Assembly: GCA_028289375.1 (NCBI GenBank) | Contig: JANQQK010000028.1 | Coordinates: forward strand, 131,318 to 195,317 | Reading direction: 5' to 3' | Origin: Phycisphaerae bacterium | GTDB taxonomy: Bacteria > Planctomycetota > Phycisphaerae > UBA1845 | Length of the DNA stretch: 64,000 bases | In this document: piece by piece, positions 1 through 64,000 of the stretch | Layout of the letters: every line of letters starts with the position of its first letter | Numbering within the stretch: the first letter of the stretch is position 1 | The notes under the pieces: model-generated | What the model was told of the DNA's origin: nothing | The model's database searches: none | Seen by the model: only the letters and a program-made list of their open reading frames with translations | Program-made: the position numbers and the translations under genes

Positions 1-692
1 CCATCTTCGTCGGTATAGCCTTCCCACATCGTGTCGTCGGTGAGGTCATCGCTGTCCTTCACGCGGACGAGGACGCCCTGGGCTGGTTGCAGTGTTGTAC
101 CGCCGGTGCCTGCGCCGGTGTTGTCAACGGCGTTGGGTCGGTTGTAGACGACGCGCCCGCGGACGCGAAGGTTTGTGTCGCCGGTTGCGGCAGATGTCTC
201 GGATGGGGTGATGGTGGGGCCGGTGGATTCTGCGTTGGCGAGTTCGTCTTTTGACGGGGCGTCTTCGATGCGTTTGAAGCTGAGCAATCGCGCGGGTTTG
301 CTGACGCGTTCGAAGTAGCGTGGTCCGAATTCGTAGGTCTTCTCGACAATACGCCCGTTGTAGCTGAAGGACAGTGTGACGGGAGCGTCGGGATTGGACG
401 GGATGGCCGTGAAGGGGATCTCCAGTGATTCGACCTCGGCGTCGTAAGCACCGTTGGCGGGTCTGGTGATGCTCATGAATCGCCAGCCGTCACCTGTGAG
501 CTTGATGTCGTCGATCAGTCCCGGCTTCTTGACGGCAAGACGGATCGTGCCGCTGAAAGGTTGATCCTTGACGGCTTGGCGGGTGTCGGCGGGCATGGAG
601 ATTTTGATGGGCGGACCGACGGTGGCGTACGCAGCTGAGGCAAGTGTTGCGATCGTCGTGACGACGGTTTTGATGGTGTGGTGGCGGATCAT
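1..692 (-). CDS. secreted protein of unknown function, 3' end cut off by the window edge
   Basis: An open frame runs from an ATG at 692 to the window edge without a stop (about 230 codons seen). The first 24 residues form a signal peptide (basic start, TVVTTIATLASAAYA), so the product is exported. A beta-rich region follows (residues 25-130). From about residue 165 there is a segment RVRGRVVYNR...GVLVRVKDSDD...GYTDEDG that resembles the start of a carboxypeptidase-regulatory/transthyretin-like beta-sandwich. An AAAGGA Shine-Dalgarno-like stretch precedes the start. It lies 128 nt downstream of the kinase gene on the same strand and may be co-transcribed with the sigma factor/kinase pair. No specific function is recognised. 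The overlapping 70-codon frame starting at 702 is a shadow. Confidence 0.75.
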   Translation of the reverse strand, partial: MIRHHTIKTVVTTIATLASAAYATVGPPIKISMPADTRQAVKDQPFSGTIRLAVKKPGLIDDIKLTGDGWRFMSITRPANGAYDAEVESLEIPFTAIPSNPDAPVTLSFSYNGRIVEKTYEFGPRYFERVSKPARLLSFKRIEDAPSKDELANAESTGPTITPSETSAATGDTNLRVRGRVVYNRPNAVDNTGAGTGGTTLQPAQGVLVRVKDSDDLTDDTMWEGYTDED

Positions 693-820
693 GCTCTGGC
701 ATTCCTTTTGTCGCTGATGGCGCGTGCGCGCTTGGTACCCAATTGCCCCGTATCGAGATACGCGGAATCGGACGACGCCTCGCTTGGTGGTTTTTTGAGT
801 TTTTTGACGGCCGGCGAAAT

Positions 821-3800
821 TCAGCGGGACTGTACGGGCCGCCCGGATGTCAGGGTGTGGCATTGCTCGATGACGAAGCGACGATGCGGCGTTTGTTGGC
901 CTTCAGACTCTTCGAGTGACTCGCATGCCTGACGGGTGAGGGGCGCATCGGGGCTGGTGCGCTGCCGCAGATAATTGGCGTACGCGGCGGCCCAGCTGTT
1001 GGGTTTTGAGACCTTGGCGAGGACTTGCTCCGCTTCGGCGAGCGTTGCCGGGTCTGACTCGGTCTCGATGGCGATGTGCGAGTTGAGCAGCAACGAGGAG
1101 AGCAACCTCGTGTTTGGTTCTGGTTCGTTGCTCGTCGTGCGTCGCCGCGTCACAGCCTCGGCGATGTGGGGCTTGGCGTTGGTCGGTTGGCCGCTCATGA
1201 GGAGTACGGTGGCAAGGTCGTGCTCGGTTGCGGCGATGGCAGGGTGGTCATCCGGGAAGACGGACTTGCGAGTTTCGAGCGATCTCCGTACGAGTCGAAC
1301 GGCGTCGTCGTATTGCATGAGTTGTGTGTGGAATGTGGCGGTCGTGTGGAGAAAGTGAGCGACGTGGCCATGGTTCGGCCCGAGTCGGGATTCGAGAATC
1401 TCCGTGGCTGTGTTGAGGGTGGCAATCGCGTTCTCGGTTTGCCCGGCTTTGTGCTGATACCACCCGGCGTTGTGCATGGCCATGGCGACGTTGGGGTGGT
1501 CGGGACCGAGTTGGGCGCGCAGGGATTGGAGGGCGTCTGCCTGCATCCTTGCCGTGGCCACGTTGTCGCCAAGGTTTGAGAGAACGTTCGCGAGGTTGGT
1601 CATGGTGCGCGCGACGTTCGGATGATTCTCCTGACCGAGGGCGCGATGGATGTCGATGGTTTTTTGCAGTGCAGATCTCGCGGACACGAAATCACGCCTG
1701 ACCATGTAGAGTGTGCCGAGATTGTTGTAGCTGAGTGCAATGAGCGGGTGGTTAGCAGGATAGATGCGCTCACGCGTTTCAAGTGATTCCAGAAGCATCT
1801 CTTCGGCTTCATCAAGCCGTTCCATCTCCTGAAGCAGCGAGCCGAGATTGTTGAGTGAGGCAGCGATGCGGGGGTGATCCGGGTCGAGATTCTCGCGTCG
1901 GATCTGCAGGGCACGGCGGTGGAATGTGAGTGATTCTTCGAGGCGACTCTGCCGGTGGAGTGAGTCGGCGAGGCTGTTGAGGCTTGTGGCAACGTTTCTG
2001 GGAGTGCCGAGCTTCTCGCGGATGGCAAGGGCCTTTCGATGAAGTTGCTCGGATTTTCCGTACTCACCCTTTTCCGTGTGGATCATGGCGAGGTTGTGGT
2101 AGGCGAGGGCGGTTTGGAGGTTGTGCTGGCCATACATGTCGAGGCAACGTTGGATGACGGCATTGGCGAGGGATTCTGCTCCTTCGAGATCTGTGTTGGC
2201 GGTCTTGGCGCGGGTGAGCAGGCTCAGGGTCTCTGTCATGTCGTCCGGGTCGACGTCTGGAACGGTGGTGAGCAGTTCGCTGGCGTCTTCGAGGAGGGGT
2301 AGCGCTTTGCCCTGGTAGCCAAGCTCGGTGTAGGCGTTCCCGAGGACACGGAGGATGGCGGCACGGGTGGTTTGGTTGGCGATGGTGGATTCGATCATCG
2401 CCTGGTCGGCGGACGCGTCGAGGAATTCGAGGACCGATAGGTCTTTTTGCCCTTCATGTTCAGGGCTGACGGAGGCGAACATGTCCTGCAGGAACGCCAC
2501 GACAGCGCCAGACTTGGCGGCCTCGGTTTCGGCACGTTGGGTCTGGGCTTCAGCGATCGTACGCAGTCTGGATTCCGAGATGGCCATTGAAGTGGAGACG
2601 ATGGTGGCGGCGATGAGGGCGATGGTTGCGACAGTGATGCCGGCGACGAGGCCTGTGTGACGCTTGGCGAACTTGATCGCGGTCGTGGTGAGGGTTGGTG
2701 GTTTGGCGGTGATGGGGCGATCGCTGAGGTGGTTGCGGATGTCTGCGGCGAGGTCGGCGGCGGACTGATAGCGGGCGGTACGATTCTTGTCGAGCGCCTT
2801 GGCGACGATGGTTTCGATGTCACCGGCGAACATCTTGTCGATCGCGCTGAGACTGGGAGCATCGGTTTCACGGATGATGCGACCCGCCTCGATAATCGAT
2901 TTGCCTCGGATGTTGTACGGTGATGTTCCGGTCAGCAATTCGAACAGAATCACCCCGAGCGCGTAGACGTCGGTGCGGACGTCGACATCGTTGTCGTCGG
3001 ATTCGAGTTGTTCGGGGCTCATGTAGGAGAGCGTGCCGATGAGCTGGCCGACGTCGGTGGTCATGGTGGCGCGCTGGCGATCGCTGTCGGTGAATCGGGC
3101 GACACCGAAATCGAGGATGCGTGGCTGTTGCGACTGCCTGTCGACGAGGATGTTCTGTGGTTTGAGGTCACGGTGGATGACGCCTTTCTGATGTGCGTAG
3201 TGGACGGCGTCTGAGACGGCGGCGATGAGTCGGAGGCGATCGCGCGCGGTGAGTTCGTGGTTCTCGGCGTGGGTGCGGAGGTCGACGCCGTCGATGTACT
3301 CCATGGCGAGGTACTGAAGGTCGCCGGATGACGTCTGGGTGGTGCCGGCATCGTATAGTCGGCCAATGCCGGTGTGCTCGAGCTTGGCGAGAATGTCGAT
3401 TTCGAATTGAAATCGGCGGCGTGCAGCGGCGGTAAGGTTGGCGGACCGGACAATCTTGAGGGCAACGCGACGGATCGGGTTTTCGGAAGTGGCTTCGTAC
3501 ACGATGCCCATGCCACCCTCTGCGATGCGTCGGACGATTCTGTACTTGCCGATCTGTTCAGGGTCGCGAAGGTCTGCGTCGAGAATGTCGGACACAGACG
3601 TTGGGTGCGTGGAGTCGTTCTCGGAGATGGCGTGGATGGCGCCATCCTCAAGTTTCGCGGCGACCCCGGAGTTGGCGGAATCGTCGCCGGCGAGCAAATC
3701 ATTCACGAGTTGTTCAAGGGGTTGGTTGTTCTGGACGGCGGAGCGGATATAGGCGGTGCGTTCGTGTCCGGTGAGGTCGGCTGCGGTTTGGAAGATCCGC

Positions 3801-3832
3801 TTTGCTTGCTGGTAGAGGGCAGGGTCGGTCAT
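821..3832 (-). CDS. membrane Ser/Thr protein kinase with C-terminal tetratricopeptide repeats
   Basis: 1003 aa. A short N-terminal helical region (IFQTAADL...R) leads into a complete Hanks-type kinase domain (about 95-370). It has glycine loop AEGGMGIVYEA, ATP lysine in VALKIV (K126), catalytic HRDLKPQN (D222), DFG at 241-243 and SPEQ. One transmembrane helix follows at about 393-414. The rest (about 430-960) is a chain of tetratricopeptide repeats of the kinesin light chain kind (A-x-x-x-N-N-L-G-x-L). The expected topology is kinase in the cytoplasm and TPR array outside it, serving as sensor or binding platform. The gene overlaps the upstream ECF sigma factor gene by 4 nt (ATGA), so the two are translationally coupled. 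The kinase probably phosphorylates or otherwise controls that sigma factor, as in the Vibrio EcfP-PknT pair; this is an inference. Confidence 0.93.
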   Translation of the reverse strand: MTDPALYQQAKRIFQTAADLTGHERTAYIRSAVQNNQPLEQLVNDLLAGDDSANSGVAAKLEDGAIHAISENDSTHPTSVSDILDADLRDPEQIGKYRIVRRIAEGGMGIVYEATSENPIRRVALKIVRSANLTAAARRRFQFEIDILAKLEHTGIGRLYDAGTTQTSSGDLQYLAMEYIDGVDLRTHAENHELTARDRLRLIAAVSDAVHYAHQKGVIHRDLKPQNILVDRQSQQPRILDFGVARFTDSDRQRATMTTDVGQLIGTLSYMSPEQLESDDNDVDVRTDVYALGVILFELLTGTSPYNIRGKSIIEAGRIIRETDAPSLSAIDKMFAGDIETIVAKALDKNRTARYQSAADLAADIRNHLSDRPITAKPPTLTTTAIKFAKRHTGLVAGITVATIALIAATIVSTSMAISESRLRTIAEAQTQRAETEAAKSGAVVAFLQDMFASVSPEHEGQKDLSVLEFLDASADQAMIESTIANQTTRAAILRVLGNAYTELGYQGKALPLLEDASELLTTVPDVDPDDMTETLSLLTRAKTANTDLEGAESLANAVIQRCLDMYGQHNLQTALAYHNLAMIHTEKGEYGKSEQLHRKALAIREKLGTPRNVATSLNSLADSLHRQSRLEESLTFHRRALQIRRENLDPDHPRIAASLNNLGSLLQEMERLDEAEEMLLESLETRERIYPANHPLIALSYNNLGTLYMVRRDFVSARSALQKTIDIHRALGQENHPNVARTMTNLANVLSNLGDNVATARMQADALQSLRAQLGPDHPNVAMAMHNAGWYQHKAGQTENAIATLNTATEILESRLGPNHGHVAHFLHTTATFHTQLMQYDDAVRLVRRSLETRKSVFPDDHPAIAATEHDLATVLLMSGQPTNAKPHIAEAVTRRRTTSNEPEPNTRLLSSLLLNSHIAIETESDPATLAEAEQVLAKVSKPNSWAAAYANYLRQRTSPDAPLTRQACESLEESEGQQTPHRRFVIEQCHTLTSGRPVQSR

Positions 3833-4392
3833 GGCGTATTGTCGCTGAGTTTGGTGCTAAGCCACGCGCGCGCCATGCGCCACTCAGCTTCAATCGTGGA
3901 TCGCGAGAGGTTCAGGACGGTGGCGACTTCGGGGACGGTGAGTCCGCCGAAGAATCGAAGTTCCACGATGCGGTGCTGCCGATCGTCGAGGGTGGCGAGT
4001 TCATCGAGGAGTTCGTCGAGCGCGAGCAGGTCGATGTCGTCCTTGTCGTCGGTCAGGTCAAGGTTGGACAGTGTGACGCGATCGAGGTTTCCTCCGCGGC
4101 GGAGGGCGTTCTGTTTGCGGGCGTGGTCGATGAGGACGCGGCGCATCGCCATCGCGGCGACGGCGAGGAAGTGCGCCTTGCCTTGCCATTCGATTCTCGT
4201 CTGGTCAAGGAGCTTGACGTAGGCCTCGTGAACAAGCGAGGTTGGCTGAAGCGTGTGGTCGGACCGTTCGCGGCGGAAATAGGCCTGGGCGAGGGCGCGG
4301 AGTTCGTCGTAGACGAGCGGGAGCAGTTCGTCCGGGGCCTTGGGATCACCGGAGTTGAGGCGGCTGACGATGGCGTTGACGTTCGGGTCCAT
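3829..4392 (-). CDS. ECF-type RNA polymerase sigma factor (kinase-associated)
   Basis: 187 aa. It has the sigma2 region with SLVHEAYVKLLD and the RRVLIDHARK...RRGG block typical of the planctomycete ECF_sigma70 family, then a sigma4 helix-turn-helix (FFGGLTVPEVATVLNLSRSTIEAEW) at about 145-175. It would direct RNA polymerase to a dedicated promoter set. No anti-sigma factor is encoded next to it. Instead the stop codon overlaps the start of the kinase gene by 4 nt. A divergent gene for an FG-GAP lipoprotein begins 249 nt away and could be a target. A TATACT hexamer 42 nt upstream of the start (4434-4439, minus strand) is a possible -10 element, but its -35 is poor. Confidence 0.93.
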   Translation of the reverse strand: MDPNVNAIVSRLNSGDPKAPDELLPLVYDELRALAQAYFRRERSDHTLQPTSLVHEAYVKLLDQTRIEWQGKAHFLAVAAMAMRRVLIDHARKQNALRRGGNLDRVTLSNLDLTDDKDDIDLLALDELLDELATLDDRQHRIVELRFFGGLTVPEVATVLNLSRSTIEAEWRMARAWLSTKLSDNTP

Positions 4393-4514
4393 GCGGGCGG
4401 CGGGTCTCTTTCGACGGTTTCTGGCGACTGTTCAGTATAGCTACGTGGTCGCGATGACTCCATTGCCCGCAAAAATCAGAAGATTCCCCGATTTTGGGGG
4501 CGATAACATCACCC

Positions 4515-4544
4515 TTGAGCGGTTCGTGGCCGCGAGCGTATGAT
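4515..4544 (+). promoter_or_regulatory. sigma70-like promoter for the FG-GAP lipoprotein gene
   Basis: TTGAGC (4515-4520), an 18-nt spacer and TATGAT (4539-4544) give a good match to a housekeeping promoter. Transcription would start near 4551, leaving a leader of about 90 nt before the ATG at 4642. The ATG at 4540, in the same reading frame, lies inside the -10 element, which argues against translation starting there. Confidence 0.5.
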
Positions 4545-4641
4545 GTACCCAGGTGGCGGGCGATTTTGGCGCGGTGGGGCGCGTTGGGGTCGCCCGTGTG
4601 TTGTCCGGATGGTTGGGGCGGGTTGCTGGAGAATAGGTGAC

Positions 4642-5988
4642 ATGAAGAACTGGGCATGGCTGCTGGTTGGGATGGTGCTGTTTTCGGGTTGCACGCCAAT
4701 GACGCCGACGGATGGCGGAAACGGAAACGGCGGCGACGAACCCATGATGCCGGGCGACGACGACGGTTCGGGCGATGGCGGCGGGGACATCGTGATCTCC
4801 GGGGACTTTGCCTTGCAGGCCATCCTCACGCCCTTCGATCCCGACTTCGAGGATTTCTACGGGGACAAGGTGTCCGTGTTTGGAGACTTGGCGGTTGTGG
4901 GTACGGAGTTCAAGAACACGCTACGCGGAATCGCGGATGTGTATCGGCGGCTTGGGGGCGAGTGGATCTTTCTGCAGCGACTTGAAGGCGGCGAGTCACG
5001 ATTCCCGGAACAGGGCGTCGGATCGTCGGTGGCGATCAACAACGCACAGGTGTTTGTCGGTGCGTACAAGTATGCGATTCCGGGATCGGCCGACATCCAG
5101 ACCGGAGCCGTCTACCGCTACCAGACATTTGGGCCTGACTACAACCTGGAGCAGACGATCACGCCAAGCGATGCGGATGATTTCGAGTGGTTCGGCAGTG
5201 CGTTGGTGCTGGACGACAATCAGAGCAGGCTCGTTGTGGGTGCGCCGCGTCGTTCGCGGGATACGGGTGCAGCGTATGTCTATACGTTCAATGGCAATGA
5301 GTACGTCCTGCAGCAGCGTTTGGAGCCTTCAGACGCGATGGAGAATTCGAGTTTCGGCGAGAGTCTTGCATCTGATGGTGTGACCGTGGTGTGCGGAGCA
5401 TCGGGTCGCGACTTCGGAACCGGGGCGGTGTACGTGTATGAGCTTGCGGGGACGCAGTGGAACGAGGTGCAGATGATTCTGGCGCCGGACGGAGATCGGT
5501 CCGACAACTTCGGCACGTCCATCGGACTGGAGGGCGACACGCTCGTCATTGCAGCCGATTCAAAGAAGCGGCCTCAGGATGACCTCTTGAGGGCTGGCGC
5601 GGTCTATTTCTACGAGCGTGTTGACGGTACGTGGGTGCTGCAGCAGACGGTCATACCAAACGATGCGGACGCGGGCTTGTTCGGGAATTCTGTGGCGATC
5701 AGTGACGGTCGGGTGGCGATCACGCTGGGGGGCGAGCAGGCGGTCGCGCTGTACGAGAACGTGAATGGCACGTGGATGGAAACGGGACGACTGAGTCCGG
5801 ATCGGACGGACTTCGTGCTGGACTCGTTCGGAAATGCGTTGTCGTATTCAGGATCGACGCTGATGATCGGATCGCGGTCGTCGGATGCCGGCGGCCAGCG
5901 GGCGTCCGGGGCAGCGTATATTTTCGATTCGGATGACGGGTCGGGCCCGGACATCCCGGATGGTGTGCGGGCCAGGCTTGTGCCTTAG
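4642..5988 (+). CDS. FG-GAP repeat lipoprotein (integrin-like beta-propeller)
   Basis: 448 aa from the ATG at 4642. That start gives a short basic n-region, a hydrophobic core and a lipobox LFSGC, so the product should be lipid-anchored. A Thr/Gly/Asp-rich linker (about residues 18-55) is followed by about seven repeats. Each has the pattern D-G-D/N-x-V-V-G...G-A-A/V-Y-V-Y-x...Q-x-L-x-P, as in FG-GAP_2 repeats that build a seven-bladed propeller. Family knowledge suggests ligand or calcium binding at the cell surface, with no catalytic role. The earlier in-frame ATG at 4540 falls in the -10 box and would add 34 residues before the signal. The stop codon overlaps the stop of the convergent kinase gene. 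Confidence 0.85.
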   Translation: MKNWAWLLVGMVLFSGCTPMTPTDGGNGNGGDEPMMPGDDDGSGDGGGDIVISGDFALQAILTPFDPDFEDFYGDKVSVFGDLAVVGTEFKNTLRGIADVYRRLGGEWIFLQRLEGGESRFPEQGVGSSVAINNAQVFVGAYKYAIPGSADIQTGAVYRYQTFGPDYNLEQTITPSDADDFEWFGSALVLDDNQSRLVVGAPRRSRDTGAAYVYTFNGNEYVLQQRLEPSDAMENSSFGESLASDGVTVVCGASGRDFGTGAVYVYELAGTQWNEVQMILAPDGDRSDNFGTSIGLEGDTLVIAADSKKRPQDDLLRAGAVYFYERVDGTWVLQQTVIPNDADAGLFGNSVAISDGRVAITLGGEQAVALYENVNGTWMETGRLSPDRTDFVLDSFGNALSYSGSTLMIGSRSSDAGGQRASGAAYIFDSDDGSGPDIPDGVRARLVP

Positions 5989-8546
5989 TTTTGGTCCGTC
6001 CGGGCGTAACGAGACTGGAATGACGCATAGGCGTCGGGCTTTTTCCATTTCTCGTAAAGCCGCTCAATGGCGTTGTGCGCCTTCTGTGTCCTGCTGTGTT
6101 CGGCGCTGAATTGGGATACGAGTTTGTCGTAGGCCGGCAATAGCAATTCTTCCGCGCGCTCGTACTCGTTCATTTCGGTAAGTGCTGCGCCGAGGTTCTT
6201 GGCAAATATTGCCTGGAGCCAGTGATCTCCGGGAATGGTCCTCTTCGCGTCACGAATGACTAATTCGAGAATCGCGATGCTCTCTGCGTATTCCCCGATG
6301 CGATGAAGATTGTGTGCCAGATTATTGCGAGCGACCAGCGTGTTGGGATGGCGTGCCCCTTGCGATTCGGTGAACGCGTCTGTGACCTGCCTCAAGACGT
6401 TGGCGGCCGATTCGAAATCGCCGGCGGATTCAAGGGTGAAGGCGTAATTGTTCATCGTGGTGAGGGTGTCGGGGTGGTTGTCGCCAAGGACGCGTCTGCG
6501 AACAGCCAGCACGTCGGCGAGCAATCGGGCGGCATCATCGTGTCGGTCAACCTGATCAAGGGCGGTCGCCCACCGCGACTTGGCTGTCAGAACAATCGGG
6601 TCGTCAGATGGATAGCTCTGCTCGAGTTCTGTCGCGGACTTTTCCAGATAGGCGATACCCTCTTCGCATTGGTCCATCTTGCAGAGATCGTTGCCGAGGT
6701 TCCCGAGCGTATGGTAGTAGCTCGCGCGGAGCGCCTTGCTGTCCGCGTCGGCATGCTGCTCGAGCGCGTCTGCCGCTCGGCGATGAAGCGGGATGGCTAC
6801 ATCGTAATGGCCCAGTTTGGACTCGACGGCTGCGAGGCTTGCGAGCGCTTTCAGCGTGGCGGGGTCGGTGGGGCCTCGTTGAGCGCGGCGTGCAGCGTGG
6901 ACGGCTTCGACGATGGTTCTTGCTTCTTCCAGCTTCCCCTGAGCAAGGAGCACGTCGGCGAGTTTCATTTGGGCAGCCAGTGTCTCTGGATGATTCAGTG
7001 GGCGATGCTGTTCGAGGAGTTCCACCGAAGCACGCAGTTGTTGCTCGGCTTGGTCGAGTCGTCCAATGCCCTGAAAAGCGAAGCCAATGGTCCCGTGAAT
7101 GGAAGCCTGGACAAGCGGTTCGTCCGGGGCGACGTCGGGAATCTTGTCCGCGGTGATGTCGAGAATGTCGGCGACGCGAACGTCGGGACCCTGTGCGCGT
7201 GGTGACGCAGACAGCAGCATGTGTTCGAGGAAGTCGTTCACGAGCTTGACACGCTTGGCTTGACGCTCGGTTTCCGTGAGTCGTTGCTTGGCGAGCGTTT
7301 CGGCGCGGCGGGCACGAACCATGCCGACGGTCGTCCCGATGGATCCGCCCAGGAAAACGACCAGCAGCAAAGCTGCTGCGATGACCGCGCCTCGGTTGCG
7401 TTTGGCAAACTTGCGGAGTTGATAGGTGGTGGTAACCGGGCGGGCGGTCACGGGTTCGTCGCTGAGATAGCGTTGTATGTCGTCTGCGAGATCCTTGGCC
7501 GACCCGTATCGTCGGTCACGGTCCTTCTCGAGCGCTTTGGTGATGATCGCGTCGACGTCGCCTGCGAGTTGTTTGTCTGAAAAGGCAAGCGACGGCGGAT
7601 CCAGTTCTCGGATCATGCGTGCTGCCTCGAGCAGGGCGGTCTTCCGGACATCGAGCGGGAGTTGACCGGTGAGCATCTCGTAGGCGATGACGCCGACGGC
7701 GTAGATGTCGGTGCGGGTATCGATGTCGTGGGGGTCACCAACGACCTGTTCCGGGCTCATGTAGGGGAGTGTGCCGATGAGTTGGCCGGTATTGGTGTTC
7801 AATGTGACATTGAGTTCGGTGTCGGCGAGCCTTGCGACGCCGAAGTCGAGGATGTGCGGCTGACGGTCGTCGTCGACGAGGATGTTGGCCGGCTTGAGAT
7901 CGCGATGCACGATACCCTTCTGGTGTGCGTGCTGGATGGCTGAGCAGATGCGGACAATCAAGTCGAGTTTCTCGCAAATCGTCGGTTTGGTTTTGCTGAC
8001 GAACTGGTCGAGGCGTTGTCCGGCGATGTGCTCCATCGCGAAATAGGGGACGGGCGTGCCCTGAAGGTTGGCGGTTCCGGTTTCAAAGATGCGGGCGATT
8101 CCCGGGTGCTGAAGTCTGGCAAGCAATTCCGATTCAAGCTCGAAGCGACGCGTCACCGAAGGTGTGCCGATGTGTGCTTTGAGAACCTTCAGGGCGACTT
8201 CGCGATTGGGATTCGATTGTTCCGCCAGGTACACGATGCCCATGCCGCCCTCGCCGATGACGCGCTTGATCCGAAAGTGGCCTATCTGGGTTGGGTGTGG
8301 GTGACCCTCTGATGACGGTGGCGATGCGGTCGCACTTGTGGAATCAACGCGGAAGCCGCTGCCGAGGGCGGGTTCATTGAGGAAACTGGGGTCGGATTCG
8401 TCGTAGCCAAGCAGCGATTCCACCTCGCTGCGCAGCTCATCATCGCTGCCGCAGGCGGAGTCAAGAAAGCCCGTACGATTGGCATCCGGCAGCGACCTTG
8501 CTTCATTGAAGATTTTCTGAATGCGTTCGTAGCGATCGGGTGTCAT
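5985..8546 (-). CDS. membrane Ser/Thr protein kinase with C-terminal tetratricopeptide repeats
   Basis: 853 aa with the same plan as the kinase at 821-3832. It has an N-terminal helical segment, then a kinase domain (about 90-365) with GEGGMGIVYLAEQ, VALKVLK (K120), HRDLKPAN (D216), DFG (234-236) and SPEQ. A transmembrane helix lies near 387-409, followed by a long TPR region (about 430-840). All catalytic residues are present. It overlaps the upstream sigma factor gene by 4 nt. Its stop codon (TAA, minus strand, 5985-5987) overlaps the TAG of the convergent FG-GAP gene (5986-5988), leaving no room for an intergenic terminator. The similarity of gene order and domain order suggests that this pair and the pair at 821-4392 arose by duplication of a module. 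Confidence 0.93.
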   Translation of the reverse strand: MTPDRYERIQKIFNEARSLPDANRTGFLDSACGSDDELRSEVESLLGYDESDPSFLNEPALGSGFRVDSTSATASPPSSEGHPHPTQIGHFRIKRVIGEGGMGIVYLAEQSNPNREVALKVLKAHIGTPSVTRRFELESELLARLQHPGIARIFETGTANLQGTPVPYFAMEHIAGQRLDQFVSKTKPTICEKLDLIVRICSAIQHAHQKGIVHRDLKPANILVDDDRQPHILDFGVARLADTELNVTLNTNTGQLIGTLPYMSPEQVVGDPHDIDTRTDIYAVGVIAYEMLTGQLPLDVRKTALLEAARMIRELDPPSLAFSDKQLAGDVDAIITKALEKDRDRRYGSAKDLADDIQRYLSDEPVTARPVTTTYQLRKFAKRNRGAVIAAALLLVVFLGGSIGTTVGMVRARRAETLAKQRLTETERQAKRVKLVNDFLEHMLLSASPRAQGPDVRVADILDITADKIPDVAPDEPLVQASIHGTIGFAFQGIGRLDQAEQQLRASVELLEQHRPLNHPETLAAQMKLADVLLAQGKLEEARTIVEAVHAARRAQRGPTDPATLKALASLAAVESKLGHYDVAIPLHRRAADALEQHADADSKALRASYYHTLGNLGNDLCKMDQCEEGIAYLEKSATELEQSYPSDDPIVLTAKSRWATALDQVDRHDDAARLLADVLAVRRRVLGDNHPDTLTTMNNYAFTLESAGDFESAANVLRQVTDAFTESQGARHPNTLVARNNLAHNLHRIGEYAESIAILELVIRDAKRTIPGDHWLQAIFAKNLGAALTEMNEYERAEELLLPAYDKLVSQFSAEHSRTQKAHNAIERLYEKWKKPDAYASFQSRYARTDQN

Positions 8547-9124
8547 GGTGTGGCACCCATGTCGCGATCGAGTTCACGTTTGAGCCAGGCTCGCGCCATC
8601 GACCAGTCGCCCTCGACGGTGCGCAGGGACACCCCGAGGACTTCCGCAACCTCCTTGAGCCCAAGGCCGCCGAAGAATCGCATGGTGACGACCTTGGCGT
8701 GTCGTTCGTTCAGGGCGGTCAGTTTTTCCAAGCATTCGTCAAGTGAGAGCAGGTCGAGGTTTTCGGCGTCGGTCCAGGCGATGTCGGAATCGAGTGCGAC
8801 GCGTTCGGATCGTCCGCCCCGCTTGACTCGGCTGTGCGTGCGGGCGTGGTCGACGAGGATGCGGCGGATGGCTTGGGCGGCGACCGCGAAAAAGTGCGCA
8901 CGGTTCTGCCACTGGGCTGACTGCTGGTCAACGAGCTTGAGGTAGGCTTCATGGACGACGGCGGTGGCCTGGAGGGTGTGATCGGGTCGCTCTCGGGCAA
9001 GTTGGGACTGCGCGAGGGCGCGAAGCTCTGCGTAGACGAGTGGCATCAGTTCATCGGCGGCCCGTTCGGGTGCCGTCGAAAAGTCCTGCAGGATGGTGGT
9101 TACGTCGCGATCGCCGTCGCTCAT
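8543..9124 (-). CDS. ECF-type RNA polymerase sigma factor (kinase-associated)
   Basis: 193 aa. It has sigma2 motifs AVVHEAYLKLVDQ and RRILVDHART...KRGG, and a sigma4 helix-turn-helix FFGGLGLKEVAEVLGVSLRTVEGDW. It belongs to the same ECF type as the protein at 3829-4392, with near-identical spacing of motifs. The 4-nt ATGA overlap with the kinase gene points to coupled translation and stoichiometric production. No anti-sigma gene is adjacent, so control by phosphorylation is the likely mode (inferred). It is divergent from the Gly-rich repeat protein at 9248 across a 123-nt gap that must carry both promoters; I could not assign a convincing -35/-10 pair there. Confidence 0.93.
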   Translation of the reverse strand: MSDGDRDVTTILQDFSTAPERAADELMPLVYAELRALAQSQLARERPDHTLQATAVVHEAYLKLVDQQSAQWQNRAHFFAVAAQAIRRILVDHARTHSRVKRGGRSERVALDSDIAWTDAENLDLLSLDECLEKLTALNERHAKVVTMRFFGGLGLKEVAEVLGVSLRTVEGDWSMARAWLKRELDRDMGATP

Positions 9125-9247
9125 GACGGGGGTTTTCCAAATTTAGACGATTTTTCTGCGGCCCGAGTTTCCCATTGTCGCGATTCGGTGGATGCGGGAC
9201 AAGGTCCAAGCTTTTCGCCGAAAACGTTCAGGCAGGAGTCGGGTGTG

Positions 9248-11395
9248 ATGATGCGGATGATGATGCGTGTTTTTTCGATGGCGGTGCTGCTTGCGGTGGG
9301 TCCGATAGCCGCGCAGGCCGGTGAGTTTTTCAGCAACAGTTTCTCCTATCAGGGGCAATTGAAGGTTGATGGGCAGCCGGCGGACGGCGACTACGACTTC
9401 GAGTTCGAGATCTGGGATGCCGCATTTGGCGGGAACAGCTTCGGGGCTGAGGTGGTCAACGAGGTGGACGTTCGAGACGGCCTTTTCACCATTCGCGTCG
9501 ACATCGGTGAGGATATCTTCACGGGACAGTCTCGATGGCTGGCGGTCCGCGTGCGGGAGAATGAAGAATCGCCTTGGGTGAGTGTGGGCAACCGTCAGCA
9601 GGTCGTGGCCACGCCGCACGCGCTCGTGAGTGCGGACGCCGCGCGGCTGGGGGGACAGACCTCGTCATTTTACCGCAATGCGACCAACATTTTCACCGGT
9701 ACGCTGAATGTGAATCGCCTGCCCACTCAGGCCGCACGTCTGGACATGGCCCAGACATTCACGGCTGCTCCGCGATTCGGTTCAGCAGGCGCTCCGTTCT
9801 CGGTGACGAGTTCTGCGCAGATTCCGAACCTGAATGCGTCGATGGTTGGAGGCATGACCGCGAGCCAGTTGATGTCCGGTGGAGTGAGTGCGCCACTCGA
9901 ACTGACCGGGGACATCTCCGGCGGGAATGTGATCAGTGCGGTCAACACGGCGTCGGGAAACGCGTCCACCGCGATCAACGGGCACTCCAGCTCGTCAACG
10001 GGTTCCTCGGCTGCCATCATCGGCAGATCGGACAGCAATACGGGAACAGGTGTCTTCGGTCGTAGTGTTGCACCATCCGGCACGACGTATGGCGTTCGCG
10101 GTACGTCGGCGAGCGATAGCGGTCGCGGCGTATTCGGTCAGGCGCTGGCGTCGTCAGGATCGACGGTTGGCGGTCAGTTCGTGGCGACGAACAGCCCGAA
10201 CGGGCGAGGCGTCTTCGCGGACGGATCACAATATGGCGGATACCTGCTCGCCCGTGAGTCGAATGGTGTTGGCGTGTTTGCCTGGGCGAATTCGACGACC
10301 GGGCAAACAGCAGGCCTGCTGGGTCAGGCGGCCAGCAATGAGGGACGTGGCGTCTATGGACTCGCGACCAACTTATCTGGTAGCAACTTCGGCGTCTTCG
10401 GTGAGGCACGTGGTTCGTCCGGAGTCGGTGTGTATGGAGAAGCTGGTACTACGGGAGTTCAGGGTGAGTCAGACAATACGACCGGAACAGGATATGGAGG
10501 GTTCTTCCGTTCCAGGAGTACGGGTGGGTACGGTGTGTTCGGTGTGGCGACAGCTGGCACCGGGACGACGTACGGGGGGTATTTCCTGACGAACAGTGCG
10601 AACGGGACCGGCGTGCACGGGTTTGCGGGCAACATCGCCACCGGGACGAGCAAGGGCGTCTATGGTGAAAGCAGTGCCAATGGCGGTCGGGGTGTCCATG
10701 GCAAGGCCAATTCCGGTGTCGGTGTTTACGCGGAATCCAACAGCACCGGGACGAATCGGCCTGCCTTGTTCGTGACCAACACGAATGTCGGCGGCATCGG
10801 GATGTTCTCGCGGACGACGAGTTCGGACGCAAACGCGGTGTTCGTCAATCGCGGATCGGGTGACATCGTTCGCGGATTCAGTGGTCCGACCGGCGGCGAT
10901 CTGGTGTTCCGGGTTCAGAACAATGGTCGAACCGTCACGCGGAGTTTGCAGATTACCGGCGGGTCGGACCTTGCCGAGCCGTTCGATGTGACCACAGCCG
11001 ACGATGCGGACGTCAAACCAATTCCTGGCATGGTCATGGTGATTGACGAATCGCGACCGGGTCAACTGACGCCGGCAACGTCGGCGTATGACCGTCGTGT
11101 GGCGGGTGTGATCTCCGGGGCGAACGATCTGGCGCCGGGCATGATCATGACAGCCGACGGAAACGCTATCGTGGATGGTGCCCATCCGGTGGCGTTGACC
11201 GGTCGGGTGTGGTGTCTTTGCGATGCGTCCACAGGGCCGATTGTCCCGGGCGATTTGCTGACGACGTCGTCGACGGCGGGGCATGCGATGAAGGTCACGG
11301 ATCATGGTGCTGCACAAGGTGCGATCATCGGCAAGGCGATGACGCCCTTGAAGGAAGGCCGTGGTTTGGTGTTGTTGTTGGTGTCGCTGCAGTAA
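9248..11395 (+). CDS. secreted Gly-rich repeat protein with conserved C-terminal domain
   Basis: 715 aa. The start at 9248 is chosen because AGGAG lies 9 nt upstream and the product then opens with a signal peptide (MMRMMMRVFSMAVLLAVGPIAAQA). Residues 25-130 form an N-terminal beta domain (FSYQGQLKVDGQPADGDYDF) common in secreted proteins of environmental bacteria. About residues 255-510 are built of degenerate repeats of 20-30 residues with G-x-G-V-F/Y-G and T-Y-G-G-x-F motifs, probably a stacked beta structure. The last 145 residues (GSDLAEPFDV...PGMVMVID...GDLLTTSSTAGHAMK...IGKAM) form a separate compact domain that I recognise as recurrent at the end of such proteins but cannot name. It is probably a surface or extracellular structural protein. 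Confidence 0.8.
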   Translation: MMRMMMRVFSMAVLLAVGPIAAQAGEFFSNSFSYQGQLKVDGQPADGDYDFEFEIWDAAFGGNSFGAEVVNEVDVRDGLFTIRVDIGEDIFTGQSRWLAVRVRENEESPWVSVGNRQQVVATPHALVSADAARLGGQTSSFYRNATNIFTGTLNVNRLPTQAARLDMAQTFTAAPRFGSAGAPFSVTSSAQIPNLNASMVGGMTASQLMSGGVSAPLELTGDISGGNVISAVNTASGNASTAINGHSSSSTGSSAAIIGRSDSNTGTGVFGRSVAPSGTTYGVRGTSASDSGRGVFGQALASSGSTVGGQFVATNSPNGRGVFADGSQYGGYLLARESNGVGVFAWANSTTGQTAGLLGQAASNEGRGVYGLATNLSGSNFGVFGEARGSSGVGVYGEAGTTGVQGESDNTTGTGYGGFFRSRSTGGYGVFGVATAGTGTTYGGYFLTNSANGTGVHGFAGNIATGTSKGVYGESSANGGRGVHGKANSGVGVYAESNSTGTNRPALFVTNTNVGGIGMFSRTTSSDANAVFVNRGSGDIVRGFSGPTGGDLVFRVQNNGRTVTRSLQITGGSDLAEPFDVTTADDADVKPIPGMVMVIDESRPGQLTPATSAYDRRVAGVISGANDLAPGMIMTADGNAIVDGAHPVALTGRVWCLCDASTGPIVPGDLLTTSSTAGHAMKVTDHGAAQGAIIGKAMTPLKEGRGLVLLLVSLQ
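10015..10770 (+). repeat. degenerate Gly-rich coding repeats (G-x-G-V-F/Y-G units)
   Basis: Within the secreted protein gene, this stretch encodes about a dozen imperfect units containing GVFG, GVYG, GVHG or YGGxF, spaced roughly 20-30 residues apart. The similarity is clear in protein and weaker in DNA, so the repeats are old rather than a recent expansion. Confidence 0.6.
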
Positions 11396-11429
11396 GCACA
11401 TTGCGACAAATGCAAAGGAAGGTGCAGCG

Positions 11430-13904
11430 ATGACAACGAAAATGATCATGTCGGCCCTGATGGTCCTGAGCGGCATCGCAGTTGCGACGGCCCAGGAAAG
11501 AGAATTGCCCGGCAACTACGACGCCGAAACGCTCGAGCGCAAGAAGGACAACGAACGCCGCTTCATGGAGGAGCGCAAGTTCGATTTGTCCCCGGAGGAA
11601 CACCTGCATGCGATTGAGGTGACGGGGATGAAGCAGGCCGTCGAGGCATTCGACCGTCAGCAGCGCGAAGCCGGTGCAGATGGACCGTCGGCTGCGTCGG
11701 GTGACGGGCAGTGGATTGCAGTGGGGCCGACCGGCACTCCGCCGCCGCATACAGGGGCAAGCAGTGCGACGACCGGCAATGGGCGAGTCAGTGCGATTCA
11801 CTTCCGTGGCACCGGCGTGTTCACATATTACGCAGGAGCAAGCACCGGCGGGTTGTGGCGACGTTCCAGTCTCTCTTCCAATTGGACGGACATGAGCCAG
11901 ACGCTGCCCAATCTCAAGGTGTCGTCCATCGCGGTGCGGGAAACGAATGCGACGTACATCGTCGTTGGCACCGGTGATCAGCGCGAAAGCGGCGCAGGAA
12001 TCTTCGTCACCACGAACACGGGTCTGACATGGACGGCGGCGACGTTCAACACAAGCTCGATTCCCACGCAGGTTCCTGTGATCAAGATTGATCCGAACAA
12101 TGAAGACAACATGATCGCCGCGACGAACAACGGCATTTATCGTTCGACGAACGGTGGTTTCCATTGGGTGCAACTGCAGGAGGGCAATTTCAGAGACCTG
12201 GTCACCCGAAACGGGACGTTTCAGATTCAGCTTGCCGTTCGGGTCAGTCCGGGAGAGCTGTGGCGATCGAACGACTTTGGTGCGTCATGGTTCCTGTTCA
12301 CAGACAACAGCGATGACGCGGACTTCCCCGAGAATTTTCGGCGGGCGCGAATCGCGACGTGTCGCACGTCGGTGAACACGCTGGCCATGATCATCGGCGA
12401 CAATGACATCGACAGTGACTGGGGACTCGAGACCGTCATCTACTCCACCGATTTCGGGAACACCTGGCGGAACATCACCGGGAATCTCGGAGATTTCAAT
12501 CATGGACAAATGTTCCATGTGAATGCGATCGCCATCAAGCCGGATAACCCGAACGAGGTGTACGTTGGTGTCGTGGGGCTGTTCCGCACCACCAATGCCA
12601 ACGTGGCCAATCCAACCTGGACACAGATCGACGGCGGCCATGCCGACGTAACGCAACTGGTGTTCACCGAGCAAACCGGGGACAACCTGATGTGGATCTG
12701 CAATGACGGCGGTTTGTATCGTCATACCGTCGGTGGAAACACGGTGGATTTCAATGGCATTGGTTCGACTGGCCTGCGCGTGGCGCAATGCCGCTCCGTC
12801 GACGCAGAACGGACAATGGTGGTTACCGGCAAGCAGGACACTGGCACGTCACGAACCGTGAACAACGGGCAAAGCTGGGTCAACATCGGGGGCGGGGATG
12901 GCGCATACGTGGCCATCAGCGATCCGATTGGTCAGGACTTTTTCTTCTCCTCAGGACCTATACCGGGTTGCTGTTCATCGACGTTTTTTCAGCCGTTTTC
13001 CGGCGGTCCAGAGAATATCGGGCTGCCTGAGACGGACGTTGGCTTGATGTGGTACGACATGATCGGCGACGAGTTGTACTCGATGACATGCGGGCTGTTC
13101 TGCGGTGCGACGTCGCAGCCTCTGCCCGTGTCGCCGGGGCAATGGACCGGGCATTATGCCCTTCCATGCAACCACCGCGCTCTGTCCGGGAGCTATCTCG
13201 ATGCGACGCTGTTCTCCACATGCTGGGATGATGCCGGCCTATTCGTCAGTCGACGCGTTGGCGGCGATTATGACGAGTTCCCAGAGTCGATCGACATCGG
13301 GTTGCAGACTGGGGCTGCAGAACCATGGCGGGTCGTCGCGTCGCGCGAGCGGCTTGGCGAGAGCTGGCTGTGCGTGCTCGGCAACACCAGTTGGCCACGA
13401 ATTCTCCACACGACCGACTTTTGGCAAACCTATGAGGACATTTCGTCCACATTGTCGCTCGTGAATCGGGTGACCAGCCTCGTCGTCATGCCGTTCACCG
13501 ATGGTCAGGAGATCATCGCAGCCACGACGATCGGCGTGTTCCGCACGCAGGATGGCGGCGGCACGTGGGAGCCGTTCAACGAGGGCATGCCAATCGTCGA
13601 CGCACGCGAAATCCAGCTCGATTATCGGACGAACGGGCTTGTACGCCTGACCGTCGCAACCTATGGCCGCGGTGTTTGGCAGCGGACGTTCAGCCGGACG
13701 CCGCTCGTATACGTCGATGACCGCAATTTTGATACGCAGGACGGGACGTTGCGGTATCCCTATCGGCAGCTTGAGGATGCGATAAACGCGGTGCCGGCGG
13801 GTGGACGCGTCGCGCTGCACGGGGACAACTACGTCGATGCCCCCATCACGATCACAAGTCCAATGATCCTCAGCGCCTATGAAACGCCGGCGATCATCCG
13901 TTAG
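11430..13904 (+). CDS. secreted BNR/sortilin-like beta-propeller protein
   Basis: 824 aa. AAGGAAGG lies 8-15 nt upstream of the ATG at 11430, and the first 21 residues form a signal peptide (MIMSALMVLSGIAVATAQE). The body has Asp-box (BNR) motifs of the form S/T-x-D-x-G-x-T-W: STDFGNTW, TQDGGGTW, SNDFGASW, STNGGFHW. These are typical of sortilin/VPS10-like and sialidase-like propellers. No sialidase arginine triad could be assigned, so an enzymatic role is not claimed. The last 65 residues (VYVDDRNFD...LEDAINAVPAGGRVALHGDNY) form a short beta-helix-like module often found at the end of planctomycete secreted proteins. Only 34 nt separate it from the preceding gene, and the next gene starts 36 nt downstream, so the three are probably one transcription unit. 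Confidence 0.82.
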   Translation: MTTKMIMSALMVLSGIAVATAQERELPGNYDAETLERKKDNERRFMEERKFDLSPEEHLHAIEVTGMKQAVEAFDRQQREAGADGPSAASGDGQWIAVGPTGTPPPHTGASSATTGNGRVSAIHFRGTGVFTYYAGASTGGLWRRSSLSSNWTDMSQTLPNLKVSSIAVRETNATYIVVGTGDQRESGAGIFVTTNTGLTWTAATFNTSSIPTQVPVIKIDPNNEDNMIAATNNGIYRSTNGGFHWVQLQEGNFRDLVTRNGTFQIQLAVRVSPGELWRSNDFGASWFLFTDNSDDADFPENFRRARIATCRTSVNTLAMIIGDNDIDSDWGLETVIYSTDFGNTWRNITGNLGDFNHGQMFHVNAIAIKPDNPNEVYVGVVGLFRTTNANVANPTWTQIDGGHADVTQLVFTEQTGDNLMWICNDGGLYRHTVGGNTVDFNGIGSTGLRVAQCRSVDAERTMVVTGKQDTGTSRTVNNGQSWVNIGGGDGAYVAISDPIGQDFFFSSGPIPGCCSSTFFQPFSGGPENIGLPETDVGLMWYDMIGDELYSMTCGLFCGATSQPLPVSPGQWTGHYALPCNHRALSGSYLDATLFSTCWDDAGLFVSRRVGGDYDEFPESIDIGLQTGAAEPWRVVASRERLGESWLCVLGNTSWPRILHTTDFWQTYEDISSTLSLVNRVTSLVVMPFTDGQEIIAATTIGVFRTQDGGGTWEPFNEGMPIVDAREIQLDYRTNGLVRLTVATYGRGVWQRTFSRTPLVYVDDRNFDTQDGTLRYPYRQLEDAINAVPAGGRVALHGDNYVDAPITITSPMILSAYETPAIIR

Positions 13905-13940
13905 AATGGGAGCGATGCGATGGCAGGCAAGGAGATAATC

Positions 13941-14360
13941 GTGCGACACGACGGCTGGCGAAGAAGAATCATGGTTGGCGCAGTGGCGATCCTCGGATTG
14001 GCCATGGTGGCCGGTGCGGAGTTTACGATCGAGCGCTATTCGATCGACGGCGGCGGCGGGACGCACTTACAGGGCGGACGTTTCGAGTTGCACGCCACGA
14101 TTGGGCAGGGCGATGCGAGCGTCGTCATGACTTCCGAGCCATACACGCTGACCGCAGGCCTGTGGTTTCCGCTCAATGCGGGCGACTGCGATGTCGACGG
14201 CGTGACGGGTTTGTTCGACTTCGATCGCTTCGCCGACTGCCAACTCGGTCCGGCCGGCGGCATCGTCGATCCCGATTGCGCCTGCTTCGATGCGGATGGT
14301 GACGACGATGTCGACCTCGTCGATTTCGGCATGTTCCAGGTCAGCGTCGACAGCGTGTAA
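13941..14360 (+). CDS. small secreted protein with dockerin-like C-terminus
   Basis: 139 aa from a GTG at 13941. A perfect AAGGAG (13929-13934) stands 6 nt before this GTG, which is directly followed by a canonical signal peptide (RRRIMVGAVAILGLAMVAGA). An in-frame ATG at 13920 with GGGAG upstream is the alternative and adds 7 residues. The mature part has a short beta domain (IERYSIDGGGGTHLQGG...GLWFP), then two calcium-loop-like motifs, GDCDVDGVTGLFDFDRF and DADGDDDVDLVDFGMFQ. This is the dockerin-like/EF-hand tail widespread in Phycisphaerae exported proteins. It may be a partner or anchor for the upstream propeller protein; that is an inference from position. Confidence 0.8.
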   Translation: MRHDGWRRRIMVGAVAILGLAMVAGAEFTIERYSIDGGGGTHLQGGRFELHATIGQGDASVVMTSEPYTLTAGLWFPLNAGDCDVDGVTGLFDFDRFADCQLGPAGGIVDPDCACFDADGDDDVDLVDFGMFQVSVDSV

Positions 14361-14468
14361 CACTGGCCAAGTTGTTCCCAGGGAGGCGCGTGACGCGGCA
14401 TCGCGGCGTGTGTGCGGCGTCCATCTCCCGGCGGTACACGGGAAGCGGCGTGATGGCCGAGCCAACGA

Positions 14469-14837
14469 TTACGTCAGTTGCTCGATGATGAGTTGGTACA
14501 GAACGGTCAACTCTGAATCAGTCGCGAAGTCGTCCCCCGCTGTCAGACGCTTCACAACCAACTCCGTTGCGAGACCCATCTCGCGCAGTATCTGGCGTGC
14601 CTGATGCCATTGCGGAAGCCAGAACATCGACGACTTCAAGCCCTCAACCGTCTCCGATCGTCGCAGGAAGTGTTTCATGTCGAGAATGAAATAGACACCC
14701 TCCTGGAAGGGTGACTGTACCTCGATGATGTTGGCTTCGTCGAAGACGTAGTGGCCGACGGCGGGCTCCCATGCCAAGCCATGGTCGCGCATCTGGCGGG
14801 CGAGGTCGATTTCCTGCTGAGAAAAGCGTGTTGTCAT
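14469..14837 (-). CDS. conserved hypothetical protein, small, soluble
   Basis: 122 aa from the ATG at 14837 (GGAA lies about 9 nt upstream; an in-frame ATG at 14912 would run into the promoter region of the divergent gene). There is no signal peptide or membrane segment. It begins TTRFSQQEIDLARQMRDHGLAWEPAVGHYV and contains hydrophobic/acidic stretches (FQEGVYFILDMKHFL, WLPQWHQARQILREMG). I do not recognise a named family. It is convergent with the dockerin-tailed protein (108 nt apart) and divergent from the DUF2256-DUF3253 gene. Confidence 0.7.
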   Translation of the reverse strand: MTTRFSQQEIDLARQMRDHGLAWEPAVGHYVFDEANIIEVQSPFQEGVYFILDMKHFLRRSETVEGLKSSMFWLPQWHQARQILREMGLATELVVKRLTAGDDFATDSELTVLYQLIIEQLT

Positions 14838-14888
14838 GTGGAATTCCGGGGTGTTCACAGTCGCTCGTCGGATCGCTTGGCATGAGTC

Positions 14889-14894
14889 TATACT
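14889..14894 (+). promoter_or_regulatory. -10 element suggesting a leaderless mRNA
   Basis: TATACT ends 6 nt before the ATG at 14901, so a transcript would begin at or within a base or two of the start codon. No Shine-Dalgarno sequence precedes this ATG. The -35 region is not recognisable, so this is a moderate call. Confidence 0.4.
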
Positions 14895-14900
14895 CACGCG

Positions 14901-15275
14901 ATGGGCAATCAAGCAGTCAAGACGTGCAAGTCCTGCGGTCGGGAGATTCAGTGGCGTAAGAAGTGGGAACGCGACTGGGATCAGGTGAAGTACTGTTCAA
15001 AGAGCTGCCGCCAACGCAAGCCCTCGGACGTGGATCGAGCGTTGGAAGACGCGATTCTTGGTATGCTGCATACCCGATCGCGCGACGCATCGATCTGCCC
15101 AAGCGACGCAGCCCGAAAAGTCGGTGATGACGACAGTTGGCGTGCACTGATGGAACCAGCCCGTCGCGCGGCCAGGCGGCTGGTGGATCGGGGACTTGTG
15201 CAGATCACGCAGAAAGGGCGCGTCGTGGATCCGTCGACGGCGAAGGGTCCGATCCGGATCAGGCTGTCGCGCTGA
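14901..15275 (+). CDS. DUF2256-DUF3253 fusion protein, photolyase neighbour
   Basis: 124 aa. The N-terminus (residues 8-40) is a DUF2256 zinc-ribbon-like module with C-x2-C (KTCKSCG), [15 protein letters not shown] and SKSC. Residues 45-124 match DUF3253, with [40 protein letters not shown] and GPIRIR. Both domains are of unknown function. DUF2256 proteins are known to sit beside, or be fused to, photolyase/cryptochrome-related genes. Here the photolyase-like gene begins 11 nt downstream, which fits a shared role, perhaps nucleic acid binding or redox support. Translation may be leaderless. Confidence 0.85.
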
Positions 15276-15286
15276 GGGAGCCATCG

Positions 15287-16822
15287 ATGGCGAAGCGATC
15301 AAGCACGAAGAAACTGTTCGTCGTACTGGGAAATCAGTTGTTCCCCTTCGCCCACGTCAAACCCCATCGCGACGCCCGGTTTTTCATGGCTGAGGACGTC
15401 GGTTTGTGCACCTACGTGCGACACCACAAGCAGAAGATCGTCCTGTTCCTGGCCGCGATGCGTGCCTACCGCGACGAGCTGGTCAAGAACGATTGCCGTG
15501 TGCATTACGAAACGCTGGAGGATGGCAAGACCTACGAGGAGAGACTCACCTCCGTAGTGAAGCAGCGCAAGTTCGACGAACTGATCATGTGGGAGATCGA
15601 GGACAAGTTCTTCGAGCAACGCATGAAGGCCTTCGCCGATGAGCACAACCTATCGCTGACGTTCCTCCCAAGCCCGATGTTTCTCACACCGCGAGCCGAC
15701 TTCGCCAACTGGCTCGACAAGAAGAGGCCATTCATGGCGTCGTTCTACCAATGGCAGCGGAAGCGGCTTGGCCTGCTCCTCGAAAATGACGGCGGACCGG
15801 TCGGCGGGCGCTGGTCGTATGATGACGAGAATCGCAAAGCCCTGCCCAAAGACGTTGCCATCCCCCAAACCGGTCCGGCCAACGCAACCGACCACGTGAC
15901 CGAGTTGATCTCGATCGTCAATGAGCGGTTCGCCGAACACCCCGGAGAGTTGTCTGAAGCCACGTGGTGGTTGCCGACGACGCGTCGACAGGCACTCGAT
16001 TGGCTGCGACAGTTCATCGAGCAGCGATTCGATACATTCGGTCCGTATGAGGACGCTCTTTCGACGCGTGACCCGTTCCTGTTCCACTCGGTGCTGACCC
16101 CTGTGTTGAATCTTGGCTTGGTCACTCCGGACGAGGTCGTGGAACGTGCGATGATGCACGCGGCGGATCACGATATTCCGCTCAACTCGCTTGAAGGCTT
16201 CGTCCGGCAGATCATCGGTTGGCGCGAATTCATTCGCGGTGTGTATCAACGATTTTCAGAGAAACAAGAGGCCGGCAATTTCTTCGGACACAAGCGAAAG
16301 CTGACGGCCATGTGGTATGACGGCACGACGGGACTGCTGCCGCTCGATGACGTCATCCACAAGACACAGCGGTATGGCTGGGCACATCACATCGAACGTC
16401 TGATGGTCGCAGCCAACCTGATGACGCTGTGCGAGATTCACCCGCGCGATGCCTATCGCTGGTTCATGGAGATGTTCGTCGACAGCAGCGACTGGGTCAT
16501 GGTGCCGAATGTGCTCGGAATGGGCATTTTCGCCGATGGCGGCATCTTTTCGACGAAGCCCTACATCTGCGGCAGCAATTACATCCGAAAGATGAGCGAC
16601 TACCCGAAACCCAGGCCTGACGATCACATCGAAGGCTGCAGGGGCACGTGGTGCGATGTGACGGACGGGTTGTACTGGCGATTTGTCGACAAGAATCGGG
16701 AGTTTTTCAAAGGGCAGGCGCGCATGGCCCAATTGGTCGGCACGCTCGATCGCATGAAGGCGGATCGTCGCAACGCGATTTTCGAATCTGCAGAGTTGTT
16801 CATCAAACGCGTGACGACGTAG
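15287..16822 (+). CDS. cryptochrome/photolyase-related protein (FeS-BCP/PhrB-like family)
   Basis: 511 aa from the ATG at 15287, with GAGGGAG 6-12 nt upstream. The N-terminal alpha/beta half (VVLGNQLFP...AMRAYRDEL) and the C-terminal helical FAD domain belong to the deoxyribodipyrimidine photolyase-related family that includes bacterial (6-4) photolyases. Recognisable motifs are REFIRGVY, W-x-H-H-I-E-R-L-M, VPNVLGMGIFADGG, KPYICGSNYI and GLYWRF. The likely role is light-driven repair of UV lesions in DNA, or light sensing. The C-x-x-C pair that follows M-S-D-Y in iron-sulfur members is absent. Only C382, C428, C451 and C456 lie in the C-terminal part, so cluster binding is uncertain. It is convergent with the SDR gene, 4 nt apart. 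Confidence 0.88.
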   Translation: MAKRSSTKKLFVVLGNQLFPFAHVKPHRDARFFMAEDVGLCTYVRHHKQKIVLFLAAMRAYRDELVKNDCRVHYETLEDGKTYEERLTSVVKQRKFDELIMWEIEDKFFEQRMKAFADEHNLSLTFLPSPMFLTPRADFANWLDKKRPFMASFYQWQRKRLGLLLENDGGPVGGRWSYDDENRKALPKDVAIPQTGPANATDHVTELISIVNERFAEHPGELSEATWWLPTTRRQALDWLRQFIEQRFDTFGPYEDALSTRDPFLFHSVLTPVLNLGLVTPDEVVERAMMHAADHDIPLNSLEGFVRQIIGWREFIRGVYQRFSEKQEAGNFFGHKRKLTAMWYDGTTGLLPLDDVIHKTQRYGWAHHIERLMVAANLMTLCEIHPRDAYRWFMEMFVDSSDWVMVPNVLGMGIFADGGIFSTKPYICGSNYIRKMSDYPKPRPDDHIEGCRGTWCDVTDGLYWRFVDKNREFFKGQARMAQLVGTLDRMKADRRNAIFESAELFIKRVTT

Positions 16823-16826
16823 GTGC

Positions 16827-18329
16827 TCAATCGATCGCACTCGGCACGGGCACGTCCTCGTTCATCAGTTGCTGTGCCGTCCGTTTGATGCCATTGAGCA
16901 TGCCGGTAAAGACGATTCCATGCAGCGGGAGTACCGAACACCAGTACGCAATTCCGATCAGTCCCTTCGGCCGAAAGCGCGCTGTCTGCGTCAGCCGGGT
17001 GCGTGGCGCCGCATCGTCGAGTGATTCAATGTCAAACGTCAGCTCCGCCTCGCCGGGCAGTTTCATCTCCGCCCGCAGACGCAGGTGCCGATTCCGTTCG
17101 ATGCCGGTGACACGCCAGAAGTCCAGCGCGTCGCCGAATCCGACGTTCTCCGGATTGCGTCGTCCCCGTCGCAGTCCCGGTCCGCCAACGAAACGATCCA
17201 TCCACCCGCGAATACGCCACAACCAGTCCGCCGCGTAATAACCATGAGCACCGCCAATGCGGCAGACGGCACGGTAGACCGCATCGGAATCTGCATCTAT
17301 CAGGATGTCGCGTTGATCGATGAACACCTGTCCGCCAGACCAGTCCGGGTCACCCGGCATCGGCCCCGCATCGGACCACGACGTTTCGATCGCGTGCGTG
17401 CGGGCTTTGCCCATCGCACGCTGAATTGCTTCACGGACGCCGAACAATTCCTGCGGCATCAGCCGCGCTGCGTCGTTGTTCTGGCAGACAACGCGATTGC
17501 GCAATCCTTCCGCCAGCGGACGTGCGATCTTGCTGCTGAGCGGCGTCACCAGGTGAATCCAAAGCGAGCTCAAGCGTGGCGTGAGCACGGGAACGGGGAG
17601 AATCACACGCCGATGCAGTCCGCGCGCCTCCGCCATGATCTGCATGATCTCCTTGTAGGTCATCACGTCGGCACCACCGATGTCGAACGTGTGACCCACC
17701 GTATCCGGGCAGTCAAGGCAGGCCACCAGATAGTGAAGCACGTTGCGAACGGCGATGGGCTGAGACTCGGTCTTGACCCAGCGAGGCGTGACCATGATCG
17801 GGAGGCGTTCCACGAGGTAGCGCAAGATCTCAAACGACGCCGATCCCGAGCCGATGATCATCGCCGCGCGAAACACCGTCAGCGGAACCTCGGTCGACGC
17901 CAACGCCGATTCAACTTCCTGTCGCGACGCAAGATGCTCGCTTAAGCCCGACCCCGTCTCGCCCATCCCGCCAAGATAGATGATCCGCTGGACCGCGCTC
18001 TTTGCCGCCGCCGGCGCAAACCCTTCAGCCAACGCACGGTCCTTCGCACGATACTCCGCACCAGCCACCATCATCGAGTGGATGAGATAATACGCCGCAT
18101 CGCATCCCGCCATCGCCGCAACGAGCGACGCAGAATCCTCAGCGTTGCCCGTAACAATTTCGAGTCGCTCATCGCCGAACCACGGACGGGCTTCGAGCTT
18201 TCGAGGCTCGCGAACCAGGCAGCGCACCCGATACCCCGCTTCCAGCAGCCGCGGCACCAGTCGCCCCCCAATGTACCCCGTCGCACCGGTCACAAGCATG
18301 CGTTCGATTGAGTGGGCATCGCTCATCAC
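16827..18329 (-). CDS. SDR-family NAD(P)-binding oxidoreductase fused to DUF2867
   Basis: 500 aa. Residues 10-300 form an atypical extended SDR domain with the nucleotide loop VTGATGYIGGRL, a VREPRK basic motif after beta-2 that is consistent with NADP, and YLGGMGE. The canonical Y-x3-K is not obvious, as in NmrA-like and other atypical members. Residues about 345-490 match DUF2867 (DADSDAVYRAVCRIGG, GYYAADWLWRIRG, DALDFWRV, RPKGLIGIAYW). This SDR-DUF2867 architecture is common near photolyase genes in bacteria. The substrate is unknown. The gene is convergent with the photolyase gene and its upstream neighbour is on the same strand 54 nt away. Confidence 0.85.
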   Translation of the reverse strand: MMSDAHSIERMLVTGATGYIGGRLVPRLLEAGYRVRCLVREPRKLEARPWFGDERLEIVTGNAEDSASLVAAMAGCDAAYYLIHSMMVAGAEYRAKDRALAEGFAPAAAKSAVQRIIYLGGMGETGSGLSEHLASRQEVESALASTEVPLTVFRAAMIIGSGSASFEILRYLVERLPIMVTPRWVKTESQPIAVRNVLHYLVACLDCPDTVGHTFDIGGADVMTYKEIMQIMAEARGLHRRVILPVPVLTPRLSSLWIHLVTPLSSKIARPLAEGLRNRVVCQNNDAARLMPQELFGVREAIQRAMGKARTHAIETSWSDAGPMPGDPDWSGGQVFIDQRDILIDADSDAVYRAVCRIGGAHGYYAADWLWRIRGWMDRFVGGPGLRRGRRNPENVGFGDALDFWRVTGIERNRHLRLRAEMKLPGEAELTFDIESLDDAAPRTRLTQTARFRPKGLIGIAYWCSVLPLHGIVFTGMLNGIKRTAQQLMNEDVPVPSAID

Positions 18330-18383
18330 CGACGCATTGTAGAGGACGACCGCACCATCCGGCGAGCAACTACCAGCCGATGG

Positions 18384-20264
18384 TCACGATGATTCCCCGG
18401 TGAACTGAGCCTGGAACGCGGCGAAGTCGACAAGGTCAACGTCGTTGTCGCCGTCGAGGTCCGCCAGTCCCGTTGTCAACGGCTTCTGCGTCTCGAAGGC
18501 ACCCATGTCGACCATCGGTGTCCCGCCATGTCCGGTATCGGGTCGCACAACGTCGTCGAAGTACCGCGGTCTTCCTGCGAAGTCGAACGGAGTCTGTTCG
18601 GTGATATCACCATCGCCATCAAGGTCGGCTACGTCCGCCGGAATGGCGTTGTTGTCACCGGCGTCGATGCATGGCGAAACCGATTCGATCAACCGCAAGT
18701 CATCGTCCAGTGTTCCGAGAATGTCGTCGGCACCGTCGGCGTCGACGAACAACGGATTGCCGCTGATATTGCCCACACCAGGCCATCCCCCGTCCACGAA
18801 ACTGTGGTTCACGGAAAGCGTGCCCCCTTCGACGAAGAATGTTGGTGACGAACCCTCGGACGTGTTGGCCGTCATGATCGAATTGACGACCGTCGCTGAT
18901 GTGCCGAAGCCGAGGTGGATCGCGCCTGCCCCGACGCTGGCGGAGTTGCCGTGCAGGTTGCAGTTGACGACACTGTCGCCACGCAGATATGCACCGCCGC
19001 CATACTCTGCGAAGTTCCCTGTGAAGATGGAGTTGGCAACCTCAATCGAACTGCCGTAGATGGCCCCGCCATGTCGATTGGCTTCGTTCTGCGAGAACGC
19101 GCAGTTGGTGATGGTGGTCGATGAATTGCCGGCGTCGATCGCTCCGCCATCGTTACCATTCGCCCGGTTCTGCTCAAACACACATCCCTTGAGCGTCGCG
19201 TTGCCATTGAGCTCCGCGGCGCCACCACCACCATGTGTTGCGGTGTTCCCGGTGAACGTGCACGCAATCATCGTCGTCTCATTGCCAACAACGACAGCGC
19301 CACCGTCTCGTGCTGTGTTCCCGGTGAATGTGCACGCTTCGAGCGTCCGCGTGCCGCCGAACATGAATAGGCCGCCACCGCGCGAATGATGATACAGGCC
19401 GTCTACGCCGTCATTGTCGGTGAACGTGCAGCGTGTCAGCGATACGTGGTTCGCGCCGTTGTCGGCGTAGAGACCGGCCCCCTGTTCTGCCGCGTTGCGT
19501 GTAAATGTGGAGTCCTCGATGGTTGCGGAAACCAGTTCGAGGTAGACAGCTCCACCCCTGAGTGCGTTCTGGGGGTCGATGGCCGCATTGTCTGTGAATG
19601 AGCAGCCTCGAATCGTGGTTTGTCTGTTTCGAACAAAGACGGCGCCGCCGTTGTGGTTGCAGGAATTGTCATGGAAGTTGCAGTTGTCCATGGTCACACT
19701 GACGTTGCGGATGTGCAGGGCACCGCCGTCGGCGACCCAGCCCGGAATCTCTGGCGTGCCGCTGTTGTGACGGAACGTGCATCCAGTCAGTGTCAGGTGT
19801 GTTCCACCGTCGGCATAGATGGCTCCACCGCCGCCCCAGTTCAGCGGATTGCCGTTCGTGTCGCCGGTGGCTGTGTTGTGCTCGAAGATGCAGTCTCTCA
19901 CCGTCGGGCTGGCGTTTTCGATAAAGAGACCCGCGCCCGAGACGGCGTACCCGTTGGTGATGGTCAACCCCTCGATCACCGTGTCCGAACCTTCGCTGCT
20001 CGTGCAGGTGATCACCGAGCCCAAGCCGTCGCCGTCAAGGATCGTCACGTCGGCCCCATCCGCACCACGTAGGGTGATGGCCTTGCCCGAGAGATTGATC
20101 CGTTCCGTGTAGGTGCCGGCATGGACGATGACGTCGTCACCATGGTTGGCTGCGTCGATGGCGAGTTGAATTGACTCGCCCGGGTGAACGTCGAAGGTGT
20201 CCGCGACGGCGATTCCGGTCAGTGCGAAAAACGTCAGCGCAAGATGTGTGCGTGTGGCATGCAT
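18384..20264 (-). CDS. secreted right-handed beta-helix protein with dockerin-like C-terminus
   Basis: 626 aa from the ATG at 20264, with AAGGAG upstream (in GAAGGAGAAAAGACC) and a signal peptide ending AVADT. The next block (VHPGESIQLAIDAANHGDDVIVHAGTY) is the usual entrance of a parallel beta-helix. It is followed by many PbH1-like rungs with N-x-A-x-x-G-G-A, C-T-F-x-x-N and G-G-G-x-Y/F motifs, reminiscent of polymorphic outer membrane protein repeats. The C-terminus has LADLDGDNDVDLVDFAAFQ, a dockerin-like calcium loop similar to that of the protein at 13941-14360. It is probably a surface-associated protein; no pectin lyase catalytic residues could be assigned. The 43 extra in-frame codons upstream lack secretion features and are excluded. 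Confidence 0.85.
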   Translation of the reverse strand: MHATRTHLALTFFALTGIAVADTFDVHPGESIQLAIDAANHGDDVIVHAGTYTERINLSGKAITLRGADGADVTILDGDGLGSVITCTSSEGSDTVIEGLTITNGYAVSGAGLFIENASPTVRDCIFEHNTATGDTNGNPLNWGGGGAIYADGGTHLTLTGCTFRHNSGTPEIPGWVADGGALHIRNVSVTMDNCNFHDNSCNHNGGAVFVRNRQTTIRGCSFTDNAAIDPQNALRGGAVYLELVSATIEDSTFTRNAAEQGAGLYADNGANHVSLTRCTFTDNDGVDGLYHHSRGGGLFMFGGTRTLEACTFTGNTARDGGAVVVGNETTMIACTFTGNTATHGGGGAAELNGNATLKGCVFEQNRANGNDGGAIDAGNSSTTITNCAFSQNEANRHGGAIYGSSIEVANSIFTGNFAEYGGGAYLRGDSVVNCNLHGNSASVGAGAIHLGFGTSATVVNSIMTANTSEGSSPTFFVEGGTLSVNHSFVDGGWPGVGNISGNPLFVDADGADDILGTLDDDLRLIESVSPCIDAGDNNAIPADVADLDGDGDITEQTPFDFAGRPRYFDDVVRPDTGHGGTPMVDMGAFETQKPLTTGLADLDGDNDVDLVDFAAFQAQFTGESS

Positions 20265-20570
20265 GGTCTTTTCTCCTTCTTGCAGATGCGGAATGTGATG
20301 TGTGGATGCTCGGTGTGAAGGAAGGCTGCCAACCGTGGAGATGTTCTTGTGAGAAACCGCCACGGCCTCGGTCCGATGCATGTATTCCAACAAATGGACG
20401 TATGTGGGAAGCTACTGTCCGCAACTTGGCAGGGTCGGACCGACATGGTGACAAACCAACACCCACACCGACCGACTATGCACAACGTACCACGATCGTG
20501 GCCGGTACGCCATCATAAAGTCGGCGTGGGTGCCGTTTGCCCATGTCACAATCCGGTACTGGCAACCACG
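20265..20570 (-). other. 306-nt intergenic region with an imperfect palindrome
   Basis: No gene is seen here. The region holds the leader and promoter of the beta-helix gene, though I could not assign a convincing -35/-10. A 12-nt perfect palindrome, CCACGATCGTGG (20490-20501), is flanked by inverted CGTAC/GTACG and lies about 70 nt past the stop of the 574-aa protein gene. It could be an operator or a hairpin, but no T-run follows to make a clear terminator. Confidence 0.35.
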
Positions 20571-22295
20571 CTATCGGACGTCGGTACCGTGGTCGTGATC
20601 TTCGTGTTTGTGCTGTTCCGTCGCCTCCACCACATGACGAACGCTCAGCGACGGCAGGAAGAACTCCGAACGCATCTGATTCGGCTCGAAGTAGACACCG
20701 AACGCTGCCAGCGGATCATCTTGCTCGGCCAATACCAATGGCGGCTGCTCCAGTTGCTGCATTCTCTGCATGGTGTCCACGCCAAACCGCACGAGGGCGT
20801 TGATGTCGACGAACACGCTGAACTGCGGATTCGCGGCGATGGCGTTGCGGGCATCCATGATACGCTGATCGCTTGCCAGCGGCATGCGGTCCGACGCCAG
20901 CATCCGAGCCAGCGCTTGTTTGCCCGAGTCGCCCGAACCAACCGTATACCCAACCCCACTGTCATGCGCGAACACACGGAACACCGGACGCTCCCCATAG
21001 ACCATGCGAATCGCCTTGCCGATCTCCTCATCCTCGGTCTCAAACGTCATCGTGTACGCGTCGATCTTGCGGTCAGCCAGCGTCTCGACGCTGTGGGCGA
21101 TGTCCATGTTCAGTTTGGACGAGAACAGGTTCATCATTTTCGCACTCGCCATCGACCGAATGCCGGCACGCAACTCGGCCAGCGCCTTTTCCGGTTTGTC
21201 GGTGAGATACAGTCCCGTGATCATGATGCCGCCGTCAGCCGACAGATTCAGGCTGCCGTTGTATCCGGTCAGGATGCGATACAACCGCTTGCTGGCTTCG
21301 ATGCCGAGCCTCGTTTCCCCGTCAGCCAACGCTTTTTGCCCCTGTGGCGTCGCGAACATCGCGTCGAGCATGCACTCGCTGAACGACGTCACGTCATCCG
21401 GAACCTGCCACTCAGCCGCAAACGTGAGCATCCCCGGTTTCGCCGGCAGTCCCCGAAGCGTGTCCATCCGGGCGGGCCGAACTTTGCCCAGGTAAGCCGC
21501 CACATCGCCGTCGGGCTTCACCGTCACGATGTCCTCCGCGAAGACCCCCGTCGCGCCGATGTGGAATCCAGCGGCGTAGACTTGCGACTGCTCGACGATC
21601 GCGCGGAATTGCTGGAACAGCCACTTCCACATGGCGATGCTCCCCTCCGCCTGCGGATCTGACATCGCCACCGTCATCTGGGTGAAACCCTCAGCCATGC
21701 CGATGGCGGGCTGAATGATGGTCTGCCACTTTTCGACATCGGCCCAGAACACAAGGTGATGCTTGGCGAGCAGTGCTCCACCTTGCGGTTTGAAGCGGTC
21801 GGCGAACGTCCCGGGTTGATCAAGAACCTGCCGGACCATGTCCTCCCGTCTCGACATGATGCCCAGATCGCCCTTGAACGCGGCGAACCACGTAGACTCC
21901 TCAAGGGTAAACCGCAGGATGGTGTCATCGACCGGAATGGCCCCCGCAGCGTTCTTCCACGCATCCACGTCTTTCATGGTCACCAGCAGGAACGGGTCGA
22001 ACTGAACCGCAGGCAGCATCGCCACCAGCAGCGGCGCGTCCCATGCCACACCTTGGACATGACCCCCGAGCGGGCCTGACATGAATTTTTCAACTTCGAG
22101 TTCCTTCAATGGTTCGATGCCGGTTGCCGTTCCGAAAGCATTGATCCCGGCGAAGACACCCTCGATGTTGGGAACAGCCAACACCAGCGCCGCATCGTCC
22201 GGAACATGCTTGAGCATGCGGTCGATCGGCCCGCCGGCCATCGCCACCGACGGCATGAACAATCCCAACAGCGCAAGATGCAGTTTCGTTTTCAT
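20571..22295 (-). CDS. unrecognised secreted 574-aa protein with His-rich tail
   Basis: 574 aa from the ATG at 22295, with GAAGGAG upstream and a signal peptide (KLHLALLGLFMPSVAMAG). The mature protein has the look of a DUF3352-like or planctomycete-specific exported protein: DRMLKHVPDDAALVLAVPN near the N-terminus, alternating beta strands with SRREDMVRQVLDQPG, then GYTVGSGDSGKQALARML and VFVDINALVRFG further on. No catalytic motif is visible. It ends in a His/Asp-rich tail (HKHEDHDHGTD) that could bind metal ions. An in-frame ATG 7 codons upstream is possible, but its product lacks a sharper signal. The leader contains two perfect stem-loops. Confidence 0.8.
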   Translation of the reverse strand: MKTKLHLALLGLFMPSVAMAGGPIDRMLKHVPDDAALVLAVPNIEGVFAGINAFGTATGIEPLKELEVEKFMSGPLGGHVQGVAWDAPLLVAMLPAVQFDPFLLVTMKDVDAWKNAAGAIPVDDTILRFTLEESTWFAAFKGDLGIMSRREDMVRQVLDQPGTFADRFKPQGGALLAKHHLVFWADVEKWQTIIQPAIGMAEGFTQMTVAMSDPQAEGSIAMWKWLFQQFRAIVEQSQVYAAGFHIGATGVFAEDIVTVKPDGDVAAYLGKVRPARMDTLRGLPAKPGMLTFAAEWQVPDDVTSFSECMLDAMFATPQGQKALADGETRLGIEASKRLYRILTGYNGSLNLSADGGIMITGLYLTDKPEKALAELRAGIRSMASAKMMNLFSSKLNMDIAHSVETLADRKIDAYTMTFETEDEEIGKAIRMVYGERPVFRVFAHDSGVGYTVGSGDSGKQALARMLASDRMPLASDQRIMDARNAIAANPQFSVFVDINALVRFGVDTMQRMQQLEQPPLVLAEQDDPLAAFGVYFEPNQMRSEFFLPSLSVRHVVEATEQHKHEDHDHGTDVR

Positions 22296-22344
22296 GGCAA
22301 CTCTCCTTCGTGACATGATGAGTTCGGTTCAGGTGTGCGATTTG

Positions 22345-22392
22345 ACGCAGAAAAACTGCGTGAAATGACACCCCGTGGCACGATGCCGTGCC
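22345..22392 (-). promoter_or_regulatory. two perfect stem-loops in the leader of the 574-aa secreted protein gene
   Basis: ACGCAG (22345-22350), loop of 5 and CTGCGT (22356-22361) form one stem. GGCACG (22377-22382), loop of 4 and CGTGCC (22387-22392) form a second. Both lie 50-100 nt upstream of the ATG at 22295, where they would be part of a 5' leader. They do not match a riboswitch I know. The 302-nt gap that contains them (22296-22597) otherwise holds the terminator of the upstream gene and no reading frame of note. Confidence 0.4.
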
Positions 22393-22499
22393 TGTTATCG
22401 CCACCCTTGAAACATGATGTATGGACCATACCAGGGCAAACCGAACATTGTCGGGATTCGTGCGATGTTGTGATGACCCGATGGTGCAACAACGATCAA

Positions 22500-22538
22500 C
22501 ACAAAAAACCGGGGCCACCCGTGATAGGGCGACCCCGG
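22500..22538 (-). terminator. Rho-independent terminator of the metzincin gene
   Basis: Read on the minus strand, a GC-rich hairpin (CCGGGG / CCCCGG outer arms at 22533-22538 and 22509-22514, CCC/GGG inner arms) is followed directly by TTTTTTGT. It lies about 60 nt past the stop codon at 22598. This is the clearest intrinsic terminator in the window. Confidence 0.8.
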
Positions 22539-22597
22539 CTTGTAGTAACCCGGATCGAGGCTGGCGGCCGACCCGAGTAGGACACACCTGGTTTTGA

Positions 22598-25500
22598 TTA
22601 CGCGGTCTTCTTGCGACGCACGCGACGCGTCGATCCCATACCGAACAGGCCAGCCGCCATCAGAGGCATCATGCCGACGCTGCCCACACCGCAGAACACG
22701 TCACCCGGCGGCGGTTCGCGACGATCGGGTTCCTGGCAGGCATCGCCGACACCGTCGCCGTCCGAGTCCGTTTGATCGGCGTTGGCATTGTTCGGACAGT
22801 TGTCCAGACAGTCAGCCAGACCGTCGAGGTCCGAGTCGAGCTTGTCGTCGTCACCCGCACAGGTGTCGCACGGATCGATGACGCCGTCGCCGTCGGTGTC
22901 CGTCTGGCACTCGTCCGGCAGGTCATTGCCGTCGCAGTCATCGCTCGTGCCGTTGTCGAGGTCTTCGAAATCGTCGACACCGTTCTGATTGCAGTCGTCA
23001 ATCGGATCGACGTCTTCGATCTCGCAGGCATCGCCTTCACCGTCGCCGTCTGAGTCCAACTGGTCCGCGTTGGCCAGCATCGGGCAGTTGTCCAGGCAGT
23101 TCGGCACGCCATCGCCATCGAGGTCCGGAGCGTCGTCGGCGTTCGGGCAGCGATCGCACTCGTCGATGTACCCGTCGCCATCGCTGTCGACCTGGCACTC
23201 GTCCGGGACGTCGTTCGTGTCGCAGTCCTCGCTCGTGCCGTCAGCCACGTCATCCAGATCGTCGACACCGTTGCTGTTGCAGTCGTCGAATGGCTGCACG
23301 TTGATCTCGCAGGCGTTGCCTTCACCGTCACCGTCGGTATCGAGCTGATCGGTATTAGGCGTGTCCGGGCAGTTGTCGAGGCAGTCGCCGATGGTGTCGC
23401 CGTCGGAATCGAAGTTGTCATCGAGACCCGGGCACTCATCGCACTCATCGGTGACACCATCGCCATCCAGATCACTTTCGCACTCATCCGGGATCAGGTT
23501 CAGGTTGCAGTCGTCGCTGGTGCCGTCGTTGAGATCGTCGACATCGTTGACACCGTTGTTGTTGCAATCCTCGATCGGTGGCTCGACCGGCTCGCACGCA
23601 TCGCCGAGACCGTCGTTGTCGCCATCGAGCTGGTCGCTGTTGGCCAGATCAGGACAGTTGTCCAGGCAATCCGGCGTACCGTCCTGATCGCTGTCGAGCA
23701 GATCGTTGGCACCGGGGCACGTGTCGCACTCGTCGATGATGCCGTCGAGGTCGGTGTCGGTTTCGCACTCGTCCGGCACGTCGTTCAGGTTGCAGTCTTC
23801 GCTCGTGCCGTCAGCCAGGTCGTCGGCGTCCTCGATGTCATTCGCATTGCAATCTTCGTCCAACTCGACGATCGGCTCGATACCGCGACCGCGAAGCGTG
23901 AAGTCAAACGGGCCGACGGTGTTGGCTGCGTTCGAGTGAATGAACACGCGGGCCGTGCGAAGATTCGCGTCGATCGGCTCGAACTCGATGCGGATGAAAT
24001 CCGCGTGCTGTTCAGGGTCGCCGGCTGGAATCGGGAATCCGGAGACCGTCGAGAGCAAGCTGAATCCCGACGCATTCGCGACCAGATCAACGGGGATGCT
24101 TGGCGGAGCGTCAAACACCAGGTCCGCGTCACCGTGATTCTCGATGAAGTAGAACACTGCGAGATCGTCGCCGAGTTCGACATCCGGGAAATCGCTGTTG
24201 CCACCCTCGGTGACTTCGACACGACCGAACTGGAACGCCGGCGTGACCTGGAACACCTTGATGATGGCGTCGCCCGCTGGTGCCGTCACGGGAGCCACTC
24301 CCAGACCGGACACGGTGAAGGCAAACGCGCCCTCGTTGGCATCGTTGTTGACGATGAAGACCTGTGCGGAGCGGACACCCGGAGCAGACGGACGGAAGCC
24401 AATGTTGATCACCTGCGACTCGCCCTCACCGATCGTCGTCGACGTGGGTTCGAGGTTGACGGTGTAGTCGTTGGCAGCCGGTCCGACGATCTGGATCGTC
24501 GGATTGCCCGACAGCAGCAGATCCGCGTTGCCGTTGTTCTCGATGGTGTAGAACATGTGACGATCGGTGTCCACGGTTGTTGCTTCGTAGGTCACGGTCT
24601 GGCTGTTGTTCAGCGCGACGGGCGTGCCGGTCTGCACGAACATGTCGAACTCAGGCTCGGCATCTTCCTCGTCACGACTGATGATGACCTCGTATTGTTG
24701 AGGCACGTCGGTCACGCCGGCGGCGTCGACCTTGAGGTGGTACACGCCAGTGGCCGGTGCAACGAAGCCGATGATCCGCTCCGAATCACCCGCCAGACCC
24801 GCGTCTGCGAACGCCTGGAACTGGCCATTGCGGTTGAGCGTGATGCGCAGGTTGCCGGCAGCGAGTGTGTCGATCGTCTCGAGCGGCGGATTCGGATTGC
24901 TGTCACTCGGCTGGGCGCCGTGCTGGTAGATCGAACCGAGCGGATTGACATCGATGAACAGACGCTGTCCCGCGACGGCATTGAACTTGTACCAGTCTTC
25001 CTCACCGCCGCGCTCGATGACCACGCCGTCGATGCCGATCGTGGCGACGTTCTGAAGATCGCCGATCGGTGTGGCTGCTGCTTCTGAATCATTTGACTCA
25101 ACGAAATCGCCGTAGAGCGAAGCGGCTGCAAGGAAGTCATCTTCCTGCGGGCCGTCAAACGACGTCGATGCGAACGGCTCCATCAGCTTGGTTTCGTTGA
25201 CAGGCATCACGTGACGCAGGCCAAGACCATGACCATGCTCGTGCAGCAGGACGTTGCGGAGCATGCGGAAGTCGTTGGAAGGATCGGCGAACGTCGCGAT
25301 GTTGCCGCTGTCCAACAGCATGTCGCCGCCGGCATTGGGGAAGTAATTCACCGCGAGGATGTTCTGACCGGCAGAGCCATCGATGAAACGCATGGCGATG
25401 CGGATGTCACCGCGACCGACCTCCGTGGCCGACGGCAGCAGACCGTTGGACGTGCGGAACGGTGCACCGTCATCGGGTACCTCGACGTAGGTGATGTTCG

Positions 25501-26056
25501 TGATCGACTGCCACTGATCGAACGCGTCGCGAACGACATCCTGAAATGCCGTGAACCCACCCGGGAAGTTGGCGTTCATTGTGGCTTCGAGGTTGCACGC
25601 CGCGGCCGCGTCGCCGTTGTTCGTTGTTGGAATCGTGACACCATCCGACACGAAGCTGTACGTCAAGAAGAACGGCTCACCCTCGGGTACGAACGGATCA
25701 CCGGCCGTGCTCGTCCAACGCGAACCCTGCAGCTGAATCGCCGCCGTCGGACCACCGAACAACTGCTCGTCCGGCAGCGACGAAAGGAAGTCCTCGAGAC
25801 CCTGCTCGTCGACGTCGCCATCGAACATCACGCTCATCTCCGGCAGTGAGATGCAGGCCTTGCCCGGCGTGACCGGGTGCGCGTGATGATGGGCGTGCTC
25901 CAGTTCGTGGACGATTTCGGCGATCTTGGCCGATCGGGCGTTCGCCGATCGACGCAGGTTCTGGCCCAGAACCGACCCGCTGCAGTAACCCGCCAGCAGC
26001 AACGCCGCCAGCATGACTCGTCCGCCGTTTGCCTTCGTGATTCGTGTGTTCAACAT
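22598..26056 (-). CDS. large secreted metzincin (matrixin-like) metalloprotease with Ca-binding repeats and C-terminal sorting signal
   Basis: 1152 aa from the ATG at 26056 (AAGGGG upstream), with a signal peptide (VMLAALLLAGYCSGSVLGQ). A His-rich propeptide-like stretch (HELEHAHHHAH) precedes the catalytic domain. The zinc motif HEHGHGLGLRH at 272-282 fits H-E-x2-H-x2-G-x2-H, and M292 in ETKLMEPF is the likely Met-turn, so this is a metzincin endopeptidase. A pre-peptidase-like beta domain and two choice-of-anchor-type beta-sandwich domains follow. Then come four tandem 95-96-residue thrombospondin type 3-like calcium-binding repeats. The end (FCGVGSVGMMPLMAAGLFGMG plus RRVRRKK) is a Cys-Gly motif, a hydrophobic helix and a basic tail, as in tripartite C-terminal sorting signals. 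The product is probably cell-surface or released. Confidence 0.88.
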   Translation of the reverse strand: MLNTRITKANGGRVMLAALLLAGYCSGSVLGQNLRRSANARSAKIAEIVHELEHAHHHAHPVTPGKACISLPEMSVMFDGDVDEQGLEDFLSSLPDEQLFGGPTAAIQLQGSRWTSTAGDPFVPEGEPFFLTYSFVSDGVTIPTTNNGDAAAACNLEATMNANFPGGFTAFQDVVRDAFDQWQSITNITYVEVPDDGAPFRTSNGLLPSATEVGRGDIRIAMRFIDGSAGQNILAVNYFPNAGGDMLLDSGNIATFADPSNDFRMLRNVLLHEHGHGLGLRHVMPVNETKLMEPFASTSFDGPQEDDFLAAASLYGDFVESNDSEAAATPIGDLQNVATIGIDGVVIERGGEEDWYKFNAVAGQRLFIDVNPLGSIYQHGAQPSDSNPNPPLETIDTLAAGNLRITLNRNGQFQAFADAGLAGDSERIIGFVAPATGVYHLKVDAAGVTDVPQQYEVIISRDEEDAEPEFDMFVQTGTPVALNNSQTVTYEATTVDTDRHMFYTIENNGNADLLLSGNPTIQIVGPAANDYTVNLEPTSTTIGEGESQVINIGFRPSAPGVRSAQVFIVNNDANEGAFAFTVSGLGVAPVTAPAGDAIIKVFQVTPAFQFGRVEVTEGGNSDFPDVELGDDLAVFYFIENHGDADLVFDAPPSIPVDLVANASGFSLLSTVSGFPIPAGDPEQHADFIRIEFEPIDANLRTARVFIHSNAANTVGPFDFTLRGRGIEPIVELDEDCNANDIEDADDLADGTSEDCNLNDVPDECETDTDLDGIIDECDTCPGANDLLDSDQDGTPDCLDNCPDLANSDQLDGDNDGLGDACEPVEPPIEDCNNNGVNDVDDLNDGTSDDCNLNLIPDECESDLDGDGVTDECDECPGLDDNFDSDGDTIGDCLDNCPDTPNTDQLDTDGDGEGNACEINVQPFDDCNSNGVDDLDDVADGTSEDCDTNDVPDECQVDSDGDGYIDECDRCPNADDAPDLDGDGVPNCLDNCPMLANADQLDSDGDGEGDACEIEDVDPIDDCNQNGVDDFEDLDNGTSDDCDGNDLPDECQTDTDGDGVIDPCDTCAGDDDKLDSDLDGLADCLDNCPNNANADQTDSDGDGVGDACQEPDRREPPPGDVFCGVGSVGMMPLMAAGLFGMGSTRRVRRKKTA
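22727..23854 (-). repeat. four tandem about 285-nt coding repeats (TSP3-like plus D-C-N / P-D-E-C module)
   Basis: The gene encodes four successive units of 95, 95, 96 and about 90 residues. Each starts D-C-N-x-N, continues D-G-T-S-x-D-C-x-x-N-x-x-P-D-E-C, then D-x-D-x-D-G-x-x-D-x-C-D-x-C, and ends C-L-D-N-C-P...D-G-x-G-D-A-C. The regular length shows amplification of a whole compound unit. The Asp spacing fits calcium binding as in thrombospondin type 3 repeats. Confidence 0.85.
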
Positions 26057-26198
26057 GATGGAACCCCTTCGCGTAAATGACTTCGGCCAGCACTCGCCAA
26101 CCGCGTTTCTCAAAACCGATGAAGGAAATGGGCGCGAAAGGGGGGTGATCTTTCAGGGGGTGGGGATTTTCCGCGAGAAAATGCGAAATCGGGTCAAA

Positions 26199-26214
26199 AT
26201 CGGCCCGGACGGGC
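26199..26214 (-). terminator. possible weak terminator of the small lipoprotein gene
   Basis: Fourteen nt past the stop at 26228, the minus strand reads GCCCGTCCGGGC (26203-26214, a GCCC/GGGC stem with a 4-nt loop) followed by CGATTTTG. The T-run is short, so the call is tentative. Confidence 0.3.
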
Positions 26215-26227
26215 GGCAATCAAGCGT

Positions 26228-26761
26228 TTATCGGACCTCGATTTCGACCTCGACGAAGTCGAAACTCGGCAGATCGGTTCCGATAAGGCCGCACAGCTCA
26301 GACTCGATCCGGGCGCGGATGATGTCGTTCTCGACGCGCAGGCGGATGTAGTGGAAGCCGGATTCGAGCGTGGCGGGTGTGTCAGCCGTGGTGGCCAACA
26401 CCGTCCCAGGTGCAAGGGTGCAGGGATCGTCGTCGGTGGCGCCGAAGCTCCACGTGAATGAATGAATGGTGGCCCCGTTGCCGGGTTCGCTGATCGAGCC
26501 GATGAGATTCACAGTGGCAGATGATTGGCCCATCGTGTCCACAAGAAAACCGGTGTCGGTGGCAGTGACGGTGTCGGCGTCCGACTGGACATCGATCAAC
26601 GCGGTCGGCCAGGATGACGTGCACGTGACAACGAGCTGTGCACACTGACTCTGGAACGCGACGCGCGCCGTACCGGATGGCACGACGTTGGCCGGCTGCA
26701 TGACACAACCGCAGCAGGCGAGCATGACGAAGACCAGTGCAAATCGACAGCATTGAATCAT
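26228..26761 (-). CDS. lipoprotein of unknown function
   Basis: 177 aa. A lipoprotein signal (FALVFVMLACCGC, with alternative lipidated Cys in C-C-G-C) follows GGAG 7 nt upstream of the ATG. The mature part looks like an immunoglobulin/PKD-like beta-sandwich: TATDTGFLVDTMGQSSATVNL, HSFTWSFGATDDDPC and GFHYIRLRVEN resemble the strands of PKD-type domains. No specific function is recognised. It is transcribed divergently from the lipoprotein gene at 26910 and lies 171 nt upstream of the metzincin gene on the same strand. Confidence 0.8.
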   Translation of the reverse strand: MIQCCRFALVFVMLACCGCVMQPANVVPSGTARVAFQSQCAQLVVTCTSSWPTALIDVQSDADTVTATDTGFLVDTMGQSSATVNLIGSISEPGNGATIHSFTWSFGATDDDPCTLAPGTVLATTADTPATLESGFHYIRLRVENDIIRARIESELCGLIGTDLPSFDFVEVEIEVR

Positions 26762-26871
26762 GATTCATCTCCGAGCAACCGCCTCAAGCCTAGGTGACCG
26801 TTGCGTTGTCGGCAACCAGTTTCACCAATCCGTGTGATCAAGTGTCGTGGCAAGACTTTCCGATGTTTCAT

Positions 26872-26900
26872 TTGCTGCGACACTTATCGAATCCTATGCT
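26872..26900 (+). promoter_or_regulatory. sigma70-like promoter upstream of the Cys-terminal lipoprotein gene
   Basis: TTGCTG (26872-26877), a 17-nt spacer and TATGCT (26895-26900) make a plausible housekeeping promoter. Transcription would begin near 26907, only about 3 nt before the ATG at 26910, so the message would have almost no leader. Confidence 0.45.
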
Positions 26901-26909
26901 TGGGTTGTG

Positions 26910-27506
26910 ATGGCCAACGCACGACACATCTCTTCATCGCTCTGCATGCTGACACTTCTCGCCATCACCGGCTGCGCTTCGACGCCAACCCAACACGCGC
27001 ACACTCATTACGAGTCGCAGTCGCATGCATCGCGCAACACAGATTTTGCATTGGCAGCACATCGACCCGTCGAAGAGAAGAAGAATGAGAAGTCTGCACG
27101 GTCATCAGAGTCTGAGACTCCGAAGAGAGCAACCTACACAACGCCGGGACAGCCTTATCAGAGTATCTTCATTCTCATCACCGCCACCAACATCGCAATC
27201 GTCGAGCAGGATCAGGCGGTCAAGGAGTCGGCCCAGTCGAGTGTCGCCAGCGTGTCCGGCAACATCGGTCGACTTGGACTGACCGCACCGCCGACGCGTC
27301 TGGCTGGTCGGGTGACGAGTCGTCCCGGTCTCCAGGACGGTCCGGCAACGGGATTGGGATTCGCACCGGCAGGTCGGAATGTCTTCACACCACAATTCAA
27401 TCCAGCCAGCGGACCGAACGGTCGCTGCGCCGAGCTGGTACGGGCCGGTTTCCGCAACGGCAGCCTTGCCAACTGTCAGCAGCCGATGGCCCGTCGGCGT
27501 CGCTGA
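26910..27506 (+). CDS. lipoprotein of unknown function
   Basis: 198 aa from the ATG at 26910. This start gives a normal lipoprotein signal with lipobox LLAITGC; the in-frame ATG at 26847 lies upstream of the predicted -10 element. The mature part is low-complexity and polar (His, Glu, Lys and Ser rich), then contains PYQSIFILITATNIAIVEQDQ, a Gly/Pro/Arg-rich stretch and a C-terminal C-A-E-L...LANCQQP pair of cysteines that could form a disulfide. I do not recognise a family. It is convergent with the metzincin-like lipoprotein gene, 5 nt apart. Confidence 0.7.
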   Translation: MANARHISSSLCMLTLLAITGCASTPTQHAHTHYESQSHASRNTDFALAAHRPVEEKKNEKSARSSESETPKRATYTTPGQPYQSIFILITATNIAIVEQDQAVKESAQSSVASVSGNIGRLGLTAPPTRLAGRVTSRPGLQDGPATGLGFAPAGRNVFTPQFNPASGPNGRCAELVRAGFRNGSLANCQQPMARRRR

Positions 27507-27511
27507 TTGCA

Positions 27512-28642
27512 CTATTCTGCTGAGAAAATCGACTCGAAATAGACGGCCGGATCCTGCACGATCGCCGGGAAGATCTCGCTGCGAATCTCGCCGTTCTCCA
27601 GACGATCGATCTGAATCTGGCCCCGCGCGAAATCGAGTTCGCGTTGGAATGCGAGGGTCGCGCTGCGGTTCATCAGGTCGATCTGTTCAACGTGGTAGAG
27701 GCCAACAAGGTGTCCGATCTCATGTGCCCCGGTTTGTGACAAGGTGAGCACGATGCTGCGCACCGACGTAACCGCCGACGAAAGACACGATGCACCACGC
27801 CCCTGGAAACTGCCGACATAAACCACAGCCTGATCATCCGGAATGCGATTGCCGGGATCAATCTCGGTACCGGTTGGAAGCACCTCGCCGAAGATGACCC
27901 GCACCTGACACTCGGGTCGACTCGGATCAGCCGGTGGCAGGGCGGCATCGTTGACGTCGTTCTGGTCCGCGATGACGCGCTGCGGCGAGTAGGTCAGAAT
28001 CGACAGGGGCTCGTCGGTGCCCTCGTTCTCTGAGATGATGCGAATCGGCGTGTCGGCAAAGATGGTCCGCAGTGAACTGACGATCTCATCCCGCACGACC
28101 GATTCGATGGACTCGAGGAATGCCCGATCGGCATCGACTCCATCGACCGGGTCGAACAGGCCCGGATCGGTCAGGAAGTTGTTTTCAAACACGACGCGAA
28201 CGACCTGCTCGACGGAGCGGGATGGAAGTTCGTCAACCAAAGAGGCAGAAACGGTCGCGGTCTGTGCGAATAGCCCCGTGTTTCCGTCATAGTCGACAAA
28301 CACGAAATGCCGACCCGCCGATCCGATGACCGTGTCAAAGGGCTGATTGGCCAGGGCACCGTCGACCATGATCCCGACACCTTCGCGTTCGTCGTCTTCA
28401 CGCAGCAGAAGCACGCGGCGGGCGTTGTCGCCCCGCGCATCGATGCGCAAACCCTGTCCAGCTTCAAGCATGCCGAGCGACGCGAGGTTGCCGGCAAGCG
28501 TCCGTTCGCTGCCGTCGAGTGAAATGGCAACCGCCGCGGTGAGTGTGTCGCGCTCCGGATTGACCGGGACGCAGGACTGCACGCTCGCCGCCAGACCGGT
28601 CACGACGCACCAAATCAATGCATGCAGTTTGTTCTTTGTCAT
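27512..28642 (-). CDS. exported metzincin-like metalloprotease
   Basis: 376 aa. The N-terminus (NKLHALIWCVVTGLAASVQSC) is a signal peptide ending near a Cys, so it may be a lipoprotein, although the lipobox (VQSC) is atypical. The catalytic motif HEIGHLVGLYH at 307-317 fits H-E-x2-H-x2-G-x2-H, and M324 in IDLMN is the likely Met-turn. This is a zinc endopeptidase of the metzincin clan. The upstream 250 residues have no family I recognise. The start codon overlaps the stop of the lipoprotein gene by 4 nt, and this is the last gene of the unit that begins with the ECF sigma factor at 32701. It would act outside the cytoplasm on unknown substrates. Confidence 0.82.
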   Translation of the reverse strand: MTKNKLHALIWCVVTGLAASVQSCVPVNPERDTLTAAVAISLDGSERTLAGNLASLGMLEAGQGLRIDARGDNARRVLLLREDDEREGVGIMVDGALANQPFDTVIGSAGRHFVFVDYDGNTGLFAQTATVSASLVDELPSRSVEQVVRVVFENNFLTDPGLFDPVDGVDADRAFLESIESVVRDEIVSSLRTIFADTPIRIISENEGTDEPLSILTYSPQRVIADQNDVNDAALPPADPSRPECQVRVIFGEVLPTGTEIDPGNRIPDDQAVVYVGSFQGRGASCLSSAVTSVRSIVLTLSQTGAHEIGHLVGLYHVEQIDLMNRSATLAFQRELDFARGQIQIDRLENGEIRSEIFPAIVQDPAVYFESIFSAE

Positions 28643-29529
28643 GGCAGCGGCTCGGCGATGATCACAAGTTCATCAATTGGTGATTCGACATCGATGATGG
28701 CTGGACGAAACAGCAATGCATCGGAGAACACCTCGACGCGATATCCGCCGGCGGGTCGATCGAAGGAGAAGGCACCATTCGCATCCGTCGCGGTGAGGGC
28801 AATCGGTGCGCTGAATCCGGCGTCGGGATCGTTCGATGGATCCTCATCGTTCAGTCGCACCCGAAAGCGTGTTCGCAACAGCACACCCACGTCGGACAAG
28901 CCCGTGCCATCGGCCGTGATGACGCGCCCGTTGATCTGGGCAGCGGACGCGCGCGGTTCCGGCATGACGTCGCCCAACGCGTCGTCGACGCCCTCGAACG
29001 TCCAGACGCCATCGCGATTATCGAAGTCCGGCAACTGACGCAACACACGCTCCAACGGTGTACCCTGACCAATCTTAACGACACCCTCGCCAACAGGTGC
29101 GTCCCAGTTCACGATGGTCAGCGTTTCGACGACCACTGAGCCGCACGCGGGAAGATTCAGGAACTCGCCGCCCGCAGACGGAACCTCACCCACGGCTTCA
29201 CCATCATCGAGTCCGATGGGGACTTCGTCATTGATGCGTTCAAACAGCGCGACGCGCAGGTCGATCTGACCGGGACAACCCACACCAAGTGCATCGAGGA
29301 AGCGTTCACGATGCGTCGCGCCGGGAGGCAGGAGCGGCGTCGTGACAAACGCATCGTCGCCCGTTCGACGAATCGACAACTGGGCATATTGCGCCATCGA
29401 GAAATTCGTGAAGGCGAAACTCGTTTCGATCGCGCTGTCGCCGACGCCGGGCACGATCTCAACGCAGCCGCTCGCCACACACGCCAAGAGGCACAACAGG
29501 CAGATCAGTCGGCATCGACGTGTTGTCAT
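28639..29529 (-). CDS. lipoprotein with carboxypeptidase-regulatory-like domain
   Basis: 296 aa. A lipoprotein signal with lipobox CVASGC is followed by a beta-rich domain containing several Cys (GVGCPGQIDL, LPACGSV). The C-terminal 100 residues (INGRVITADGTGLSDVGVLL...TDANGAFSFDRPAGGYRVEVFS) form a carboxypeptidase-regulatory/transthyretin-like beta-sandwich, usually a binding or structural module. The gene overlaps both neighbours by 4 nt (kinase-FGE upstream, metzincin downstream), so it belongs to that operon. It may be a surface partner or inhibitor of the protease; that is inference only. Confidence 0.82.
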   Translation of the reverse strand: MTTRRCRLICLLCLLACVASGCVEIVPGVGDSAIETSFAFTNFSMAQYAQLSIRRTGDDAFVTTPLLPPGATHRERFLDALGVGCPGQIDLRVALFERINDEVPIGLDDGEAVGEVPSAGGEFLNLPACGSVVVETLTIVNWDAPVGEGVVKIGQGTPLERVLRQLPDFDNRDGVWTFEGVDDALGDVMPEPRASAAQINGRVITADGTGLSDVGVLLRTRFRVRLNDEDPSNDPDAGFSAPIALTATDANGAFSFDRPAGGYRVEVFSDALLFRPAIIDVESPIDELVIIAEPLP

Positions 29530-31997
29530 TGCCCGACCTCCATCACCAGCCGGATGCCCCGGTAATCATAAGCAGCATCGCCAACGCCGTAGTTGCGCTG
29601 GGCCGATCGGCATCGCACGGCGGGCGAGTAATAAGCCCCACCGCGGTACACGTAAAACACCGCGTTACCGACAGATTCGACCACCGGAAGTTCGTAAACC
29701 GACGATGTCCATTCCCAAAGCCCGCCATGCATGTCGAACAATCCATAGAAGTTCGGCATGTTCCGCGCGACCAGATGTACCTGAGAGAATCCGTCGCAGT
29801 GACCGAACAACGTGGCGTACTTCGGATCATCTCCATAGCAGAAGCGGCGCGATGATCCGCCACGCGCCGCATATTCCCATTCATCCTCCGTCGGCAATCG
29901 GTAGCTGCGCGGCCGATCAGTGTTCCCTGCTTTGCTGGTCAACCATGCGCAATAGGCGTTGGCGAGGTCGCGCGTGATCATACCGGCTGCAATGTCGGCC
30001 TGTTCAACCTCGGGCACGCGCGCTTTAAGGGAGTCGTACGTTGCGGGCAAATCGTCCGGAATAGACGTCTCGTCTAGCAAATCGACAAATGACGCGAATG
30101 CATCGAGCGGAACCTCGGTGGTCGAGACCATGATCGGCACAACATCAACACCGCCTTCCGGTCCCACTTCGTCGTCCCAGCGATACACATCATCTGCGCT
30201 CGATCCTCGAACGAAGCCCTCCGCAGCCGGCAGACGTGTGAACGTCAATCCGCTCACATCGTCAACGAAGACGTTCTCGCTCGTCGAATCGCTCGCGTCT
30301 TCCGAACCAAGTTTCACCGCCGCCCACGCTGCCGCCATCGCGACACCGGGGTGCATGTCGTTGCGGGACGCTTCGGCTGACAGGTCGCGCGACGCGATGT
30401 CGCTCACGCAACCCAGCAGACAGAACGCAACATACCGCTGACGATCGCTGCCGGTCGCAGCAAATCGACGAACGCTCTCCAACGCAGCATCGGTCATCAA
30501 CTCAGGGGCGCGGCAAAGCTCCAGCCACTCCCCATGTTCCCACAACGCGCCACCATCGACCGACGCCCAGAACGCATCGGGTTCCAGCAACAGTCCGCCG
30601 CGAGCGCCAACAACACGATCCGCATACGATTCAGAAGCGACCATGCGCTGGACGTCGTCAGCCGCGAGATCGGCAACCTCGTCTGACGCCTGCGACACGA
30701 TTTCGGACGCTTCATCCGGATCACTCACCAGCGCCGTCACGATGTCCCGCACGGTCAACTGCCGAACCGCTTCCTGCCGCAGCAGCAGTGACAGTCCAGC
30801 CACGAACATCAGAACGATCATCACCGCGATCGTCCCAACAGCCTCGCGATGCCGCAGCAATGTCTTCCGCGCGACGTACCACGAACTGTCGCGTTTGGCA
30901 TCGATCGGTCTGCCGCTCAGATAACGCTCAATGTCGTCACCCAGCGCATCGGCGGATGGATAGCGACGTTCCCGATCTTTCGCGAGCGTTTTCAGGACGA
31001 TCGTATCGACGTCATCGTCCAGACCCGTCCGATGCGTCGACGGTCGACGAGGCTCGACGTCGCGAATGTTCCGCAACACCACCATCGGTTCGCCATCAAC
31101 GCGATACGGATATGTCTCGGTCAGCAGCCTGTAGAGCATCACGCCAAGCGAATAGACATCGGTGCGCACGTCGAGGTCATGTTGCATGCCATGCGTCTGC
31201 TCCGGCGACATGTAAGGCAATGTCCCCATCGGCTTGCCGGGAACAGACAAGAGCGAGTCGACGGCATTCTCGTCGTGCTGCCGCGCCAACCCGAAGTCCA
31301 GCACGTGTGGCTGCCCCGACTTGTCGACAACCAAATTGGACGGTTTCAAGTCACGATGGATGATCCCGCGCTGGTGGGCATGGTGCACAGCCCGACAGAT
31401 CGCAACGAACTGCCGCAACACATCATTGACGTCCCACGAGCGACTGCGGACAAAGGCGTCCAACGGCTCGCCGTCGATGTACCGCATCGCGAAGTAGTAC
31501 CGATCATCGCTGATACCGCTCTCGAGAATCGTGACAACGTTCGGATGATCAAGGTGGGCTGCCAGTTCTACCTCACGCTCGAACCGCCGCTTGGCCGCCG
31601 TCGACGCGAAAGGCCCCTCGAGCAGCACCTTCAGCGCCACCATGCGCTTGGTCGACAACTGCTCAGCCAAGTAGACCGCACCCATACCGCCACGCCCGAG
31701 GGCTCGTTCAATGCGAAAACCCGCAATGGCCGATTCCAAAGGACCGGGATAGGCGACCGGCGTTGTCGTGGCGGCGCCGGTCGACACGCCATCCGCCCCG
31801 GTCAACGCCGACGACGGATCGCTGCTCAGCACCCGACGCACGTCGACCATCAGCCCGTCGTCGACATCCGCCTCCATGCACCACGAGCAGCACGTCGCGC
31901 ACTCAGCCAGATGCACCTCGACGCGCTGCACATCATCAGCCGACGAGTCGCCGCGCAGGTACTGCTTCAGCTCATCCTGGGTGGGACAATTCAACAT
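29526..31997 (-). CDS. zinc finger - Ser/Thr kinase - transmembrane - FGE-sulfatase domain protein
   Basis: 823 aa. Residues 1-50 carry H29-L-A-E-C33-A-T-C36, the zinc motif of anti-sigma (ZAS/zf-HC2) domains. The kinase domain (about 95-365) has GRGGMGAVYLAEQ, ALKVL (K123), HRDLKPSN (D216), DFG (234-236) and SPEQ. A transmembrane helix lies at about 387-406. After a helical segment with HEAT-like character, residues about 565-823 match the formylglycine-generating enzyme/SUMF1 fold (FVRGSSADDVY, YRLPTEDEWEYAARGG, GLFDMHGGLWEW, YRGGAYYS, RCRSAQRN, GIRLV). Most kinase-linked members of this fold are not sulfatase activators but sensor or binding domains. The upstream gene is an ECF sigma factor, so the zinc finger may hold that factor. 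Confidence 0.9.
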   Translation of the reverse strand: MLNCPTQDELKQYLRGDSSADDVQRVEVHLAECATCCSWCMEADVDDGLMVDVRRVLSSDPSSALTGADGVSTGAATTTPVAYPGPLESAIAGFRIERALGRGGMGAVYLAEQLSTKRMVALKVLLEGPFASTAAKRRFEREVELAAHLDHPNVVTILESGISDDRYYFAMRYIDGEPLDAFVRSRSWDVNDVLRQFVAICRAVHHAHQRGIIHRDLKPSNLVVDKSGQPHVLDFGLARQHDENAVDSLLSVPGKPMGTLPYMSPEQTHGMQHDLDVRTDVYSLGVMLYRLLTETYPYRVDGEPMVVLRNIRDVEPRRPSTHRTGLDDDVDTIVLKTLAKDRERRYPSADALGDDIERYLSGRPIDAKRDSSWYVARKTLLRHREAVGTIAVMIVLMFVAGLSLLLRQEAVRQLTVRDIVTALVSDPDEASEIVSQASDEVADLAADDVQRMVASESYADRVVGARGGLLLEPDAFWASVDGGALWEHGEWLELCRAPELMTDAALESVRRFAATGSDRQRYVAFCLLGCVSDIASRDLSAEASRNDMHPGVAMAAAWAAVKLGSEDASDSTSENVFVDDVSGLTFTRLPAAEGFVRGSSADDVYRWDDEVGPEGGVDVVPIMVSTTEVPLDAFASFVDLLDETSIPDDLPATYDSLKARVPEVEQADIAAGMITRDLANAYCAWLTSKAGNTDRPRSYRLPTEDEWEYAARGGSSRRFCYGDDPKYATLFGHCDGFSQVHLVARNMPNFYGLFDMHGGLWEWTSSVYELPVVESVGNAVFYVYRGGAYYSPAVRCRSAQRNYGVGDAAYDYRGIRLVMEVGQ

Positions 31998-32053
31998 GCT
32001 TGAGAGATTTCATTCCGCCGCCCCGACATTCTAGACCCGCCCATCATCGCAAT

Positions 32054-32701
32054 TCACCAGATTTCTTCCATCTCCTCCTGCAATGCGCGAATCTTCTTCA
32101 ACACGCGATGCTTCGCGATGAACACCGCATTCGGTGTCATGTCCAGCCGCTGACCAACCGTCTCAGCGTCCAGCCCCTTCCACGCGAACAGCTCAAACGC
32201 CTCGACCGACTTGGCATCCATGCTCCCGCGAACCTCCTCCAGGCACTGGCGAATCACCGAATCCCGCCACTCCTCCTGCCAAAGGCGTTCCATCTCATCA
32301 TCCACCGGCAACGCCGAAAAGAACCCCGTCTCGTTCGTCTGATCGACCACCTGCTTCTCGCCACGCTGATTCCGGCGATGCAGCGACCGCACCTGATTTC
32401 GCGCAATTCCGAACAGCCACTGTCGCAGCCGGCCCCGCTCGCGCTCGTACTTGCCCGCGCGATAATCCGTGCAGAACGAGATCAACGCCTGTTGCGCCGC
32501 GTCCTGTGCATCAGCTTCGCGCAGCCCAAGCCGTACTGCATACCGCTCGATCATCCCGCGGTAGCGATTGACAAACTGCTGCCACACATCGTGGTTGTCG
32601 ATCCGACGCAACCCGTCCAGCAACTCGGTGCACGTCGTCGTCTTCAGTTGAAACCGATCAGGCTCGCCAGCCACACGCATCGCTCCTGTTGTCTCAGACA
32701 T
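32054..32701 (-). CDS. ECF-type RNA polymerase sigma factor
   Basis: 215 aa. Sigma2 is seen in YRGMIERYAVRLGLREADAQDAAQQAL and RLRQWLFGIARNQVRSLHRR. Sigma4 is a C-terminal helix-turn-helix (AFELFAWKGLDAETVGQRL...NAVFIAKHRVLKKI). It differs from the two ECF proteins at 3829 and 8543: it lacks the D-H-A-R block and is closer to general sigma-70 family ECF proteins of planctomycetes. The zinc finger-kinase gene starts 56 nt downstream on the same strand and is its likely regulator. The downstream lipoprotein and metzincin genes may be its targets or co-products. Confidence 0.9.
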   Translation of the reverse strand: MSETTGAMRVAGEPDRFQLKTTTCTELLDGLRRIDNHDVWQQFVNRYRGMIERYAVRLGLREADAQDAAQQALISFCTDYRAGKYERERGRLRQWLFGIARNQVRSLHRRNQRGEKQVVDQTNETGFFSALPVDDEMERLWQEEWRDSVIRQCLEEVRGSMDAKSVEAFELFAWKGLDAETVGQRLDMTPNAVFIAKHRVLKKIRALQEEMEEIW

Positions 32702-32857
32702 GACCCATCACCACACACAAGTACTATCGACCGCCTCGACGAATTCGAAACAGGCAGACCTTCTCTGAGGACCCCATCAAGGAGTCGCCGAGATCGCACC
32801 AACGTCACACGTTTTGCGCAGGAAATCCAGAAAAATCAGGCCAACACGCGATCAAAC

Positions 32858-33979
32858 CTACCCCGCCGCCACCGCCGGCGTCCGACAAAGCCAATCCGCC
32901 AGCACATTGACGATCCGCTCAGCCGCCCGTCCATCCCACATATCCGGCTGCCGCGGTGCGAAGTCGGCGTCGAGCGTCTTGCCGTACGCATCGAGAATCC
33001 GCTCGGTTTCAGTGCCCACAAGCTGATTCGTCCCATCCGTGATGGTCACAGGCCGCTCGGTGTTCTCACGAATCGTCAGACATGGCACGCCGACGATCGT
33101 CGTCTCCTCCTGAATGCCACCCGAATCAGTCAGCACGCAGCCAGCGCTCGACGTCAGCTTCAGAAAGTCGATGTACCCCAATGGCTCGATCAGTCGCAGA
33201 TTGCCCATCGCCGACAGATCGATCGACCCACCCTTGGCCAGATTCGCCCGCGTACGCGGATGCACGGGGAAGATGACCGGCTTGTCGCGTTGAATCGTCT
33301 CAACGGCCGACATGATGCGTTCCAGCACGACCGGATCATCCACGTTCGACGGGCGATGCAACGTCAACACCACGTATGACCGCGGCGCAACCTCCAGCTT
33401 CTCCAGAATCGTCGACTCGTCGGCACGCACCTGAAATCGCTTCAGCGTGTCAATCATCACATTGCCGACCATGTGGATCTTGTCGCGTGCAACGCCTTCA
33501 GCCACCAGGTTCTCTATCCCCGACGGCTCGGTCACGAACAACTGCTCCGACAACGCGTCGGTGACGATCCGGTTGATCTCCTCCGGCATCGACCGATCGC
33601 TCGACCGCAGGCCCGCCTCAACATGCACCACCGGCACACCAAGCTTCACCGCCACCAGCGCACACGCCACCGTCGAATTCACATCGCCCACCACCAGCAC
33701 CGCCTGTGGATCATGTTCCAGAAGCACCGGCTCGAATCGCTTCATGATCTCCGCCGTCTGCACGGCGTGCGACCCGCTGCCGACCTCGAGGTTGATGTCC
33801 GGCGCGGGAATCTGCAGTTCATCGAAGAACCACTTGTTCATTTTCTCGTCGTAGTGCTGACCCGTATGCACCAGCAAAGGCTCGATCTGCCCCGACGCCT
33901 CGAACGCATGCATCAGCGGCGCGATCTTCATGAAGTTAGGCCGAGCCCCACAAACGTTGATGATCTTCGGTTTGCTCAC
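32858..33979 (-). CDS. wecB: UDP-N-acetylglucosamine 2-epimerase (non-hydrolysing)
   Basis: 373 aa. It converts UDP-GlcNAc to UDP-ManNAc in the cytoplasm, a precursor for surface polysaccharides. Characteristic motifs are GARPNFMKIAPL, HTGQHYD, VVGDVNSTVA, HVEAGLRS, PEEINR, TLHRPSNVD, HPRTR and LTDSGGIQEE. I prefer the GTG at 33979, which has AAGGAATTGAGG just upstream and begins at the conserved V-S-K-P-K-I-I-N-V-C-G. The ATG at 34000 in the same frame lacks a ribosome binding site, and the frame reading further upstream to 34150 is rich in Arg and unlike the family. It is the only sugar gene of the locus on the minus strand. Confidence 0.92.
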   Translation of the reverse strand: MSKPKIINVCGARPNFMKIAPLMHAFEASGQIEPLLVHTGQHYDEKMNKWFFDELQIPAPDINLEVGSGSHAVQTAEIMKRFEPVLLEHDPQAVLVVGDVNSTVACALVAVKLGVPVVHVEAGLRSSDRSMPEEINRIVTDALSEQLFVTEPSGIENLVAEGVARDKIHMVGNVMIDTLKRFQVRADESTILEKLEVAPRSYVVLTLHRPSNVDDPVVLERIMSAVETIQRDKPVIFPVHPRTRANLAKGGSIDLSAMGNLRLIEPLGYIDFLKLTSSAGCVLTDSGGIQEETTIVGVPCLTIRENTERPVTITDGTNQLVGTETERILDAYGKTLDADFAPRQPDMWDGRAAERIVNVLADWLCRTPAVAAG

Positions 33980-34282
33980 GGAAGCCTCAATTCCTTGCAT
34001 TGACGACAGCGGTCGCAGCTTATCGGCGACCGTCCCACCACACCCACTCTGTTTCCCTATCGACCATCGCCGTCGACGACGCCCGAAATCCCGGCCACCG
34101 GTCGGCCCGCGTGCACGTCCCATAGTACGCCAAACGCCCGCCGACTTCACGCCCGACCATGCCTGCCATTACCGGCCCGCGTCCGATCCGCCAATCATCA
34201 CAGCGCGTCACGCCGATGCGAATCGTACGTTTTCGTGGGCGATCTGCGCCCACGGACCAGGGACATCGACACGAGAATCATC
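33980..34282. other. 303-nt divergent intergenic region
   Basis: No gene is seen here. It must hold the promoters of the epimerase (minus) and the subtilisin-like lipoprotein (plus). A weak minus-strand candidate is GTGAAG (34145-34150) with TACTAT (34122-34127) at 17-nt spacing. Nothing convincing is seen on the plus strand, and the start at 34283 has only a weak GAG upstream. Confidence 0.3.
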
Positions 34283-36187
34283 ATGCAACACCGCATTTCG
34301 CCATGGCAACTGATCGTCGCGTGCTTCTCACTCTCCGTATTGGCCGGCTGTCCACCGCTGGAAATACCAGACGACATGCCCAGCGACGAAACCGAGACGC
34401 CCGACACAACCCAATCCGATTCCCCGACCGTCGCGTCCGCCGGTTTCAGCTTTGAAGAGGACGAGGATCCCGTGGTGGCCGACCTACCCTTCGCCACCGA
34501 TCAACTCATCGCCAAGACCACCCCCGGCGCCACCGACACCGACCTCGCCGCAGCCTACACCGATCTCGGTGCCACCGTGATCGAGTCCATTCCAGAAATT
34601 CAGTCGACAGTGCTGCAGGTTGGGACCGGTCGCATCGAGGAGGTCGCTCGCGACATTTCCTCCGATCCACTCTTCGAATCGGTCCACAAGAACTACTTCT
34701 ACGACCTCCAGGCACGCCCGAACGATGCCAACTTCGCACGCCAGGATCACCTGACCATCATCAACGCCCAGTCAGCATGGGACACCAGCACCGGCGATGA
34801 CAACGTCCTCATCGCTGTCCTCGACACCGGCATCGAGACATCCCACCCCGACCTCGAAGACAAACTCACCGCAGGCTACAACGCCCACGACGATGACAAC
34901 GACACCAGCGACGTCATGGGACACGGCACCGCCGTCGCCGGAACGGTCGCAGCCTTGTCCAACAACCGCATCGGCGTTTCCGGTGTTGCGTGGGACAACC
35001 CGATCCTCCCGGTCCGCATCTCCGACGCACGCGGACGCGCATCCGGACGCACCATCGCCAAGGCCATCATCTGGGCGACCGATCGCGGCGCAAAAGTCAT
35101 CAACATCAGCTTCGCTCCCATCGCCGGCGACCGCACCATCCAGGCTGCCACCCAATACGCCTACGCCAACGGCGCCATCGTCGTGATCGCCAGCGGCAAC
35201 AACGGACGCGAACTCAAATCGCAAGGGTACGAGACAGCCCTGTTCATCGGTGCAACGCAGAATGCACGTTCCCTGGCCGAGTTCTCCAACACCGGCCCCT
35301 ACATGGACCTCGTCGCGCCCGGCGTGAACATTCGCACGACCCTGATCGACGAAACCTACGGCAACATCAGCGGCACGAGTTTCGCCAGCCCGATCGTGGC
35401 CGGCGTGGCTGCCCTCGTCTATTCGGTCAACCCCGACCTCCGACCATCCACCGTGCAGAACATCCTCTTCGACACCGCCACCGACCTCGGCACGCGTGGC
35501 TGGGACGAATCCTACGGGTTCGGCATGGTCGACGCCGCCGCCGCCGTCCGCGAGGCCGAGCAGATCATCGAGGAAGAAGACGACGAAAATCCCGAAGTCG
35601 AAGTCCTCTCACCCGAAAACAACGAACGCGTCTCCGGCAAGGTCATCGTCTCGGTGGCGGCTTTCGATCGCGTCGATGTCGCCGATGTCGTCCTTTCCAT
35701 CGACGGCGTCCCATTCGCGACCGACACCGCCTCACGTTATCGCTTCGTCGTCAACACAAACGATCTGACCAACGGCACCCACACCCTCACCGCCGTCGCC
35801 ACCGACACATCGGGCAACGCCTCCGATCCCGTATCGGTGCGCATTCGCGTCGAAGGCAGCGATGAGGAGGGTGGCAGCGGATCAGGTGGCAGCAGCAGCG
35901 ACGGTGATGACCCGGTCGTCGTGATCAATTTCCCCGTCGACGGCAGCACCGTCGTCAGCAGCATCGGCATCCAGGCCACCGTCACCGACAACCGCGGGCT
36001 GGCCACCATCGAATGGCTGGTCGACGGCTCACGCCAAGAATCGACCAGTGCGTCCGGCACGCGCGCGGTTGAGACGTTCGTCTGGGATGCATCGGATGCC
36101 CGTCGTGGTTCGCACACGATCACCGTCCGCGCAACCGATCGTTCCGGAAACCAGTCGCGGACCGCCATCACGCTCGTAAAGGAATAA
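34283..36187 (+). CDS. subtilisin-like (S8) serine protease lipoprotein
   Basis: 634 aa from the ATG at 34283, which gives a lipoprotein signal ending LSVLAGC (C23). A propeptide/I9-like region (LPFATDQLIAKTTPGA...) is followed by the S8 catalytic domain. It has the full triad: D181 in VLDTGIETSHPD, H214 in GHGTAVAG and S366 in GTSFASPIVAG, with the oxyanion Asn in IASGNNG. Two C-terminal immunoglobulin-like domains follow (VEVLSPENNERVSGKV..., VVVINFPVDGSTVVSS...), separated by a Gly/Ser/Asp-rich linker. It should act at the cell surface. It stands between the epimerase and the polysaccharide genes, perhaps processing surface proteins; this is not proven. Confidence 0.92.
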   Translation: MQHRISPWQLIVACFSLSVLAGCPPLEIPDDMPSDETETPDTTQSDSPTVASAGFSFEEDEDPVVADLPFATDQLIAKTTPGATDTDLAAAYTDLGATVIESIPEIQSTVLQVGTGRIEEVARDISSDPLFESVHKNYFYDLQARPNDANFARQDHLTIINAQSAWDTSTGDDNVLIAVLDTGIETSHPDLEDKLTAGYNAHDDDNDTSDVMGHGTAVAGTVAALSNNRIGVSGVAWDNPILPVRISDARGRASGRTIAKAIIWATDRGAKVINISFAPIAGDRTIQAATQYAYANGAIVVIASGNNGRELKSQGYETALFIGATQNARSLAEFSNTGPYMDLVAPGVNIRTTLIDETYGNISGTSFASPIVAGVAALVYSVNPDLRPSTVQNILFDTATDLGTRGWDESYGFGMVDAAAAVREAEQIIEEEDDENPEVEVLSPENNERVSGKVIVSVAAFDRVDVADVVLSIDGVPFATDTASRYRFVVNTNDLTNGTHTLTAVATDTSGNASDPVSVRIRVEGSDEEGGSGSGGSSSDGDDPVVVINFPVDGSTVVSSIGIQATVTDNRGLATIEWLVDGSRQESTSASGTRAVETFVWDASDARRGSHTITVRATDRSGNQSRTAITLVKE

Positions 36188-36285
36188 CACCGCGGTCCCG
36201 GTTGCCGAGCTGCTGATCGGTTTGACTTTCAGCCGTTCAGCGGGATAAATGACAGCGTCTTTCGCCGATCAAGGGGAGTGTCACC

Positions 36286-38367
36286 GTGCCGTCCATGCAA
36301 TGGTACATCCGTCGTCTCAAGTCGATGTCGCCCGCCGAGATTCTCTGGCGTGTCGAAGGACTCACACGCGACAAAGCCGATCAACTCGTCCACAAGGGCA
36401 GGATGGCCGATTTCAAGGCATCATCGCTCATCAAGGCCGACATCATCGATACGCTCGATGCCCGCGCGGTCGGCGACCATGCCCAGCAATTCGACGTTGG
36501 AAATCTTCCCAACTTCGATGACGCTTGGCGCGACCAACTCATCGCCAAAGCAGACAAGGCTGCGAAGGGCGTGCTTTCCTATTTCGACCTCAAAGACGTC
36601 GATCATGGCCAACCCATCGACTGGAATCACGAGCACAAGGCAAACAGGAAGACGCCCACCGACTTCGTTGGCAACATTGACTATCGCGATCATCCCTCAA
36701 CCGGCGATTGCAAATTCGTCTGGGAACCCAACCGACACCATCAGCTCGTTGTCCTTGGCCGTGCCTTCCGGGCGACCGGCGAAACGCGTTACGCCCAAGC
36801 CGTCCTCGACCAGTTGAACAGTTGGATGGACCAGTGCCCGTTCGGCACAACCATGAACTGGCGAAGTCCGCTCGAGTTGGGCATCCGCGTGATCAATTGG
36901 GTGTGGGCATTGGAATTGATCCGCCCGTCGGGTCTGCTTTCAGAAGAGCAACTTGATCGCATCGCCGGATCAGCCTATCGGCACATGTGGGACACGGCCC
37001 GCAAGTACTCGAAGTTCTCGTCCGCCAACAACCACCTCATCGGCGAAGCCGCCGGCGTCTACATTGCAGCCGCATACTTCAGTGGCTTTCCCGAATCGCA
37101 GCGCTGGCGACGCCAGGCTCGCGACATTCTCATTCGCGAAATCGCCGAGCAGACCCATGATGACGGCGGCACGCGCGAGCAGGCCTTTGGTTACCACCTG
37201 TTCGTCTTGCAGTTTCACATGCTCGCAGCCCTGACCGGTCGAAGCATCGGCGAGGACTTTCCGAAATCGTTCATGGATCGCCTCGAAAAAATGTTCGAGT
37301 TCGTGGCCACCCTTATCGAAGGTGGTCACGACGACCCGCAGTTCGGAGACGCCGACGATGGCTATGTGCTGGACCTCGGCGGATCACCCGCCGACGCTCG
37401 GTCTTTGCTGTCTGTCGGGGCGGTACTCTTCAATAGACGTGACTTTAGGGATATTGCGGGTCAGGCAAGCGAGTGGACCTATTGGTTTATCGGACCTTCC
37501 GCCCAATCGAAGTTCGACGCCATTCCAAATCCTCAGTCACCGCGTGAACTCGCATCTGCCGCCATGCCCGACACCGGATACTACCTCCTGCAATCCGGAA
37601 AGGCGGGCGATTCGAATGCCATCAGCGCCATGATCGATTGCGGTCCGCTTGGGTTCAAGTCGATCGCGGCGCACGGCCATGCCGATGCGTTGAGCCTGAC
37701 GCTGCGCGTTGGTGGCGTCGACGTGCTCGTCGATCCTGGGACTTACGACTACTTTACTTACCCGGACTATCGAGCCTACTTCCGCAGCACCAAGGCGCAC
37801 AACACCGTCGAGATCGATGGCTTGGATCAGTCACGGATGCAGGGATTGTTCCTGTGGGGTAGTCGTGCAGATGCCAAGTGCGTTGAATGGAAACCGACCG
37901 ATAACGGCGGCTTATTCATTGGTGAACATAACGGTTATCAGCGTCTCGACGACGCGGTTACCCATCGACGTACGGTCGAATTGAACGGCGAAACCGGCGA
38001 GCTTCTCATCCACGACGACATCATCGCGTCCGGTTCCCACGAAGCCGTTCTGTATTGGCATTTTGGGGAAAATTGCACCCTGAATTCGGACGCAGAATGC
38101 GTCTGGAAGGTGGACTATCCATCAGGATCGGGTACCATATGGCTAGACGATGGTTGTCACGTTTCGCCATCGCGGGGTAATCAGGATCCGATCATGGGTT
38201 GGGTCAGCCGGGGATATCACTGCAGGAGCGCGATCTCCACATTGATCGCCCGACGAAAGTGCGCCGGAAACACCCGCATCACGACTCGGATTCTCGTTGG
38301 ACGGACAGGATCTGACGGTCGCGCCGCCCGTCCGGAACATGTGGCGTCGGTCGTGGGCGATGGTTAG
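36286..38367 (+). CDS. heparinase II/III - alginate lyase family protein
   Basis: 693 aa from a GTG at 36286 with AAGGGGAG 7 nt upstream. There is no signal peptide. The N-terminal half is a helical (alpha/alpha) toroid (MQWYIRRLKSMSPAEILWRV, NWRSPLELGIRVINWVWAL, SANNHLIGEAAGVY). The C-terminal half is a beta-sandwich with AAHGHADALSLTLRVGGVDVLVDPGTYDY and STKAHNTVEIDG. This is the heparinase II/III-like architecture that is regularly encoded inside exopolysaccharide loci. It is likely a uronic-acid-cleaving lyase that trims or releases the polymer. The lack of an export signal is typical for these locus-encoded members. It opens the plus-strand polysaccharide operon. Confidence 0.88.
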   Translation: MPSMQWYIRRLKSMSPAEILWRVEGLTRDKADQLVHKGRMADFKASSLIKADIIDTLDARAVGDHAQQFDVGNLPNFDDAWRDQLIAKADKAAKGVLSYFDLKDVDHGQPIDWNHEHKANRKTPTDFVGNIDYRDHPSTGDCKFVWEPNRHHQLVVLGRAFRATGETRYAQAVLDQLNSWMDQCPFGTTMNWRSPLELGIRVINWVWALELIRPSGLLSEEQLDRIAGSAYRHMWDTARKYSKFSSANNHLIGEAAGVYIAAAYFSGFPESQRWRRQARDILIREIAEQTHDDGGTREQAFGYHLFVLQFHMLAALTGRSIGEDFPKSFMDRLEKMFEFVATLIEGGHDDPQFGDADDGYVLDLGGSPADARSLLSVGAVLFNRRDFRDIAGQASEWTYWFIGPSAQSKFDAIPNPQSPRELASAAMPDTGYYLLQSGKAGDSNAISAMIDCGPLGFKSIAAHGHADALSLTLRVGGVDVLVDPGTYDYFTYPDYRAYFRSTKAHNTVEIDGLDQSRMQGLFLWGSRADAKCVEWKPTDNGGLFIGEHNGYQRLDDAVTHRRTVELNGETGELLIHDDIIASGSHEAVLYWHFGENCTLNSDAECVWKVDYPSGSGTIWLDDGCHVSPSRGNQDPIMGWVSRGYHCRSAISTLIARRKCAGNTRITTRILVGRTGSDGRAARPEHVASVVGDG

Positions 38368-38433
38368 CGCTTTCGCTGCGACCCCGCAGCATGATCGCCG
38401 GATTGCGGGGGACTTGGTGGGAAGAGGGTTGTC

Positions 38434-39603
38434 ATGACAACTTCGGCGAATGCAATTCAACATGGGGAAAGAATGAAAGAACCGCCATGCGCCATGTCAT
38501 TGGTGCGCGGCGTCGTCTTGGCGGGCAGCCACACTTGGGGCGCCTGCGCCTTGGAACGTGTGGTGCCGCGATCACTCGCACCGGTCGTCAATCGGCCACT
38601 GATTCAATACACCATCGACTGGTTCAGCCGTGCCGGCATCGGGTCGGTCGCCATCTGCGGAAACGTGGAAACGAGTGTGTTGCGGCATCGGCTGATGCGC
38701 GGCCACGTGCGTGCCCAACTGCCCAAGGATGTTCGCATCGATTTCTATCAGGACATCGCTCCGCGCGGTCCCGCCGGTTGCATCCGCGATGCCGCCAATG
38801 ATCACTTCGCCGACACGTTCGTCGTCGCCGAGGGCAGCATCCTCCCGCAGGTCGACTTGCACAGACTGCTCGCCGATCACGTGAAGGTCAACGCCGCCGT
38901 CACCGTTGTCGTCTCAAGCAGCGCAGCCGTTGGCGAATCGACCAGTGAGTTATTCTCGCCCATTGGAATCTACGTCTTTTCCCGTCGCGCCATCGAACAT
39001 GTCGGCGAGATGGGTTATCAGGACATCAAGGAAACGCTCATTCCCAACCTTTACAAGCAAGGGGAGATGGTGCAGATCTATCGGACCGATGAACCGCCCC
39101 TGCGGATCACCGGTGCCGACACCTACCTTGCCGTCAACGACGTGGCGCTCGTGGGCCAGGTGGGCTTGGGAACGTTCTCTGACGATTATCGCCCCCACGA
39201 TGATTGCGTGATTCACAAAACCGCGCAAGTCGACGCATCAGCGACGCTGATCGGGCCGATCCTTATTGGTGCCGAGAGCATGATCGATGCCGGTGCAACC
39301 ATCGTCGGTCCGACGACCATTGGCCGGCGATGCCGAGTCGGCAAGGGCGCGGTGGTAACGCGTTCGTCGATGTGGGACGACAGTGCCGTCGATGAGCACA
39401 CCGTGCTCGATCGGTGCATCGTGACCGCCGGAATGCAGGCACCGAGTTCAGCCACGCATCGCTATGTCGTGTTCGCGCCGAAGCAAAGTCGCGATCGGTC
39501 ATGGAAACGACTGCTGCGTCAATGGCTCAACCGTGACAACGGGCAGAACGGTCGTCGCGACGTGATGACCGGTGTCCAGCGGATGCGGGCGTCGCGCGCC
39601 TGA
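38434..39603 (+). CDS. nucleotidyltransferase-like protein with left-handed beta-helix, active site degenerate
   Basis: 389 aa. The first 240 residues have the fold pattern of sugar-nucleotidyltransferases (GVVLAGSHTWG...PVVNRPLIQYTIDWFSRAGI). The C-terminal part (about 250-340) has hexapeptide repeats (VDASATLIGPILIGAESMIDAGATIVGPTTIG) forming a left-handed beta-helix, as in GDP-mannose or glucose-1-phosphate transferases. The nucleotide-binding signature G-G-x-G-T-R-L is replaced by A-G-S-H-T-W-G, and the usual P-K-x-L/M-x-P-V reads P-R-S-L-A-P-V. Catalysis is therefore doubtful and a regulatory or scaffold role is possible. A GGGAAGAGGG stretch precedes the ATG at 38434. The tyrosine autokinase gene follows after 49 nt. 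Confidence 0.8.
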   Translation: MTTSANAIQHGERMKEPPCAMSLVRGVVLAGSHTWGACALERVVPRSLAPVVNRPLIQYTIDWFSRAGIGSVAICGNVETSVLRHRLMRGHVRAQLPKDVRIDFYQDIAPRGPAGCIRDAANDHFADTFVVAEGSILPQVDLHRLLADHVKVNAAVTVVVSSSAAVGESTSELFSPIGIYVFSRRAIEHVGEMGYQDIKETLIPNLYKQGEMVQIYRTDEPPLRITGADTYLAVNDVALVGQVGLGTFSDDYRPHDDCVIHKTAQVDASATLIGPILIGAESMIDAGATIVGPTTIGRRCRVGKGAVVTRSSMWDDSAVDEHTVLDRCIVTAGMQAPSSATHRYVVFAPKQSRDRSWKRLLRQWLNRDNGQNGRRDVMTGVQRMRASRA

Positions 39604-39652
39604 TTCATTGGGCACGTGACAAAGGGCGAGAGACACGTAACAAGGAAGCCTT

Positions 39653-41944
39653 ATGAATCCTGAATTCCCGCCGCCAGTGTCAGCCGATGACGGGAAAATT
39701 TCTGCGTTGATGGCGTCCCATCCGGGATACCCGTCGACCATGGTGCTTGGCGAAGATCCCGGACTGGGGGAGAACCGTCCGACGCAATCGCCCTCCATGC
39801 AGATCTCGCTCGACGCGATCCTCCGCAGAAAGTGGACGTGCATCATCGTCACGCTGCTTATCGCATGCGGAACCGTCCCGCTCATCTGGATGTTCACGGT
39901 GCCGGAGTACAAGGCCGCCGCCACCATTCGCGTGGCCCCCGTGTTCACGCCGTTGATTGGCAAGGACGAAACTATTCCGTTTTATAAGTCGTACCTGAAC
40001 ACGCAGGTCACGATCATCAAAAGCCCGCGCATTCTTGAACGCGTTCTCGACGAGAAAGCCGTTCAGGAATCAGACTGGTACAAGGAAAAGTCCGCCGGCG
40101 TCATGGGCCGATCCATGCCCCACCTGCAGCGACTGCGCAAGAGCCTGTCGATCAGCCCCGGTCGCGGTACCGAACTGATCACCGTGGCGATGTACGCCAA
40201 ACAGCCTCAGGACGCCAAGACCCTCGTCGACACGGTCGTCGACGAGTACATGAAGTTCAATCAATCCAGGACGCAGGAAACCAACACAGACGCCATGAAG
40301 CGTCTCGACAATGAAATCACGAACCTGAATCGCAAGATCGAGGGCCTGCTGCTCACCAAGGAGATCATCTCCAAGAAGCTGGGCACCGAATCGCTGGAGG
40401 ATCTTCGTTCAAGTTTGGCGACGAATCTCAGCGAACTGGAAGATCAGCTCCGCGATACCAGGCGAGACCTCCGGATGCGCGTCTGGCGGATGCAGAAAAT
40501 CGCCCCAGAAAAGTTGGAGGAAGGATCCGACGAAAAGGTCGCGTCAGAAGAGCCCGAGCCTGTCGATCCAAAGGCCAATTTTGTGCTCGATCCCGAATGG
40601 CGCCAGTTGAGCAACGACCTTGAAGACAAGAAGCACGAACTGTCACTCGCGATGGTACGCTATGGTGAATCCCATCCGATGATCGTCGACCTGAACAAAA
40701 CAGTTGATCACCTGCAGAGCAAAATCACCCGCCGCGAGACGCAGCTCGAAGAAGGCGGCGCATCCGAGATTCAGCCAATCGTGCCAGCCGGCGCTGACGC
40801 AGGAAACTACCTGAACATTCGCTCCATGGAATTCGCGATCGAGGAAGCCAGCGAGCAGATCAAGTTGCTCGAAGGGGACATCGAACGTCAGCGGGCCAAG
40901 ATGAACGAAGTGTCGGACGATGCGCAGGAGTTGGCGCGCATCGATCAAGAGATCGCATCGGATCGCACCAGACTCTCGCTTCTGAGAGACGAGCACTACA
41001 AGCGCAGCGTCGAAATGAAGGCGCCCGCTCAGGTCAGTGTCGCATCAGACGCCATCATGCCATACGAGCCGCACCGCGACCGCCGCATCATGATGACCAT
41101 CATGGCGCTTGGTGGCGCGTTCATGGCCGGTCTCGGGGCTGCGTTCCTGCGGGCGTTCCTCGATCCATCGATTCGCCAAGCCAGCGACGTCGCCCGAAGC
41201 ATGCAGATTCCGTTCCTCGGCTATCTGCCACGGGTCCGCTTCGAAACCGAACTGCTCGATGACTCGTCGCCGCAGCTCGCCGAGAGCATGCGCATGATCC
41301 GAACCGCCTTGCTCGACCGAGTGCCGAACAATGGCGGCGTCTCGATACTCGTCACCAGTTCTGGTGCCCGCGCCGGAAAAACCAGCGTGTCGATCCTCCT
41401 CGCCAAGAGCTTGGCCGGCCTCGGCAAACGCGTACTGCTGGTCGACGCCGACCTCCGTCGTGCGAGTCTCTCCGAACGCATCGGCGTCATGGAACACAGT
41501 GGCCTCAAGAACATTCTCGCATCGGAGTCGACGTCCTCGTCAGCCGTGATGAGGGATCAGCTCGGGCGGGTCGACATTGTGCCGGCCGGTGTCGGTGAGG
41601 AGGAACGCGTTCGCGACACGCTCGCCAATGGTGTGTTCAGCAAGGCGCTGCGGGAATGGAAGAGCAGTTATGATTTTGTCATTCTCGACAGCCCACCGGT
41701 TCTGCCGGTTGCGGATGCTCGAATTCTTGCAGGTCAGGTCGACAGCACGATCCTGACCGTCCGGGCCGCCCATTGTCGGCGTTCCGATGCGTTGGAAGCC
41801 GTCGGACTCCTCAGTGCCAGTGGCGCGCGTCCGGTGGGCACGATTCTCGTCGGTGCCGATGGAACCAGCGATCACGTGTATGGCGGATACGCCGAGTACG
41901 GCGATCCAAACGCGTACCGGGCCATCGTGAAGACCGTAGGCTAG
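39653..41944 (+). CDS. polysaccharide co-polymerase / tyrosine autokinase (Wzc/BY-kinase type)
   Basis: 763 aa. It controls chain length and export of exopolysaccharide at the inner membrane. A Wzz-type domain starts with transmembrane helix 1 (about 60-81), followed by a long periplasmic coiled coil. Transmembrane helix 2 lies at about 482-502. The cytoplasmic BY-kinase has Walker A (SSGARAGKTS, near 570), Walker A' (VLLVDADLRR) and Walker B (VILDSPPV, near 677). The C-terminus has a Tyr cluster (HVYGGYAEYGDPNAY) that is the expected autophosphorylation site. AAGGAAG precedes the ATG. It lies between the two proteins with pseudo-nucleotidyltransferase domains and near the Wza-type export gene. 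Confidence 0.93.
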   Translation: MNPEFPPPVSADDGKISALMASHPGYPSTMVLGEDPGLGENRPTQSPSMQISLDAILRRKWTCIIVTLLIACGTVPLIWMFTVPEYKAAATIRVAPVFTPLIGKDETIPFYKSYLNTQVTIIKSPRILERVLDEKAVQESDWYKEKSAGVMGRSMPHLQRLRKSLSISPGRGTELITVAMYAKQPQDAKTLVDTVVDEYMKFNQSRTQETNTDAMKRLDNEITNLNRKIEGLLLTKEIISKKLGTESLEDLRSSLATNLSELEDQLRDTRRDLRMRVWRMQKIAPEKLEEGSDEKVASEEPEPVDPKANFVLDPEWRQLSNDLEDKKHELSLAMVRYGESHPMIVDLNKTVDHLQSKITRRETQLEEGGASEIQPIVPAGADAGNYLNIRSMEFAIEEASEQIKLLEGDIERQRAKMNEVSDDAQELARIDQEIASDRTRLSLLRDEHYKRSVEMKAPAQVSVASDAIMPYEPHRDRRIMMTIMALGGAFMAGLGAAFLRAFLDPSIRQASDVARSMQIPFLGYLPRVRFETELLDDSSPQLAESMRMIRTALLDRVPNNGGVSILVTSSGARAGKTSVSILLAKSLAGLGKRVLLVDADLRRASLSERIGVMEHSGLKNILASESTSSSAVMRDQLGRVDIVPAGVGEEERVRDTLANGVFSKALREWKSSYDFVILDSPPVLPVADARILAGQVDSTILTVRAAHCRRSDALEAVGLLSASGARPVGTILVGADGTSDHVYGGYAEYGDPNAYRAIVKTVG

Positions 41945-41953
41945 GGCAGCGCA

Positions 41954-43708
41954 GTGGATATCATCACGCTCGTCTTTGACTCGCGTCCCGACTATCTCGC
42001 GAACGCGCCCGAAGATGCTTCCCTGCTCACGGCGCCGCTCGGTACCGCCAGCGTCCTCGAACAACTCCTCAACACCGCCGAAGACGCAGGCAGCAAGGAC
42101 TTCTTCGTCCTGCCCGATTTCGCACCCAATGAGTCGTACGAACGCCATCTTCAGGAACTCAGCGGCGGGCAGGTCAAGCTGATCGACGCCCGCTCGTGGA
42201 ACGCGCTCATCGAGTCCCATGAACTATCAGACGTGCTCCTGATCGTCGACCCACGCTATTGGCCGATCGAAGGCTACGACATCAAGGGCGCGATGAAGGA
42301 AAGCCACAACGTCCGCTGGGCGGTGCACGCCGTCTCCGTCGGCGGCGGAAGCCAATCGACCCAGGAAATCGTCCAGTGTGACGACGACGGACAGGTCCGC
42401 CGCATCGGCCGCTACTACAACCAGGTCACGTGGACCCAGATCGACGCCATCGCCTTCTCACTCGTACCGCTCGCAAGCGTCGAAGGCATTTCCTCGCGAT
42501 CGCTCGCGTCACTGCGATCGACGCTGGCGTCACGATCGGCGCTCAGTCGCGATTGGCCGCTCGAAGGCGGGGTCATCGACCTTTCTGAGGATCAAGGCCT
42601 ATTGCTTCTCAACGAGCAGTTCGCGCTCGACGCTGCCGACATGGACGTTTCCGACGGTCGGTTCCGCATACATCACGGTGTTGTCACAAGCAGTGACACG
42701 ACGGTGCACCCGTCGGCAAAGCTCGTTGGCCCCGTCGTGATTCAGCCCGGTGTTCGCGTCGAGGAAAATGCGACGATCCTCGGGCCGGCCGTGGTCGGCC
42801 GTAATGCGCGGGTCTGCCGCGATGCGCTCGTGGCCCAATCCGTCTTGTCCGAGAAGACAACCGTCCAACGCGATTGGCCTGCGCGGCAGGCGGTGGCGTT
42901 CGGCAAGTGGCAGAAGCCATCCAACGGCGCACCATCGTCCGACACGGAACGATCATTTGACCCCGTCAAGCGGCGGTTGTTGCGGTTGGGAATGGACGAC
43001 GCCGGCATTCGTGAAGCCAACGCCAAACGCGCCATCTACCCCATTTTGAAACTGATTCTCGACGTGACGATCGCCGGCATCTCACTCGTGCTGCTCTCAC
43101 CACTGCTCGCCATCGTCGCCATCGCCGTCAAGCTCGACTCCGACGGCCCGGTGTTTTTCGGCCATGGTCGGGAGGGCATGGATGGCAAGGTGTTCCACTG
43201 CCTCAAGTTCCGCACCATGGGCAAGGATGCCCACCAGCGACAGCGGGAACTGTATTCGGCAAATAATGTCGACGGACCGCAATTCAAGCTGCATAATGAC
43301 CCCCGCGTGACGCGGGTGGGAGCGTGGTTGCGGGCAACCAACATTGATGAACTGCCTCAGTTGATCAACGTTTTCCTCGGCCAGATGAGTCTGGTCGGCC
43401 CCCGACCCTCCCCATTCCGCGAGAATCAGATATGCGTCCCGTGGCGCCGGGCACGCCTGTCTGTCAGACCCGGGATTACAGGTCTTTGGCAAATTTGCCG
43501 AGATCAGCGATCAGAGGGAGATTTCCACCAATGGATCGCCTACGACATCATGTACGTTCGTCATCTCTCATTCTGGCTGGATGTGAAGATCATCCTCGCC
43601 ACCGTGCTCACCCTCGGCGGTCTCTGGAACGTCCCGCACAGTTGGCTGGTCAGCGACCACCACGCACGCTCGGACGCGCCCGAACTCAGCGACCCACAGA
43701 TTGCGTGA
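41954..43708 (+). CDS. fusion of pseudo-nucleotidyltransferase, left-handed beta-helix and phosphoglycosyl (sugar) transferase
   Basis: 584 aa from a GTG at 41954, 9 nt after the autokinase stop. Residues 1-230 look like a nucleotidyltransferase-type alpha/beta domain without its catalytic signature. About 243-305 are hexapeptide-type beta-helix turns (VHPSAKLVGPVVIQPGVRVEENATILGPAVVG cut by a few variants). From about 355 there is a bacterial sugar transferase domain: a hydrophobic helix (LILDVTIAGISLVLLSPLLA), FRTMG, the catalytic D465-E466 pair in NIDELPQL, SLVGPRPSPF and RPGITGLWQI. This domain transfers a sugar phosphate to undecaprenyl phosphate to start the repeat unit. The fusion is not the usual WcaJ or CpsE layout. 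Confidence 0.88.
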   Translation: MDIITLVFDSRPDYLANAPEDASLLTAPLGTASVLEQLLNTAEDAGSKDFFVLPDFAPNESYERHLQELSGGQVKLIDARSWNALIESHELSDVLLIVDPRYWPIEGYDIKGAMKESHNVRWAVHAVSVGGGSQSTQEIVQCDDDGQVRRIGRYYNQVTWTQIDAIAFSLVPLASVEGISSRSLASLRSTLASRSALSRDWPLEGGVIDLSEDQGLLLLNEQFALDAADMDVSDGRFRIHHGVVTSSDTTVHPSAKLVGPVVIQPGVRVEENATILGPAVVGRNARVCRDALVAQSVLSEKTTVQRDWPARQAVAFGKWQKPSNGAPSSDTERSFDPVKRRLLRLGMDDAGIREANAKRAIYPILKLILDVTIAGISLVLLSPLLAIVAIAVKLDSDGPVFFGHGREGMDGKVFHCLKFRTMGKDAHQRQRELYSANNVDGPQFKLHNDPRVTRVGAWLRATNIDELPQLINVFLGQMSLVGPRPSPFRENQICVPWRRARLSVRPGITGLWQICRDQRSEGDFHQWIAYDIMYVRHLSFWLDVKIILATVLTLGGLWNVPHSWLVSDHHARSDAPELSDPQIA

Positions 43709-44898
43709 AGCCCGACACCGCCATCGCGGTGACACGACCCCTTCGCGTTATCGGAACCCCAATTTTTACCGTCGTCGCGATGGTTTTCTGCGTCGGCTGT
43801 CCGCCCGATAACCGCATCGACCTGAACACCTTCCTCGCCCAGCAGCAGCAGGCGCAGGAAATCGAAGCCGCCGAAGCCGAAGGTGGGGTCTCAACGCTTC
43901 CCATGGACAACTACCTGACGGCCTATTCGATCGGGACGGATGACGTCCTCACCGTGACGCTCACGGGTCTCGAAGAACCGACCATCTCGTCGATCTACCG
44001 GGTCCGCGTCGACAAGGAGGGCGAGATCGATCTGCCCCTCGTCGGCGAAGTCAATGTTGGCGGGTTGGATCAGATCGAAGCCGAGGCGAAGATCAAGGAC
44101 TCCTACGTTCCGAACATTGTTCGCCAAATGACGGTGAACATTGAGGTTACGGTTTTCGATACGACAGACGTCGTTGTCAGTGGTTCGGTGCAATTGCCCG
44201 GATTGGTGCTGTTGCGGCGGACCGAGCGGAACCTGCTCTACGCCGTGCTCGGCGCCGGTGGCGTGTCGGCTGAGGCAAGCGGATGGGCGACGTTGCGTCG
44301 CGTGCGGCGGCCGAAGGATGAAGTGACATTTGATTTAATGGACCCCGTTCAACTCGACGCGGCCTTGTCGATGGATCCGCTCGAGGACGGGGATCAGATC
44401 GTGGTGCACGCGGCCCAGCCGAACACGGTCTACGTGGGTGGTTTGGTCAATCGTCCGGCGCCGCTGTCCTTCCCGCCTGGCGTGAAGGCGACCGTGCTGC
44501 AAGCGTTGGCGGCGGCGGGTGGTCTGCGGACCGACGTGTTCCCGACCGAGGGCACGCTGATCCGTCGTCAGCCGGATGGCAGCGACGTTCAAGTGCTGCT
44601 TGATCTGGACCGTATTCAGCGTGGGGAAGATGAGAACATTGAGTTGGCCGCCGGCGACATTCTCTGGGTGCCCGAGACGGTCGAGACGCGGATTCAGGGT
44701 TGGGTTGCTCAGAACGTCTTCCTGCGGGTCGGTGCGACGGTCACGTACAACGCGACGGGTGTGGAGTTCCTGAACTCGAACGCCGAGCGTGTCCAAACCA
44801 ACCAGGGCAATCTGCAGGATTCGTTTGATCCGTTTGGATTCCTGACGCGTAACGCGGCGTTGTCGAATCTGGGGGCAGCCGCCGCAGCGGCACCATAG
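43705..44898 (+). CDS. polysaccharide export lipoprotein (Wza type)
   Basis: 397 aa from a GTG at 43705 that overlaps the preceding stop by 4 nt (GTGA). This start gives a lipoprotein signal (IFTVVAMVFCVGC); the longer frame back to 43432 is a shadow of the sugar transferase gene. A polysaccharide export domain (YSIGTDDVLTVTLTGLEEP...RVRVDKEGEIDLPLVGEVNVGG) is followed by SLBB-type beta-grasp domains (GSVQLPGLVLLRR..., VYVGGLVNRPAPLSFP...). It would form the outer-membrane or periplasmic export channel. A low-complexity Ala tail closes the protein. No C-terminal Wza-like amphipathic helix is obvious. Confidence 0.9.
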   Translation: MKPDTAIAVTRPLRVIGTPIFTVVAMVFCVGCPPDNRIDLNTFLAQQQQAQEIEAAEAEGGVSTLPMDNYLTAYSIGTDDVLTVTLTGLEEPTISSIYRVRVDKEGEIDLPLVGEVNVGGLDQIEAEAKIKDSYVPNIVRQMTVNIEVTVFDTTDVVVSGSVQLPGLVLLRRTERNLLYAVLGAGGVSAEASGWATLRRVRRPKDEVTFDLMDPVQLDAALSMDPLEDGDQIVVHAAQPNTVYVGGLVNRPAPLSFPPGVKATVLQALAAAGGLRTDVFPTEGTLIRRQPDGSDVQVLLDLDRIQRGEDENIELAAGDILWVPETVETRIQGWVAQNVFLRVGATVTYNATGVEFLNSNAERVQTNQGNLQDSFDPFGFLTRNAALSNLGAAAAAAP

Positions 44899-44914
44899 CG
44901 AAGGAATCGGTCTG

Positions 44915-46051
44915 ATGGCTGAGATGATGATGGCAGCGGAGGCAATTGTGACCGGCGAGATGGCTCGATATGTCCGTGACCTGAGGGCGTTGTCGGTTGA
45001 GGCGCTGTCGCGCATGTACGTGCCGCACGATCGCCACTTCGTTTTCTGCATCCGCCGCGGGCCTGCCGGTGATCAGCCGGAAGGCTGGAGCTACCGCTAT
45101 ACCGCCATCGCGTTGATTGGACTGGCCACCGAAGATGAAGAAACGGTTCGTGAGATTCTCCGCGGTGCGACTGCGGAGGATGTCTGCACGCGACTGATCG
45201 TGCAGTTGCCCGAGATCACCAACATGGGTGACGTGGCGCTGGCATTGTGGGCGGCGAAGCTGCTTCAACACGATGGCGTCGAGGATGCCCTCGCCCGATT
45301 GCGCGAGTTGGACCCGGTCTGGGGTCCGCATCCGACCGTCGAGCTTGCATGGGCGGTGACCGCGCTGTCGGTGGATACGTCATGCGGCTGGGACGAGCAA
45401 TTCGCGGAAGAGGTGTACCGCCGGTTGTGTGGGACGTTCCATTTCGAGACGGGCGTGCCGGGTCATTGGCCTGATGGGGCGACCGCGCCGGCGTTTCGGT
45501 CGCACGTGGCCTGTTTCGCGGATCTGGTCTACCCGACGCAGGCATGGGCGTATTACCATCGCGCGACGGGCAGCGAGGAATCGAAAAAGAACTGTCTGCG
45601 ATGTGCGCAGTTCATGGTGGATCGGCAGGGGCCTGACGGTCAATGGTGGTGGCATTTCGACAAGCGTTCGGGCAAGGTTGTCGAAGGGTATCCGGTCTAT
45701 TCGGTGCATCAGGATTCGATGGCGCCGATGGCGTTGTTTGCGGCTGCCGATATGTGCGGAGCTGATCACACCGACGCGATCGAGTTGGGATTGAAGTGGC
45801 TGCAGCACTCGCCGGAGATCGACGGGACGCTGGTGGATCAGGATGCGTCGATGATCTGGCGGAAGGTGGCTCGTCGGGAGCCGGGCAAGCTTTCGCGTGG
45901 GGTTCAAGCACTGGCAAGCAAGGCGCACCCATCGTTCCGCATGCCGGGAATGAAGTCGGTGTTCCCGCCGGTCAGGATTGATTTCGAGAGTCGTCCCTAC
46001 CATCTCGGTTGGGTGTTTCACGCGTTTCCGGAGAGTCGGTTGGCGCTCTAG
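44915..46051 (+). CDS. hypothetical alpha/alpha-barrel-like protein of the polysaccharide locus
   Basis: 378 aa, soluble, with AAGGAA 8 nt before the ATG. Repeated helical pairs (GWSYRYTAIALIGLA, GDVALALWAAKLL, VYPTQAWAYYHRATGSEE, CLRCAQFMVDRQGPDGQWWWHFD, GYPVYSVHQDSMAPMALFAAADM) suggest an alpha/alpha toroid, as in terpene cyclase-like, prenyltransferase-like or glycosidase-like proteins. No recognised catalytic acid motif is present. It is unassigned, but it lies between the export lipoprotein and the WecG/TagA glycosyltransferase, so a role in building or modifying the glycan is likely. Confidence 0.75.
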   Translation: MAEMMMAAEAIVTGEMARYVRDLRALSVEALSRMYVPHDRHFVFCIRRGPAGDQPEGWSYRYTAIALIGLATEDEETVREILRGATAEDVCTRLIVQLPEITNMGDVALALWAAKLLQHDGVEDALARLRELDPVWGPHPTVELAWAVTALSVDTSCGWDEQFAEEVYRRLCGTFHFETGVPGHWPDGATAPAFRSHVACFADLVYPTQAWAYYHRATGSEESKKNCLRCAQFMVDRQGPDGQWWWHFDKRSGKVVEGYPVYSVHQDSMAPMALFAAADMCGADHTDAIELGLKWLQHSPEIDGTLVDQDASMIWRKVARREPGKLSRGVQALASKAHPSFRMPGMKSVFPPVRIDFESRPYHLGWVFHAFPESRLAL

Positions 46052-46071
46052 TCGCTGGTCGGGGGTGGGCC

Positions 46072-46866
46072 TTGGGGTCGGCGGACAGTTTTCCAAGTCA
46101 TGATTTGTTCGGTGTGCCGGTGAATGTGGCCACGATGTCGCAGGTTGTCGCATGCGCGGAGGCGTGCATTCGCGACCGGGAATCGTTGCACCTGGGCATG
46201 GTGAACGCCGCGAAGCTGGTCAACATGCGCAGTGATCAACTGCTGCGTGAATCGGTGCTGGCGTCGGATTTGATACTGGCTGACGGGATGTCGGTCGTCT
46301 GGGCGTCTCGGCTGCTGGGCAAGCGGTTGCCGGAGCGGGTGCCGGGCGTCGATCTGATGTTCGAGCTTCTGCAACGCGGCAGCGAGAAGGGTTTCCGATT
46401 CTACTGTCTCGGGGCGAAGGAAGAGGTTGTCTGCGAGGTGGTGAAGCGGATCGGCGAGCAGTATCCGGGCGCGGTCGTGGCTGGGTATCGCAACGGGTAC
46501 TTCAAGGAGGCGGATGAGCCGGGGATCATCGAGGCGATCAATGCGAGCAACGCGGACGTGCTGTTCGTGGCGATGAGCCCGCCGAAAAAGGAGCAATTTC
46601 TGGCCCGGTGGGCAGAGAAGATGAACGTACCGGTGTGCCATGGGGTGGGTGGATCGTTCGACGTGTTCGCCGGAAAGGTGAAGCGGGCGCCGGCCATCTG
46701 GCAGAAGCTGGGGATGGAATGGGCATACCGCGTGGTACAGGAGCCACGACGAATGTGGCGGCGGTACCTGGTGACGAATACGAAGTTCATGTGGATGCTT
46801 CTGAAGGCGATGCTCGGCGTGGATCGTGGTGGTGAATCGCGTCGTCCGGGAGCGCGTCCTGCGTAA
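46072..46866 (+). CDS. WecG/TagA/CpsF-family glycosyltransferase
   Basis: 264 aa from a TTG at 46072 with GGGGGTGGG just upstream. The ATG at 46009 would overlap the preceding gene by 43 nt and add an unusual N-terminus. Key motifs are NAAKLVNMRSD, ILADGMSVVWASRLLG, RVPGVDLMF, AMSPPKKEQF and GVGGSFDVFAGKVKRAP, all as in the GT26 family (WecG UDP-ManNAcA transferase, TagA ManNAc transferase). It would add a sugar to the lipid-linked precursor at the inner membrane. The epimerase at 32858-33979 makes the ManNAc-type donor that this family uses. Confidence 0.9.
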   Translation: MGSADSFPSHDLFGVPVNVATMSQVVACAEACIRDRESLHLGMVNAAKLVNMRSDQLLRESVLASDLILADGMSVVWASRLLGKRLPERVPGVDLMFELLQRGSEKGFRFYCLGAKEEVVCEVVKRIGEQYPGAVVAGYRNGYFKEADEPGIIEAINASNADVLFVAMSPPKKEQFLARWAEKMNVPVCHGVGGSFDVFAGKVKRAPAIWQKLGMEWAYRVVQEPRRMWRRYLVTNTKFMWMLLKAMLGVDRGGESRRPGARPA

Positions 46867-46871
46867 CCGGG

Positions 46872-46887
46872 TTTTCAGTGCTGAAAA
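46872..46887. promoter_or_regulatory. inverted repeat in the gap before the UDP-sugar dehydrogenase gene
   Basis: TTTTCAG-TG-CTGAAAA is a perfect 7-nt inverted repeat placed 6 nt after the WecG/TagA stop. It is AT-rich, so it is not an intrinsic terminator, and could be an operator. Confidence 0.3.
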
Positions 46888-46959
46888 GGGCGATGAGCGG
46901 GTCTAAAGTTTTGTACCGGCGCGAGAATGCGTGCGGTCGCGGGGGTCTGATCGTTTGTT

Positions 46960-46965
46960 TATAAT
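46960..46965 (+). promoter_or_regulatory. perfect -10 hexamer of a possible internal promoter
   Basis: TATAAT stands 102 nt upstream of the UDP-sugar dehydrogenase ATG (47068), in a 201-nt gap that is the longest within the plus-strand part of the locus. The -35 region (about 46937-46942) is poor, so an activator or an alternative sigma factor would be expected. Confidence 0.4.
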
Positions 46966-47067
46966 CCGCCGGGGTTTGGCGTCGATATAGATGTGTTGGC
47001 TGGGGCGTTGCCGAGCGGTGACGCCCGCCTGAGATCGAAATCACCGAGATAGAAAGAGCGAACGACC

Positions 47068-48381
47068 ATGCGCGTGACGGTTGCAGGCAGCGGATATGTG
47101 GGATTGGTGGCAGGTGCGTGTCTGGCGGATACAGGCAACGATGTGATCGGATACGACATCGACGCCGCCAAGGTCGAGGCGCTCAACAACGGTGAGATTC
47201 CGATTTTCGAGCCGGGCCTGGCGGAATTGGTCGTGCACAATCACGAAGCCGGTCGCCTGCGGTTCACAACCGATCTGCAGGAAGCGATGGATCACGCTCA
47301 GGTTGTGTTCATCTCGATCGGGACGGCGCCGCAGCCTGACGGGTCGGCTGACCTGTCGGGCATTGAGGCGTTTGCTCGGTCCATGGGGCCTGTGGTCAAA
47401 CGTGAGATGGTGGTGACGATCAAGAGCACGGTGCCGGTGGGTACGTGTGAATGGGTCGAGGGGATCATTCGCGAGTCGGCGAAGTTTCCGGTGTCGGTGA
47501 TCAGCAATCCGGAGTTTCTGAAAGAGGGTGCGGCCGTCGTTGATTTTCAGAAGCCCGAGCGCGTGGTTATCGGATACGAAAATCGCGAGGCGGCGGAGAT
47601 CGTCCGCGAGTTGTACATTCCGTTTGTTCGCAATCAGAGGCCGATCCTGATGATGCCGCGCAAGGCGGCTGAGATGGCGAAGTATGCGTGCAACGGCATC
47701 CTTGCGTCACGCATCAGTTTCATCAACGAAATGGCCAACATCTGCGATGCGGCGGGTATCGACGTGGATGATGTGCGACGCGTCATGGGAACGGACAGCC
47801 GAATCGGGTTCCAGTTTCTGTACCCGGGTGCGGGTTATGGCGGCAGCTGCTTCCCGAAGGATGTGCGTGCGTTGATGCACACGGCCCAGCAGTTCGGGGT
47901 TGATCCGCGGATGCTGCAGTCGTCGCATGAGACCAACGAAGCGCAGAAGGAAGTTCTGTTCGGCAAGGTCAGCAAGAGGTTTGGCAAGGAACTTGCGGGC
48001 AAGACAATTGCGGTGTGGGGCATCGCGTTCAAACCAAACACCGATGACATCCGCGAAGCACCGTCACTGACGCTGATTCGCCAGTTGCTCGACGCAGGCG
48101 CGAAGGTTCGGGCGTATGATCCGGAGGCGATGACGCATCTGCGCAGCGAATTCGGGGACAAGATCACGTATCACGAAGACAACTACGAGGCGCTCGACGG
48201 CGCGTCGGCCGTCGTGATCTGCACGGAGTGGAACAACTTCCGCAGTCCGGACTTCGACCGCATGAAATCGCAGTTGGCCCAGCCGATTGTTTTCGACGGT
48301 CGGAATCTTTACGAACTGACGGCGATGAAACGGGCGGGACTCGAGTACCATCCGATTGGCAAGCCGTCGGTGACGTTCTGA
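47068..48381 (+). CDS. ugd: UDP-glucose/GDP-mannose dehydrogenase family protein (Ugd-like)
   Basis: 437 aa. It oxidises a nucleotide sugar twice with NAD+, most likely UDP-glucose to UDP-glucuronate. An N-terminal Rossmann domain (VAGSGYVGLVAGACLAD) is followed by the helical core and the catalytic Cys261 in GAGYGGSCFPKD. TVPVGT, SNPEFLKEG and KPERVVIG are further family signatures, and the C-terminal domain is intact (WGIAFKPNTDDIREAP). Length is normal for UGDH. The next gene encodes UDP-glucuronate decarboxylase, which supports UDP-glucose as substrate rather than a ManNAc type, but this is not proven. Confidence 0.93.
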   Translation: MRVTVAGSGYVGLVAGACLADTGNDVIGYDIDAAKVEALNNGEIPIFEPGLAELVVHNHEAGRLRFTTDLQEAMDHAQVVFISIGTAPQPDGSADLSGIEAFARSMGPVVKREMVVTIKSTVPVGTCEWVEGIIRESAKFPVSVISNPEFLKEGAAVVDFQKPERVVIGYENREAAEIVRELYIPFVRNQRPILMMPRKAAEMAKYACNGILASRISFINEMANICDAAGIDVDDVRRVMGTDSRIGFQFLYPGAGYGGSCFPKDVRALMHTAQQFGVDPRMLQSSHETNEAQKEVLFGKVSKRFGKELAGKTIAVWGIAFKPNTDDIREAPSLTLIRQLLDAGAKVRAYDPEAMTHLRSEFGDKITYHEDNYEALDGASAVVICTEWNNFRSPDFDRMKSQLAQPIVFDGRNLYELTAMKRAGLEYHPIGKPSVTF

Positions 48382-48445
48382 GCTTGACGTCTTGAGTGCG
48401 GTTGGATGAACATGGTGGTGCACAGGATGTCAAGGACGGACAACG

Positions 48446-49384
48446 ATGCGTGTGCTTGTAACCGGTGGTGCCGGATTTCTTGGGAGTCACTTGTGTGACC
48501 GTCTCCTGGCGGACGGTCATGACGTGGTCGCCGTCGACAACTTGTTCACCGGTGCCAAAGCCAACATCGTTCACCTGCTGGATCGCCACGATTTCGAGTT
48601 TGTCCGCCACGATGTGGTGCTGCCGATTCTGCTGGAGGTGGACTGGATATTCAATCTCGCCTGCCCCGCCTCGCCGATTCACTACCAATACAACCCGGTC
48701 AAAACCGTGAAGACATCCGTGATGGGTGCGTTGAACATGCTTGGTTTGGCCAAGCGGATCAAGGCGCGGATTCTGCAGGCGTCGACGAGTGAGATCTACG
48801 GCGATCCGGACGTTCATCCGCAGCAGGAAGCCTACTGGGGCAATGTGAATCCGATCGGCCTGCGAAGCTGTTACGATGAAGGCAAGCGCGTGGCTGAGAC
48901 GCTGATGATGGACTATCACCGTCAGAATGGCGTGGATATTCGCATCGCGCGGATCTTCAATACGTATGGTCCGCGGATGGCGGTCGGCGATGGGCGTGTC
49001 GTGTCGAATTTTGCGGTCAGCGCGATCAAAGGGACACCGGTCACGGTGTACGGTGATGGCGAGCAGACGCGGAGTTTCTGTTACGTGTCGGACCTGATCG
49101 ATGGGCTGGTGCGTCTGATGGCGTATGACGGGGATGATGCGGCTGAGCCGGTGAACATCGGCAATCCGCACGAGACGAGCATTGCGGAGTTGGTTGACTG
49201 TCTGGCGGATGTGACGCATTCGAAGTTGATTGTCGAGAAGAAACCGCTGCCGGCGGATGATCCCAAGCAGCGCTGCCCGGACATTTCGCGGGCGACGGAA
49301 CGGCTTGGCTGGTCGCCCACGGTCGACTTGCGGACGGGTTTGACAAAGACGGTTGGTTATTTTCGGGAAACGCTTTCGGTTTAG
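48446..49384 (+). CDS. UDP-glucuronate decarboxylase (UDP-xylose synthase)
   Basis: 312 aa, extended SDR. It converts UDP-glucuronate to UDP-xylose with NAD+ kept bound. Motifs are the nucleotide loop [16 protein letters not shown], the catalytic Y-D-E-G-K (SCYDEGKR), [30 protein letters not shown] and [14 protein letters not shown], all matching UXS enzymes closely. AAGGA lies about 10 nt upstream of the ATG. It uses the product of the dehydrogenase gene just before it (64 nt gap), so the pair provides UDP-GlcA and UDP-Xyl for the polymer. Confidence 0.93.
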
Positions 49385-49393
49385 GGGGCGGCG

Positions 49394-50272
49394 TTGTCGG
49401 CGAAGCTGATTGATGGACGGACGATCGCGAAGCGCCTGAAGGCGCAGACGGCCGCGCTGGTGGATGAGATCAAGTCGGCCGGTGGGGCGGTTCGGCTTGA
49501 TGCGGTGATGGTGGGTGATCCGTCGGCGGGTGCGATTTACGCGCGGTCGCAGGAAACGCGGTGTCGCGAGGTCGGGATCGACTATCGGCTGCACGCGCTT
49601 GGGACGGACGCGACGCAGCAGGATGTTGAGGGGCTGATTGACGAGTTGAACCATGACGATGCGGCTACGGGCATTCTTCTGAATCTGCCGCTACCCGATT
49701 CGATCGACACGCCTGCGGTTCAGTACAAGATCGATCCATACAAGGACGTGGAGGGGGTGAACCCGTCGAACATCGGTCTGTTGTTCTACGATTCCCCGAT
49801 CATCGCGCCGTGCACGTCGCTGGCGGTGATGGAGATTCTGAAGGAAGCGGACGTCAAGCCTCGCGGGATGAATGCGTGCGTCGTGGGGATCGGGCCGATC
49901 GCGGGCCGGCCGATTGCGCTGTTTCTGCAGCATGAGTTGGCGACGGTGACGACCTGCCACGAGGAGACGCGCGATCTTTCGGAGCATACATTGACGTCGG
50001 ATCTGCTGATTGTCGCGGCGGGGGTTCCGGGGCTGATCAAAGCAGAGCATGTGAAACCGGGTGCGATCGTGATCGACGTTGGCATCAACCGCGTTCAGGT
50101 CGACGGTGAGACGAAGGTCGTCGGGGATGTGGACTTCGACGGTGTGCGCGAGGTTGCCGGGGCCATCACACCGGTTCCCGGCGGTGTCGGACCTGTGACG
50201 GTGGCGATGCTGCTTCGCAGCGCCGTGGATGCGGCCAATCGGCAGCGTGGCCCCAGGCGGATCGAGGTTTGA
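49394..50272 (+). CDS. folD: FolD-like methylenetetrahydrofolate dehydrogenase/cyclohydrolase with substituted active site
   Basis: 292 aa from a TTG at 49394 with a GGGGG stretch upstream. The whole protein aligns with FolD: AKLIDGRTIAKRLK, PCTSLAVMEIL, VIDVGIN, TPVPGGVGPVTVAML. FolD normally makes 10-formyl-THF from 5,10-methylene-THF via NADP-dependent dehydrogenation and cyclohydrolysis. In this protein Y49 is kept, but the catalytic Lys position reads Q53 (Y-A-R-S-Q), the Q of V-Q-L-P-L-P is N97, and the D of K-D-V-D-G is E120. The NADP loop is G-I-G-P-I-A-G-R-P rather than G-R-S/A-x-x-V-G-x-P. It lies inside the polysaccharide operon, two genes before a formyltransferase. Confidence 0.85.
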   Translation: MSAKLIDGRTIAKRLKAQTAALVDEIKSAGGAVRLDAVMVGDPSAGAIYARSQETRCREVGIDYRLHALGTDATQQDVEGLIDELNHDDAATGILLNLPLPDSIDTPAVQYKIDPYKDVEGVNPSNIGLLFYDSPIIAPCTSLAVMEILKEADVKPRGMNACVVGIGPIAGRPIALFLQHELATVTTCHEETRDLSEHTLTSDLLIVAAGVPGLIKAEHVKPGAIVIDVGINRVQVDGETKVVGDVDFDGVREVAGAITPVPGGVGPVTVAMLLRSAVDAANRQRGPRRIEV

Positions 50273-50273
50273 C

Positions 50274-51494
50274 GTGGGCGACTCAGCGGCAGGAAAGAAC
50301 GGACACGCGAACGATGATCGCCTGCGTGTGATGCTGCTGACCAGCAGTCTGCATTACGGTGGCGCGGAGCGTCAGGTTGTTGAGTTGGCCAAGCAGTTGG
50401 ACCGATCGCGATTTGAACCGGTCTTATGCTGTCTGGACGGGACGCGGACGCTGTTTGATCTGAATCCGAGCGATACGCCAATTGTGATGGCCAAACGGCG
50501 CGCACGGTTCGATCCGGTTCCGTTCTGGCAGGTGGGGCGTGCGTTGAAGCGCGAATCGATTGATGTGGTGCACTGTTTTCTGTTTGATGCGGAAGTCATC
50601 GGACGGGTGGCTGGCTGGTTCGCGCGGACTCCAGCCGTGATCGCGTCGGAGCGCAATTCGGACTACCCAGTCATGCCGATCAAGGATCGCGTGCAACGGG
50701 CGACGCGGACGATGGTCGATCTGGTGATTGCCAATTCACACGCCGGCAAGCACTATGCGTGCGGGCATCTCGGGTTTGCGGATGAACATGTCGTCGTTGT
50801 GCACAATGGCGTCGACACGGATCGTTTTTTGCCGGGTGACAAGGGCGAAGCGCGAAAACGGATCGACATCACGCGGGACGGTCCTGTCATCGGCATGTTC
50901 GCCAGTTTCAAGGGTCAGAAGAATCACGCCATGTATTTCCGGGTGGCACGCCGGGTTGTTGACCGCATTCCCAATGCGACATTCCTGTGTGTCAGCCATA
51001 CGCCGTTGGGCGACCGCACATCGGGGGAATATCAGGCGTCGCTGAACGTGCTGCTCGATGAGTTGGAATTGCGCGATTCGGTCCGGATTCTGACCAACCG
51101 CGACGATGTTGAGCAATTGTATCGGGCTTGCGACATGACACTGTTGACAAGCAAGCGGGAAGGGACCCCCAACGTCGTGCTGGAATCGATGGCGTCGGGT
51201 GTGCCGGTGGTGGCGACGGACGTGGCGGACAACGCGCGGATTCTTGATTCCGAGAGCGGCGGGGGCGTGGTGACACTCGATGACGATCCCGCGATGGTGG
51301 AGATGGTCTGTCGCATGGTAGGTGACGAAGCGGGGCTTCACTCAGCCGGCGAGAAAGCGCGTGAAAAGGCTGTCCGCTGCTATTCGCTTCGTACATGGGC
51401 AGACCGGATCGGCGATCACTACGAATCCACGCACGCACGCAAGACGGGCCGGGTTGCACGGCTGACGTCGACGACATCCACGGGTGATGCCTGA
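50274..51494 (+). CDS. glycosyltransferase family 4 protein
   Basis: 406 aa from a GTG at 50274, 1 nt after the FolD-like stop and preceded by GAGG. GT-B fold: N-terminal loop SLHYGGAERQVVELA, VIASERNSD, VHNGVDTDRF, FASFKGQKNH and the donor-site E-x7-E segment KREGTPNVVLESMASG. It transfers a sugar from a nucleotide donor to the growing lipid-linked oligosaccharide at the cytoplasmic face. The donor cannot be predicted from sequence. It overlaps the next gene (formyltransferase) by 1 nt (TGATG). Confidence 0.92.
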   Translation: MGDSAAGKNGHANDDRLRVMLLTSSLHYGGAERQVVELAKQLDRSRFEPVLCCLDGTRTLFDLNPSDTPIVMAKRRARFDPVPFWQVGRALKRESIDVVHCFLFDAEVIGRVAGWFARTPAVIASERNSDYPVMPIKDRVQRATRTMVDLVIANSHAGKHYACGHLGFADEHVVVVHNGVDTDRFLPGDKGEARKRIDITRDGPVIGMFASFKGQKNHAMYFRVARRVVDRIPNATFLCVSHTPLGDRTSGEYQASLNVLLDELELRDSVRILTNRDDVEQLYRACDMTLLTSKREGTPNVVLESMASGVPVVATDVADNARILDSESGGGVVTLDDDPAMVEMVCRMVGDEAGLHSAGEKAREKAVRCYSLRTWADRIGDHYESTHARKTGRVARLTSTTSTGDA

Positions 51495-52312
51495 TGCGCG
51501 TATTCGTGCTGGTCAACCCTTCGCTGAGCACGTTTCATCAGAAGGTCCTTGGGCATCTGTTGGCCGACGAATCGATCGAGATTGTCGGCGGCTTGATCGA
51601 CACACGACCGAAGCCGTCCGGTTTCAGGAAAATCAAACGCGAGTTGAAACGCGGGCGGGGCGGGTACATTCTCGTGCAGGTGTTCGGGAAGCTGTTTTCG
51701 CGATCGAACGGTGATGGTGAATCGGTCGATGCCAGTGGATTCTTCGCCTCGGCGACGACAGAACTGCGTGCATGCACCGATCTCTACGCCGATGACGTGA
51801 TTGAGTTCGTGCGATCCTGCAAGCCGGATGTGGTGTTTCGCGCCGGGTTCGGGATTATCAAGGAACCGTGGCTGTCGATCGCGCCGCTGGGCATTCTGTC
51901 GTACCATCATGGCAATCTGCGTTGCTATCGGGGGCAGCCCGTCGGATTCTGGGAGGTCTACGACGGAGCCGCGGAGATGGGCGTGACGTTGCAGCGATTG
52001 AATGCGCGACTCGATGCGGGGGCCATCATCCGCGAGATGATGTTGCCGATCGAACCGGGCGACTCCTGGTCGACGGTCTATCGCCGGGCATATGATGCGA
52101 GCGATCGATTGGCCGTCGAGGCGTTGCGGGCGTTGGCGGACGATCCGGACGCCGGTGTCTGCCTGTCGGATGACGAGATGGGCAGGGTCTACACGACGCC
52201 CAACTTGCGTCAATGGCTGACGATGCATGCCCGCGTGTTGGGGCGTCGATTGCGTGGTTTGTTCGGCGGATCGCGCGGATCGAACGGGCAGGCGGAGCGT
52301 GTGCATTCGTGA
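51494..52312 (+). CDS. formyltransferase family protein (sugar N-formyltransferase candidate)
   Basis: 272 aa. The central part matches the formyl_trans_N domain: PDVVFRAGFGIIKE, LGILSYHHGNLRCYRGQP, GFWEVYDGAAEMGVTLQRL, LDAGAIIRE. Members use 10-formyl-THF to formylate an amine, on tRNA (Fmt), GAR (PurN) or amino sugars (ArnA, WlaRD and similar). Of the catalytic N-x-H-D set, His (H138 or H139) and Asp (in LDAGAII) are kept, but the Asn position is Ser/Tyr. The C-terminal tRNA-binding domain of Fmt is absent, so a small-molecule substrate such as a nucleotide sugar is more likely. Overlap with both neighbours (1 and 4 nt) places it in the operon. Confidence 0.83.
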   Translation: MRVFVLVNPSLSTFHQKVLGHLLADESIEIVGGLIDTRPKPSGFRKIKRELKRGRGGYILVQVFGKLFSRSNGDGESVDASGFFASATTELRACTDLYADDVIEFVRSCKPDVVFRAGFGIIKEPWLSIAPLGILSYHHGNLRCYRGQPVGFWEVYDGAAEMGVTLQRLNARLDAGAIIREMMLPIEPGDSWSTVYRRAYDASDRLAVEALRALADDPDAGVCLSDDEMGRVYTTPNLRQWLTMHARVLGRRLRGLFGGSRGSNGQAERVHS

Positions 52313-53619
52313 ATGGGGCGGGCGTGATGGAACCGGTTTCGACGCAACAGAACCCCGCCCACGACGCGCAAGCCGGCAAACATGTGTCGGCCAAGCTGCT
52401 AGAGTATCCCTATCCGTTCAAGTCTGCGATGGCGATCTGCAGCGATCTCGATGAGACGCCCGACGCGAAGGTCTATGCGGAGATCGCCCGATTTCTCAAT
52501 ACCTCGGAGACGACGTCGATGGGACGCGGCGTCGATCTGGAAGTCGGCAACTCGATCTACTTTCTCATGCCCGATGATCAGTACGCCTATTGGACGACCG
52601 ATGACGCCGGTCGCGAAATGGCCCATGCATTGATTCGCAGCGGACATATCGATGTGCTGCATTCCTATGGTGACTTTGCGACCAAGCGTGATGACGTAAA
52701 GCGCTGCATCGACGAACTGAACAAGCACGATCTGCGGATCAACGTCTGGGTCGATCATTCCAAAGCGCCGTCCAACTTCGGGCCTGACATCATGGTCGGG
52801 TCGGGTGACGTGCGCGAATCGGAGGTTTACCACGCCGACCTGACGCTTGACTACGGCGTTCGCTATGTCTGGCGTGGACGAACGACCGGTGTGGTCGGAC
52901 AGAACATGCCGATCACGCGTCGCTCGCTGACGAATCTTCTGAACGCGGCGCACCCGGTGATTTCCACGCGCACGATGTTCAAGGAAGCCGTCAAGATTCG
53001 ACTCGGCCGCAAGGGACATCCGCGCTGGGAAATGTACGCCGACAACCGTGTCTTACGGCCGAGCACGTTGCGTGACGGCCAACCGATCTGGGAGTTTCTG
53101 CGGTCGAATCCGTATTGGAAGGGGTCTGGCAAGGGTGACACCGGCGACGAAGTGGGCCATGTGTTGTCGCAGCGGATGTTGAACAACCTGTCACGCACAG
53201 GCGGCGTCTGCCTGCTATACACGCATCTTGGCAAGGTGTCCGATGCGGGTTGTCCGTTCAATGACGCGTCGGTGGCGGGGCTGCGACGCTTGGCTTCGAT
53301 GCAGGAATCGGGATGTGTCTTCGTGACGACCACATCTCGATTGCTTCGCTACCTGACCGTACGCGATGGCCTTCAGTTTGACGCGCGTCGGAATGGGGAA
53401 AGTGTCTCCCTGACTCTCGGATCGATCAGCGATCCGGTACATGGCGATCGGCCAGCGTGCGAGGCGGATTGCATGGGCCTGACGTTCGAACTCGACCGAT
53501 GCGAGAACATTCGCGTTGCGCTTGCAAACGGAAGCGTGCTTGATCACAACCTGTACCACGATGGCAACCGGACACGCGTATCCATCCCGTGGCGTCGCCT
53601 CTCCTTCCCGGACATCTGA
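52309..53619 (+). CDS. polysaccharide deacetylase-like protein
   Basis: 436 aa from a GTG at 52309 that overlaps the preceding stop by 4 nt (GTGA), with GGAG 11 nt upstream. It has no signal peptide. Near the N-terminus, MAICSDLDETPD resembles the D-D motif of NodB-type carbohydrate esterases. Further His-containing stretches (VLHSYGDFATKRDD, WVDHSKAPSNFG, LLYTHLGK) could supply the metal site. The C-terminal 110 residues are beta-rich. I assign the deacetylase-like fold with moderate confidence; it may remove N-acetyl groups so that the formyltransferase can act on the free amine, which is only an inference from neighbours. Confidence 0.6.
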   Translation: MNGAGVMEPVSTQQNPAHDAQAGKHVSAKLLEYPYPFKSAMAICSDLDETPDAKVYAEIARFLNTSETTSMGRGVDLEVGNSIYFLMPDDQYAYWTTDDAGREMAHALIRSGHIDVLHSYGDFATKRDDVKRCIDELNKHDLRINVWVDHSKAPSNFGPDIMVGSGDVRESEVYHADLTLDYGVRYVWRGRTTGVVGQNMPITRRSLTNLLNAAHPVISTRTMFKEAVKIRLGRKGHPRWEMYADNRVLRPSTLRDGQPIWEFLRSNPYWKGSGKGDTGDEVGHVLSQRMLNNLSRTGGVCLLYTHLGKVSDAGCPFNDASVAGLRRLASMQESGCVFVTTTSRLLRYLTVRDGLQFDARRNGESVSLTLGSISDPVHGDRPACEADCMGLTFELDRCENIRVALANGSVLDHNLYHDGNRTRVSIPWRRLSFPDI

Positions 53620-53676
53620 CATGCTGAATGGCGACGCTCGATCGACACGACCGAGTTGTGCAACGGAGCGATCGTC

Positions 53677-54897
53677 GTGAAGGCGCTCCTCTGTCGATTC
53701 CTGCTGATCAAGGTCTGCGCGGTGGCGTGGACGATTGCCTGCGTCGGACGCATGCTGCGACGTCCCAGACGTCGCGCCGTCGGACGCATGTTCGCCACGG
53801 GCACATTCTACAACGACAACTGGTTCCTTTCGCATGCACGACCACTGGCAGCCGCCGGTCTCGGTGAGGTTGTTTTCGTCGCCGACGAACCGCTGAGTGT
53901 CACGATGCCGAACGGAGTGCGTTTCGATTGCCCGCCACGATGGCTGCGAAAGTGTGCGGGCCGCGCCGGTTCGAAGGCGTTGTGGATGACGTGGCTGGGG
54001 ATTCGCGATGGTGCGGACGTGTTCATGGGCTACCACATCTTTCCGGGGGCGATCACCGCGCTGATTGCGTCGGCCATCGGTGGCGGTCGAGCCGTCTACC
54101 AGATGACGGGCGGGCCGATCGAGATGATCGGTGGCGGATGGCAGGCGGAGAACCCGGTGATGGCCGCGATCGGCAAACCATCGCCGTGGGTCGAGCGATG
54201 GATGGTGCAGGTTGTGCGCCGCTTTGATCGCGTGATTGTGCGTGGTCAGCGAGCAGCCGAGTACATTCGCGGATTGCACGGGCGTGGGCAGGTCGATGTG
54301 ATCACCGGCAGTGTGGACATTCCTGACGTTGTTCGAGACCAGCAGGATCGCCGGTGCGACATGCTGTTCGTTGGGCGGTTGGGAGCGATGAAGCGACCAG
54401 TGTTGTTCGTGGAGACGGTGGCCAGGGTACGCGACGCGTTTCCCGACGTACGCGCGATGATGATCGGTGGCGGAGCGATGGCGTCTGATGTTCGCGAGGC
54501 CGTCGAGCGTCTCGAATTGACCGCAAACATTGACGTCATCGGGCAATCGGATGACGTGGCCACCGCGATGCACGATTCCAGGTTGTTTCTGCTCACGTCC
54601 TCGTCGGAGGGGTTGTCGATCTCGATGCTGGAGGCGATGGCGACTGGTTGTGTCGTCGTGGTATCGGACGTTGGTGAGCTATCGGACGTTGTTCGCGACG
54701 GGGTGACAGGGCATCTGGTCAGAGGGGGACAGGCTGGGGAATTTGCGGATTGTGTTACGCGACTGTTGGGCGATGGTGAACGTTGTGCGGCGTTGGCGTC
54801 TGCCGGGCGCGAGGCTGCGATCGCGATGGCGTCCGTGGAGGCAGTTGGTGTGCGATGGCAGGCAAGTCTTGGGGATTGGATGGGAAAAGGCGGGTAA
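53677..54897 (+). CDS. glycosyltransferase family 4 protein (paralogue A)
   Basis: 406 aa from a GTG at 53677 with GGAG 9 nt upstream. An N-terminal hydrophobic stretch (LLCRFLLIKVCAVAWTIACVG) may anchor it to the membrane. GT-B motifs include GTFYNDNWFLSH, YQMTGGPIEMIGGG, LFVGRLGAMKRPVLF, IGQSDDVATAM and the donor-binding E-x7-E segment SSEGLSISMLEAMATG. The protein is clearly related to the one encoded at 56610-57836, sharing GTFY-x2-NW, VYQM-x-GGP and the layout. The two flank the DUF362 gene. Confidence 0.88.
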   Translation: MKALLCRFLLIKVCAVAWTIACVGRMLRRPRRRAVGRMFATGTFYNDNWFLSHARPLAAAGLGEVVFVADEPLSVTMPNGVRFDCPPRWLRKCAGRAGSKALWMTWLGIRDGADVFMGYHIFPGAITALIASAIGGGRAVYQMTGGPIEMIGGGWQAENPVMAAIGKPSPWVERWMVQVVRRFDRVIVRGQRAAEYIRGLHGRGQVDVITGSVDIPDVVRDQQDRRCDMLFVGRLGAMKRPVLFVETVARVRDAFPDVRAMMIGGGAMASDVREAVERLELTANIDVIGQSDDVATAMHDSRLFLLTSSSEGLSISMLEAMATGCVVVVSDVGELSDVVRDGVTGHLVRGGQAGEFADCVTRLLGDGERCAALASAGREAAIAMASVEAVGVRWQASLGDWMGKGG

Positions 54898-54922
54898 ATC
54901 CGGGCTAAAATAGGGCGTTTGA

Positions 54923-54968
54923 TTGCGGGTTATCGGTCGTGGCCTGATAATGATGGTTCACGATCGTG
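54923..54968 (+). promoter_or_regulatory. promoter with palindrome over the start site, upstream of the DUF362 gene
   Basis: TTGCGG (54923-54928), a 17-nt spacer and GATAAT (54946-54951) form a plausible promoter with a start near 54958. The perfect 10-nt palindrome CACGATCGTG (54959-54968) covers the predicted start site, a position typical of a repressor operator. The same 10 nt occur at 20491-20500. Confidence 0.45.
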
Positions 54969-55103
54969 CGGGGCGGGTCTGACACCGATATGGAAGGTGG
55001 AACCGCCCTGAATGCGCCGGGTCATGGTGGCGGCGCGCTGAGCCGGAAGGGGAATGGGCATGATGTTATCGGGCGGTTTCGTCGAGGGCGTGAGGTGACG
55101 CAG

Positions 55104-56597
55104 ATGCTTCAAAGTGAGCAGGTGGCGGTGTACCGCGGTGCGGCATTCTATGCGGATGTTCCGCCGTATCACCCGACCGAGTGTTACCCCGAGTATGCGT
55201 TCGGTTCGTCGTATCTGGGGCCGGAGAACCCGGCCTATGCATCGGTGCGTGGCGCGTTGGGAATGCTCTGTCCGGACGGTTTTGGTACCAGCGATTGGAA
55301 TCCGCTCGCCGGCGTGGTGAAACCCGGTGATACGGTCGTGCTCAAGCCGAATTTCATTCGCGACTTCCATGATACGCGTCCGGATGAGGTCATCAGCCTC
55401 ATCACGCAGGGCAGTGTGATTCGCGCCATGCTCGACTACGTGGCGATCGCGCTGCAGGGTGATGGCCGGATTACGATCGCCGACGCCCCCCAATGCGAAG
55501 CCAACTTTGATCGCATCAAGATGTTCACCGGTGTGGACGAGATCAGAGCTTTCTACAACGACCACTCGTCCATCGAGGTGGATGTGATCGACTTGCGACC
55601 TGAGTACGCCGTCAAGCAGGATGGCGTGATCGTCGATCATCACGAACTGCCTGGTGACCCGGCTGGTTACGCGGTGATCAACCTCGGTCGACACTCGGAG
55701 TTCATGCCGATCAATCATATGAATCACCGGCTTTACGGCAGCGAGTATGACCGTAGCGAGGTGTCGGACCATCACCACGACGATGTGCATGAGTACAAGA
55801 TTTCCAAGACGATTCTCGATGCCGATGTCTTCATCAACTTGCCGAAGATGAAGTGCCACAAGAAGGTCGGGGTCACGCTGAATCTCAAGAACCTCGTCGG
55901 CATCAATGGCAACAAGAACTGGTTGCCTCACCATCGCGAAGGCGTGCCAGCAGACGGTGGGGACCAATATGCGGATTCTGGTTTGTCCGAGCGGCTGGAG
56001 CAGAAGGTGCTGGCCACGTTCAAGAAGCACTTTCCCAAGCTTGGGCCGCTGCGCAAGCTGATCGGCGGTGCTGCCAAGAAGGTTGGAACAGCCACGTTCG
56101 GCGATACGAATACGTCGCGCATTCGATCGGGAAACTGGTGGGGCAATGACACGACGTGGCGGATGGTGCTGGATCTGAACCGTTCACTGCGCTACGGCGA
56201 CGGCGAGGGGCGGCTGCATGATAGGCCGCAGCGGCGGTACTTCAGCCTCGTCGACGGGATTGTTGGGGGGGAAGGCAACGGTCCGATGGGCAGCGATCCT
56301 CGGGCTGAAGGTATCATTGTGGCGGGGGTCGATCCGTTGGCGGTCGATTTGACCTGCACGCGACTGATGGGGTTCGACCATGAGCGCATTCCGACACTGA
56401 TCGAAGCGCTCAAGGATCATCAATATCCGCTCAATGGCAACGCATTTGATCATGTTCGGGTGGTCTCCAACGAAGACGCGTACAACCGGGCATTGTGCAC
56501 CATCGAAGGGCAGTGCCTGGATTTTGTGCCGCACTTCGGATGGGTCGATCACATCAAGTTGAGTGATCGGCTGGGCGTTGCGGTGAACGGGGCGTAA
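55104..56597 (+). CDS. DUF362 domain-containing protein
   Basis: 497 aa from the ATG at 55104 (GAGG 8 nt upstream). In-frame ATGs at 54990 and 54966 are alternatives, but the extra residues are Gly-rich and not family-like. DUF362 hallmarks are KPGDTVVLKPNFIRDF, ITIADAPQ, NLPKMKCHKKVGVTLNLKNLVGINGNK (cut here as N-L-P-K-x-K-x-H ... T-L-N-L-K-N) and ADPLAVDLTCTRLMG-like text in VDPLAVDLTCTRLMG. Biochemical function of the family is unknown. A free-standing copy in a polysaccharide locus between two paralogous GT4 genes suggests a modification or carrier role. No iron-sulfur cysteine motif is present. Confidence 0.8.
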   Translation: MLQSEQVAVYRGAAFYADVPPYHPTECYPEYAFGSSYLGPENPAYASVRGALGMLCPDGFGTSDWNPLAGVVKPGDTVVLKPNFIRDFHDTRPDEVISLITQGSVIRAMLDYVAIALQGDGRITIADAPQCEANFDRIKMFTGVDEIRAFYNDHSSIEVDVIDLRPEYAVKQDGVIVDHHELPGDPAGYAVINLGRHSEFMPINHMNHRLYGSEYDRSEVSDHHHDDVHEYKISKTILDADVFINLPKMKCHKKVGVTLNLKNLVGINGNKNWLPHHREGVPADGGDQYADSGLSERLEQKVLATFKKHFPKLGPLRKLIGGAAKKVGTATFGDTNTSRIRSGNWWGNDTTWRMVLDLNRSLRYGDGEGRLHDRPQRRYFSLVDGIVGGEGNGPMGSDPRAEGIIVAGVDPLAVDLTCTRLMGFDHERIPTLIEALKDHQYPLNGNAFDHVRVVSNEDAYNRALCTIEGQCLDFVPHFGWVDHIKLSDRLGVAVNGA

Positions 56598-56609
56598 GGA
56601 ACGGACGTC

Positions 56610-57836
56610 GTGCTGAAACGATTTGCAGCCAGCTCCGCGATGTTCGCGTTTCTGCTTCTGGTTCACGGATGCAGAGGCGTTGGCGCGGTGCTGTCTGTGT
56701 TTCGCGGGCGCAGCGCGTTGAAGGGGGTGCGGGTCCTGGCGATCGGTACGTTCTATCACAAGAACTGGTACGAGTCGCATTTGGCCCCCTTGGCGTCTGC
56801 CGACATGGTCGACGCGTTGTACGTGGTCTCCGGTGAGTCGGGCATCAGGATGAAAGGTGTGACATGGTGTGTCGCTCCGACATGGCTGCGATCGATCTTG
56901 CGGATGCATGGGGCCCGGTTTGTTTGGTCGATGGTCACCGCGATGAGGCGCAGACCTGACGTGATCGTGGGTTACTTCGTGTTTCCCAGCGCGTTGTGGG
57001 CATTGGCGCTCAGCCGGCTGATTGGGGCGAAGTCCGTCTATCAGATGTGCGGCGGCCCCCGGGAGTTCACGCGCTGCGGCGCTGACTCGGGCAACGCCAT
57101 GCTCAAGTACATGTTGCCCGGATTCCCGCTCCTGGAGCGAATCTTGTACGCAGCCATCGCACAGTTTGATCTGATCATCGTCCGTGGAGCACGGGCAGAG
57201 GCATTCTGTCGCGAGCATTTTCCGTCAACACCGGTCAGCGTGATCACCGGAGCCATCGATCAGGAGCGCTTCAATCCGACGCAAAACGGAGTCGACGTGC
57301 GTTTCGACGTGATGACGGTGTGTCGACTCGCCCCAGTCAAGCGCCTCGAGATGTTGCTTGAAGCGCTGGCCAAGGTGGTCGATAAGCGACCGAAAACGCA
57401 TGCGGTGATCGTCGGCGATGGTCCGGCCCGTGCTGAGTTGGAGGCGTTGGCGAAGCGATTGAGACTGACCGAGCACGTGTCGTTTGTCGGCACGCAGGAC
57501 GAAGTCGAACGGTTTCATCATCAGTCACGCCTTTACGTCATGACCAGCCGCGACGAGGGATTGTCCATCGCGTTGGCAGAAGCCATGGCATCGGGATTGC
57601 CTGCGGTCGTGACCGATGTGGGCGAATTGGGTGAGTTGGTTCGGGATGGGCGAAATGGTTACCTCGTCCCGTCTGGGGATGCGGATACGTTGGCTGAGCG
57701 ACTGCTGTCGCTGCTCAATGAAGATGAGCAACGGCAGAGCATGGCCAAGCGCGCCGCGGAAGATGCGTTCAGCACATGCGGACTGCCGCACGTTGCGGAT
57801 CGCTGGAACAAGGCATTGATGGGGTTAGCCGGTTGA
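56610..57836 (+). CDS. glycosyltransferase family 4 protein (paralogue B)
   Basis: 408 aa from a GTG at 56610 with AAGGA about 8 nt upstream. The N-terminus has a hydrophobic stretch (SSAMFAFLLLVHGCRGVGAVL). GT-B motifs are GTFYHKNWYESH, VYQMCGGPREFT, VITGAIDQERF, CRLAPVKRLEMLLEAL, FVGTQDEVERFH and the donor-site segment RDEGLSIALAEAMASG. It is a paralogue of the protein at 53677-54897. Together with the GT4 at 50274 it gives three elongating transferases of this family in the locus. Its stop overlaps the TTG start of the CapA-like gene. Confidence 0.92.
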   Translation: MLKRFAASSAMFAFLLLVHGCRGVGAVLSVFRGRSALKGVRVLAIGTFYHKNWYESHLAPLASADMVDALYVVSGESGIRMKGVTWCVAPTWLRSILRMHGARFVWSMVTAMRRRPDVIVGYFVFPSALWALALSRLIGAKSVYQMCGGPREFTRCGADSGNAMLKYMLPGFPLLERILYAAIAQFDLIIVRGARAEAFCREHFPSTPVSVITGAIDQERFNPTQNGVDVRFDVMTVCRLAPVKRLEMLLEALAKVVDKRPKTHAVIVGDGPARAELEALAKRLRLTEHVSFVGTQDEVERFHHQSRLYVMTSRDEGLSIALAEAMASGLPAVVTDVGELGELVRDGRNGYLVPSGDADTLAERLLSLLNEDEQRQSMAKRAAEDAFSTCGLPHVADRWNKALMGLAG

Positions 57837-59017
57837 ACGTTGCATCGCCGACAAATGGTCACGCGAGCGTGAACGGAAGCGCCTTGAATGGCGCGATCTG
57901 TTCGGCGCTGTCCGGTGGCCCACCGCCATGGACCATTCGGATGCCATCCGCCGCTGATCAGTCCAGCGAGCGCCAAGGCAGCGCCCTGTTTCTCGGCGAT
58001 GTCGTCCTCGCGGGTGAAGCGGGACGTCGCATTGACCGGGACGGCGCGGGAAGCGTGTTTGCACATTGCCCGACGGGGTTCTTTGATGCTGACGTGGTGT
58101 GCTTCAATCTGGAATGCTGTCTGACGGAAGCTGGCGAGTCTATTGAACCGAAGCCCGTAACGCTCGTCGGGCGTGATCGTTTCCTCAAAGCGATGCCACA
58201 TCCGGAGCGATGCGTCGCGTCCGTGGCCAACAATCATTTTCTTGATCGCGGCGTCGTCGGTGCGGATGACACTATCAGGGCACTCAACGACGCCGGCATC
58301 GCCTGCATCGGCGCGGTGGTCGATGGTGATGTGGGGCAGCCGCAGATTCGCCAGACCCCGGGCGGATCAATTGGTCTTCTCGCGTTCTCGGCGTGCGCTC
58401 ATCGGCTTGACGACGACGCACGTGTCAATCTCGTCCGCCACGATGCCGCCATGATGTGCGATGCTGTGGCGATGCTTCGAAACCAGGTGGACGTGGTCGT
58501 CATCATGCTTCACCACGGCGTCGAGTTCTGCCCCTATCCGCATCCGGGTGATCGTCGACTCTGTCGCCGACTGGCCGAAGCGGGTGCGGATCTGATCGTG
58601 GCCCATCATCCGCATGTCGTGCAGGGCATCGAGGCGTTTGGCGACAGTCTTGTTTTTCACAGTGTTGGAAACTTCCTGTTCGACCCGCTTGATGCGTACC
58701 GACCTGAAAACGGGTGGACCCTGGCTGTGCGGGCATCGGTGGTCGACGGATCGCTGGCGAAGGTTGATGTAGAGCCGTTCATCTTGCGACAGTTGTCGCT
58801 GCCCGAGCCGATGATGGCTGATGAACTGGACGCATTGCAGGAGCATCTGCACGCGCTGTCATGCGATCTGCATGATCCGCGACGGGCCAGGAAGCGTACG
58901 CGCATTGCACAACGAGCCAGATTCAAGGAGCGCGTCGGAAGCGCATTCAACATGGTTCGCCGCGTCGGCGTGACCAGGACTGCTCAGTACTATTGGGGCA
59001 GGATTTCGAACGGGTAG
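57833..59017 (+). CDS. CapA family protein (PgsA/metallophosphatase-like)
   Basis: 394 aa from a TTG at 57833 overlapping the preceding stop by 4 nt (TTGA). The CapA/PGA_cap fold is shown by LFLGDVVLAGE, VVCFNLECCLT, VANNHFLDRGVVG, VVIMLHHGVEF, ADLIVAHHPHVVQGIE and SVGNFLFDP. These are the metal-ligand segments of the calcineurin-like superfamily member used in poly-gamma-glutamate and capsule biosynthesis. There is no signal peptide, unlike many PgsA proteins. It may be a phosphodiesterase or an anchoring factor for the polymer. The earlier in-frame ATG at 57776 would overlap the GT4 gene by 61 nt and lacks a better ribosome site. Confidence 0.88.
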   Translation: MNVASPTNGHASVNGSALNGAICSALSGGPPPWTIRMPSAADQSSERQGSALFLGDVVLAGEAGRRIDRDGAGSVFAHCPTGFFDADVVCFNLECCLTEAGESIEPKPVTLVGRDRFLKAMPHPERCVASVANNHFLDRGVVGADDTIRALNDAGIACIGAVVDGDVGQPQIRQTPGGSIGLLAFSACAHRLDDDARVNLVRHDAAMMCDAVAMLRNQVDVVVIMLHHGVEFCPYPHPGDRRLCRRLAEAGADLIVAHHPHVVQGIEAFGDSLVFHSVGNFLFDPLDAYRPENGWTLAVRASVVDGSLAKVDVEPFILRQLSLPEPMMADELDALQEHLHALSCDLHDPRRARKRTRIAQRARFKERVGSAFNMVRRVGVTRTAQYYWGRISNG

Positions 59018-59041
59018 GGCGTCTGCGTTGAACAGCAACGC

Positions 59042-60514
59042 ATGATGAAAAAGCAGATGAAAACAGCGTTCTCACGCAAAAATCTGTGGGAGAAGATGCC
59101 CAACTCGCTCAAGCGCGGGGTGGGCACCGTGCTGGGGACGATTCCGTCGCAGTACCTGCTCGGCGGCAAGTTCCGTCGCAGTCTCGCCTTCGTGCAGCAA
59201 GCGGACCGTTGGCCGGCTGATCGTATTCGCGAATACCAGACCGATCAGTTGTCGCAGATGCTCCGGTTGGCCTATGAGAAGACATCCTACTACCGGCGAA
59301 CTTTCGACGAGGTCGGGTTTCACCCGCAAGACTTCAAACAGCTCGAAGACCTGCGGACACTGCCTACCATCAACAAGGACACGGTCCAGACCCATCTCGA
59401 CGATATGTGCGCCGTCTCGCCTGACGGCGGCGATGTGGACATGGTGTCGACCGGTGGGTCAAGCGGGCAGACGCTGCAATTCTACATCAACGCAGGCCGT
59501 TCCGCCGTCGAATACGCATACCTCGTCGCCGGGTGGATGCGCGTCGGATATCGCCTGCACATGCCGCAGGTCGTGCTTCGCGGCGTCGAGGTGGAGGAGA
59601 ATCGGCAGGGGTTGCGTCATTTCTACGATGCTGTCCTCCGTCGACACTGCTACAGCAACTTCCACACGAACGATGAGAACATGCGTCGCTACGTTGAGCA
59701 CATGGCCACCGTCGGACCGTGCTATTTTCATGCGTATCCGTCATCGGCGGCGACGCTCGCGCGATTCCTCGACGCCAACGACATGCGACCGCCGGACAAC
59801 ATCCGCGGCATTCTGTGCGGATCGGAGAACGTCCACGCCGACGATCGTGCCCTCGTCGAGCAGGTGTTTGGCATTCGGTATTACTCATGGTACGGGCATT
59901 CGGAGAAGCTCGTGCTTGCGTCCGAGTGTGAGCACAGCAGCGACTACCACATTCACCCGACCTATGGTTTTTTCGAGCTGCTCGACGACGACGGCCATCC
60001 CGTGACGGAACCGGGCAAGGAAGGCGAGATCGTCGGCACCGGGTTTATCAACACGATCGTCCCGTTTATCCGCTATCGCACCGGTGACTACGCCACCCAC
60101 GTCGCGGATCATTGCTCCGCCTGTGGCCGACACCACCCGATCATCAGCGGACGGGTGACCGGTCGGCAGTCGAGCGGCGCACTTGTCGCGGCTGATGGTA
60201 CGTACATCTCGATGACCGCATTCAACGTTCACGACGATACGTTTGAGAAGGTCGTCGGGTATCAATTCCACCAGTCCGTACCAGGACGCGCTGAACTGCA
60301 CGTCGTGCCAGCCGTATCATTGAATGAAGCGGATCGTGCCCACATTCTCGCCGGCGCGACGCGTCGTCTGCAGGGTCAGGTTGATCTGACGCTGAAGATT
60401 GTGGATGAGATTGCAAAGACCGGGCGTGGCAAACAGCTACGCGTGATATCAACATTGGCCAACGCAGCGGAGATGGACCTTGAAGCAGGTCGTCCAGAAC
60501 TACAAGTCCGGTGA
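59042..60514 (+). CDS. phenylacetate-CoA ligase-like (CapK/PaaK family) adenylating enzyme 1
   Basis: 490 aa. ANL-superfamily member: the P-loop reads STGGSSGQTLQF (T/S-G-G-S-S-G), followed by the core WYGHSEKLVLASEC, GEIVGTGFINTIVPFIRYRTGD and a CSACGR Cys pair that may bind zinc. PaaK uses ATP and CoA to activate a carboxylate. The capsule-associated branch is thought to activate a carboxylic acid or amino acid that is then attached to the sugar. The substrate is unknown. A weak ribosome site precedes the start, which may be at 59042 or 59045. Its 3' end overlaps the next gene by 35 nt. Confidence 0.88.
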   Translation: MMKKQMKTAFSRKNLWEKMPNSLKRGVGTVLGTIPSQYLLGGKFRRSLAFVQQADRWPADRIREYQTDQLSQMLRLAYEKTSYYRRTFDEVGFHPQDFKQLEDLRTLPTINKDTVQTHLDDMCAVSPDGGDVDMVSTGGSSGQTLQFYINAGRSAVEYAYLVAGWMRVGYRLHMPQVVLRGVEVEENRQGLRHFYDAVLRRHCYSNFHTNDENMRRYVEHMATVGPCYFHAYPSSAATLARFLDANDMRPPDNIRGILCGSENVHADDRALVEQVFGIRYYSWYGHSEKLVLASECEHSSDYHIHPTYGFFELLDDDGHPVTEPGKEGEIVGTGFINTIVPFIRYRTGDYATHVADHCSACGRHHPIISGRVTGRQSSGALVAADGTYISMTAFNVHDDTFEKVVGYQFHQSVPGRAELHVVPAVSLNEADRAHILAGATRRLQGQVDLTLKIVDEIAKTGRGKQLRVISTLANAAEMDLEAGRPELQVR

Positions 60515-62663
60515 TTTGACCGTCGACGAAGTGCCCGTGCCGATCTGTCGATCGGGTGGCGTGCTTGTACGCAGTGCATACTCGCTCGTCAGCGCCGGTA
60601 CCGAACGCATGAAGGTCACCCAGGCCAAGATGAGCATGGTGCAGATGGCCAAGGCGCGTCCCGACAAGGTCAAGCAGGTCGTGCAATCTGTGAAGCAGGT
60701 TGGCCTGACCGAGACGATCAACAAAGTCAAGGAACGTCTCGACACGCTCACGCCTCTTGGGTACAGCCTCGCAGGGTATGTTGAAGAAGTCGGCGGCGGA
60801 TTGGATGAGTTTGAAATTGGCGACGCCGTCGCGTGTGCGGGTGAGGGCATTGCATGCCACGCTGAGTACATCTTCGTACCAAGAAACCTGTGTGCGCCGA
60901 TTCCAGACGGCGTGGACCTGAAAGACGCTGCGTTCACAACCGTCGGTGCCATCGCGATGAACGGCGTGCGTCAGGCGGGCGTCACTGTGGGCGACAGCGT
61001 GCTCGTCATCGGTTTGGGACTGGTCGGGCTGCTGGGCGTGCAGATTCTCAAGGCAGCCGGTTGCACGGTCATCGGCGTGGATGTTGACCCATCCAAGCTC
61101 GAACTCGCCAGGACGTGCGGCGCTGATCATGCCGTTGCGCGCAATGATGCGGGCCTCGAAGACATCATCGCCCAAGCAACCAACGGTTTCGGCCCCGACG
61201 TCGCCTACATCGCCGCGAGCACGAAAAGCAGCGACCCGATGGAACTGTCCGGCAGGGTGCTTCGCGATCGTGGCAAGGTCGTCGTCGTTGGCATGGTTCC
61301 CGTCGAAGCCGACTGGCAGACCTATTACAACAAGGAACTGCAGGTGGTCATGTCGCGTTCGTACGGCCCCGGTCGGTATGACCGCCAGTACGAGATGCGC
61401 GGCATCGATTACCCCGTGGGCTACGTCCGTTGGACCGAACGCCGCAACATGGAGTCCTTCCTGCAACTGATCCAGAGCAACGCGGTCAAACCATCATTGC
61501 TCAAGCCGGAACTGTTCAAGCTCGACGACGCGCCGACCGCCTATGAACAGCTTCGCGAGTCGCCGGGCAAACACGCAGCCGGCATTCTTTTCGAGTACAA
61601 CGCGCCGGCCCCGAGTCGCCGCGTCGACGTGGTGACCGGCACCAATGGCGCCGTATCCGCCGCGAAGAGGACGATCGGCGTCGGCATGATCGGTGCGGGA
61701 AACTTCGCCACCGGTACGCTGATCCCTGCCCTCAAGGCATGTGATGGCGTCGAACTGCGTGCCATCTGCTCGGCCGGCGGTCTGTCCGCCAAGAGCGCCG
61801 CCCGCCGCCACGGATTCGCCTTCTGCGCTTCGGACATGAGCGAACTGCTTGAAGATGGCAACATCGACGCCGTCATCATCGCGACCCGTCATGACACGCA
61901 TGCGAAGTTCACCGCCGACGCACTCCGCGCCGGCAAACATGTCTTTGTCGAAAAACCACTTGCACTGACCGTCGAGCAACTCGACGACGTCATCGCCGCC
62001 AAGAACGCGTCATCATGCATCGCGATGCCGGGCTACAACCGCCGCTTCAGCCCGCTCAGCGTCGCAACGCGCGACTTCTTCGCCAGTCGATCCACGCCGA
62101 TTGAGATCATCGCCCGTGTCAACGCCGGCGAAATCAAGGCTGACTCCTGGTATCAGGACGCCGAAGAGGGCGGTTGGCGGATTGTCAGCGAGGGGTGCCA
62201 CTGGGTCGACCTCATTCAGTTCATCTGCAACAGCCCACCCGTCTCCGTCTTCGCCAACATGATCGGCGGCTCGGTCGCAGGCCGACAGAACGACAACTGC
62301 ATCGTCAACCTCAAGATGGCCGACGGCAGCATCGCAAGTCTCGCCTATCTCGCCAACGGCGATCCCTACTTCGACAAGGAACGCATCGAGGTCTTTGGTC
62401 AGCACAAGGTCGGCGTCATCGAGAACTGGCGACAGGCGTCGCTTTCCGCCGGCGGCAAGACGCAAAAGGTGAAACCCGGCAACTCCGGGAAAGGCCACAA
62501 ACACGAGATGGCCGAGTTCATCGCCGCCATCCGCGAGGGTCGCGAGCCATCGCTTTCGTTTGACCAGGCGGTTGCCTGCACGCGGGCGACGTTCGCCATC
62601 GCGACGTCGATGGTTTCGAACAGGATGGAATTGTGCGACCCCGCCACCGCATCGGAAGGGTAG
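60480..62663 (+). CDS. bi-domain oxidoreductase: zinc-type alcohol dehydrogenase fused to Gfo/Idh/MocA
   Basis: 727 aa from a TTG at 60480; the opening M-K-Q-V-V-Q-N-Y-K is the conserved start of the family. It overlaps the upstream gene by 35 nt. Residues 1-370 are a medium-chain dehydrogenase (SLAGYVEEVGGG, VIGLGLVGLLGVQILKA nucleotide loop). Residues about 395-720 are a Gfo/Idh/MocA domain (IGVGMIGAGNFATGTLIPAL, HVFVEKPLALTVEQLDD, GYNRRFSPL, GCHWVDLIQFI). The fusion occurs in bacterial polysaccharide loci, often next to heparinase and CapK-like genes. The first domain probably works on an alcohol or acyl intermediate and the second oxidises a sugar; details are unknown. Confidence 0.92.
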   Translation: MKQVVQNYKSGDLTVDEVPVPICRSGGVLVRSAYSLVSAGTERMKVTQAKMSMVQMAKARPDKVKQVVQSVKQVGLTETINKVKERLDTLTPLGYSLAGYVEEVGGGLDEFEIGDAVACAGEGIACHAEYIFVPRNLCAPIPDGVDLKDAAFTTVGAIAMNGVRQAGVTVGDSVLVIGLGLVGLLGVQILKAAGCTVIGVDVDPSKLELARTCGADHAVARNDAGLEDIIAQATNGFGPDVAYIAASTKSSDPMELSGRVLRDRGKVVVVGMVPVEADWQTYYNKELQVVMSRSYGPGRYDRQYEMRGIDYPVGYVRWTERRNMESFLQLIQSNAVKPSLLKPELFKLDDAPTAYEQLRESPGKHAAGILFEYNAPAPSRRVDVVTGTNGAVSAAKRTIGVGMIGAGNFATGTLIPALKACDGVELRAICSAGGLSAKSAARRHGFAFCASDMSELLEDGNIDAVIIATRHDTHAKFTADALRAGKHVFVEKPLALTVEQLDDVIAAKNASSCIAMPGYNRRFSPLSVATRDFFASRSTPIEIIARVNAGEIKADSWYQDAEEGGWRIVSEGCHWVDLIQFICNSPPVSVFANMIGGSVAGRQNDNCIVNLKMADGSIASLAYLANGDPYFDKERIEVFGQHKVGVIENWRQASLSAGGKTQKVKPGNSGKGHKHEMAEFIAAIREGREPSLSFDQAVACTRATFAIATSMVSNRMELCDPATASEG

Positions 62664-62674
62664 GAAGAAACGCA

Positions 62675-62803
62675 ATGATCACCGCCACGAACCAACAAGC
62701 CGATATCCACCGAAGAGCCGATGCGAGCGCGGCGCTGCGTCCGGTAACATGTGTGTCCAGGCGCGAACATTCAGACGCGAGAGGTGTAGTACGCCCATCA
62801 TGA
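62675..62803 (+). CDS. possible 42-aa small protein or leader peptide
   Basis: ATG at 62675 with AGGAAG 7 nt upstream opens a 42-codon frame. It ends TGA at 62801-62803, overlapping the ATG of the next gene (62800) by 4 nt, the layout used for translational coupling in this locus. The peptide is Arg- and Ala-rich with one Cys and has no homologue I recognise. It could be a leader that couples translation of the second ligase, or chance. Confidence 0.3.
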   Translation: MITATNQQADIHRRADASAALRPVTCVSRREHSDARGVVRPS

Positions 62804-64000
62804 CCGGTGCCCTGCGACATTTCCTATCCCGCTGGTACTTCGCCAACCGCGCGAAAGCGGGCGTCGTGGGCCGCGAAGAAGACATCCGTCAACGCGAATC
62901 TGTTTTCCAAGGTGGTCGCCCCGCGGTCGAGACGTTCCAACTCGACCGCCTGCGGGAGTTGCTGCGACACGCCGGACGTCATGTTCCCTATTATCGGAAC
63001 CTGTTCACTGAACTTGGCTTCGACCCGGAATCGGTCAGCAGCGTCGACGCCCTGCAGCAACTGCCCGTTCTCGACAAGACCATCATCCGCAACGCCGGCG
63101 ACAGCATGATCAGCGAAGCGGTCGACCGATCCACGCTCCGCAGGAATGCCAGCGGCGGATCGACCGGCGCGCCGCTTCAGTTCTACCAAGGCCACGAATA
63201 CGACCGCGAAGCCATGCTCACCGCACCGCTGTTCGACCAGTGGACCGGCTGGAACCGAAGCGAGACCGTTTGCCTGTTGTGGGGCGCACCGACCGACCTC
63301 GCCCGCTACAGACTGTTCCGCCAGCGCGTCCGCAATTGGTTGCAGAACCGATTCCTCGTCGATGCGTTCGACGTTGACGATCAAAAACTCGCCGCCGCCG
63401 TCGACACGATCAGGAAGCGCCGCCCCGTGCTCGTCGTCGCATACGCATCGGCTGCCTACCTCGTCGCACGGTACATGCAGCGACACAACATCACGCTCGA
63501 CCATCCACCCCGCGCCGTGCTCTGCTCCGCCGAGGTACTCCTGCCTCATTACCGAGAATTGATCCAGGCGCGCTTCGGATGCAAAGCTTACAACCGCTAC
63601 GGCAGCCGCGAAGTCGGCATGATCGCCATGGAATGCGACCACGGCACCATGCACACGAACGACACCGGCATCATCGTCGAGGTTGAAAACCCCGACAAAC
63701 GCGGCGTCGGCAACCTGCTCGTCACCCAGCTCGACAACATCGCGTTCCCATTTATTCGCTACCGCATCGGCGACATGGGCGCCGTCAGCTACCGTGAGTG
63801 CGGATGCGGCAGAGCGCTGAACTGCCTGACCGAACTGACAGGCCGCGTAAGCGACTACATCGTAGCACCCGACGGCACGATCATCCACGGCGAGTGGTTC
63901 ACGCACTTGTTCTACGATGTCGAAGGCGTCGCGCTGTTCACGTTCCGCCAGACAGCACCGTCGCAGTATGTGTTCGATGTCCAGAAAGATGTCCGCTTCA
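62800..64000 (+). CDS. phenylacetate-CoA ligase-like (CapK/PaaK family) adenylating enzyme 2, cut by the window edge
   Basis: The frame runs from the ATG at 62800 to the edge without a stop (400 codons). ANL-type motifs are NASGGSTGAPLQFY (P-loop), YNRYGSREVGMIAMEC, NLLVTQLDNIAFPFIRYRIGD and CGCGRAL. It is related to the enzyme at 59042-60514 but shorter at the N-terminus, and the Y-G-S-R-E block is closer to the PaaK consensus. Both are likely to activate carboxylic acids used to decorate the polysaccharide. The 360-codon frame on the opposite strand (62824-63906) is a shadow. Confidence 0.85.
   Translation, partial: MTGALRHFLSRWYFANRAKAGVVGREEDIRQRESVFQGGRPAVETFQLDRLRELLRHAGRHVPYYRNLFTELGFDPESVSSVDALQQLPVLDKTIIRNAGDSMISEAVDRSTLRRNASGGSTGAPLQFYQGHEYDREAMLTAPLFDQWTGWNRSETVCLLWGAPTDLARYRLFRQRVRNWLQNRFLVDAFDVDDQKLAAAVDTIRKRRPVLVVAYASAAYLVARYMQRHNITLDHPPRAVLCSAEVLLPHYRELIQARFGCKAYNRYGSREVGMIAMECDHGTMHTNDTGIIVEVENPDKRGVGNLLVTQLDNIAFPFIRYRIGDMGAVSYRECGCGRALNCLTELTGRVSDYIVAPDGTIIHGEWFTHLFYDVEGVALFTFRQTAPSQYVFDVQKDVRF

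Follow-up and report, generated by a model that had tools for sequence, protein, structure and literature searches.

The described systems closest to this locus are the bifunctional FolD enzymes, the split FolD and FchA systems, and the sugar N-formyltransferases. A split FolD and FchA system is reportedly present in Clostridium perfringens (Aluri et al. 2016, cited in PMC7219735). In sugar N-formyltransferases, the catalytic triad consists of Asn-His-Asp. In the E. coli FolD, Lys54 is needed for the cyclohydrolase activity (PMC5688156). The K54N mutant shows no detectable cyclohydrolase and about 19% of dehydrogenase activity, and Q98H conserves about 1% of cyclohydrolase and 8% of dehydrogenase (PMC5688156). 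The survival of such mutants was attributed to spontaneous hydrolysis (PMC5688156). We found no paper describing a folD gene inside a formylated-sugar operon in the open-access literature searched.

We analyzed a window of 64,000 nucleotides. It is part of contig C25 of a Phycisphaerae genome (G000; 4.99 Mb, 99.27% complete). The near relatives used for comparison were Phycisphaerae MAGs, and G001 is the sole other member of the same genus. The window presents a polysaccharide operon with the following genes:

43432..48381, + strand: upstream operon genes (export protein, cyclase-fold-like, WecG glycosyltransferase, UDP-glucose dehydrogenase), in the same order in G001 and G014
48446..49384, + strand: UXS-like NAD-dependent epimerase/decarboxylase gene (UXS), directly upstream of folD; Pfam GDP_Man_Dehyd/Epimerase
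49394..50272, + strand: folD, the only gene of the FolD family in this genome; 54Q/121E subfamily, PF00763 and PF02882, predicted dehydrogenase-only
50274..51494, + strand: GT4 glycosyltransferase gene between folD and FMT; Pfam Glyco_transf_4 / Glyco_trans_1_4, GTG start
51494..52312, + strand: FMT, formyltransferase-fold gene; PF00551 (3.4e-14, residues 93-211), with Ser136-His138-Asp174 replacing Asn-His-Asp
52327..53619, + strand: DAC, deacetylase-like gene whose protein family is undescribed; probable start, no Pfam or NCBIfam match
53656..57836, + strand: downstream operon genes (GT4, DUF362 protein, GT4); the first two are present in G014 and absent in G001

The row of UXS, folD, GT4, FMT, and a deacetylase-like gene, reported in the first-pass annotation, is real. 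We read the spacing from the sequence. Between the UXS stop (49384) and the TTG start of folD (49394), there is a gap of 9 nt. The folD stop (50272) and the GTG start of GT4 (50274) are separated by 1 nt, and the base 51494 is common to the GT4 stop and the ATG of FMT (1 nt overlap). DAC corresponds to a 468-codon ORF, which overlaps FMT if the mechanical start is taken. More likely, it starts at a GTG or ATG located about 12-15 nt past the FMT stop. Pfam and NCBIfam support the UDP-glucose dehydrogenase, the UXS-like epimerase, FolD (both domains), GT4, and Formyl_trans_N.

The order of the folD region is identical in G001. As it is kept at a dS of about 1-2 between the two genomes, we rejected a misassembly or an accident of one genome. 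Both genus members keep the arrangement; it is not unique to one genome. Separately, the operon encodes a DUF362-domain protein (window 54966-56597), with 63% identity in G014 and missing from the operon of G001.

The protein search and PF02882 agree on a single FolD-family gene in this genome, with no second, canonical FolD. A search with PF01268 gave no match for a formate-THF ligase. With a sole FolD and no such ligase, the entire cell must depend on this folD. A sole folD is also what the first-pass annotation named as an argument against its own reading. Besides FMT, there are five more Formyl_trans_N genes in the genome. From general metabolism, the purine and initiator-tRNA enzymes must be among them, and the one FolD must supply these as well.

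Orthologues of this folD (about 47-85% identity) are present in most of the 60 relatives. About half of the relatives having the orthologue also carry a second, canonical FolD (~40% identity). The commonest neighbor of the orthologue is a protein of ~510 aa (Pfam: Peptidase_M48), present in 25 loci and nearly always directly adjoining; in most relatives, folD comes after this gene. In the genome of the window, the M48 gene is found at C13:51611-53089. The genes c26, c12, c62, c10, and c9 lie on its upstream side, in the order that they have beside folD in G021. This old slot contains a Na/H exchanger 12 nt downstream of M48 and no trace of FolD. In the FolD tree, G000 and G001 are nested in the family with G014, G015, G020, G021, and G030 (clade support 0.88). 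Since the genus is nested in the tree and the slot behind M48 has no folD, folD was moved rather than imported. A horizontal gain is not favored.

In the other relatives examined, the folD orthologue is outside polysaccharide loci, with G001 of the same genus as the exception. The UXS orthologues conserve 68-91% identity in the family and, outside the genus, are not followed by folD. G015 presents UGD-UXS-GT4 without folD. The G014 operon consists of BexD-SqC-WecG-UGD-UXS-GT4-DAC-GT4-DUF362, where GT4 and DAC are separated by 3 nt. As this operon has neither folD nor FMT, the simplest reading is that both genes entered on the branch to the genus. Synonymous substitutions between G000 and G001 approach saturation (dS 0.9-2.3). 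The dN/dS values of folD (0.083) and FMT (0.126) are similar to those of neighbor genes, as estimated by NG86, which is rough at such dS. These values indicate that folD and FMT are under purifying selection in both genus members. The best reading is that folD is a relocated housekeeping gene and not a dedicated supply enzyme. Its co-regulation with the operon is possible.

The Formyl_trans_N match of FMT leaves the N-terminal part of the protein outside. Among PDB entries, the ArnA formyltransferase domain matches FMT best (2.4e-12). FMT shows Ser136 in place of the catalytic Asn and conserves His138 and Asp174. This Ser-type motif is present in 14 of 15 aligned homologues (Phycisphaerae, other Planctomycetota, and haloarchaeal plasmids), and the alignment shows His138 and Asp174 kept across the Ser-type subfamily. 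The closest homologue outside the genus belongs to G059 (50%). The AlphaFold model of FMT, from a two-sequence alignment, has a mean pLDDT of 38, too low to be of use. Some longer ORFs (L291, L294, L236; 557-618 aa) also contain a formyltransferase domain of the Ser type, together with a long C-terminal extension.

In G059 and Natronorubrum bangense, the formyltransferase gene directly adjoins or overlaps a polysaccharide deacetylase gene, confirmed as such by Pfam. Haloarcula halobia presents the same pair, but with an Asn-type enzyme. These pairs are located at L290 8147-9876, L224 6568-8471, and L300 2937-4561 (one relative in Phycisphaerae and two plasmids of haloarchaea). The deacetylase-formyltransferase pair is a recurring theme, though in few loci.

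DAC has no match in Pfam, NCBIfam, or PDB, and its nine homologues are all without a Pfam match, NodB/Polysacc_deac_1 included. Its comparison by hhalign with a small deacetylase set, of very few sequences, gave a probability of 0.3%. DAC as a known deacetylase thus found no support in Pfam, PDB, and this very small hhalign set. On the other hand, eight homologues conserve it, and its His, Asp, and Trp motifs are invariant among them. The AlphaFold model (two-sequence alignment) has a mean pLDDT of 39, also too low for use. The DAC family (window 52327-53619) is scattered in Planctomycetota and one Alicyclobacillus plasmid. The first-pass annotation described a deacetylase-like gene adjoining FMT, which could expose the amine for it. 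The position is correct. The deacetylase label is not confirmed by these searches, though the homologues share D/H motifs. The G014 operon has DAC without FMT or folD, so in G014 DAC is not present to feed FMT, and in the simplest reading it did not arise to serve it.

How folD came to lie beside FMT admits two readings. Housekeeping genes do get trapped in operons, and folD might have hitch-hiked in a neutral rearrangement, with FMT unrelated to it and perhaps not folate-dependent. We hold this only tentatively. The replacement of the usual catalytic Asn and the N-terminal part outside the Pfam match are consistent with it. However, the His and Asp kept across the FMT subfamily, and the purifying selection on FMT (dN/dS 0.13), speak against it.

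Alternatively, the relocation was selected, which is possible but somewhat doubtful. With the sole folD inside the operon, synthesis of the formylated polysaccharide would always come with a higher one-carbon supply. The gene would still work cell-wide, with its expression tied to FMT. The entry of both genes on the same branch points in this direction. Likewise, folD and FMT still flank the same GT4 in both genus members at the dS of about 1-2, while GT4b and DUF362 nearby were lost or gained. Few genes feed a formyltransferase, so the random landing of one is unlikely. Nevertheless, this is a single evolutionary event in two genomes, and coupling an essential enzyme to such an operon could be costly. 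Moreover, no FolD gene was seen near Ser-type or related formyltransferases outside the genus in the bacterial and haloarchaeal loci examined. As an argument against a plain relocated housekeeping gene, it would be a striking coincidence for folD, of all genes, to settle at two genes' distance from an unlinked formyltransferase, and its landing there may not be pure chance.

The FolD of the window has 292 aa, and both domains are full length (PF00763 2.4e-28, PF02882 6e-58). Compared with E. coli FolD, it presents the substitutions K54Q, Q98N, and D121E, and it conserves Tyr50. All 40 orthologous loci of the family and order have 54Q and 121E. The second FolDs show K/Q/D at positions 54/98/121 (19 of 19). 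Outside the order, 54Q is accompanied by 121E in all 12 FolDs that have it, and 54K by 98Q and 121D in all 58. Across Phycisphaerae, Anaerolineales, Dongia, Magnetovibrio, and others, the changes Lys54 to Gln and Asp121 to Glu (E. coli numbering) always co-occur (52/52 sequences). In Brocadiaceae, a 54Q FolD is near a pterin-binding methyltransferase-like gene (L064 4672-5481; AcsE/MetH type, judged by eye).

Given K54Q and the published loss of cyclohydrolase in K54N, this FolD is predicted to be a dehydrogenase only, with the cyclohydrolase lost. The residues of the cyclohydrolase step are substituted, so 10-formyl-THF, assumed at first to be its end product, is not the expected one. The E. 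coli K54N mutant differs from the natural K54Q/D121E background, where a residual cyclohydrolase activity could persist.

The genome also has a stand-alone short FTCD_C-family gene, of FchA or cyclodeaminase type (C13:4471-4980, 200-aa ORF). Its protein matches both cyclodeaminases and the FchA cyclohydrolase in PDB, with almost the same score for the two types (49 and 43 bits for the pair). A short FTCD_C gene is present in every relative whose only FolD is the 54Q/121E type. Of the 12 genomes outside the order with the 54Q FolD type, 4 are without any FTCD_C gene (Dongia and Magnetovibrio among them), and several FTCD_C matches sit in long FTCD-like frames. On these grounds, a strict rule of FolD(54Q) with FchA across bacteria was rejected. 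The second FolD of several relatives is on the same contig as an FTCD_C gene and close to it. In G003:C10, G005:C183, G006:C149, and G044:C51, the canonical second folD is within about 2 kb of a long-frame FTCD_C gene. These pairs suggest a histidine-degradation cluster.

An ordinary bifunctional FolD, where another residue stands in for Lys54, seems unlikely. The overall match is strong (1e-65 to PDB 3l07), and those four genomes without an FTCD_C gene fit this idea. In contrast, K54 mutants have no detectable cyclohydrolase (PMC5688156). Besides, 54Q and 121E are never found apart, and in the order the short FTCD_C gene accompanies them. We also consider improbable the combined claim that the 54Q/121E subfamily is dehydrogenase-only beside a separate cyclohydrolase and, at the same time, that the sole folD moved so that the one-carbon supply rises with a polymer-formylating Ser-type FMT. 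Finally, the pathway-dedicated bifunctional folate enzyme proposed in the first-pass annotation, supplying 10-formyl-THF to a sugar N-formyltransferase, agrees with the gene order and Pfam content, but it is extremely improbable, and a dedicated paralogue was rejected: this FolD is the only one and has no formate-THF ligase as bypass, its orthologue lies away from polysaccharide loci in the remaining relatives examined, and its cyclohydrolase residues are lost.

The relocated housekeeping gene is thus the explanation that we prefer. Quite probably, a sole and vertically inherited folD was relocated into the polysaccharide operon, and its product would act as a dehydrogenase with an FchA-type partner elsewhere. 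The data show that folD is unique, that it was relocated, that its residues changed, and that the genus conserves the arrangement, whereas the loss of cyclohydrolase, the partnership with FchA, and any use by FMT are inferences. In the ancestor of the genus, folD would have moved from the slot behind the M48 peptidase gene into a pre-existing operon, between UXS and GT4. The FMT gene would have joined on the same branch. FolD most likely oxidizes 5,10-methylene-THF to 5,10-methenyl-THF only. The conversion of 5,10-methenyl-THF to 10-formyl-THF could depend on the FchA-type protein or on spontaneous hydrolysis. The resulting 10-formyl-THF would go to purine synthesis, to the formylation of initiator tRNA, and, provided that FMT is active, to the polysaccharide.

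The case illustrates how a gene essential for one-carbon metabolism can be brought into the operon of a polysaccharide. The natural FolD subfamily, with the cyclohydrolase Lys replaced jointly with Asp121, offers an example, open to testing, where the two activities of a bifunctional enzyme would have been split. In the open-access literature searched, we found no tested function for formyltransferases of this Ser type from polysaccharide loci of bacteria and haloarchaea.

Compared with known systems, FMT shares the Ser-type motif and 38-42% core identity with the haloarchaeal 'formyltransferase family protein' genes of polysaccharide loci. In Natronorubrum bangense, this gene overlaps a polysaccharide deacetylase gene. 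However, the haloarchaeal loci have no FolD nearby. FMT resembles the sugar N-formyltransferases (ArnA N-terminal domain and others) in the Formyl_trans_N match, the His and Asp of the triad, and the polysaccharide context. It differs in the Ser for the catalytic Asn, the S-x-H-H-G motif, and the absence of the SLLP motif. With the bifunctional FolD (PF00763 and PF02882), the protein of the window has in common both full-length domains, Tyr50, and the NAD(P)-binding domain. Nevertheless, the changes at positions 54, 98, and 121 set it apart as a predicted dehydrogenase only. Finally, it is similar to split FolD and FchA systems, such as that of Clostridium perfringens, in having a separate short FTCD_C gene alongside FolD. 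The difference is that here this separate gene is tied to a distinct 54Q/121E FolD subfamily.
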